Shown piece after piece: positions 1 to 40,935 of a stretch of 40,935 bases of DNA; position 1 is the first letter of the stretch; each line of letters opens with the position of its first letter. The notes beneath the pieces are model-generated. The model was not told the DNA's origin, did not search any database, and worked only from the letters and a program-made list of their open reading frames with translations. Both the position numbers and the translations under genes were made by a program. The stretch lies in the NCBI RefSeq assembly GCF_013044125.1, contig NZ_JABEVC010000051.1, positions 1-40,935 on the forward strand, written 5' to 3'. The stretch comes from Acidocella sp. Lineage in GTDB: Bacteria; Pseudomonadota; Alphaproteobacteria; Acetobacterales; Acetobacteraceae.

Positions 1-321
1 CGCTGTGCCCCCCAGCGGCCCGAGCGCCACCCCCGCCACATACAGCGCCCGGTGCCAGCCGAGAAACGGCGCGAAAGGCGCCGCCAGCAGCCACAGCACC
101 ATATCCAGCAGGCGTGACCACTCCACCATCACCCCCGCGCCGGAATCATCGCGCGCCACCGTTATCACCAGATGCCCGGCGCGGATGCCATCCTCCAGCC
201 GCAGCAGGCGCATGTAGCTGTCAGGGTCGTTCAAACTACCTGCGAGCACGCCGGGCCATTGATGCGCCCCGGCCACGATGTTGAGCGCGGCGGCAAGGAG
301 AAAAAGCAGCGGATACATCAT
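1..321 (-). CDS. Membrane protein, partial (N-terminus only), possibly STT3/GT-C-like
   Basis: Reverse strand reads MMYPLLFLLAAALNIVAGAHQWPGVLAGSLNDPDSYMRLLRLEDGIRAGHLVITVARDDSGAGVMVEWSRLLDMVLWLLAAPFAPFLGWHRALYVAGVALGPLGGTA and runs off the window edge. Hydrophobic N-terminus with a DPDSYMRL motif. ATG overlaps the stop of the upstream gene. Confidence 0.6.
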   Translation of the reverse strand, partial: MMYPLLFLLAAALNIVAGAHQWPGVLAGSLNDPDSYMRLLRLEDGIRAGHLVITVARDDSGAGVMVEWSRLLDMVLWLLAAPFAPFLGWHRALYVAGVALGPLGGTA

Positions 322-1745
322 CCCGCATGCGCCCTGAAACCGCCCACACCGCGCTCGATCTCGGTGACATGGCGCGGCCGCAGGCCGCTGGCGTCCGTCA
401 GCCCGCAGGAATGCGCGATCATCTCCACCTCTTCCATCAGCCGTCCGGCATAGCGGCTTACCCGCACCGCCTTGTCCGCCGGGTCCAGCCCCGCGATCAA
501 CCGCGGGTCGGCGGCGGTCACCCCCGTGGGGCAGCGCCCGGAGCCGCATTTCATCGCCTGGATACACCCGAGCGAGAACATGAAGCCCCGCGCGGAGGAA
601 ACGAAATCCGCCCCCATGCACAGCGCCCAGGCCACCTTGTCCGGCGTTATCAATTTGCCCGCCGCGATGATGCGTATCCGCCCGGTCAGCCCATGTTCAT
701 CGCGCAACGCCACCGCATAGGGCAACGCCTGGGTTATTGGCAGCCCCATATAGTCAGCCAGCGGCTCCGGCGCCGCGCCGGTGCCGCCTTCGCCGCCGTC
801 CACCTGGATATAATCAGGGCAATGTTCGGGGTTCTCCACACAGTCGTTGAACCATTCATCAAGGAAGCGCGGGTCGCCGACGACGAACTTAACCCCCACC
901 GGCTTGCCGGTGATCCCCCGCACCCGGGCGATGAAGGCGCCCAGTTCAGCGATGTTGGCGATGTCGCGGTGGCGGTTGGGGGAGATGCTGTCATGCCCTT
1001 CGGGAATGCCGCGAATGGCGGCGATTTCCGCTGTCACCTTGCCGCCCGGCAACACGCCGCCCTTGCCCGGCTTGGCGCCCTGCGCCAGCTTCACCTCGAA
1101 CATCTTCACCTGCGGCATCGCCGCGATCTCGCGCAGCCGCTCCTCGGAAAGTGCGCCGCTGGCATCACGCACGCCATATTTGGCGGTGCCGATCTGCATG
1201 ATGATATCCGCCCCGCCCTCCAGATGGAATTTAGAGAGTCCGCCCTCGCCGGTGCTCATCCAAACGCCCGCGAGCTTTGCCCCGCGCGAGAGCGCGCTCA
1301 CCGCCGCATGGCTCAACGCGCCATAGCTCATGCCCGAGATGTTGAAAAAATGCTGCCCCATGTAAGGCTGCGCGCACGCCCCCGGGCCGCTGGTGATGCC
1401 GATCAGCTTGCCGGGAAAATGCCGCTTCTCCTCATCGAGCACCGGAAACGCGGCATTGCGGAACACAAAGCTCGGCACATTCTCCGAGCCGAAGCTCACC
1501 AGATTGGAAACCCCTTTCGCCGAGCGATACACCCAGCTGCGCTCCAACCGGTTGAACGGCCGCTCCGCCCAGTCCGGCAGATATTGGTACTGGCGCATAT
1601 ATTCGCCCCAGGTCTCGGCAAAGTAGCGGAAATGCCCGATGACGGGGAAATTGCGCAGCACGGTATGTTTTTGCTGGTGCGTGTCGCGCCAATACACCAC
1701 CGCCAGCCCCGCCGCGGCACCGGCCGCCAATATCCCCAGAACCAT
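318..1745 (-). CDS. FMN-binding glutamate synthase family protein
   Basis: ORF with YMGQHFFNISGMSYGALSHAAVSALSRGAKLAG, GGLSKFHLEGGADIIMQIGTAKYGVRD, DYIQVDGGEGGTGAAPEPLADYMGLP and CGSGRCPTGVTAADPRL. Start chosen at MVLGILAAGAAAGLAVVYW (TM helix) rather than the longer ORF start. Confidence 0.9.
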   Translation of the reverse strand: MVLGILAAGAAAGLAVVYWRDTHQQKHTVLRNFPVIGHFRYFAETWGEYMRQYQYLPDWAERPFNRLERSWVYRSAKGVSNLVSFGSENVPSFVFRNAAFPVLDEEKRHFPGKLIGITSGPGACAQPYMGQHFFNISGMSYGALSHAAVSALSRGAKLAGVWMSTGEGGLSKFHLEGGADIIMQIGTAKYGVRDASGALSEERLREIAAMPQVKMFEVKLAQGAKPGKGGVLPGGKVTAEIAAIRGIPEGHDSISPNRHRDIANIAELGAFIARVRGITGKPVGVKFVVGDPRFLDEWFNDCVENPEHCPDYIQVDGGEGGTGAAPEPLADYMGLPITQALPYAVALRDEHGLTGRIRIIAAGKLITPDKVAWALCMGADFVSSARGFMFSLGCIQAMKCGSGRCPTGVTAADPRLIAGLDPADKAVRVSRYAGRLMEEVEMIAHSCGLTDASGLRPRHVTEIERGVGGFRAHAG

Positions 1746-1852
1746 ATAAGCGCTCCCCGGCCTTTTGCCTGAGCGTGATAGCCTTGAATCGCGCGCATGT
1801 CTCTGTTCTCGCGCGATCTGGCATCCGAACCCGCTTGGGCTTATGATTACGC

Positions 1853-2608
1853 ATGGCAAAAGATAAGAGCTACGACAAAACCCTGCGCCACCTGCAAGTC
1901 GAGCTGGTGAAACTCCAGCGCCATGTGATTTCACGCGGCCAGAAGGTGCTCATCATCCTTGAAGGCCGCGACGGTGCTGGCAAGGACGGCACCATCAAGC
2001 GCATCATCGAGCATCTCTCCCCGCGCGATATCCGCGTCGTGGCGCTCTCCAAACCATCCGACGTTGAAGCCACCCAATGGTATTTCCAGCGTTATGTGAA
2101 CCATCTGCCGGCCGCCGGCGAGATCGTGCTGTTCAACCGCTCCTGGTACAACCGCGCCGGTGTGGAGCATGTCATGGGCTTCTGCTCGGACCACGACTAC
2201 CACACCTTCCTGCGCAACGTGCCGGTGTTCGAGTCCATGCTGGCCGATTCCGGCATCACGGTGATCAAATACTACCTCGACATCGACCGCAAGGAACAGA
2301 AGAAGCGCCTTGAGGCCCGTCATGACGATCCGCTGAAACAATGGAAAATCAGCCCGATCGACGAGAAGGCCCTGAAACATTTTGATGACTATACCAAGGC
2401 CCGCAACATCATGCTGCGCGCGACCGATAGCGCCACCGCGCCATGGATGGTGGTCCGCGCCAACGACAAAAAGACCGCCCGCCTGGCGATTATAGCCGAT
2501 CTCATCACCCGGGTGGATTACGCCGACGCCACCCCGCATGACACCCATACAGAGATCGTCTGCCGGTTTGATGAAGCCTGCCTCACCAACGGCATGCTCG
2601 CCTCATGA
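1853..2608 (+). CDS. ppk2: Polyphosphate kinase 2 family protein
   Basis: Walker A-like EGRDGAGKDGTIKRI, SKPSDVEATQWYFQRYVNHLPAAGEIVLFNRSWYNRAGVEHVMGF; typical PPK2 motifs. Confidence 0.93.
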   Translation: MAKDKSYDKTLRHLQVELVKLQRHVISRGQKVLIILEGRDGAGKDGTIKRIIEHLSPRDIRVVALSKPSDVEATQWYFQRYVNHLPAAGEIVLFNRSWYNRAGVEHVMGFCSDHDYHTFLRNVPVFESMLADSGITVIKYYLDIDRKEQKKRLEARHDDPLKQWKISPIDEKALKHFDDYTKARNIMLRATDSATAPWMVVRANDKKTARLAIIADLITRVDYADATPHDTHTEIVCRFDEACLTNGMLAS

Positions 2609-2985
2609 ACGCGCTGCTGGACAAGCTCACATTCGATGCCAACGGGCTGATCCCCGCCATCGCCCAGCAGCATGACACGGGTGAGGTGCTGATGATGGCC
2701 TGGATGAACCGCGACTCCATCGAGGAGACGCTCAAGACCGGCCAGGTCTGCTATTGGTCGCGCTCGCGGCAAAAACTCTGGCGCAAGGGCGAATCCTCCG
2801 GCCAGCAACAGAGGCTGGTGGAGTTGAGACTCGACTGCGACGGCGACACGCTGCTGCTCCTGGTCGACCAGAAGGGCGTCGCCTGCCACACCGGGCGGCG
2901 AAACTGCTTTTTTCTTGCCTGGCGCGGCGAAGATTTGGTGGAAATCGCCGCGCCACTGGTGGACCCGGCACAGCTTTACAAGTAA
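2605..2985 (+). CDS. hisI: Phosphoribosyl-AMP cyclohydrolase
   Basis: GEVLMMAWMNRDSIEETLKTGQVCYWSRSRQKLWRKGESSGQ, LRLDCDGDTLLLLVDQKGVACHTGRRNCFF. ATGA overlap with ppk2. Confidence 0.95.
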   Translation: MNALLDKLTFDANGLIPAIAQQHDTGEVLMMAWMNRDSIEETLKTGQVCYWSRSRQKLWRKGESSGQQQRLVELRLDCDGDTLLLLVDQKGVACHTGRRNCFFLAWRGEDLVEIAAPLVDPAQLYK

Positions 2986-3046
2986 CCGCGCCCCCTCCAC
3001 TTGATAGATTCTGAAATTTGGCGAAATAAGTAAGGGCAAAATTCTG

Positions 3047-4705
3047 ATGGGTCCGATCATGTCGCTCAAGCTGCCGAAATTCCTTTCCGCCCGCCCGGTC
3101 ATCGCCGTGGCGGCCCTTGCGCTTCTCCTCGGTGGCGCGGCAACCAGCCGCTTCGCCAATGCGGATGATACCGCCGATTACCCGGCGGCCAGCCTCACCG
3201 CCCCCACCGACCCGGCGGCGCTGATCGCGCGCGGCAAATACCTGACAGAGGCGGCTGACTGCATGCCCTGCCACACCGGACCCAACCACGCGCCCTTCTC
3301 CGGCGGCTTGGTCATGGCCACGCCCTTCGGTGGCCTCGCCACCCCCAATATCACGCCTGACAAAGCAACCGGCATCGGCAACTGGACGGATGCGCAATTC
3401 TACAACGCCGTGCACTACGGCGAAGCGCCGGGCCGCTCTTATCTGTTGTTCCCCAAATTCCTCTACCCGGCGATGCCCTACACCTCCTACACCAAGCTCT
3501 CCTACGCGGACGTGATGGCGATCAAGGCGTATCTCTTCTCGTTGCCGCCGGTGAACGTAGCGCCCACGCCGAGCACCATGCTGTTTCCCTTCAACCAGCG
3601 GCCCGTGCTGCTCGGCTGGCGCATCTTGTTCTTCCGCTCGGGCCCGATGCACATGAACCCGGCCTGGAGTGACAGCATGAAGAACGGCGCCTACCTCACC
3701 GAGGCGCTGGGCCATTGCGGCGAATGCCACACACCGCGCAACTTCCTGAGCGCCATGATGCTGGACAAAGCCTACGCAGGCGCGCCGATTGACGCCTTCT
3801 TCGCCCCCAACATCTCGTCCGACAAAAAATATGGCGTCGGCGGCTGGGCGCAGGCGGACCTCGTGGCCTACCTGCATGACGACGGCAACATGGTCAAAGG
3901 CTCGCCCTACGCCGCCATGGGCGAGGTTGTGGACCATTCCACCAGCCAGATCCCCGTGTCTGACGATGTGGACATCGCCAACTACCTGCAGAACGAGACG
4001 GTGCCCCAGCATGTGCCGCCCACCCCCGCGGTGCCCAACGCCGCAGCCTCCATCGCCCTTGGCGCCACTGTGTACACCGCCAACTGCGCCGGGTGCCACG
4101 GCAAGACCGGCGGCGGCATGGCCCCGATCATTCCCAATCTCGCGGGCAATGACTCCGTCACCGCCTCGGAACCCACAAACGTGATCGGCGCCGTGCTGAG
4201 CGGGCTGGACCCGTGGAAGGCCAACGGCCCGGCCATGCCGGCTTTCGCCAACAGCCTGTCGGATGCACAGATCGCCGCCGTCACCAACTATGTGCGCACC
4301 AGCATGGGCAACAACGCCACCGCTGATGCCTCCCCGCATGATGTGATGAAGCTGCGCGCAATCGCCGTGGTGCCGCCCTCCGCCACCAAATCGGCTGATC
4401 TCTTTGGTTGCCCGCATATCTCCGCCGCCGGCGGGGCCACCAGCATCGCGGACCCTGGCAGCGACCTGTTGAACAGCTACGCGGGCGCCACCCCGGCAAC
4501 CATGCCGAACCGGACCCGCACGCTGATCTCGGCCATCCGCGCCGGCAACACCACCATCAGCAACGCGGACCTGACCAACGACCTCATCGCGGCATACTGC
4601 CCCGTGGTCGCCAACCAGAGCGGGCTGAGCAATGCCGCCAAACATCAGGCAATGCAGAACTTCGTCGCCAGCGTGCAGCCGCTCATTGCCTCGGCCGTCA
4701 ATTAA
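3047..4705 (+). CDS. Triheme cytochrome c (membrane-bound dehydrogenase cytochrome c subunit-like)
   Basis: Three CxxCH motifs (CMPCH, CGECH, CAGCH), N-terminal signal/anchor helix; resembles cytochrome c subunits of alcohol/gluconate/sorbitol dehydrogenases. Confidence 0.85.
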   Translation: MGPIMSLKLPKFLSARPVIAVAALALLLGGAATSRFANADDTADYPAASLTAPTDPAALIARGKYLTEAADCMPCHTGPNHAPFSGGLVMATPFGGLATPNITPDKATGIGNWTDAQFYNAVHYGEAPGRSYLLFPKFLYPAMPYTSYTKLSYADVMAIKAYLFSLPPVNVAPTPSTMLFPFNQRPVLLGWRILFFRSGPMHMNPAWSDSMKNGAYLTEALGHCGECHTPRNFLSAMMLDKAYAGAPIDAFFAPNISSDKKYGVGGWAQADLVAYLHDDGNMVKGSPYAAMGEVVDHSTSQIPVSDDVDIANYLQNETVPQHVPPTPAVPNAAASIALGATVYTANCAGCHGKTGGGMAPIIPNLAGNDSVTASEPTNVIGAVLSGLDPWKANGPAMPAFANSLSDAQIAAVTNYVRTSMGNNATADASPHDVMKLRAIAVVPPSATKSADLFGCPHISAAGGATSIADPGSDLLNSYAGATPATMPNRTRTLISAIRAGNTTISNADLTNDLIAAYCPVVANQSGLSNAAKHQAMQNFVASVQPLIASAVN

Positions 4706-5282
4706 CATCGAGACGCTGACGGGAGCGGCCGTCGTGCCGCTCCTGCCGGAACTCGCCCGGCTGCGCATCAGCGTCTTCCACGAGTTCCCCTATCTCTACG
4801 ACGGCGATGCCGCCTACGAGCAAACCTATCTGCGCGTTTACGCGCAGGCGCCGGGTGCTGCCGTCATCGTCGCGCGTGACGGCGGAAAAATCATCGGCGC
4901 CTCAACCTGCCTGCCGCTGACGGCTGAAACCGCGAATGTGCAAAAACCCTTCCTCGATGCCGGGGAGGATATCTCCAAGGTTTTCTATTTCGGCGAGAGC
5001 GTGCTGGAACAGGCTTATCGCGGCCAGGGCATCGGCGTGCATTTTTTTGATGCCCGCGAGACCCAGGCGCGCGCCACTGGCCATCCCGTCACCGCCTTCT
5101 GCGCCGTGCGCCGCCCGGCGGACCACCCGCTGCGCCCGGCGGGTTATGTCCCGCTGGATGAATTTTGGCGCCATCGCGGCTATACCAAACGCCCAGCACT
5201 TAGCTGCACCATGTCCTGGCGCGACATCGGCGAGAGAGAACCGAGCGAAAAAATCATGGATTTCTGGACCAGGACCCTATGA
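4701..5282 (+). CDS. GNAT family N-acetyltransferase-like protein (start uncertain)
   Basis: RISVFHEFPYLYDGDAAYEQTYLRVYAQAPGAAVIVARDGGKIIGASTCLPL and ESVLEQAYRGQGIGVHFFDARE (acetyl-CoA site-like). Open ORF begins 4632; no convincing ATG near the domain start (ATT at 4701, GTG at 4734 possible). Confidence 0.7.
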   Translation: MNIETLTGAAVVPLLPELARLRISVFHEFPYLYDGDAAYEQTYLRVYAQAPGAAVIVARDGGKIIGASTCLPLTAETANVQKPFLDAGEDISKVFYFGESVLEQAYRGQGIGVHFFDARETQARATGHPVTAFCAVRRPADHPLRPAGYVPLDEFWRHRGYTKRPALSCTMSWRDIGEREPSEKIMDFWTRTL

Positions 5283-6145
5283 AACTCGCGCTGGCGCCCT
5301 TTGGCGTCTCTCCACCTCCCAATTTCAAATCCTTCATCACCCGCATTGAACGCCTGGCCGCCGAGGCGGCACTCGGCGGCGCTGATCTGCTCGCTTTGCC
5401 GGAATATTTCTCCATGGTCCTGGCCGGGGCCAGCGTCACCACGCCTGATCTCGCGGCCGAGCTTGCCATTGTCACCGCGCAGGCCGATGAGCTGACCGCC
5501 GCCCTGCGCGAGACGGCCGCGCGCCACAAAATATACCTGCTAGCGGGTTCCATCCCCATGCGGCTTGGCACCGTGTTCAATAATCGCGCCGCCTTCATCG
5601 CCCCTTCCGGCGCGCTGGCCTTTCAGGACAAGCAATGCATGACCCGTTTCGAGGCCGAGCGATGGGGCATCACCGGCGGTAATCCACCCCAGGTGTTCGA
5701 GACCAGCTTCGGGCGCATCGGCGTGTCCATCTGTTATGATAGCGAATTCCCGCTGCATGTGCGCGCGCAGGTGACGGCAGGGGCCAGACTCATCCTCATC
5801 CCCAGTTGCACCGACAGCCCCGCCGGCTTCAACCGCGTGCGCCTGAGCGCGCGCGCCCGCGCCATCGAGAATCAGTGCTACACCGCCGTCATCCCGCTCA
5901 CCGGCCAGGCGCCCTGGTCCGTCTCGATTAACGAAAACTACGGCCAAGCGGCCCTGTTCACCCCGTGCGACGCCGGTTTCCCGCCGGACGGCGTGGCTGT
6001 GGCGGGGCGCATGAACGCATCGGAGCTGGTGTTCGCCACCGTGGATTTCGCCGCCATTGATACGCTGCGTACCCAGGGTGCGGTGCTCAACCACCGGGAC
6101 TGGCCAGAGGCAATCCCCCCCTGCCCCGTGGTGCCCCTGGCGTGA
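5279..6145 (+). CDS. Carbon-nitrogen hydrolase (nitrilase superfamily)
   Basis: Putative E-K-C triad in LALPEYFSM, FQDKQCMTRFEAERWGI and IGVSICYDSEFP. ATGA overlap with the upstream GNAT gene. Confidence 0.88.
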   Translation: MKLALAPFGVSPPPNFKSFITRIERLAAEAALGGADLLALPEYFSMVLAGASVTTPDLAAELAIVTAQADELTAALRETAARHKIYLLAGSIPMRLGTVFNNRAAFIAPSGALAFQDKQCMTRFEAERWGITGGNPPQVFETSFGRIGVSICYDSEFPLHVRAQVTAGARLILIPSCTDSPAGFNRVRLSARARAIENQCYTAVIPLTGQAPWSVSINENYGQAALFTPCDAGFPPDGVAVAGRMNASELVFATVDFAAIDTLRTQGAVLNHRDWPEAIPPCPVVPLA

Positions 6146-7335
6146 CCAGGGTTTTCCTTATCGCCGGCGAGGCCAGCGGCGACGTGCTGGGCGCGCGCCT
6201 GATGGCGGCGCTGCGCGCACAACGCGAAGATCTGGTGTTCTCGGGCATCGGCGGGGCGCGCATGGCGGAGGCGGGGCTTGAGTCCATCTTCCCCATGCAG
6301 GAGCTGGCGGTGATGGGCCTGGCTGAAATCCTGCCCCGGATTTTCGCGCTGAAACGGCGCATCAACCAGACGATCGAGACAATCAAGGCCACCCGGCCGG
6401 ATATCGTCGTCACCATCGACAGCCCCGGCTTCTGCCTGCGTGTGCTCAAAGGCATCTCCGGCACCGGCATTCCGCGCATCCACTACGTTGCCCCGCAGGT
6501 CTGGGCCTGGCGGCAGGAACGGGTGAAGCACTACCCCGGCCTGTGGGACGAGCTGCTCTGCCTGCTCCCCTTCGAGCCCGCGTTTTTTGCCCCGCACGGG
6601 TTGAATCCGGTTTTCGTCGGCCATCCGGTTCTGGAATCGGGTGCCAATATGGGCGACGCCGCGCGCTTTCGCGCCCAGCATAACATGGCCCCAGGCGCCG
6701 TGCCGGTGGTGCTCATGCCCGGTTCGCGCGTCACTGAAACCTCGCGCCTGCTGCCGGTATTCCGCCAGAGCATGGTGGAGCTTTCCGCACGCATCGCGCA
6801 GCTGCAACCCGTGCTCGCCGCCGCCGCCGGCGTTGCCGAGGCCGTGGCCGCCCAAACGCGCGACTGGCCGGTCTCCCCCATCATCGTGCGCGATGTCGCC
6901 ACCCGTTACGACGCCTTTGCCGCCGCGCGCGCGGCGCTGACCAAATCCGGCACCTCCACGCTGGAACTCGCCATGGCCGGCGTGCCGATGGCGGTGACCT
7001 ACCGGGTCAACCCGCTCAGCGCGATGCTGGCGCGGCGCATGATCAAGGTGGAACATGTCGCCATGATCAACCTGCTGGCAGGCCGCGCGCTGGTGCCCGA
7101 GCTGTTGCAGCAGGATTGCACCCCAGCGAAACTGAGCGCGACGCTGTACGGGTTGATCACCGGCGAGGCCGCCGCCGCAACGCAGCGCGCGGGTTTCGCC
7201 ACCGCGCTGGCAAGCCTGCGCGCACCCGCCGGAACCCCCTCATCCGCCGCCGCCGCCCGGGTTCTCGCCAGACTTGGAACAGGGGGGAATCAGGCTCTAT
7301 CGGGACACGTCATTGAAAATGCCGTGTCCCAATAG
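6142..7335 (+). CDS. lpxB: Lipid-A-disaccharide synthase
   Basis: FLIAGEASGDVLGARLMAALRA, IHYVAPQVWAWRQERVKHY, FVGHPVLE, VVLMPGSRVTE, TKSGTSTLELAMAGVPMAVTYRVNPLSAML. GTG start overlapping the previous TGA. Confidence 0.95.
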   Translation: MTRVFLIAGEASGDVLGARLMAALRAQREDLVFSGIGGARMAEAGLESIFPMQELAVMGLAEILPRIFALKRRINQTIETIKATRPDIVVTIDSPGFCLRVLKGISGTGIPRIHYVAPQVWAWRQERVKHYPGLWDELLCLLPFEPAFFAPHGLNPVFVGHPVLESGANMGDAARFRAQHNMAPGAVPVVLMPGSRVTETSRLLPVFRQSMVELSARIAQLQPVLAAAAGVAEAVAAQTRDWPVSPIIVRDVATRYDAFAAARAALTKSGTSTLELAMAGVPMAVTYRVNPLSAMLARRMIKVEHVAMINLLAGRALVPELLQQDCTPAKLSATLYGLITGEAAAATQRAGFATALASLRAPAGTPSSAAAARVLARLGTGGNQALSGHVIENAVSQ

Positions 7336-7373
7336 CGTCATATTTAGCGCGCGCCGCCCACCAACCCGCGCGC

Positions 7374-7405
7374 AGTACCCTGCGTCATGAATGACGCAGG
7401 GTACT
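7374..7405. repeat. Perfect 15-bp inverted repeat with 2-nt centre in a convergent intergenic space
   Basis: agtaccctgcgtcat-ga-atgacgcagggtact between the lpxB end and the GT39 end. Confidence 0.9.
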
Positions 7406-7419
7406 ATAGCCTCGCCCGC

Positions 7420-8943
7420 TCATTCAGCAGTGCCGGCCCCATTCTGGTTTGCCGGGTCATAAAGCGCGATCATAATCCGGCTGCCCGCCACCTGCGTCAG
7501 GCTGGGTTTGCCAAGCGCCTGCGCCCCGGCGAAAAACTTCGAGAACGCCGCATGCTCCGCGCTCTGCCCCGCGTGGCCATACACCACCCACACGCGCTTA
7601 CCCTGGCTCGCGGCCTTTTCGGCATGGTTCAGGCCGCCCGCAGCATCCTTCAGCACCACACTGCGCGCGCCCGGCGGCAGATACATGCGCAAAATCGGCA
7701 ACGCCCCAGTATCGTAGAGATACACCACATCCCCGGGGCTGACATCCTGCGCCAGCAATTTCGCGGCGATATCCCAACGCGGTTTGGTCTCGGCATTGTA
7801 GTAGGGCACGAGGTTCACGAGCAGCAGCAGCGCCCCGCCCGCCACCACCAGCGCGCGCGCGCGCGGCGCGGCAAGGTCCAGCAGCGCCGCGCCGCCAATC
7901 CCGGCGAGGATCGCGAAGGGCGCGGCACTCCACAAAATATAGCGGGGCAGCAGAATTGGCCGCCAGATCGAAACGATCGTGAACATCAACGGTAGAAACA
8001 CAAAGGAGATGCCCAGCACCGCAAGCACCGCGGGGCGGCGGCGCAGCGCCCAGGCGGCACTGGCCACGCCCAGGGCCAGGGCTGCATCAATCACCCAGAC
8101 CAGCGCGAGGGGTGTGGGTACATGCATGAACTTGAAGGTCACCGAATCAGCGATCCGCATGAAGTAGACCGAGCCAAGATCATACCAAAGCCGCGAGGCG
8201 TTCAGCGGTGGAATCCACATCACGCTTTGGATGTAGCCCTGTCCCTGGTGCAACGTCATCAGGTAGTAGAACGGCCCGCACAATAGCGCGACGATGAAAT
8301 CGGAGAGCAGGAAATTGCGCAGCAGCTGCCAGCGGTCCGGCGATTGTACGAGCAGCGCCGCGCCGATGACATTGGCAACAATCAACCAGGGCAGCCCGTC
8401 GCCCAGCACATCCAGCGCCACGGCCGAGCCCAGTATGAACACCGCCCAGCAAGCCCCCGTCACATTCCAGCGGATTGGCTTTGAGGCGGCGGAAATATCC
8501 ATGGCCAGCCGCGTGATTCCATAGAGCGCGACCAGAATCAGAAACATCTCCAGCGTATAGGAGCGCGCCTCCTGGCTGAAGGCGAGCGCCGTCGGCGAGA
8601 GGCCGATGATGAGCGCGGCCACGATCCCCGCGGTGCGCCCGGCGATCCGGTACGCGATCATATACACCAGCATCACCGCCAGCGCGCCGAACACCGCCGA
8701 GGGCAGACGCAGCCAATATTGCGGGTCGCCCAGCCCTACCAGCGGCGAGAGCATGAGGAAGAAGCTCGGCATATGGTGGTTTATGAAGGAATCGTTCACC
8801 AGCGCCGCCGGCGCCAGCGAGGCGCGCTGGAAGGTGAACGCCTCGTCAAGCCAGAACGGCCTGGCGCCCAGGCCGCTCAGCCGGGGCAGCAGCGCCAGCA
8901 CGAACACCAATGCCGGCCAGCACAACGCACGCAGTCTGTTCAC
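7420..8943 (-). CDS. Glycosyltransferase family 39-like integral membrane protein
   Basis: FVLALLPRLSGLGARPFWLDEAFTFQRASLAPAALVNDSFINHHMPSFFLML (GT39/ArnT-like N-terminal D-E motif) plus many TM segments. GTG start overlaps the alpha-E stop (GTGA). Confidence 0.82.
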   Translation of the reverse strand: MNRLRALCWPALVFVLALLPRLSGLGARPFWLDEAFTFQRASLAPAALVNDSFINHHMPSFFLMLSPLVGLGDPQYWLRLPSAVFGALAVMLVYMIAYRIAGRTAGIVAALIIGLSPTALAFSQEARSYTLEMFLILVALYGITRLAMDISAASKPIRWNVTGACWAVFILGSAVALDVLGDGLPWLIVANVIGAALLVQSPDRWQLLRNFLLSDFIVALLCGPFYYLMTLHQGQGYIQSVMWIPPLNASRLWYDLGSVYFMRIADSVTFKFMHVPTPLALVWVIDAALALGVASAAWALRRRPAVLAVLGISFVFLPLMFTIVSIWRPILLPRYILWSAAPFAILAGIGGAALLDLAAPRARALVVAGGALLLLVNLVPYYNAETKPRWDIAAKLLAQDVSPGDVVYLYDTGALPILRMYLPPGARSVVLKDAAGGLNHAEKAASQGKRVWVVYGHAGQSAEHAAFSKFFAGAQALGKPSLTQVAGSRIMIALYDPANQNGAGTAE

Positions 8944-9986
8944 GCAAGCGCCTCCGCCGGTCCCTGTTTCTGGTTCTGTGCCTGGCCTTGCGCAGCCGCC
9001 GGCAGCGGGTCAGCCGGTTGCCAGTCGCGAAAAAACGCGCGGCCGACGGCACCCGCGAGCGCCTGAATATGGATCTGGACCATGTCCAGATACTCGTGCA
9101 GCCCCGTGGCGAGAATATGGCTGATTGGCTTCTCCAGCAACAATTCGCGCAAATATTGCGCCATCTCAATCGCCTCGGCCGCGGCTGGCAGCCCGTAGAT
9201 CCGCCGCAAATCGTCCAGATGCAGCTCTGCTCTGCGCACGCACAGCAGCGCCGAGCGCGGCGAGGAGGGATCGCGCAGCAGGAAGTGCACGACATCCTCC
9301 GCCGAGAAGCTGGCGCGCGAGCGCCGCTTGAAGGCATGATACCCCGCGGCGGCGCGCAAAATCGCGTTCCACTGCGTCAACTCGGCCACGCGCTTTTCCT
9401 CGCGCCCCTGCGGCAGAATGGCGGTGTATTTGATATCAAGCATCCGCGTGGTCTGGTCGGCGCGCTCCAGCAACCGGCCTAGCTCATAAAAATACCAGCC
9501 CTGGTCGCGATACAACGTCCCCTCGGTGATGCCGGTATGCGCCTGCACCCCGTCCTTCAGCCTGGTGCACAGCCGCGAGAGCGCGTCGCCTTCCAGATCC
9601 TCGGGCGTGATCTGCCCCACGAAGCGGTGGAACATATTGATCTGGCGCCACATCTCCGTGCTCATCAGCGGGCGCAGCGTGCGCGCGTTGGTGCGCGCGT
9701 CCTCCAGATTGCCCGGCACGGAGGTTGGGTTGCCGCGGTCCAGCAGATAAAACCGCTTCACATGCGCCGCATCCGGCGAGAACCCGCGCGCCGCGAAATT
9801 CTTCTCATCGGCGTTGATGCGGATCAGCCCGAACCAGGCATCCGTCTCAAATCCCGGACTCTCGAAACTCTGCGTCACATCGATCAGCCGTGCCAGATTC
9901 TCCACCCGCTCCAGGTAGCGCGCCATCCAGAACAACCCCTCGGCATCGCGCGAGAGCAGCACGGCATCAAAACGCATCGCGCTCAT
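8940..9986 (-). CDS. Alpha-E domain-containing protein (DUF403)
   Basis: LLSRDAEGLFWMARYLERVENLARLIDVTQSF, WYFYELGRLLERADQTTRMLDIKY; ATGA overlap with the ATP-grasp gene. Confidence 0.9.
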   Translation of the reverse strand: MSAMRFDAVLLSRDAEGLFWMARYLERVENLARLIDVTQSFESPGFETDAWFGLIRINADEKNFAARGFSPDAAHVKRFYLLDRGNPTSVPGNLEDARTNARTLRPLMSTEMWRQINMFHRFVGQITPEDLEGDALSRLCTRLKDGVQAHTGITEGTLYRDQGWYFYELGRLLERADQTTRMLDIKYTAILPQGREEKRVAELTQWNAILRAAAGYHAFKRRSRASFSAEDVVHFLLRDPSSPRSALLCVRRAELHLDDLRRIYGLPAAAEAIEMAQYLRELLLEKPISHILATGLHEYLDMVQIHIQALAGAVGRAFFRDWQPADPLPAAAQGQAQNQKQGPAEALA

Positions 9987-11458
9987 TTTCCCGCCCCTTC
10001 CGTCAGATCATCCGCCAGAACCCAGGTGTCCTTGGAGCCGCCGCCCTGGCTGGAATTCACAATCAAACTGCCGCGCTTCATCGCCACGCGGGTCAGCCCG
10101 CCGGGCAGCACCCAGCTCTCCCGGCCGGTGATGATGAACGGCCGCAAATCCAGATGCCGCGGCCCAACCCCCTCGGCCGCCAGCGTCGGCGCGACGGAAA
10201 GCCCGATCATCGGCTGGCTGATCCAGTTGCCCGGATCGGCCAAAATGGAGGCCCGCGCCGCCTCCAGCTCCTCCTTGCTGGCGCGCGGCCCGATGGTGAT
10301 GCCATACCCGCCGGACTCGCCCACCGGCTTGGTCACCAGCTTGTGCAGATTCTCCAGCGTATATTGCAGCCCCTCCGGCTCGCGGCAGATATGGGTCTCC
10401 ACATTCTTCACCAGCGCCTCCTGCCCGAGGTAATATTGGATGATGCGCGGCATGTAGGCATACACCGCCTTGTCATCGGCAACACCGGTGCCCACGGCAT
10501 TGGCGATCGCGACATTCCCGGCCTTCCACGCGCCAATCAACCCGCGCACGCCCAGCATGGAATCCGGCCGGAACACCGCCGGGTCCAGAAAATCATCGTT
10601 CAAACGCCGGTAGATTGTATGCACCCGGCGCAACCCGCTGGTTGTGCGCATGTAGACGCGCTCATCCTCCACCACCAGGTCCGCGCCGACCACCAGCGGC
10701 ACGCCCATTTCGCGCGCCAGGAACACATGTTCGAAATAGGCGGAGTTATAAATGCCCGGCGAGAGCAGCACGACCTGCGGATCATCCGCCCCTCCCGGCG
10801 CGATCTCGCTCATCGCCGCGCGCAGCCTGCGCCCGTAATCATCCACCGGCTTCAGCCGTATCCCCGCCATCAGATCAGGGAAAGCGCGCAGCATCAGGTG
10901 CCGGTTCTCAATCACATAGCTCACCCCGGAGGGCGTGCGCGCATTATCCTCCAGCACGCGGAAATCGCCGAATTCGTCGCGAATGATATCAATGCCGCAG
11001 ACATGCACATACGTCCCGTGCGGTACGGGAAAATCCTTCATCTCCGGCCGGTAGTTGGAGTTGCCATAGACCAGCTCGGCCGGAATCACCCCGTCGCGCA
11101 CGATATGCCCCGGCCCGTAGATATCGCCCAGAAACGCATTCAGCGCCGCCACCCGCTGGATGCACGCCCGCTCCAGCAGGCTCCATTCCGCCGCCGTGAG
11201 CACGCGGGGAATACAGTCAAACGGCAAAATCCGGTCGATGGCGGTGGCATCGGAATACACGGTGAAGGTCACGCCGAGGTCGATCAACTCGGTCTCCGCG
11301 GCCGAGGCGCGCGCGCGCAGCGCCTCCAGCCCGATCGTCCCGAGTCGTTCGACCAGCCAGTCCGGCACCGGGCCGGCATCGGCCCGCTTGCGCGTGAGTT
11401 CGCAAAAATAGCGGCCCGGATCGTACTCCGGCCAGATGGTGCGAAAGATTTCGTTCAT
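9983..11458 (-). CDS. Circularly permuted type 2 ATP-grasp protein
   Basis: RILPFDCIPRVLTAAEWSLLERACIQRVAALNAFLGDIYGP, GDFRVLEDNARTPSGVSYVIENR, VVLLSPGIYNSAYFEHVFLAREMGVPLVVGADLVV, VTKPVGESGGYGITIGP. Confidence 0.93.
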   Translation of the reverse strand: MNEIFRTIWPEYDPGRYFCELTRKRADAGPVPDWLVERLGTIGLEALRARASAAETELIDLGVTFTVYSDATAIDRILPFDCIPRVLTAAEWSLLERACIQRVAALNAFLGDIYGPGHIVRDGVIPAELVYGNSNYRPEMKDFPVPHGTYVHVCGIDIIRDEFGDFRVLEDNARTPSGVSYVIENRHLMLRAFPDLMAGIRLKPVDDYGRRLRAAMSEIAPGGADDPQVVLLSPGIYNSAYFEHVFLAREMGVPLVVGADLVVEDERVYMRTTSGLRRVHTIYRRLNDDFLDPAVFRPDSMLGVRGLIGAWKAGNVAIANAVGTGVADDKAVYAYMPRIIQYYLGQEALVKNVETHICREPEGLQYTLENLHKLVTKPVGESGGYGITIGPRASKEELEAARASILADPGNWISQPMIGLSVAPTLAAEGVGPRHLDLRPFIITGRESWVLPGGLTRVAMKRGSLIVNSSQGGGSKDTWVLADDLTEGAGK

Positions 11459-11790
11459 ACCAGCAGCTCCGATCGGAAATTGCCCAGACCGGCCTGCGGG
11501 GCTGGCGCCGGAACGGTCAAGTCATAGGCAAAAACTGCGCAAATTCGCGCCAAAGCAAAAATAACCGCGAAGGAATTCATCAGCTGCCAACCATCCAACA
11601 GTACCTTCTCACCATGGTTCCTGACAGGCTGCATCCAAAATCGGTGTTCCCGCAAGTCCCTGCCGGGTTCCATGCAAACCGCGGACCAGCCGGCCCCACC
11701 GGCTGGCAAACCATATGCCCGCGCGGCTCATGTTGCGGCGCAACCTGATTCGCCATAGCCCGCGGGCAATCAGTCTGTTAACCAGGACGA

Positions 11791-14001
11791 ATGAGTGCAG
11801 TGGCTTCCTGCGATGAAATGATCGACCGGTCCGGCCGGGTACGGGGCCACTGGGCGCCACTGCTCGAGGCCGTGCGCGATGTCGGGCATGAGGAGCTGGC
11901 CCGCCGCGCCGCCGCACTGAACCGGCAGATGCGCCTCGCCGCCCCCTTCGGCGCCGCGCCAACCCGCCATTACGATCCCTTGCCCGCACTGCTCACCCCG
12001 TTCGAATTCTCCGGGCTTGAGGCGGGGCTGCTGCAACGCGCGCAACTGCTCAGCGCCGCGCTGCAAGACCTCTACGGCCCGCAAACCTTGCTGCGCGATG
12101 GCAGCCTCCCGCCCGCGCTGGTACTGGGCAACCCGCATTTCCTGCGCAGCCTGCACACGCAAACCCCGCTCAACTTCCCGCGCCTCAGTCTCTACGCGGC
12201 CGATCTCATCCGCGGGCCGGACGGGCATTTCCAGGTCCTGCGCGACCATACCGGCGTCATCCCCGGTCTTGGCCATGCGCTGTCGCTGCGGCGCATCGCC
12301 TCCGGCACTGTGCCTGAGCTTTTCCGCGCCGGGGGGCTGCGTAGCCTGCGCCCGGTGCGTGAGATGCTGGTGGACAATCTGCAACGCGCGGCCCAGGGCG
12401 GGCTGGTCGCCGTGCTTTCGGCCGGGGCCGCCAACCCGGCCCTGGCGCCCGACGCGATGGACGATGCCCTGCTCGCCCGCGCGCTCGGCGTGCTGCTGAT
12501 TGAACCCGGTGACCTCGCCACCCGCAACGGCGGCCTGCACATGAAAACCCTAAGCGGCCTGCTGCCCGTCGCCAGCCTCATCCGCGGGCTCCCGGGAATT
12601 GATCTGGACCCGCTGGAACAAGGCGGGCGGCCCGGCGCCGGTATCCCCGGCGCCTTTGGCGCCATCCGCTCCGGGGCGCTGAAAATGCTCAACGCCCCCG
12701 GCAGCGCATTGATGGAAGCCGCTGAACTTGCGGGATATATTGAACCACTGTTCCAGCGCCTGCTCGGTGCCGCCCCGCTGCTGGCGAAAGCCTCCGGCGA
12801 CCCGGTGGCAAGCGCGTCCCGCGCCCCTTTCGTCAGCGGCACCAGTCTGGTCTCCCCCCCCATCCTCTTCCGGCTCTACGCATGGCACGACGGCAACACC
12901 TGGCAGGTTCTCCCCGGCGGCCTCGGTTTCGGCCTGGAGCAGACGAACGCGGCACAGGGCATCATCCTCACCGGCATGAAGGACCTTTGGGTGCTGGACG
13001 CCGACGAGCCGCATATCATCTCCGGCGCCGCCCAGTCGGACGTTCCAAGGCGCACCCAGTTTCTCGCCGCCGCGCATCTGCCCTCGCGCGTGGCTGACAA
13101 TTTGTTCTGGCTCGGCCGCTCGGTCGAGCGGCTGGAAGCCGCCGCGCGTCTGCTCATGCTGGCGCTGCCCCGGCTGGAATCCGGCACTTCGCTGCCGCGC
13201 GACCTGGCCGAACGCGCGCTGATCGCCAAATGCCTTGCCCAGGCCGGGCTGCTCCCGGCTGACCTCGCGGGCGGCGCGCTCTCGGGCCGCCAGCTGCGCG
13301 GCGCGTTGGCGCGGCGTAAGCCAGTTACCGGGCAGCTCAAGGAAGTCGCCCGGCTGGTCAACGCCGCCAGCGAGCGCTTGAGCCCCAGCATGCTGGCCAC
13401 TGTGCGCTTCGCTCTGAACCAGGCCACCGAATCCCTGCCCAACGAGGAGCTGGCCCTGCCCGCCATGCTCAGTTTCGCCGCCACTTTCGCGGGCATCGCG
13501 GCGGAGAACATGTCGCGCGACGGCGGCTGGCTGTTCCTGGAGATGGGCCGCAGGCTGGAACGCGCCGAAACCCTGGCCGAAAACCTCGCCATTTTGCTCA
13601 ACGCCCCGCCCGAGCGGCTGGAACCCGGCATGGCGCTCGGCATCGAGCTGGCTGATTCCGTGCTCAGCTATGATTTGCGCCACGCGGGCATTCTGGCGCC
13701 CGGCCCCGTGCTCTCCATGCTGCTGGCCGATTCCGGCAACCCGCGCAGCCTGGCTTATCAATTCATCGTGTTGCGTAGCTGCCTGCAGCATCTGGGCGCC
13801 GAGGATGACGCCGAATCCCTGAAGCAGTTGCAGCAGGAGGCGGTGAACCTTAGTGGCGAGACCATCGGCCTGGCCAAGCCGCTGGCCGCCATCGCCGCCC
13901 GCCTGCGGCTGATCTCCGACCATGTGCACCGCCGCTTCTTCAGCCTGCTGCCAGAGGCCCACCAGCTCGAGGACGAGCTGGAGCTGGAAGCCGCGCAATG
14001 A
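11791..14001 (+). CDS. Fused circularly permuted ATP-grasp-like plus alpha-E domain protein
   Basis: N-terminal half has FEFSGLEAGLLQRAQLLSAALQDLYGPQTLLRDGSLPPALVLGNP (ATP-grasp type 2-like); C-terminal half has LPSRVADNLFWLGRSVERLEAAARLL and WLFLEMGRRLERAETLAENLAILL (alpha-E). Confidence 0.87.
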   Translation: MSAVASCDEMIDRSGRVRGHWAPLLEAVRDVGHEELARRAAALNRQMRLAAPFGAAPTRHYDPLPALLTPFEFSGLEAGLLQRAQLLSAALQDLYGPQTLLRDGSLPPALVLGNPHFLRSLHTQTPLNFPRLSLYAADLIRGPDGHFQVLRDHTGVIPGLGHALSLRRIASGTVPELFRAGGLRSLRPVREMLVDNLQRAAQGGLVAVLSAGAANPALAPDAMDDALLARALGVLLIEPGDLATRNGGLHMKTLSGLLPVASLIRGLPGIDLDPLEQGGRPGAGIPGAFGAIRSGALKMLNAPGSALMEAAELAGYIEPLFQRLLGAAPLLAKASGDPVASASRAPFVSGTSLVSPPILFRLYAWHDGNTWQVLPGGLGFGLEQTNAAQGIILTGMKDLWVLDADEPHIISGAAQSDVPRRTQFLAAAHLPSRVADNLFWLGRSVERLEAAARLLMLALPRLESGTSLPRDLAERALIAKCLAQAGLLPADLAGGALSGRQLRGALARRKPVTGQLKEVARLVNAASERLSPSMLATVRFALNQATESLPNEELALPAMLSFAATFAGIAAENMSRDGGWLFLEMGRRLERAETLAENLAILLNAPPERLEPGMALGIELADSVLSYDLRHAGILAPGPVLSMLLADSGNPRSLAYQFIVLRSCLQHLGAEDDAESLKQLQQEAVNLSGETIGLAKPLAAIAARLRLISDHVHRRFFSLLPEAHQLEDELELEAAQ

Positions 14002-14864
14002 TCTACCGGCTGCACCACACCACCACTTATGACTATGCGGAGCCCGTCGTCCTCGGCACGCATTTCATGCACCTGCTGCCGCGCGCGCGGCCCGGCCAGT
14101 TCATCCGTGAGGCTATGCTCAGCGTCTCCCCGCAACCGGAAACAAGGCGCGACGAGACCGACCATTTCGGCAACATCACCACCACCATCTCCCTCACCGC
14201 CCCGCACCGGCAGTTCTCCGTGGCGCTCAGCGCCACCATTGAGGTGGAGCAGCCTCCCCCGCCGCCACCCGCGCAAACGCCGCGATGGGAGGCCATCGCG
14301 CTATGGGGTCTTAAAGACCCGGATGTTGCCGAATTCTGTCTGCCCAGCGCGCTGGCCAAGCCGAATGGGGAAATCGCTGACTACACCGCCCTCAGCTTTC
14401 CCCCCGGCCGCACCATCCTGGCCGGCCTGCTGGAGTTGAACCTGCGCATCTGGACGGACATGACCTACACCCCAGGCGTGACCAACAATTCCACCACGGC
14501 GGCGCATGTCTTCAAAACCCGCGCCGGCGTCTGCCAGGATTATGCGCATTTCATGCTGGCCTGCCTACGCGCTCTGGGCCTGCCTGGGCGCTACGTCTCC
14601 GGCTATCTGCGTACCTCGCCCCCCGCCGGGCAGATCAAACGCCGCGGGGCCGATCAGTCTCACGCCTGGGTCTCCGCCTGGCTCGGGCCGGAAATCGGCT
14701 GGGTTGACTTTGACCCCACCAATAATCTGCTGGTCAGCGATGAACATGTAACGCTCGCCTGGGGGCGTAATTTTCAGGATGTCAGCCCCCTGCGGGGCAT
14801 CATCCTCGGCGGCGGGCGGCACTCGCTGCGCGTGAATGTGGACCTAGACCCGGTGCTGACCTAG
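13998..14864 (+). CDS. Transglutaminase-like family protein
   Basis: IYRLHHTTTYDYAEPVVLGTHFMHLLPR and the catalytic region TRAGVCQDYAHFMLACLRALGLPGRYVSGYL...SHAWVSAWLGPEIGWVDFDPTNN (C-H-D). ATGA overlap with the fusion gene. Confidence 0.92.
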   Translation: MIYRLHHTTTYDYAEPVVLGTHFMHLLPRARPGQFIREAMLSVSPQPETRRDETDHFGNITTTISLTAPHRQFSVALSATIEVEQPPPPPPAQTPRWEAIALWGLKDPDVAEFCLPSALAKPNGEIADYTALSFPPGRTILAGLLELNLRIWTDMTYTPGVTNNSTTAAHVFKTRAGVCQDYAHFMLACLRALGLPGRYVSGYLRTSPPAGQIKRRGADQSHAWVSAWLGPEIGWVDFDPTNNLLVSDEHVTLAWGRNFQDVSPLRGIILGGGRHSLRVNVDLDPVLT

Positions 14865-15103
14865 CGGCCTGCTTGTCCCTGAAGCTTCATAAACAAAAAC
14901 CCCGCGAGGCCGAGCAGCACCAGAACCGGAACCACGAACACCGCGGCCCAGAACATCAGCCAGAACATTACCCCGGCGAGGCATAAAAAAAGCCCGAACA
15001 TCACCAGCCGGAGCAATATCTCCCCCAGCTTGGGTTTGGGTGGCTCAATGAAGTTGCCCTCCGGTGTCATGTCGATCACCGGACCGTTTGAATTTGCCAT
15101 CAC
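14861..15103 (-). CDS. Small hydrophobic protein, unknown function
   Basis: 80 aa with hydrophobic segment LLRLVMFGLFLCLAGVMFWLMFWAAVFVVPVLVLLGLAGFLF; stop codon overlaps the convergent transglutaminase stop. Confidence 0.6.
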   Translation of the reverse strand: MMANSNGPVIDMTPEGNFIEPPKPKLGEILLRLVMFGLFLCLAGVMFWLMFWAAVFVVPVLVLLGLAGFLFMKLQGQAGR

Positions 15104-15130
15104 GCCAATATAATCCCCGCCCGCCGCAAT

Positions 15131-15997
15131 TCAACCAAGCCCCGCCAGCGCGCCCTCGAAGCGCGCCAGATTCTCCGCCGTATACGCTGCATAGTCGAAA
15201 TCCAGCTTGGAGGTAATCTCCGAGACAGCGCTCCAAAGCGTCTCGCGCAACAGCGAGGCGCATTGGCTCACCCTGAAGCCATCCCACACCGCGGCACCCG
15301 GCGGCCTGCCGAAATAAGCCTCCAGCAGCGCCGCATCGTGCTGCGGGCCAAATCCGTTGTTGGAGGCAAGGTTCGCCAGATCAAACAACGATGAATTAAA
15401 CCCGGCGTAGTCCCAGTCCAGCAGCCACAGCCGCGCCCCGTCATCGAAGATATTCCCCGCCAGCAGGTCGTTATGCGAAAATACGACTTCCACCAGCCCC
15501 ATCCGCCGCTCCAGCATGTCATTCAACCCCAGCAGCCGCTCCAGCTGTCCATCCAGGCTGGAGCGATTACCGCGCAACGCCGCGCCATAGGAGCGGTTGA
15601 TATGAAACACCCAGAAAGCCAGGATCGGCCCTTGCAAATAAGGCCCCAGCCCGGTGTGGCATTGCTTTATCAACGCCGCCACGCGCGGCAGGTTCGCGGG
15701 CGCGCGGATTTCCTCCGGGCTCAGCGTGCGCCCCGCCAGCAGCCGGCTCACCATCACCCCCGGCGCGGTGTAATAAATCTCGGGCGAAAGCCCGGCCCGC
15801 GCCGCCGCTCTGGCCGCCGCCTGCTCGTTGAAGCGCATCACCCCGTGCTCGGGAATGTCCTTGCCCAGCCGCACGGCAAACCGCCGCCCGTCGTCCTGTT
15901 CCACGCCGAAATTGCGGTTGGTGATCCCCCCGGTGAGCGGCCAGATTTTAATCTCCCCCGTCCAGACCGGCAGCGCCTTAACCTCAGCCTCGCCCAT
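15131..15997 (-). CDS. Phosphotransferase / choline kinase-like protein
   Basis: LTGGITNRNFGVEQDDGRRFAVRLGKDIPEHGVMRFNEQAAA, VFSHNDLLAGNIFDDGARLWLLDWDYAGFNSSLFDLANL. Longer start at 16054 possible. Confidence 0.85.
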   Translation of the reverse strand: MGEAEVKALPVWTGEIKIWPLTGGITNRNFGVEQDDGRRFAVRLGKDIPEHGVMRFNEQAAARAAARAGLSPEIYYTAPGVMVSRLLAGRTLSPEEIRAPANLPRVAALIKQCHTGLGPYLQGPILAFWVFHINRSYGAALRGNRSSLDGQLERLLGLNDMLERRMGLVEVVFSHNDLLAGNIFDDGARLWLLDWDYAGFNSSLFDLANLASNNGFGPQHDAALLEAYFGRPPGAAVWDGFRVSQCASLLRETLWSAVSEITSKLDFDYAAYTAENLARFEGALAGLG

Positions 15998-16061
15998 TTG
16001 CCCCCCGGGTTGGAATGTTGCGGTCAGGTTTCCACATTCCACCACCTGCGGCAATGCGGGG

Positions 16062-16928
16062 CTACACCTCGCGCCCGGCCTGGCGCTTCCATTCGCGGTC
16101 CATCGCCGCGTTCACCTCGGCGCCGAACAGCACCACATAGGCCGAGAGATAAAACCACATCATCAGGCCGATCAGCGTGGAGAGCGGCCCATAAGTGGCG
16201 CTGTAGGCCGCGAAATGCCCGACATAGAAGCCAAACGCCCAGGACACCAGCAGCCACAGCAGGGTCGCGATGCCAGCCCCCGGCGCGTAGAAAATCCGGT
16301 TGCTCCCGGCTGGGCCAAAGCGATACAGCAGCCCCAGCGCCACCAGCACGAACAGCACCATTGCCCCCAGGCTGAGCAGGTTGACGATGATTTTCGTATT
16401 CCCCGGCAGGCCAAGGAACGCCAGCGCGACGGGGATGAACACCAGCAGGCCGATGGCCAGGGCCGCGCCGATCACCGCCACCAGCGTCATGCCCAGCGAG
16501 ACCAGCTGAAACCGGATGATCCCGCGCTCCTCGCGCTCGTGATACGCCAGCGAGAGCGCGTTGAGGATTGATTTTGTCCCCGTCGATGACGACCAGAACG
16601 AGATCAGCAAGCTCAACCCAAAGCCCAGCCCCAGCCCCTGCGCCGGGGCCTGCACCAGGCTCTGAATCCGATCCGAGATCAGCGCGAAAGCCGCCGGCGG
16701 CATGAAGGTCTGCAGATATTGCAGCTGCGGCTGCACCGTCGCCGGATTATACACCAAGCCGTAGAACGAGATGAGCATGGTGATGGTGGGGAACAGCGCC
16801 AGCGTCGCGTAGAAGGCGCAGCCCGCCGCCACCAGCGAAACCCGCTGCGAGGCCGTGGCCTGCCCCGCCGCCACGAAGGAGCGCCGCAGAAACGGCATAT
16901 GCGCGCAGTCCAGAATCCTGCCGATCAT
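16062..16928 (-). CDS. YihY/virulence factor BrkB family membrane protein
   Basis: RVSLVAAGCAFYATLALFPTITMLISFYGLVYN, RFGPAGSNRIFYAPGAGIATLLWLLVSWAFGFYVGHFAAYSATYGPLSTLIGLMMWFYLSAYVVLFGAEVNA. Confidence 0.92.
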   Translation of the reverse strand: MIGRILDCAHMPFLRRSFVAAGQATASQRVSLVAAGCAFYATLALFPTITMLISFYGLVYNPATVQPQLQYLQTFMPPAAFALISDRIQSLVQAPAQGLGLGFGLSLLISFWSSSTGTKSILNALSLAYHEREERGIIRFQLVSLGMTLVAVIGAALAIGLLVFIPVALAFLGLPGNTKIIVNLLSLGAMVLFVLVALGLLYRFGPAGSNRIFYAPGAGIATLLWLLVSWAFGFYVGHFAAYSATYGPLSTLIGLMMWFYLSAYVVLFGAEVNAAMDREWKRQAGREV

Positions 16929-16984
16929 GCGCTGACCCTACGGATTTTCCCGTGCCGCGCAATCGCGCCACGAAAGCTTAACAA

Positions 16985-17875
16985 CTACCGGCGCAACAAA
17001 AACGCCCGCACCGCCGCGATCGCGGGCGCGTCCATCAGCGCCGGGGCATGCCCGGCATCTTCCACCACATAACCCTCCGCGCCGGCCTCGCGCATACGCT
17101 CAAAGGTGCTGGGCAGCAGCAAATCGCTGGCGGCGCCGCGAATGGCCATGATCGGGAGCTTCAGCATCTCCCACAGCGGCCACATGTCCACATCCAGCGG
17201 CACGGTATTGCGCAGCGGCTCGGCGATCTTCGGATCATAATTCATGGCGAAGGCCCCGGCCCCGGTCTGGTCCAGCACCACCCGGGCGGAAAACCGCGCC
17301 AGATGCGCCCATTGCCTGTCGCTCAGCCGGCCAAAGGGCGCGTAGATCTCGCGCAGATGCGCCTCCAGCGCCGCCATGGTGGCAAAACGCTCCCCCTGCG
17401 TGGCCAGCGTGCCGCCAATGCGCTTCAGCGAGGCGGCGGGAATATGCGGGCCGATGTCATTAAGCACCAGCCGGGTGATCGGCGTGTTTTGCGCCGCGGC
17501 GATCATCATGCCGCAGATGCCGCCCAGCGAGGTGCCCACCCACGCCACCGGCTTGTTCAGCGCCGCCAGCAAATACGTCAGCGCCGTCACATAGCTCGGC
17601 GGCTGGTAGGCTAGGGCGTCGGGCAACCAGTCAGACTTGCCGCGCCCCGGCAGGTCCGGGCAGATGACATGGAAACGATCCGAGAGGGCCTCGGCCAGCG
17701 GGTCGAAATCGCGCCCGTTGCGCGAGAGCCCATGCACACACACCACAGCGGGCGCGGCCGGGTTGCCGAACTCGACATAGGCCATTTTGTGGAAGCTCGT
17801 GCCCAGCAGATAGTTAACCGAATTCGCCCGCGCCATGCCCAATCCCTTGCCAAACGCCGTGCGGGAATCGACCAT
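16985..17875 (-). CDS. Alpha/beta fold hydrolase
   Basis: VVCVHGLSRNGRDFDPLAEAL, DLPGRGKSDW, WVGTSLGGICGMM, VVEDAGHAPALMD. Start may be internal (MARANSV at 17836). Confidence 0.9.
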   Translation of the reverse strand: MVDSRTAFGKGLGMARANSVNYLLGTSFHKMAYVEFGNPAAPAVVCVHGLSRNGRDFDPLAEALSDRFHVICPDLPGRGKSDWLPDALAYQPPSYVTALTYLLAALNKPVAWVGTSLGGICGMMIAAAQNTPITRLVLNDIGPHIPAASLKRIGGTLATQGERFATMAALEAHLREIYAPFGRLSDRQWAHLARFSARVVLDQTGAGAFAMNYDPKIAEPLRNTVPLDVDMWPLWEMLKLPIMAIRGAASDLLLPSTFERMREAGAEGYVVEDAGHAPALMDAPAIAAVRAFLLRR

Positions 17876-17900
17876 CCGGCGCGGCTCGGTTATGGCTTAA

Positions 17901-18152
17901 ATGATGCCGCGCCGTGCCACAACCAACCCCGGAAAACTCATCGTCACCGCCATGCTTGGCGCCTGCGCGGCCCTCAATCTCACCGTTTGAACCTTCTGCC
18001 TGCTGCACCCGCCCGCCCTTAACGGCGATTTCATGGCCTTCTGGTCCTACCCTCAATTTGCCGCCACGCACCCCATCGCCCAGATTTACAACACACAGGC
18101 GCTAGGCGCGGCGGGCAGCCTCCGCAAAACAGTTGTTGACGCAGGCCCCTGA
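17901..18152 (+). pseudogene. Remnant of a GT87/DUF2029-like membrane glycosyltransferase N-terminus
   Basis: Single frame reads MMPRRATTNPGKLIVTAMLGACAALNLTV*TFCLLHPPALNGDFMAFWSYPQFAATHPIAQIYNTQALGAAGSLRKTVVDAGP*; internal TGA at 17988-17990, and only ~80 codons remain. Confidence 0.55.
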
Positions 18153-18171
18153 ACACCCAAACATACGCATA

Positions 18172-18939
18172 ATGAGCTTCAAGCCCGCCCGCCGCCCGCA
18201 TTTCTTCTACACCACGGCGCCGCTGCCCTGCCCCTATGTGGAGGGCCGCACCGAGCGCAAGGTGGTGACCGAGCTTGCCGGCGTCTCGGCCGAAACCCTG
18301 CACGACCGTCTCTCCCGCGGCGGCTTCCGGCGCAGCCACAACATCGCCTACGCGCCGGTTTGCCCCAGTTGCAGCGCCTGCGTGCCCATCCGCATCCGCG
18401 CGCGCGACTTTACCCCCAACCGCACGCAAAAACGCATCGCCCGCATCAACGCCGATCTGGTGGTGCAGGAAATCCCGCCGCGCGCCACCACCGAGCAATA
18501 CCAGCTCTTCCAGCGCTACCAGCAGGCCCGCCACGGCGAGGGCGACATGGCGAGCATGAGTTTTTATGACTACCGCGCCATGGTCGAGGACACGCCGATT
18601 GAAACCTCGGTCATCGAATTCCGCACCCACCAGGGCGCCTTGCTCGGCGCCTGCCTCACCGACCATCTCGGCGACGGGCTTTCCGCCGTCTACAGCTTCT
18701 TTGAAACCAGCATGGACGAACGCTCGCTCGGCACTTACGCCATCATCTGGCTGGCGGCGCGCGCGGTGGCGATGGGCCTGCCGTTCGTCTACCTCGGCTA
18801 CTGGGTCGAAGAGAGCCGCAAAATGGCCTATAAGGCCAAATTCCGCCCCAGCGAGGTGTTAAAACACGGGCAATGGGTGCCGCTGGCGGAGCACCGGGTG
18901 CATCAATTTACCCCGGCGGCTTTGGCGCCCGCCGGATAG
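18172..18939 (+). CDS. bpt: Arginyl/leucyl-tRNA--protein transferase (Bpt family)
   Basis: HFFYTTAPLPCPYVEGRTERKVVTEL, GFRRSHNIAYAPVCPSCSACVPIRIRARDFTPNRTQKR, YSFFETSMDERSLGTYAIIWLAARAVAMGLPFVYLGYWVEESRKMAYKAKFRPSEVL. Confidence 0.94.
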   Translation: MSFKPARRPHFFYTTAPLPCPYVEGRTERKVVTELAGVSAETLHDRLSRGGFRRSHNIAYAPVCPSCSACVPIRIRARDFTPNRTQKRIARINADLVVQEIPPRATTEQYQLFQRYQQARHGEGDMASMSFYDYRAMVEDTPIETSVIEFRTHQGALLGACLTDHLGDGLSAVYSFFETSMDERSLGTYAIIWLAARAVAMGLPFVYLGYWVEESRKMAYKAKFRPSEVLKHGQWVPLAEHRVHQFTPAALAPAG

Positions 18940-18945
18940 GCCGCG

Positions 18946-18975
18946 CATTCCCCACCAGAACATTCCCCACCAGAA
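18946..18975. repeat. 15-bp perfect tandem duplication (2 copies)
   Basis: cattccccaccagaa repeated at 18946-18960 and 18961-18975, just upstream of the SD and ATG of the cupin gene. Confidence 0.9.
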
Positions 18976-18987
18976 CAAGGAGCCTGA

Positions 18988-19305
18988 ATGGCCTTCGCAT
19001 GCACCACCCCCGCGGTCCCCACCCTACAGCGCGACGATGCCGATGTTCGGATCACGCGCTGGGATTTCGCCCCCGGCGCGGTGACCGGATGGCACAGCCA
19101 CGGATTACCCTATTTCATCGTCATGCTGACCGATTCAACAATGCGCGTTGACGACGGCAAAAACATTACCGACTACCCGCGCAAGGCCGGAGACTCATAC
19201 AGCCGCGCCTCGGGCATCGCGCATGACGTGATGAACGCCTCCGACACGCCGATGGCCTTCGTCGAAATCGAGGTCAAACGGCTCGAGGCGCTGATTTTCA
19301 GCTAA
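18988..19305 (+). CDS. Cupin domain-containing protein
   Basis: ITRWDFAPGAVTGWHSHGLPYFIVMLTDSTMRV...GDSYSRASGIAHDVMNASDTPMAFVEIEVK. Confidence 0.85.
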   Translation: MAFACTTPAVPTLQRDDADVRITRWDFAPGAVTGWHSHGLPYFIVMLTDSTMRVDDGKNITDYPRKAGDSYSRASGIAHDVMNASDTPMAFVEIEVKRLEALIFS

Positions 19306-21190
19306 AATCCAAACATATGGTCGAATGAAAACCCGCCCGCGCCATCGTCAACCCCATGAAACCCGAACAGCCGGCAGGTGGTATCGCGGATGAGCACATA
19401 ACCCGCCTCCCCCGCCGCGCTTAATTCGGCTCCGGAAAAATACTTCGCCGGATACACAATGGCCGAACCCGAACACGCGATCCGCAGCGCCGCGCTCGCC
19501 AGCAACGTGCCCGCCGCATCATAAAGCTCCAGAGCCGTGCTGGAAAAATCAAGCCACCGTGCGGATGCCGGATAGATCAGCACGCAAAAACTCTGCCGCC
19601 CGCCAAACCCCAGCTTCAAAAACAACCGCGTCGAGAGCCCCGGCGCCTTGCCGGTGTAGCTCTGCGGCTCGTTTTTATAGGTCATGATCGTATTGAAAAT
19701 ATGCCCGCCAAAACTGCTCTCCGCCGCATGGCCGCTCGCCCGGTCCTCAAACCGGAACAGTGCATGCAGCCAGCCGTTGGCCTCCCCGCCCTCACGAAAA
19801 TCGTAGACCAGCTCGGCATGCCCGCCATCGGCCAGCACGCCGGGGCGCAGCACATCGTCCATATCCACAGCCAGGCCATGGCCGCGCGGCAGCACGCCCA
19901 AGAACCGCTCCGCCAGCTTCTCGCCCTGCGCGCTGAAAACATCCAGCCTTAGCGGCATGTTGTGCTCATGCACCGCCATCGGCGTCGGCTGCACGATGGT
20001 TTTGAACCGCCCGCGCGGCAGCACCGGGAAGGGCAGCAGAAACCCCCGCCCCATCTCTGAATACAGCGCTTTGATCCCGGCGTCGTCGCGCAAATCCGCG
20101 CGCTCCACATTCACATGCGCGATGCGCGTGCGCGCGGCGCGCGTAACCTCATAACGCGGGCGCACCACATGCCGCCCGGCGCGCAATTCCACTTGCGCCG
20201 GCCAGGAAACACCCGGCAGCACCGCCGCCACATCCACCGCCAGAGTCGCGAAGGGCGCAACCCCGGCGGCAATTCCCACCGGCGCCTCGGCGCCCATGCG
20301 GTCCAGCGCCATCGCCCCGGCGGGGACCGGCACGGCATGGCTGTTCTGCACCCACAGAATCACCCGTTCATCCGCGCGCGGCGCGGGCAATCCGGCAAAC
20401 CGCTCCGACGGCCAGGCATTCGCATCATGCGTGCAGGAGAGCGAGGCCCCATTGTCAGCGGCGTAGGTGTCCAGCGCATATTTCACCACATCATGCCCCG
20501 CCACGCCGATCGCGTGCAGGAACAACTGCCCGGTGAACGGCCCCAGCCCGAAGCGCGCGCGCACGGCGGCGCTATCCAGCACGAAACCGCCCGCCCCGGC
20601 CGGCGCCGGATCTTCCCATTGCGCCAGAACCTCGCCCGCCGCGCCGTAGAGGCGGCAGAAAAACCGCACTGCCTTCGCACCATATCCGGCCCAGTAATTC
20701 GCCGTGGTCAGCCGCGTGGAAAAATGCCCATCCTCACGGAAAAACACGAAATTGGTGGCGAAATTGAGCGGATCCAGGTAGCGCGCCGCATTGGTCAGCA
20801 TCGCCTCCGGCAGTTTCGCGCCGTCCAGCGTCAACACCCGCGCGCCCGGCGGCGCAAAGCGTGCCAGCCGCTCCACCGCCCGCCCGGCATCGAAGGCGGC
20901 AACCAGCACGCTTTCCACCTGGGCCGCGCACAGGCAGGTGAGCGCGCGCGCCACATGCCCGCCGCGCAGCTGGCCGATGGCCAAACTATCCTGCACATAC
21001 ACACCCTCGGCATCCAGCCCTGGGCAAAGCGCCAGCAGCGGCCCGGCAATGCCGTCGGGGTCGAAAATCGCCACCCGCCCGGCCCGCGCCGCCAGCTGCT
21101 TCAGCCCCTCGGCCGCCACCGGATGCGCCAGCGCCTTATAGGCCACGTTGCCGCCACGCAGATTATCGAAAGTCTCAATATCCAGCATCA
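19302..21190 (-). CDS. Conserved-looking protein of unknown function (629 aa)
   Basis: Long ORF coupled (TAATG) downstream of an ELM1-family gene; no motif recognised (e.g. SSFGGHIFNTIMTYKNEPQSYTGKAPGLSTRLFLKLGF). Supported by length, start coupling and coding context. Confidence 0.8.
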
Positions 21191-22123
21191 TTACAATCCC
21201 AAGCGGTCACGCATCTGTTGCGCCGCCATCTGCGTGTCATCCAGGGGCCCGGTATCCCACAGCTCCAATTTTCCGGCAAAATCGCGTACCCGCCCGGCAT
21301 CCACCAGACTATCCATGAACGCGCCGATCCGCGCGGACTTGCCCGGCAGCCGGAGCAGAAACACCGGTGCGGATGTCGCCACCGCCTCGGAGACCATGGA
21401 GACCGAATCCGCCGTGCACAAAATTGCATCGGCGCAGGCCAGCATGCCGAAATAAGGATTTTCCCCGGCGCCATCCCAGATCCAGGCCCCCAGCGGCTCC
21501 AGCGTCTCTCGTAGAATTTTTACAATCTCCGGCCCTGTGCGGCGCGAGGGGGTTATCACCACGCCGATTTTCTCCTGGCGGATCAGCGCGGCCAGCTGCC
21601 CGGCCAGCTCGCGCCCCTGCGCCGGCTCAAACCGGTAGCGCCCATTGCTGCCGCCCAGCAGCACCGCCAGCAGCGGGTGCTGATACGGCGCAAACACCGG
21701 CGCCCATTTCAGCAGCTCCGCCGCCAGGCGCGGCTGTGTCACCCGGTGCAGCGCCGTGCGGGTCACGATCACATTTCCGCCAGTTATGCCATCATGGCGC
21801 GCCGCCATCACCAAGTCGAACTTATTGAGATTCATGCGCGGATGCTGAATCGCCACCGCCTTCACCCCCGGCCCGCGCAAGCTCGCCGCCACCCGCGCGC
21901 CCGCGCCGCCGCAGCCCAGCAACACCTGCGGCAAGGGCGGCGCGAACGCCTCGCTCTTCACCGCCCAGCGGATTCCCGGCCACAACCGGGGCGAAACCTT
22001 ATCCCATGGCGGCAAAAACGCCAGCGTGCGCATGTCCACCTCCATGCCCGCGGCCTCTGCCAGACCAATCCCCTGCGAGCGCAACCCCGCGATGTCGGTG
22101 CATAAAATTCTTGCGGTAACCAT
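21191..22123 (-). CDS. Mitochondrial fission ELM1 family protein (DUF1022, GT-B-like)
   Basis: LLGCGGAGARVAASLRGPGVKAVAIQHPRMNLNKFDLVMAARHDGITGGNVIVTRTALHRV, VLLGGSNGRYRF, ITPSRRTGP, DAILCTADSVSMVSEAVATSAPVFLL. Confidence 0.9.
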   Translation of the reverse strand: MVTARILCTDIAGLRSQGIGLAEAAGMEVDMRTLAFLPPWDKVSPRLWPGIRWAVKSEAFAPPLPQVLLGCGGAGARVAASLRGPGVKAVAIQHPRMNLNKFDLVMAARHDGITGGNVIVTRTALHRVTQPRLAAELLKWAPVFAPYQHPLLAVLLGGSNGRYRFEPAQGRELAGQLAALIRQEKIGVVITPSRRTGPEIVKILRETLEPLGAWIWDGAGENPYFGMLACADAILCTADSVSMVSEAVATSAPVFLLRLPGKSARIGAFMDSLVDAGRVRDFAGKLELWDTGPLDDTQMAAQQMRDRLGL

Positions 22124-22185
22124 GCGGCGGCTTTGCGGCGTGTGCTCGCTGGCGTCAATCCCGCACAAACCCGCGCGATTGCGCC

Positions 22186-23184
22186 TTGTCACAACTTCGT
22201 TACACTGCACCCATGACTCCTGGCCACCCGCCGGCTGATTCCGCCCCCGCAGACCCCGCCAGCCCGGCGGAAATACCCGCGTTTGCGGTCCAAATTGCAA
22301 CACCGGACATCTCCCCCTTCCGCCAGGGCAACACCGGCATTCCCGGCTTCACCACGCGTGACTCCCGCACACCCGGCCCGCATGTGGTTCTGGTCAGCCT
22401 CATCCACGGCAACGAGATCGCGGGTGCCGCCATCCTGGCTGAGCTGCTGCGCGCGCGTTTCATGCCCCTGCGGGGCAAGCTCACCCTCGGTTTCGCCAAT
22501 CTCGCGGCGTTTGACCGATTCAACCCCCAATCCCCCCTCGCCTCGCGCCATGTCGAGGAAGACCTCAACCGCGTCTGGGATGATCTGCAATTATTCGGCG
22601 TGCGCCGCTCGCTGGAACTGAACCGCGCGCGCGAAATCCGCCCATTGATCGACACGGCCGACATTCTGCTGGACCTGCACACAATGCTCTGGCCCTCATG
22701 CCCGGTGCTGCTCTGCGGCCCCACCGCCCGTGGGCGCGAACTGGCGATGAAGCTGGGCACGCCGGCCACCGTCGTCGCGGACCGCGGCCATGCCGGGGGC
22801 AAGCGCCTCATTGACTACGGCCGCTTCAGCGAAGCCGCCGGCATACTGGCTGAAGCCGGGCAGCACTGGGAACCCGCGGCCCTGAGCCAAACCCGCGCCA
22901 CCGTGCACGCCCTGCTGCGCCAGACCGGCATGCTCACGGCACCGCCGCCGCCGCCATCACCCATCACCTTCGCGCAGGTCACCCACACCCTCACCGCGCG
23001 GACCAACCGCTTCGTCTTTCTGCGCAACTTCCATGGCGGCGAAATCATCCCCGCCGCGGGCACCCTCATCGCGCATGACGGCGAAACCGAAATCCGCACC
23101 CCTTATGATAATTGCATGCTGGTAATGCCGAGCCTGCGCGTCAGCCATGGCCACACCGCCGTGCGGCTGGCCCAGGTTGGGTGA
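22186..23184 (+). CDS. Succinylglutamate desuccinylase/aspartoacylase family protein
   Basis: VVLVSLIHGNEIAGAAILAELL, RHVEEDLNRVWDDL, ADILLDLHTMLWP: M14-type zinc carboxypeptidase-like motifs. Start may be 22213. Confidence 0.88.
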   Translation: MSQLRYTAPMTPGHPPADSAPADPASPAEIPAFAVQIATPDISPFRQGNTGIPGFTTRDSRTPGPHVVLVSLIHGNEIAGAAILAELLRARFMPLRGKLTLGFANLAAFDRFNPQSPLASRHVEEDLNRVWDDLQLFGVRRSLELNRAREIRPLIDTADILLDLHTMLWPSCPVLLCGPTARGRELAMKLGTPATVVADRGHAGGKRLIDYGRFSEAAGILAEAGQHWEPAALSQTRATVHALLRQTGMLTAPPPPPSPITFAQVTHTLTARTNRFVFLRNFHGGEIIPAAGTLIAHDGETEIRTPYDNCMLVMPSLRVSHGHTAVRLAQVG

Positions 23185-23206
23185 GTATTCCTTCAAAAAC
23201 AGATAA

Positions 23207-23965
23207 TTATACTTCCATTTCAATTTGCAGCAACAAGCTGTCCAGCGCATCCGGCTCAGCCAGCGCCTCGCCGATCAGCACGATCACCGGCCCCGCGGCC
23301 CTGGCGTCCACCACCAGCCCGGGCAGCGAGCCGATGGTGCCGCGCATAATCCGCTGCCCCTCAAGGCTCACACTCTCAACCGCCACCGCCGGCATGCCCG
23401 GCGCCATCCCCGCCTCAATGAAATGCGCGGCCAAACCGGGCAACGTCTGCCCGCCCATATACACCACCAGCGTACCGCCGGATTTGGTGAGGGAAACCCA
23501 ATCATGCGCCGGCAATCCGCTCTCGGCGCCATGCCCGGTGAGAAAATGCAGCGAGCGCGCCACGCCACGCCGTGTCAGCGAGCAGCGCAGCGCCGCCGCC
23601 GCCGCCGTCGCCGCCGTCACCCCGGGGATCACCTCAAAACCGATCCCCGCAGCCCGCAGCGCGTCCATCTCCTCGGTGGCGCGGCCAAAAACCATCGGGT
23701 CGCCGCCCTTCAGCCGCACCACAAGCGCGCCGGTGCGGCCCTGCGCCACCAGCAGGCGGCAAATCTCCGCCTGGCTGGCCGAATGCCGGCCGCAACGCTT
23801 GCCGACATCAATCAACCGCGCATCCGCCCTGGCCATCGCCACCACGCGCGGGTCCACCAGGCTGTCATACAGCAGCACATCCGCCGCCGCGATCACCCGC
23901 GCGGCCTTCACAGTCAGCAATTCCGGGTCTCCGGGACCAGCCCCCGCCAGAAACACGCGCGCCAT
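23207..23965 (-). CDS. cobA: Uroporphyrinogen-III C-methyltransferase
   Basis: VFLAGAGPGDPELLTVKAARVIAAADVLLYDSLV, VVRLKGGDPMVFGRATEEMDALRAAGIGFEVIPGVTAA, SLTRRGVARSLHFLTGHG, VVYMGGQTLPGLA. Confidence 0.94.
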   Translation of the reverse strand: MARVFLAGAGPGDPELLTVKAARVIAAADVLLYDSLVDPRVVAMARADARLIDVGKRCGRHSASQAEICRLLVAQGRTGALVVRLKGGDPMVFGRATEEMDALRAAGIGFEVIPGVTAATAAAAALRCSLTRRGVARSLHFLTGHGAESGLPAHDWVSLTKSGGTLVVYMGGQTLPGLAAHFIEAGMAPGMPAVAVESVSLEGQRIMRGTIGSLPGLVVDARAAGPVIVLIGEALAEPDALDSLLLQIEMEV

Positions 23966-24033
23966 CATACACTCCAGCATTTTGCCGCGATATAATGCGC
24001 CCGCCGCGCGAGCGTGAGTCCTAAATCCGCGTT

Positions 24034-24873
24034 TCAGGCCACCAGCGACATTTTCGCCGGCGGCAGCTTGATCGCGCTGATCAGCGAACGCACCTCATTA
24101 CGGGCGGCAATATGCGAAAGCCCCAGCGCGATGCCGATATTCGCCTCACGCACATCCATCAGGGTCAGCCCCTGCAGGTAGAGCTCGCGGAAAATCACCC
24201 GCTCGCCAAACCCTTTCAGCGTGCGAAAGCCGATCCGCTTGGCCAGCAGGTCCAGCGTCTCGCCCACATCGCGCTTGTTGCGCGCCTCAGAGGCGGCAAG
24301 CCGGTTGCGCATCACCATCCAGTCGATCTTGCCGCGATCACGCGAGAAGCGGTTCTTGCGCGCCTCCCACACCATTTCCGAGTAGATGCTAGGGTTCACG
24401 ATGTCGTGATTGTCCGGGTCCACCTTCGCCAGCATCGAAAAATCGACAAAACTGTCGTTGATCGGGGTGATCAGCGTGTCCGCGTGGCTATGCCCGTAGC
24501 GTGAGAGATATGTGTCGGCCCCCGGGCAGTCGATCACCACCACATCCATGCCCTCGAATTCGGCCAGCGCCGTATCGAAGCGCAAGCGTTCCTCCGCCTC
24601 CGCCTCTAGCCGGTTATCCAGGATCGCGCGATGCACGGAGCGAAACGCGGGCAAAGGCAGCACAATCCCCTTGCTCTCCACGAAATGTTTCCGGGCCGCC
24701 AGCGTGCCGGCCAGCGTACCCTGCCGCGCGTCAAGATCCATGGCGCCCACGCTGTAGCCATCGCGCAGCAGCGAGACGATGATATGGATGGAGGTAGTGG
24801 ATTTGCCCGAGCCGCCCTTCTCATTGCCCAGCACAATGACATAAGGACGCGATTGGGCAGACACGCTGGCCAT
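24034..24873 (-). CDS. mipZ: MipZ-type ParA-like ATPase (division plane positioning)
   Basis: YVIVLGNEKGGSGKSTTSIHIIVSLLRDGYSVGAMDLDARQGTLAGTLAARKHF, VVIDCPGADTYLSRYGHSHADTLITPINDSFVDFSMLAKVD, MVMRNRLAASEARNKRDVGETLDLLAKRIGFRTLKGFGERVIFRELYLQGLTLMD. Alternative upstream ATG at 24921. Confidence 0.92.
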   Translation of the reverse strand: MASVSAQSRPYVIVLGNEKGGSGKSTTSIHIIVSLLRDGYSVGAMDLDARQGTLAGTLAARKHFVESKGIVLPLPAFRSVHRAILDNRLEAEAEERLRFDTALAEFEGMDVVVIDCPGADTYLSRYGHSHADTLITPINDSFVDFSMLAKVDPDNHDIVNPSIYSEMVWEARKNRFSRDRGKIDWMVMRNRLAASEARNKRDVGETLDLLAKRIGFRTLKGFGERVIFRELYLQGLTLMDVREANIGIALGLSHIAARNEVRSLISAIKLPPAKMSLVA

Positions 24874-24885
24874 GGGTAACTCTCC

Positions 24886-24940
24886 GACTCGGGTTTCGAA
24901 TCCTCCTTTAACCGAGTCCATCGATTCTGCCCAAGGATTC
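24886..24940. promoter_or_regulatory. Cluster of five GANTC (CcrM methylation motif) sites upstream of mipZ
   Basis: GACTC 24886-24890, GAATC 24898-24902, GAGTC 24914-24918, GATTC 24923-24927, GATTC 24936-24940. Confidence 0.8.
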
Positions 24941-24997
24941 GTTATGCTGCACCGCCGCGCCCGCTTATAACTTCGCTGAAACAGGAGGTGGGATGCC

Positions 24998-25603
24998 ATG
25001 AAGCCATACCGTATTCTGGGCGCATGCTCCGGCTGGTCCGCGCTGCTCACCCAATACTGTCTCACCACCGCGCACGCGGGCCTGCTCCCCGGCAGCATCA
25101 CCTATTTCGGCTTCTTCACCATCTGGGGCAACCTTCTCGTGGCCCTGGCCTTCACCGCGCCGCTGCTGCCAGCCGCCACCCGGCCCACGTTTTTCCTCCG
25201 CCCCGGCGTGCGCGCGGCCATCGGGGTCTATATCCTCGTCATCGCGGTGGTGTATTATTTTCTATTGCGAAAGCTCTACCACCTCACCGGGCTGGACTGG
25301 TACGTGAACCTCCAGCTGCACGACATCAACCCGCCGCTTTATGTGCTGGATTGGGCGTTCTTCGTGCCCAAAGGGCAGTTACGTTTCCGCCAGATACCCT
25401 ACTGGCTCATCTGCCCGCTGGTCTACGCGGGTTACGTCCTGCTGCACGGCGCGCTTAGCAGCTATTACCCTTACCCGTTCCTCAACGCGGCCACGCTGGG
25501 CTATCCTCGGGTCAGCCTGAACATCGCCGGTCTCGCCCTGCTGTTCGCGGGCACGGGCGCCGGCTTCATCGCTGCCGGGCGCTACCTGCCCAACCCCGCC
25601 TGA
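24998..25603 (+). CDS. Pr6Pr-like integral membrane protein
   Basis: YFGFFTIWGNLLVALAFTAPLL, NLQLHDINPPLYVLDWAFFVPKGQLRFRQIPYWLICPLVYAGYVLLHGALSSYYPYPFLNAATLGYPRV; preceded by aggaggtgggatgcc. Confidence 0.85.
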   Translation: MKPYRILGACSGWSALLTQYCLTTAHAGLLPGSITYFGFFTIWGNLLVALAFTAPLLPAATRPTFFLRPGVRAAIGVYILVIAVVYYFLLRKLYHLTGLDWYVNLQLHDINPPLYVLDWAFFVPKGQLRFRQIPYWLICPLVYAGYVLLHGALSSYYPYPFLNAATLGYPRVSLNIAGLALLFAGTGAGFIAAGRYLPNPA

Positions 25604-25606
25604 GGC

Positions 25607-27022
25607 TTATTTTCCGGTCAAAATCCGGTCCACCAGCTCGCGCACTGTCGGGATGAACCCGTTGGAATAGAACGGATCGCTGCCAAAACGGCAGGCATTA
25701 TGCCCGGCGAACATCAGATTATGGTCCAGCGCATCCAGATCATCCGGCGCGGCATGGGCAATATCCTGCAAGGTCTTCTGGATGCAGAAGCTGCGCGGAT
25801 CGGCCTTTTTGCCGTTGTCATATTCCGGCGGCTCCTGGCTCCAGTTGGAGAACCGGCATTGGCTCAGGCAGCCCATGCAGTTCACCTGGTCGGTATGGAT
25901 CTCCTCGGCCTTCGCCGGGGTCACGAAGATCAGCGTGGAATCCGGGGTGCGCAGTGCATCCACATAACCGGCCTCTTCCCAGTCCCTCACCCGCGCATAA
26001 TCCGGCGCGGTGAGGTACACGGAGCGCTTACGCGCACCCACGCCATATTCCACCACATGCTCGCCAACCGGCTCGGGCGAATACGCCACCTGCCGCTCGT
26101 TGCGCCCGCGCAGCTCCTGGATGAAGCTGTTGTTCACGGCGGATGAATAAAACCCCGTGGGGGAGAATTTGTTGAGGAACACATCGCCCGGCTTGAGCGT
26201 GCGCAGGCGCTCCTTCCAGCTCGCTGGAATCGGGCTTTCCCTGGTCAGCAGCGGGCGGCTGCCGAACTGAAAGGCAATCGGCCCCAACTCGGGATTATCG
26301 ATCCAGTCTTCCCATTCCTCCAGCGCCCACACGCCGCCGGCCATGATGATCGGGGTCTCCCCCAGGCCGAATTCGCGCATGATCTTGCGCAGCGCCAGCA
26401 CGCGCGGAAACGGCGCCTCGGGCTTGCCCGGGTCCTCGCTGTTGGAAAGCCCGTTATGCCCCCCGGCCAGCCATGGGTCCTCATACACCACCCCGCCGAG
26501 CAGATTCGCCGCCTTGGAATAGGCCCGCTTCCACAGTGCCGAGAACGCGCGCCCGGAAGACACGATGGGATAATAATGCACATTGAACTTGGAGGCGATC
26601 TCCGAGAGCCGGTAGGGCATCCCCGCACCGCAGGTGATGCCGTTCACCAGCCCCTTGGTGCGCTCCAGAACGCCGGTGATCACCCGCTCCGCACCGCCCA
26701 TCTCCCACAGGATATTGGCATGGATGCGCCCCTTGCCGCCGGAAATCTCATAAGCGCGCTCAGCCTGGGCAACGCCGCCCTCGATCGCGTAGGCAATCAG
26801 CTCCTCATGGCGGTCCCGCCGGGTCTTGCCATGATAAACCGGCGAGATCACGTGCCCCTCCGCGTCGTAATTATCAGGATTGACCGCCGAGAACGTCCCC
26901 GCCCCGCCGCCCGCGGCCCAATGGCCGGCGGTTACGCCGTTGGAAACAGCAACACCCTTGCCGCCCTCCACGAGGGGCAGAATTTCAGTTCCGCCCATGC
27001 GGATGGCATTGATAAGCTTCAT
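25607..27022 (-). CDS. NAD(P)H-dependent flavin oxidoreductase / nitronate monooxygenase-like protein with C-terminal Cys cluster
   Basis: GTEILPLVEGGKGVAVSNGVTAGHWAAGGGAGTFSAVNPD, GITCGAGMPYRL, IIMAGGVWALEEWEDW, IAFQFGSRPLLT; C-terminal VNCMGCLSQCRFSNW...SFCIQ...HNACRFG. Confidence 0.85.
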   Translation of the reverse strand: MKLINAIRMGGTEILPLVEGGKGVAVSNGVTAGHWAAGGGAGTFSAVNPDNYDAEGHVISPVYHGKTRRDRHEELIAYAIEGGVAQAERAYEISGGKGRIHANILWEMGGAERVITGVLERTKGLVNGITCGAGMPYRLSEIASKFNVHYYPIVSSGRAFSALWKRAYSKAANLLGGVVYEDPWLAGGHNGLSNSEDPGKPEAPFPRVLALRKIMREFGLGETPIIMAGGVWALEEWEDWIDNPELGPIAFQFGSRPLLTRESPIPASWKERLRTLKPGDVFLNKFSPTGFYSSAVNNSFIQELRGRNERQVAYSPEPVGEHVVEYGVGARKRSVYLTAPDYARVRDWEEAGYVDALRTPDSTLIFVTPAKAEEIHTDQVNCMGCLSQCRFSNWSQEPPEYDNGKKADPRSFCIQKTLQDIAHAAPDDLDALDHNLMFAGHNACRFGSDPFYSNGFIPTVRELVDRILTGK

Positions 27023-27073
27023 TTTCCGAACACCCTGGTTTGGCTTTTAGCCCACCCCCTTGAGTGGACGCGC

Positions 27074-27085
27074 CCATATATATGG
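27074..27085. promoter_or_regulatory. 12-bp perfect AT-centred palindrome in a divergent promoter region
   Basis: CCATATATATGG between the flavin oxidoreductase (-) and eno (+) starts. Confidence 0.45.
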
Positions 27086-27116
27086 AGTTCTATTACCAGA
27101 TTGAAACACGGCGTGA

Positions 27117-28511
<1,395 letters not shown>

Positions 28512-28531
28512 TTTCCGGCGATCGTCTAAAA

Positions 28532-28569
28532 CACAAAGGCCCCGGCGGTTCGCCACCGGGGCTTTTGTT
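28532..28569. terminator. Intrinsic, apparently bidirectional terminator between eno and queD
   Basis: acaaaggccccggcgg-ttcg-ccaccggggcttttgtt: GC stem with one mismatch, TTCG tetraloop, A-run on the left and T-run on the right. Confidence 0.85.
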
Positions 28570-28590
28570 GTGCCGGATTTATTAGCCCGC

Positions 28591-28956
28591 CTACCCCGGC
28601 CCGAAATAGCTGCAGGCATCGCCCTCGCTGTCACGGTACACGCTCACCCGCGCCAGCCCCGCGCAATCGCCTTCCAGCCTGTGCCAGATCCAGCTTGCGA
28701 GATTCTCCAGCGTCGCCGGGCCCAAATCCGCGATCTCATCTAAAAACCGATGATCCAGCGCCTCGCGCACCTCGGCGATGCGCCGGGCAAAATGTCCCAG
28801 ATCAATCAACATCCCGGTCCCGGCGTCAGGCGCACCGCGCAGCGCCACCTCGGCGCGGTACGAATGACCATGGATCCGCCGGCTGGGCTCGGCATCAATG
28901 CGCCGTTGCAGGGTATGCGCCGCCTCGAAGCGGAATTGTTTACTCAGCTCATGCAT
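28591..28956 (-). CDS. queD: 6-carboxytetrahydropterin synthase
   Basis: FRFEAAHTLQRRIDAEPSRRIHGHSYRAEVALRG, GMLIDLGHFARRIAEVREALDHRFLDEI. TAATG coupling to queE. Confidence 0.94.
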   Translation of the reverse strand: MHELSKQFRFEAAHTLQRRIDAEPSRRIHGHSYRAEVALRGAPDAGTGMLIDLGHFARRIAEVREALDHRFLDEIADLGPATLENLASWIWHRLEGDCAGLARVSVYRDSEGDACSYFGPG

Positions 28957-29588
28957 TAAGGAATACCCAGATATTTATGTGTCTGCACTGAAAGCCGCCA
29001 CCGCGGGTTGGCGAGGCAGAAGGCGATGGCCGCCTCGGTATTGGCGGCGCGCTGGGGCCCATCCATCGGCTGCAACAGGAAATGCGTGAAACCCAGCGCC
29101 TCGAACCGCGCGGGCGGCGCCGCCTCCTGCGGAAACACCAGCTTCAGCTCATCGCCCCCGTTCACCGCGAGCGGCGCCCCGGCTTTGGGGCTGATGCAGA
29201 GCCAGTCGATCCCCTGGGGCGGCGCCAGCGTGCCGTTGCTCTCCGCGGCAACGCGAAACCCCCGCGCGTGCAGCGCCGCGGTCAACGCGGCATCAACCTG
29301 CAAAAACGGCTCCCCGCCGGTCAGCACCACCAGCCGCTCCGCCGCGCCGCCGCGCCAGGCCGCCTCAACCGCCCCAGCCAGCGCCTGCGCATCGCCAAAG
29401 CGCCCACCACCGGGACCATCCGTGCCAATGAAATCCGTATCGCAGAACGTGCATACCGCGCCGGCGCGGTCCTCCTCGCGGCCAGACCACAGGTTACAGC
29501 CCGCGAAACGGCAGAATACCGCCGCTCGCCCGGCCTGCAGCCCTTCTCCCTGCAGGGTCAGGAAAATTTCCTTCACCGCGTAACTCAT
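28956..29588 (-). CDS. queE: 7-carboxy-7-deazaguanine synthase (radical SAM)
   Basis: EIFLTLQGEGLQAGRAAVFCRFAGCNLWSGREEDRAGAVCTFCDTDFIGTDGPGGG, VLTGGEPFLQVD, LSVQTHKYLGIP. Confidence 0.95.
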   Translation of the reverse strand: MSYAVKEIFLTLQGEGLQAGRAAVFCRFAGCNLWSGREEDRAGAVCTFCDTDFIGTDGPGGGRFGDAQALAGAVEAAWRGGAAERLVVLTGGEPFLQVDAALTAALHARGFRVAAESNGTLAPPQGIDWLCISPKAGAPLAVNGGDELKLVFPQEAAPPARFEALGFTHFLLQPMDGPQRAANTEAAIAFCLANPRWRLSVQTHKYLGIP

Positions 29589-29697
29589 CAGCCCATCCCT
29601 TCTGGCGCCCGGCCCAAACCGCACGCGGCCACAACCGGCGCCTCTATCATCGCCCCGGGCAAAACTGGCAAGACCGTCTCCGCCCCGAATTCCTTTA

Positions 29698-29727
29698 TTG
29701 CAGCGCGGCACCAAAAACCGGTACACT
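29698..29727 (+). promoter_or_regulatory. Putative sigma70-type promoter for the YbjN-domain gene
   Basis: TTGCAG (29698-29703), 18-nt spacer, TACACT (29722-29727). Confidence 0.5.
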
Positions 29728-29733
29728 CGGATT

Positions 29734-29783
29734 CGCGGGGGAGAGACGCTCCCGGCACCAAGGCTTGAGCCGTCTTCCCCGCG
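29734..29783 (+). promoter_or_regulatory. Structured 5' leader (stem-loop) upstream of the YbjN-domain gene
   Basis: cgcgggggaga (29734-29744) pairs with tcttccccgcg (29773-29783), one mismatch, 28-nt loop. Confidence 0.45.
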
Positions 29784-29811
29784 TTGACCACCTCTGGATC
29801 AGGAGACTCCC

Positions 29812-30318
29812 ATGCCGAGCCTCGCTCTTTCTCTGGACAATACCTCCGTCGCCAATCCGCTGGACCTCGTCGAGCAGGTCATCTCCGCCAACGACTGGGC
29901 GTTCGACCGCCGTTCAGACTCTGACATGGCCGCGCAAGCCCCCGGCAAATGGTGCGACTACGGGCTGTATTTCTGCTGGTCGGATGAAATTTCCGTCATG
30001 CATTTCTCCTGCGCCTTCGAATTGAAATCCCCGCCCAAGCGCCGCGGCGCCCTCTATGAGCTGCTGGCCAAAGCCAATGAGCGCTTGTGGATCGGCCATT
30101 TCGGCATGGACGAGGACACCGGCATGCCAATCTACCGCCATTCGGTGCTGCTGCGCGGCACCCCCAGCGCCTCGGCGGAATCCATCGAGGACCTGGTGGA
30201 CATCGCCATCACCGAATGCGAGCGCTTCTTCCCCGCCTTCCAGTTCACCCTCTGGGGCGGCAAATCCCCCAGCGATGCGCTGGAAGCCGCCATGCTGGAA
30301 TGTGCCGGCGAGGCGTGA
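29812..30318 (+). CDS. YbjN domain-containing protein
   Basis: MPSLALSLDNTSVANPLDLVEQVISANDWAFDRRSDSDMAAQAPGKWCDYGLYFCWSDEISVMHFSCAFEL...LWIGHFGMDEDTGMPIYRHSVLLRG. Confidence 0.88.
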   Translation: MPSLALSLDNTSVANPLDLVEQVISANDWAFDRRSDSDMAAQAPGKWCDYGLYFCWSDEISVMHFSCAFELKSPPKRRGALYELLAKANERLWIGHFGMDEDTGMPIYRHSVLLRGTPSASAESIEDLVDIAITECERFFPAFQFTLWGGKSPSDALEAAMLECAGEA

Positions 30319-30331
30319 TACCCCGCCCTGC

Positions 30332-31141
30332 ATGACCGAATCTTTCCCCTCGCTTCTTCTCGTCGGCGGCGGCCGCATGGGCTCCGCTTTGTTGGCCGGC
30401 TGGCGCGAGCGCGGGCTCTCCTGCGCGCTGGTGGTAGACCCCTCACCCGGCGCCGCCGCGCTGGCCGGGCCAAATGTAACCGTCGTAGCCTCGGTGACGG
30501 ATATTCCGCACGGCTTCGCGCCCAGCGCCGTCATCCTCGCGGTCAAGCCGCAAATGGCCGCGCAGGCCCTGCCCGCCTATGCCCGCTTTGCCGGCCATGC
30601 GGTGTTCATCTCCATCATGGCCGGCAAAACCCTTAACGCCATCGCCGCCATGCTCGGGGTCAAGACTGCCATCGTGCGCGCCATGCCCAACACCCCCGCC
30701 GCGGTGCGCCAGGGCATCACCGTCGCGGTGGCGGGCAGCCATGTCACCCCCGCGCAAAAATCCCTGGCTGATGATCTGCTCGCCGCCACCGGGCTAATCT
30801 CCTGGGTCGAGAGCGAAGCCCTGCTCGACCCCGTGACCGCTATTTCCGGCGGCGGCCCCGCCTATGTATTCCTCCTCACCGAGCTGATGGAGCAGGCCGG
30901 GCTGGACCAGGGCCTGCCCCCCGCGCTGGCCCGCCAGATGGCTCGCCAGACCGTCATCGGCTCCGCCGCCCTGCTCGCCGCCAGCGATGAGGACGCAGCC
31001 GCCTTGCGCGTCGCCGTTACCTCTCCCGGCGGCACCACCGAGCGCGCCCTGGCAGTGTTGCGCGCGGATGACGCCTGGCCGGAAACTTTCACAAAAGCGA
31101 TTCAGGCTGCCACGGAACGGTCACGCGAGCTCTCCAGTTAA
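30332..31141 (+). CDS. proC: Pyrroline-5-carboxylate reductase
   Basis: LLLVGGGRMGSALLAGW, VILAVKPQ, SIMAGKTLNAIAAMLG, VRAMPNTPAAVRQGITV, AISGGGPAYVFLLTELMEQAG, VTSPGGTTERAL. Confidence 0.96.
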   Translation: MTESFPSLLLVGGGRMGSALLAGWRERGLSCALVVDPSPGAAALAGPNVTVVASVTDIPHGFAPSAVILAVKPQMAAQALPAYARFAGHAVFISIMAGKTLNAIAAMLGVKTAIVRAMPNTPAAVRQGITVAVAGSHVTPAQKSLADDLLAATGLISWVESEALLDPVTAISGGGPAYVFLLTELMEQAGLDQGLPPALARQMARQTVIGSAALLAASDEDAAALRVAVTSPGGTTERALAVLRADDAWPETFTKAIQAATERSRELSS

Positions 31142-31210
31142 TGGACATTGCCCCCCCCGGTTGCTAAACCCCGCCCAATTTAAATTTTAGCCAGCCCGGA
31201 AAGAAATTCC

Positions 31211-32143
31211 ATGAAAATTGTTGCCTGCAACAGCAACCGCCCGCTGGCCGAAGCTGTCGCCGCCGGTTTGAACATCCCCTTGGCCAAAGCCTCCATCCGC
31301 CGCTTCGCCGACATGGAGGTTTTCGTGGAAATTCACGAGAACGTGCGCGGGGAGGACGTGTTCGTCATCCAGTCCACCTCCTATCCAACCAACGATAACC
31401 TGATGGAGCTGCTGATCACCTGCGACGCCCTGCGCCGCGGTTCGGCCCGGCGCATCACCCCGGTCATCCCCTATTTCGGCTACGCCCGGCAGGACCGTAA
31501 ATCCGGCCCGCGCACACCCATCTCCGCTAAGCTGGTCGCCAACCTCATCACCGAGGCCGGCGCCAACCGCGTTCTCACCATGGACCTGCATGCCGGCCAG
31601 ATCCAAGGCTTCTTCGATATCCCGGTGGACAATCTCCCCGCCGCCCCGCTGTTCTCGGCGGACATCACCGAGCGTTTCGCCGGGCGCGACCCGATGATCG
31701 TCTCGCCCGATGTCGGCGGCGTGCTGCGCGCGCGCATCATCGCCCGGCGCCTCAACACCGATCTCGCGATCATTGACAAACGCCGCGAGCGCGCCGGCGT
31801 CTCCGAGGTCATGAACATCATCGGCGAGGTGGAAGGCCGCGACTGCATCATCATTGACGACATCGTGGATTCCGGCGGCACGCTCTGCAACGCCGCTGAA
31901 GCGCTCATCAACGAGGGCGCGCGCTCGGTAAGCGTCTATGTCAGCCACGGCGTGCTCTCGGGCGGCGCCGTCGCGCGCATCGCCGCCTCCAAGATCGAGA
32001 TGCTGACCATCACCGACTCCATCGCCGCCACCGAAGCCGTGCGCCTGGCCCATAACGTGCGCCAACTCTCCATCGCCCCGCTGCTGGCCGAAGCCGTGCG
32101 CCGCATTTCGACCGAAAGTTCCGTCAGCTCATTGTTCGACTAA
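31211..32143 (+). CDS. prs: Ribose-phosphate pyrophosphokinase
   Basis: [107 protein letters not shown]. Confidence 0.97.
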
Positions 32144-32172
32144 CCGCGCATCCCCATATCGCAAGGCATCTC

Positions 32173-32790
32173 ATGAAACTCTTCTACTCCCCCGGTGCCT
32201 GCTCCATCGGCATCCAGATCCTGCTGCGCGAGATCGGCAACCCCTTCGAGCTGGTCAAAACCGACCTGCACAAGGGCGCGCAGCACACGCCTGAATTTCT
32301 GGCCGTAAACCCCAAGGCCAAAGTGCCAGTCCTGCAACGTGACGATGCCAGCATCCTCACCGAATTTCCCGCCATCTGCATCTACCTGGCGCGCACCAAT
32401 CCAGACAAAAACCTGCTTCCCGCCGGGCTGGAGGGTGAGGTCCGCACGCTGGAACTGCTCGACTACATGGTCGCCACCATCCACATGCGCGGCTTTGCCC
32501 GCCTGATACGCACCGGCATGTTCAGCACAACCCCCGGCGATGAGGATAAAATCCGCCAGACCGGGCGCGAGATTGTTCTCCAGGGCTTTGCCAACCTGCA
32601 AGCGGCGCTGGGCGGCAAGCCCTATCTCTTCGGGGATTTCTCAATTGCCGACGCCGCGCTCTTCTACCTGGAATTCTGGGCCCGCAACCGCGCGCAAGTC
32701 CCCCTGCCGGCAAATCTTGACGCGCATCTGGACCGCATGCTCGCCCGCCCAAGCGTGCAGGCTTCCCTGGCAGCCGAAGGTCTGGCCTGA
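32173..32790 (+). CDS. Glutathione S-transferase family protein
   Basis: MKLFYSPGACSIGIQILLREIG, FLAVNPKAKVPVLQRDDASILTEFPAICIYLAR, YLFGDFSIADAALFYLEFW. Confidence 0.93.
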   Translation: MKLFYSPGACSIGIQILLREIGNPFELVKTDLHKGAQHTPEFLAVNPKAKVPVLQRDDASILTEFPAICIYLARTNPDKNLLPAGLEGEVRTLELLDYMVATIHMRGFARLIRTGMFSTTPGDEDKIRQTGREIVLQGFANLQAALGGKPYLFGDFSIADAALFYLEFWARNRAQVPLPANLDAHLDRMLARPSVQASLAAEGLA

Positions 32791-33339
32791 ATGCAGCTCC
32801 CCGCGGTTCCGTTCTGGTTCCTTCGCCACGGCGAGACGGATTATAACGCCGCCGGCCTCTCCCAGGGCGCGCTGGACATTTCCCTGAACGCCACCGGCCG
32901 CGCGCAGGCGGAGGTGGCCGCCCCGCTGCTGGCCGGCCAGGGGATTCGCGCCATTATCTCCTCCCCCATGATCCGCACCCGCGAGACGACCGCCATCGTC
33001 AATGAATTTCTTAACCTGCCGGTCAGCTTCGAGGCTGATCTGCGCGAGGTGATTTTCGGCGGCATGGAGGGCAAGCCCCTGCAGCCCTGGTTCCCTGAAT
33101 GGATGGAGGGCCGCTACACCCCCGAGGGCGCCGAAACCTTTGCCGAGGTCACCATCCGCGCGCGCATTGCCATGCGCCGCGTGCTGGCACAGCCCGGCCC
33201 GGTGCTCATCGTCGCCCATGGCGGCATTTTCCGCGCACTGCGCGACCTCATGGGCCTGAGCAAGGAGGGCCTGACCCCCAACGCCGTCCCCCTGTTTTGT
33301 GACCCAACGGAAAACGGCTGGGAAGTCCGCATGCCCTGA
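32791..33339 (+). CDS. Histidine phosphatase family protein
   Basis: FWFLRHGETDYNAAGLSQGALDISLNATGRAQAE, IISSPMIRTRETTAIV, VLIVAHGGIFRAL. Confidence 0.93.
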   Translation: MQLPAVPFWFLRHGETDYNAAGLSQGALDISLNATGRAQAEVAAPLLAGQGIRAIISSPMIRTRETTAIVNEFLNLPVSFEADLREVIFGGMEGKPLQPWFPEWMEGRYTPEGAETFAEVTIRARIAMRRVLAQPGPVLIVAHGGIFRALRDLMGLSKEGLTPNAVPLFCDPTENGWEVRMP

Positions 33340-34143
33340 TCAGCCCAGTTTGAGCGTCACGCTCACGGGCACATGGTCCGATGGCTGCTCCCAATTGCGC
33401 GCCTCCTTCAGAATTTTATACCCCGCCAGCACGGGTTCCAGGTCGCGGCTCACCCACACATGGTCCAGCCGCCGCCCCCGGTTGGAAGCCTCCCAGTCGC
33501 GGTTGCGATACGACCACCAGGTATAGAGCTTGCGCTCCGGCGCCACGAAATGGCGGAGCGCATCAACAAAGCCTTCCGCCATCCAGGCGTTCAGCCCCTG
33601 CGTCTCCACCGGCGTATGGCTGACAATGCCAAGCAACTGCTTGTGGTTCCACACATCGTTTTCCAGCGGCGCGATGTTCAAATCCCCCACCAGCACGCTG
33701 CGCCGCGGCGGATACGCAGCGAAATGCTCGCGCGCCTGCGTAATGAAATCCAGCTTATGAGCAAACTTCACGTTCAGCGCCGGGTCCGCGATATCGCCGC
33801 CCGCCGGCACATAAAAATTATGCAATACCAGCGCCGCGCCGCCTGTCTCCAGCCGGGCGGAAATATGCCTGCAATCATTTTTACCGCACCAGTCAGGCGT
33901 GTTCTCCTCCAGCGTCAGCGGCAGCCGGGAGAGGATCGCAACGCCGTTATAGCCCTTCATGCCGCGCTTCAGCACATGTGGAAAACCAATTTCCCCGGCA
34001 ATGGCCTCGGGAAACAGCTCATCAGGCACCTTGGTTTCCTGCAGGCAGATTACATCGGGCGCCAGCCCGCTCATCAGCCTGGGCAGCAACCCCTGGCGCA
34101 GCCGCAATGAATTAATGTTCCAGCTTGCAATCGTCAGATCCAT
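33340..34143 (-). CDS. xth: Exodeoxyribonuclease III (AP endonuclease)
   Basis: MDLTIASWNINSLRLR, VICLQETKVPDELFP, GYNGVAILSRLP, VLVGDLNIAPLENDVW, YTWWSYR, RRLDHVWVS, PSDHVPVSVTLKLG. Confidence 0.95.
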   Translation of the reverse strand: MDLTIASWNINSLRLRQGLLPRLMSGLAPDVICLQETKVPDELFPEAIAGEIGFPHVLKRGMKGYNGVAILSRLPLTLEENTPDWCGKNDCRHISARLETGGAALVLHNFYVPAGGDIADPALNVKFAHKLDFITQAREHFAAYPPRRSVLVGDLNIAPLENDVWNHKQLLGIVSHTPVETQGLNAWMAEGFVDALRHFVAPERKLYTWWSYRNRDWEASNRGRRLDHVWVSRDLEPVLAGYKILKEARNWEQPSDHVPVSVTLKLG

Positions 34144-34149
34144 GAAGAT

Positions 34150-34800
34150 TTAACCGCCGGAGGGCATCGGAGATGTGGCGGGAATGAACCGGAACAATGA
34201 ATCCGGATACGGGCCGCCCGGCACGATGTCATAAAGGCTCACCCGCGTCTGCCGCCCCTGCGCGTCCATCACAACCCATTGCCGCAGTTCCAGCGGATCG
34301 GTGGCAAACACCAGGGTCAGGCTGCCCTCGGCGGCCTTGCCCTTGCGGATCAGCGTGATGTCATCTTCCCCCGGCTGCATCTGAATATTCGTGACCACCA
34401 CGCCGGCGGAGTTCAAATTCACATGCTTGGCCAGCAAAATCCCGAGCGGCGTGCTACCCAGCGGAATATTCGTCGTCTGATTCAACGCCGGATCGTAATA
34501 CACCAACAGCCCAAAACCCGCCACGAGCAGCTGCTTGTCGGGCGGATCATACTCAAAGCGCATCTTGCCCGGCCGCTGCAGCCAGGCTTTGCCAGTGCGC
34601 GTTGAACCATCAGCCGCCACCTGCAAAAAATTAGCAGTCAGCCCGGTCTGCTGGTTCAAATACGTCTCCACCTGCGAGACCAGAGTCTGGTCCGCCGGGG
34701 TCATCACAAAGGGCGCCGGCTGTGCCATTGCGGGCACGCCGCGCATAAGCAGCCCCCCCAGCATCGCCGCCAGGAGAACGCGCCGGGGATGCAAAGCCAC
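34150..34800 (-). CDS. lolA: Outer-membrane lipoprotein carrier protein LolA family
   Basis: Signal peptide, VETYLNQQTGLTANFLQVAADGSTRTGKAWLQRPGKMRFEYDPPDKQLLVAGFGLLVYYDPALNQTTNIPLGSTPLGILL. Confidence 0.9.
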   Translation of the reverse strand: MALHPRRVLLAAMLGGLLMRGVPAMAQPAPFVMTPADQTLVSQVETYLNQQTGLTANFLQVAADGSTRTGKAWLQRPGKMRFEYDPPDKQLLVAGFGLLVYYDPALNQTTNIPLGSTPLGILLAKHVNLNSAGVVVTNIQMQPGEDDITLIRKGKAAEGSLTLVFATDPLELRQWVVMDAQGRQTRVSLYDIVPGGPYPDSLFRFIPATSPMPSGG

Positions 34801-34804
34801 CGCT

Positions 34805-35182
34805 CTAGCTCGCGCTGCGGCGGCTCGCGGCTTCTGTCTTGTTCGCGGCTAGGGCCTCGGTCATGATATGGCGCGTCTCACGCAAAAACGCAGCCCCCTT
34901 CACCGTACGCTGCACCAGCACACTGCGCCGGTCAGACGGGTCAACCTTCCGGCGAACAAAATCAAGCTCGGTCAAACGGTCCAGAGCGCGGGTGATCGCT
35001 GGCTTGGAAACATTGAGATCCTGCGCCAGTCCGCGCACGGTATGCCCGCCCTCGTTCAGATAGCAGGTCAGAAACACGCCTAGCTGCCGGGCGGAAAGAT
35101 CAACCCCCTCGCGCCGTACCAGCGAGACAATTGTATCACGAAGAATTCCAACCAACTGGTCGGAAGAAAGTTGCGCCGCCAT
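34805..35182 (-). CDS. MarR-family winged-helix transcriptional regulator
   Basis: LSARQLGVFLTCYLNEGGHTVRGLAQDLNVSKPAITRALDRLTELDFVRRKVDPSDRRSVLVQRTVKG. Confidence 0.9.
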   Translation of the reverse strand: MAAQLSSDQLVGILRDTIVSLVRREGVDLSARQLGVFLTCYLNEGGHTVRGLAQDLNVSKPAITRALDRLTELDFVRRKVDPSDRRSVLVQRTVKGAAFLRETRHIMTEALAANKTEAASRRSAS

Positions 35183-35422
35183 AAACTGAGATCCTTAACC
35201 AAAAATTTGAAAGTCGTTTTATTTTTACACGTGGCTTTATATCCACACCGTTGACGATCAAGGCACCACCATAAAGACATGGCAGACGATCAACAAGCCA
35301 AAAGCCATTCCCCGCTTGTCCCTGGTCAATAAACCGAAACCAGACAGCCAAAACATCCTGCAACGAAACAAGCATCTCAGGAAATACGCATTGTAGCTAC
35401 ATAATTCAAGCAGTTGAAACAT

Positions 35423-35451
35423 AAAAACATTTCAACTTCGTTGAATGTTTC
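35423..35451 (-). terminator. Intrinsic terminator on the minus strand downstream of the M17 aminopeptidase locus
   Basis: Minus strand reads AAACATTCAAC-GAA-GTTGAAATGTTTTTAT: 11-bp stem with one bulge followed by T-run. Confidence 0.65.
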
Positions 35452-35457
35452 AAAGAT

Positions 35458-36884
35458 TTAATCATCTCGTGATTGCAACCGGTTGGCCCGCGCACCAAGC
35501 GTTTCAACCGTTGCGAGCAACGCCCGCAAACTCTGCGCCTCGCCGCCTTCCGGCCTGCCGGGGCGGCTGGAATCGTTCCATGCGTAAACATCCACATGTG
35601 CCCAGGCGATTCCGGAAGGAATAAAACGTTGCAGGAATAAAGCCGCAACAATCGCGCCCGCCATGGGTTTCGCGGAAACAGTGTTGAAATCGGCAACCGG
35701 GCTATCCAGCCACGCGGCGTAACCATCGAACAACGGCAGGCGCCAGAGCGGATCGTTAACCAATTGCCCCGCCACCAGAATGGATTGCGCAAGCCGCTCA
35801 TCGTTACAAAACAACGCCGGCAAATCCGGCCCCAGCGCCACGCGCGCCGCACCCGTCAACGTTGCGGCGTCTATCAGCCAATCTGGCGTTTCGCTGGCCG
35901 CCTCCGCGAGCAGGTCACACAGCACAAGCCGGCCCTCCGCATCCGTATTGCCAACTTCCACGCTCAAACCAGCAGCCGTTTGCAACACGTCAGATGGCCG
36001 CATGGCATGGCCGGAGATGCTGTTTTCCACGCAGCCAATCCGCAGTTGCAACCGTAACGGTAAATCCAGCGCCATCACCGCTTGCGCCAGTCCCAGCAAA
36101 ATTGCAGCACCGCCCATATCTTTTTTCATGCGCAACATCGCAGCGCCCGGCTTCAGGTCATAGCCGCCCGTATCGAAGCACACGCCCTTGCCGCAGAGCG
36201 AGAGCAGCGGCGCGTCCGCATCCGCGCGAGAGCCCTGCCATGTCAGCAGCACCGCCTCCGCCCCGCGCTCAGACCCCGCCCCCACCGCCGCCAGCGCGGG
36301 GTAGCGTTCAGCCACCGCCGCGCCGTAACATGCGTGGTATGCGCGCCAAAACGCACGCCCAGATCCATCGCGGCCTGGGCCAGTTCGGCCGGCCCCAGCA
36401 GGTTCGCGGGTGTGTTGATCAGATCGCGCGCCGCGCAGACCGCGCTTGCAATCACCATTGCGCGTGCAGGCACCTGCGCGGCGGCAAGCTGCGCCTGCGG
36501 CTTTGGCGCCCTGGTTTTTAAATGTTCAAACCGGTAGGCGCCGAGCAGGAACCCCAGCGCGGCATCCTCGCCTGAGAAGTCGCCCGCGGCGATCCGCCAC
36601 ACCGTTCCGCTTGGCAATGCACCCGCCGCCGCGCCAAAACCATGCACCACCGGCGTGCTTCCCAGCCCCAGCACCGCGCCCTGCAACGCACCATCACCAC
36701 CGGCGAGCAACACAACCGCCCCCGCCTGGCCTGCAAAACCTTGCAACCGCGCCAGCGCCGCCTGACCGGGCGGCAATCCGTCCAGCAGCGCGGCCACACC
36801 CTCCGGCCGCACGCCATAAAGCGGCAGCGCCGCGCCGTCATTCATCGCCAATCCCGCCAGTTCCCGCATCATGCCCGACTCCAT
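35458..36884 (-). pseudogene. M17 leucyl aminopeptidase disrupted by a frameshift (or sequencing error)
   Basis: N-terminal ORF 36243-36884 ends after RFGAHTTHVTA in one frame; C-terminal ORF 35458-36315 (AERYPALAAVGAGSERG...LCGKGVCFDTGGYDLKPGAAMLRMKKDMGGAA...NTDAEGRLVLCDLLAEA) continues in another. A single inserted nt near 36321-36326 restores HVTGAAVAERYPALAAVGAGS. Confidence 0.85.
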
Positions 36885-36974
36885 GTTTACCGAGCTGTTA
36901 TATCAGCTGCGGCCGGCCGGAGCTGCGCCCAAACCACGAGCGTACTGATTCTGCGGCGGATTTCAGAAGCGCGC

Positions 36975-37220
36975 CTAATGCAGCTTTTCGATACCCACGG
37001 CAGCCACCCGCCCCTCGCGCTGCTGCAACGCAAAGCGCACGCGCTCACCTTCATTCAACTTGCGCAACCCCGCATGCTGCACCGCGCTGATATGAACGAA
37101 AATGTCGTTTCCGCCAGTATCGGGCGCGATGAACCCATACCCCTTGCCGGGGTTGAACCATTTCACAACCCCTGTAATAGCCGTTTCCGGCCGTACACCC
37201 TCGTCATGCATCGTTTCCAT
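36975..37220 (-). CDS. Cold-shock domain protein
   Basis: TAITGVVKWFNPGKGYGFIAPDTGGNDIFVHISAVQHAGLRKLNEGERVRFALQQREGRVAAVGIEKL. Confidence 0.94.
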   Translation of the reverse strand: METMHDEGVRPETAITGVVKWFNPGKGYGFIAPDTGGNDIFVHISAVQHAGLRKLNEGERVRFALQQREGRVAAVGIEKLH

Positions 37221-37401
37221 ATCGACACCTTCCTTGCACCGGTTTTGCCGGACATGCGCCATGGCACCGGTCACGCCCGCCGGGCGTGTGAGTCTACGCG
37301 CATTAATCCGAATTTATCAATTGGAACATGTGCTGCGCCGCAGCAGAAGGATTTAAAACCCCGCAAGAAATCCGAACCCTCGGTTACGAGATTTTGCGCA
37401 A

Positions 37402-37422
37402 GCCCCGGCGCACGGCCGGGGC
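37402..37422 (-). terminator. Putative terminator hairpin downstream of gcrA
   Basis: gccccggc-gcacg-gccggggc: perfect 8-bp stem, 28 bp past the gcrA stop; no clear T-run. Confidence 0.4.
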
Positions 37423-37449
37423 ATTCGCCAGATGAGATCCGCCTCTAAA

Positions 37450-37899
37450 TCAGGCGGCGTCCTCGCGGCGGTCACGCACCCGCACATAGGCGACGGCGGC
37501 ATGCTCCTCGCAATAGGGTTTCCCCGTCACCGCGGACGCATTGCAAAAATGAAAACTCGGCTTTCCCGGCTCGCCGATCGGCCAGCAGCACGGCGTGGCG
37601 CGCTGGCTGAATTTCACAGCCGGCAACATCGCCCGCAGCGTTGGCATCGGCGCCGACATCGAAGCTGAAAGCGGCGGCAGCGTTGCCCCCTGCACCCGCT
37701 TGGGCACCACCGGACGCACGGCAGCCGTTTCACCCTCGTTGCGGCGAATTGGCGAGGGACGCGGCGGCAGATTAAGGCGATGCGCCTTCCCGACCACGGC
37801 ATTTTTTGAAATACTCAGCCTGCGGCCAATTTCCGCAGTCGAAAGCCCTTCGGCCCACAAGCTCCGCAATTTTGCAATTGCCTCTTCCGTCCACTCCAT
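37450..37899 (-). CDS. gcrA: GcrA family cell cycle regulator
   Basis: MEWTEEAIAKLRSLWAEGLSTAEIGRRLSISKNAVVGKAHRLNLPPRPSPI...CCWPIGEPGKPSFHFCNASAVTGKPYCEEHAAVAY. Confidence 0.96.
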   Translation of the reverse strand: MEWTEEAIAKLRSLWAEGLSTAEIGRRLSISKNAVVGKAHRLNLPPRPSPIRRNEGETAAVRPVVPKRVQGATLPPLSASMSAPMPTLRAMLPAVKFSQRATPCCWPIGEPGKPSFHFCNASAVTGKPYCEEHAAVAYVRVRDRREDAA

Positions 37900-38004
37900 A
37901 TTGTGGCCCCTCTCACTCAAACTACAAAATACAGTAGAGAGAGCGGGCCCCACTCGCAATATCTAGCGGGGTCTCCCCGAGTCCTTTTCTGTGGAAAACT
38001 ATTA

Positions 38005-38529
38005 TTACTTAACCGTCTCGCCCGGAAACGCGCCCCAGAAATCCTCGCGCGCCAGATAGCCGGTGTAGCGCCCGGCCGCCGCCTTGCAAAAATCCGAGCT
38101 CCGGTCACATGAAATCAAAGTACCGGTGACACCGCCCTGCAGATACGCCACGGGCGCGGCATCCGGGGCGGGGCTGCGCCGCAGCACCGCCTGCTGGGCG
38201 GTAATGAAAAACGTTCGCCGCGCGCGGATCGTCGCCATATGTACCCAGCCGGTGCCACCATCAGGCGCCACCACATGGCGCCATACGTCAAATTCGCCGA
38301 TGATCTCTACCGGCAGCCCGTCGCGCTCGTAAACCCAGTTCACAGGGTACTGAAACCCCGGCCCGGCCCGGAAATTCACCTCATTGGTGCGCAGCGAGAC
38401 AAAGCGCGGCACCGGCAGCTTCGTCACCTGCCCCACTGCCGGCCCCGGCCCGCTGCCCACGGGCGCCGCGGTCCACCCGCCAAGCAACAGCAGCGCGAGG
38501 GCAGCCCCCCTCAACCACATACGGGGCAT
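38005..38529 (-). CDS. SH3 domain-containing secreted protein
   Basis: Signal peptide; FVSLRTNEVNFRAGPGFQYPVNWVYERDGLPVEIIGEFDVWRHVVAPDGGTGWVHMATI and a second SH3-like repeat. Confidence 0.88.
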   Translation of the reverse strand: MPRMWLRGAALALLLLGGWTAAPVGSGPGPAVGQVTKLPVPRFVSLRTNEVNFRAGPGFQYPVNWVYERDGLPVEIIGEFDVWRHVVAPDGGTGWVHMATIRARRTFFITAQQAVLRRSPAPDAAPVAYLQGGVTGTLISCDRSSDFCKAAAGRYTGYLAREDFWGAFPGETVK

Positions 38530-39272
38530 GCCGTGTCCTTCCGCAACCTGATTTTCCTAAACTCCGCCGCCAGCGCATCCCAGATCAGCAGCCAGCCGGA
38601 CATGGAAGCGCCGATGCCCATGATCTCCTTCAGCACCTCGCTCGCCTGCAAAGTGCCCATCACCCCGGTCACCGCGCCCAGCACACCGGCCTGCGAGCAG
38701 CTCGGCACCAGCCCTTCCGGCGGCGGTTCGGGGTAGAGGCAGCGGTAGCAAGGCCCCTGCGGGTCAGCGTGCGGCTTAAAGGTGGAAAGCTGCCCCTCGA
38801 AACGCAGCACCGCCGCGCTCACCAGCGTCCGCCGCGCCGCCACGCAGGCATCGGCGAGGAGAAAGCGGGTGGCGAAATTATCCGTGCCGTCACAGATTAT
38901 ATCGTAGCCTTCCACCAGCCCCGCCACATTGGCCGCATCCAGCCGGTGGTTATGGATGTTCACCTGCACCAGAGGGTTGATCCGGCGCATCGACTCCGCG
39001 GCCGACTCGACCTTCGCCTGGCCCAGATTTTCCATGCCGTGGGCAATCTGGCGCTGCAGATTGGAGAGCTCCAGCACATCGCCATCTACCAGCCCGATGC
39101 GGCCCACCCCGGCGGCGGCCAGATACAAGGCCAGGGGCGAGCCGAGCCCGCCAGCGCCCACGATGAGCACACGAGCGGCCTTCAGCCGCGCCTGGCCCGC
39201 CCCGCCAACCTCGCGCAACAGAATATGCCGCGCATAGCGTTGAATTTCGTCCTCGGAAAAATCTAAATCCAT
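38511..39272 (-). CDS. moeB: HesA/MoeB/ThiF family adenylyltransferase
   Basis: RYARHILLREVGGAGQARLKAARVLIVGAGGLGSPLALYLAAAGVGRIGLVDGDVLELSNLQRQIAH, CDGTDNFATRFLLADAC, CYRCLYPEPPP, CSQAGVLGAVTGVMG, terminal CPVCG (zinc CxxC pair). Confidence 0.94.
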   Translation of the reverse strand: MDLDFSEDEIQRYARHILLREVGGAGQARLKAARVLIVGAGGLGSPLALYLAAAGVGRIGLVDGDVLELSNLQRQIAHGMENLGQAKVESAAESMRRINPLVQVNIHNHRLDAANVAGLVEGYDIICDGTDNFATRFLLADACVAARRTLVSAAVLRFEGQLSTFKPHADPQGPCYRCLYPEPPPEGLVPSCSQAGVLGAVTGVMGTLQASEVLKEIMGIGASMSGWLLIWDALAAEFRKIRLRKDTACPVCG

Positions 39273-39411
39273 GCGCCTTTATAGAATACCCGCCAGCGGC
39301 GGCCAAATGCCCCGCCCGGGGCTGCAGTTTTACGCCCCGGTTTTAATCGGCGCTTAAGTTCCCCCCAGCACAGTGAAGCAACTTTTCCCATCTGCCCAAA
39401 GGATCCATGTA

Positions 39412-40878
39412 ATGCCGGACGTGAACCCGCTGGCCGATCGTCTCAATTTCATTAATTTGAACGCAAAGGCACTGGCGCGGTTGCGGGGGATGAAATCCAT
39501 CATCTGGCAGGCGTTGCCCGCGGCGCTCAACGCGCTCTACGCCAAAATTGGCGCGGAGCCGCGAATCAGCCGTTTTTTCGCCACGCCCGCGATGATAGAA
39601 CATGCGCAGGCCCGGCAGTCGCTGCATTGGAGCACCATCCTGGAAGGCGATTTCGGCCAGGAATATCTCGATGAGGTCACCAAAGTGGGAGAGGTTCACG
39701 CCCGCATCGGGCTGGAGCCGCGCTGGTACATCGGCGGTTATGCGCTGATGCTTGAATCCCTCACGGCCGCCGTGGTCACCGCGCGCTGGCCCAAACCCGT
39801 GTTCTGGCGGCGCCAGAACAACGCCGGGGAGCTGAGCCACGAAATCGGCGTCCTGCTGAAGGCGGCTTTCCTGGATATGGACCTGGCGATTTCGGTGTAT
39901 CTGCAAGCCGCGGAGGCCGCGCGCCAGGCCGCCGAGAACCTTGCCGCAACCACCAGCGCAAAAGTGATGAAGACGGTGACCGAGGCGATGAGCGCGCTCG
40001 CCGCGGGGGATCTCACGCACCGCATCGGTGATACGCTGCCTGATGAATACGCGCGGCTGCGCGAGGATTTCAACAACGCGCTGGAGCGTCTGGCAGGCAC
40101 CCTCTCCGGGATTCAGGCGGCGACCGGGGTGATCAACAACGGTATCGACGAAATTTCCCAAGCCACCGACGACCTGGCGCGGCGGACCGAGCAGCAGGCC
40201 GCCAACCTGCTGGAGACGACCACCGCGCTCACCGAATTGACCGAAGGGGTGAAACGCACCGCCGCCGGCGCGGCGCAGGCGAATGTCGCGGTGGGGGGCG
40301 CCAATTCGGGCGCGGCCAATTCGCGCAACGTGGTAAGCGATGCAGGTGATGCGATGAACAAGATCGAGGCATCCTCGCAGGAAATCGGCCAGATTATCGG
40401 GTTGATCGACGATATCGCCTTCCAGACGAATCTTCTCGCGCTGAACGCCGGGGTGGAGGCGGCGCGCGCCGGTGATGCGGGGCGCGGTTTCGCGGTTGTG
40501 GCATCCGAAGTCCGGGCGCTGGCGCAGCGCTCAGCGGAGGCGGCAAAGGCGATCAAATCGCTCATCTCAACCTCCTCGTCCCAGGTTGTCCAGGGAGTGG
40601 AACTGGTGCGTAAGACCGGACAGTCGCTGGAGACCATTGGCACCAATATGGGGCAGATCGAGGGGCTGGTCTCGGGTATCGCCAATGCGGCACAGCAACA
40701 GTCCGGCGGGCTGAACCAGGTGAGCGAGGCGGTGAACCAGATGAACATGGTGGTGCAACAGAATGCCGCCATGGTTGAGGAGGCCTCGGCAGCGGTGCAT
40801 TCGCTGAAAAGCGAAATCAACGAACTCATACCAGCCGCCGAATTTTCTGACTCTCCGGGGATTCCCCCGGCGCGGTGA
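39412..40878 (+). CDS. Globin-coupled methyl-accepting chemotaxis protein (protoglobin sensor)
   Basis: N-terminal protoglobin motif [47 protein letters not shown]-like [29 protein letters not shown] hairpin [58 protein letters not shown]. No TM segment. Confidence 0.93.
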
Positions 40879-40935
40879 GTTGTGATTCGGTGTTTCCCGT
40901 TGATTTGATTGATGGGAGGCGGTGATGGCTATGGC

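Follow-up and report, generated by a model that had tools for sequence, protein, structure and literature searches.

Five GANTC sites lie between mipZ and a divergent gene

What do five GANTC sites packed into 55 bp do in an intergenic gap of Acidocella, and which of the two flanking genes do they serve? The window analyzed here, the whole 40,935-nucleotide stretch of contig NZ_JABEVC010000051.1, comes from an Acidocella MAG of 2.68 Mb. On its forward strand the sites read GACTC at 24886, GAATC at 24898, GAGTC at 24914 and GATTC at both 24923 and 24936, exactly as a preliminary description of this DNA had placed them, and they fill 55 bp of a 124-bp gap. On one side of the gap lies mipZ (24034-24873, minus strand, ATG at 24873), which encodes the division-site-placing ATPase (279 aa). 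Its product matches PF09140 (E=6e-99, 331 bits) over profile positions 1-261 of 262, a full-length P-loop ATPase match, and is 99% identical to MipZ of Acidocella sp. STC_51 and 97% identical to that of A. aquatica. On the other side, a divergent gene (24998-25603, plus strand) encodes a membrane protein of the Pr6Pr family (NF038065, E=9.9e-38). A 471-aa ORF at 25607-27022 (minus strand) is conserved beside mipZ across Acidocella at ~77-98% identity; it matched nothing in Pfam or NCBIfam and by eye looks like a nitronate monooxygenase relative.

The genome encodes CcrM, whose presence the preliminary description had left to be checked, and GcrA as well. The ccrM gene is on contig C166, and its 361-aa product combines an N6_N4_Mtase domain (PF01555, E=6.9e-66) with a RAMA domain (PF18755, E=2.7e-15). 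CcrM was also found in three of the five-site relatives described below, G002 (partial), G022 and G009; a search of G015, which is 92% complete, did not find it. GcrA, a σ70 cofactor that responds to GANTC methylation, is encoded in the window itself (37450-37899, minus strand; 149 aa; PF07750, E=7.8e-31) and matches Caulobacter GcrA in 7ye1, a solved GcrA complex, at E=1e-20. The distance from gcrA to mipZ is 12.6 kb here versus ~3-4.5 kb in most of the other Acidocella contigs compared.

The gcrA promoter has a single GANTC of its own (GACTC, 37979-37983, minus strand), 84 bp upstream of the ATG and kept in 9 of the 10 Acidocella gcrA upstream regions compared. This promoter (window 37900-38049; L055-L063 and L091) is strikingly conserved across Acidocella, as GTTTTCCACAGAAAAGGACTC, and presents a DnaA-box-like TTTTCCACAG, the one GANTC and then a -10-like TAGATA, at 17-18 bp from where the GANTC begins. 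The layout suggests activation by DnaA together with self-control of gcrA.

The cluster is rare in the genome

The preliminary description had put the chance expectation in 55 bp well below one. An order-2 Markov model fitted to the window generated 8 Mb of sequence without any cluster of five GANTC in 55 bp, and when the 124-bp gap itself was shuffled, five sites were reached in 3 of 50,000 shuffles. Across the window GANTC is depleted (89 observed versus 127 expected), a property already known for Alphaproteobacteria with CcrM (PMC3973325). Similar density at many other loci, which the preliminary description had named as damaging to its proposal, was not seen either: the genome-wide count gave one other cluster of five in 60 bp, at C185:3302-3358.

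We rejected this second cluster as a further cell-cycle promoter: with a resolvase gene as its neighbor and a sequence similar to a four-site stretch on contig C176, it is probably a mobile-element repeat. The stretches L133:2003-2059 (five GANTC) and L135:2025-2065 (four GANTC) are alike, both carry TTTGGAATCCC...GATTCCGA, and one of them adjoins a resolvase gene; they are probably a mobile-element repeat or a recombination site. Triple clusters number 50 in the genome, a count that overstates promoter clustering because many of them repeat one another almost exactly at the ends of contigs and are likely the termini of insertion sequences.

GANTC at mipZ is genus-wide and the five-site state is specific to one clade

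Close relatives keep the sites. Five species (G000; G002, Acidocella STC_51; G022; G009, A. aquatica; and G015) share all five with identical spacing, and the exact pattern occurs in 5 of the 38 genomes of the genus, once per genome and always at mipZ. These genomes form one shallow clade in the MipZ tree (97/96 support). In the five-species alignment of this shallow clade, every one of the 20 fixed columns of the GANTC sites is invariant, versus 33 of the 45 other columns (Fisher p=0.012). At site 4, G015 has GACTC where the others have GATTC; the free N base changed and the site was retained.

To survey the genus we compared 24 Acidocella regions, each taken as the 110 bp upstream of the conserved mipZ start (an upstream GTG would give 0 sites in the window). 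They contain 65 GANTC, a mean of 2.7 with a range of 1 to 5, and independent lineages of the genus also reach three or four sites. The regions upstream of 141 neighboring ORFs average 0.28 GANTC. At least one site in all 24 regions matches YGAKTCK, the extended consensus of GcrA (PMC7987155); in the window sites 2 and 5 match it. Sampled mipZ relatives beyond Acidocella have 0-3 GANTC in 150 bp. Since every Acidocella region has at least one GANTC and five occur in a single clade, GANTC at mipZ is a property of the genus and the number five a property of the clade. The alignment of upstream regions that had been proposed thus upholds conservation in the A. aquatica clade; it does not extend the five-site state to Acetobacteraceae, or even to Acidocella as a whole.

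These patterns bear on whether the extra sites do anything. One core site might work alone, the others being passive: GANTC would be tolerated or favored in the intergenic DNA of CcrM-bearing genomes, where it is over-represented (PMC3973325), and would be kept by descent in a young clade. Such passivity would sit well with the variation from one to five sites within the genus and with the restriction of the five-site state to one shallow clade. It is harder to reconcile with the invariance of every fixed column while surrounding columns vary, with the three or four sites reached in independent Acidocella lineages, and with the finding that none of ~140 unrelated neighboring ORF upstream regions has at least three. 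We judge passive extra sites less likely than not.

A predicted promoter places the sites around a weak -10

If the sites act on transcription of mipZ, they should fall at defined places in its promoter. A simple scan of the 124-bp gap for a consensus σ70 promoter and a terminator found nothing; the predicted -10 rests on alignment. In 11 of the 24 Acidocella mipZ regions the start of a GANTC precedes a TANNNT hexamer by exactly 17 bp, compared with a best count, over all distances, of at most 8 in 2000 shuffles; after thinning to 16 lineages, 10 cases of the arrangement remain. At the same position the five-site clade has TAAAGG, TAAAGA or TAAGGA, a weaker -10, and relatives in register have TAAACT, TATCCT or TACAAT. 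We rejected the 17-bp arrangement as a general mark of the GcrA regulon: G000 has 32 instances at 17 bp, 31 at 14 bp and 39 at 20 bp, which is no genome-wide excess over the other two spacings.

In the window this alignment predicts a weak -10 (TAAAGG) at 24905-24910 and, by position only, 17 bp further upstream, a -35 region (TGGGCA) at 24928-24933, all elements being read on the minus strand as mipZ is. In mRNA order, site 1 (GAATC, 24936-24940) would lie directly upstream of the predicted -35. Site 2 (GAATC, 24923-24927) is the one with the 17-bp spacing to the -10-like hexamer, which would put it at about -29, and site 3 (GACTC, 24914-24918) lies ~3 bp upstream of that hexamer; both fall between -35 and -10 if the aligned, weak -10 is right. 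Site 4 (GATTC, 24898-24902) would coincide with the transcription start. Site 5 (CGAGTCG in the sense strand, GANTC at 24886-24890) lies in the 5' UTR and adjoins the ribosome-binding site (GGAGAG, 24880-24885). A TTAA at 24908-24911 overlaps the predicted -10 and is a possible CtrA half-site; a TTAA half-site is likewise found at the -10 of Caulobacter mipZ P2 (PMC4287350).

The position of site 2 has a precedent in Caulobacter ctrA P1, a different gene with one site, where GANTC is at -29 (PMC4287350). At mipZ itself, a link to CcrM that had been called established in Caulobacter is confirmed by the literature: CcrM raises mipZ transcription through GANTC, a conserved CGACTC being needed for activity (PMC3708114), and GcrA binds the methylated promoter (PMC3667746). 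GcrA is described as a σ70 cofactor (Haakonsen et al. 2015, as cited in PMC7987155). We infer that the same pathway operates in Acidocella, with site 2 as the core.

The reading that we judge likely, with good confidence, is that the cluster forms the σ70 promoter and leader of mipZ, methylated by CcrM and read by GcrA, with extra sites added in one clade. Site 2 would be the core GcrA site, just below the -35 and 17 bp above the weak -10. GcrA bound to σ70 would engage this site when methylated and promote mipZ transcription, so that production of MipZ would be coupled to the locus being replicated and re-methylated. The A. aquatica clade would have gained and retained four more sites: one above the -35, a second one in the spacer, one at the start point and one in the leader, next to the ribosome-binding site. 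The likely effect of these extra sites would be to increase occupancy by GcrA or to make the promoter distinguish more sharply between full and hemi-methylation. A counterpoint to this core-site model comes from G010, G017 and G006, in which the leader site (CGAGTCGGAG, site 5) and not the spacer site is the sole promoter-proximal GANTC.

Position may also determine the sign of the effect. Caulobacter promoters that have a GANTC between -35 and -10 are activated and peak at 40-60 min, whereas those with GANTC outside these elements are at their lowest over the same interval (PMC4287350). Different GANTC sites of the Agrobacterium PE promoter act in opposite directions, and gcrA in that species is repressed by methylation (PMC11514494). 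By analogy, the spacer sites at Acidocella mipZ could activate through GcrA, the start-point and leader sites opposing them by repression or through a competing binder, so that the methylation pattern would produce a pulse. Conservation of the leader site alone in other Acidocella is consistent with such a two-mode switch, but those species presumably still express mipZ, and no mipZ promoter is known to show position-dependent repression. We think opposing modes rather unlikely. More doubtful is the further proposal that, in the A. aquatica clade, the five-site promoter counts or integrates methylation with position-dependent signs, the spacer activating and the start point and leader restraining, to give a sharp replication-coupled pulse of MipZ.

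The cluster very probably serves mipZ rather than its divergent neighbor

The preferred reading, a GcrA-read mipZ promoter, assigns the cluster to one of two divergent genes, and the preliminary description had allowed that it might serve the Pr6Pr gene too. Both genes share the 124-bp gap that holds the cluster, and it is only within the five-site clade that Pr6Pr adjoins mipZ. Yet in G022 an internal deletion has reduced Pr6Pr to a short remnant (MKPHPFLNAATQGYPR...) and all five GANTC are intact, which argues that the cluster serves mipZ. Acidocella lineages with three or four GANTC at mipZ have no Pr6Pr there, and the promoter register suits mipZ. The cluster thus belongs, on comparative grounds, to mipZ, and Pr6Pr is an unlikely reason for it; that it acts for Pr6Pr, or equally for both genes, we regard as very improbable.

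Equally remote is the idea that the GANTC match is incidental and that the repeats bind an unrelated regulator acting as a dimer, or fold into a hairpin in the mRNA: there is an inverted repeat between sites 3 and 5 (GACTCGGTT...AACCCGAGTC), and site 4 could pair with site 5, but any two GANTC are largely complementary, the predicted start is downstream of site 3, which is hence outside the mRNA (we rejected a hairpin of sites 3-5 for these two reasons), and spacing between sites varies by lineage while GANTC itself is kept.

A probable extreme variant of a known switch

How far does the Acidocella arrangement depart from known systems? The Caulobacter crescentus mipZ promoter is the closest, with the same gene, the same motif and both regulators. 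It has two juxtaposed sites; the window has five, with a 17-bp spacing to the predicted -10 and with additional sites at the predicted start point and in the leader. Elsewhere in Caulobacter, multiple GANTC within 50 bp occur at 11 of 96 cell-cycle start sites (PMC4287350). Agrobacterium tumefaciens has three GANTC in each of the repABC promoters PA and PE and six in the 250 bp upstream of gcrA (PMC11514494). These regions resemble Acidocella mipZ in carrying multiple GANTC, which in Agrobacterium differ individually in effect; they serve other genes, their density is below five in 55 bp, and gcrA is repressed by methylation. The view that five sites are unusual, most promoters carrying one or two, therefore holds against the two of Caulobacter mipZ and has to be tempered by the multi-GANTC precedents in Agrobacterium.

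That mipZ is a CcrM/GcrA target is already known; five sites within 55 bp whose layout is conserved are an extreme variant. The control of Caulobacter mipZ and the six-GANTC gcrA region of Agrobacterium make the Acidocella cluster a variant of a known switch, and its retention in related species marks it as a real, unusually dense version of the Caulobacter-type, methylation-dependent cell-cycle switch. In a search of one collection of open-access papers, Acidocella with CcrM returned only unrelated work on Acidithiobacillus, and MipZ with Acetobacteraceae returned nothing.

In Caulobacter, ftsZ and mipZ are under common CcrM control. Most of the Acidocella ftsZ upstream regions compared (L155-L161 and L164) have no GANTC within 120 bp; the exceptions include G007 and G012, with one or two. 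The lack of a nearby GANTC at ftsZ, unlike in Caulobacter, may reflect rewiring.

Natural variants with one to five sites at a single gene make it possible to test directly how the output of a cell-cycle promoter depends on how many methylation sites it has and where they lie, and cultured species are at hand with five sites (A. aquatica) and with three (A. aromatica). As judged from these genomes, Caulobacter-type control of mipZ by CcrM and GcrA very probably extends to Acidocella, a member of the Acetobacteraceae.
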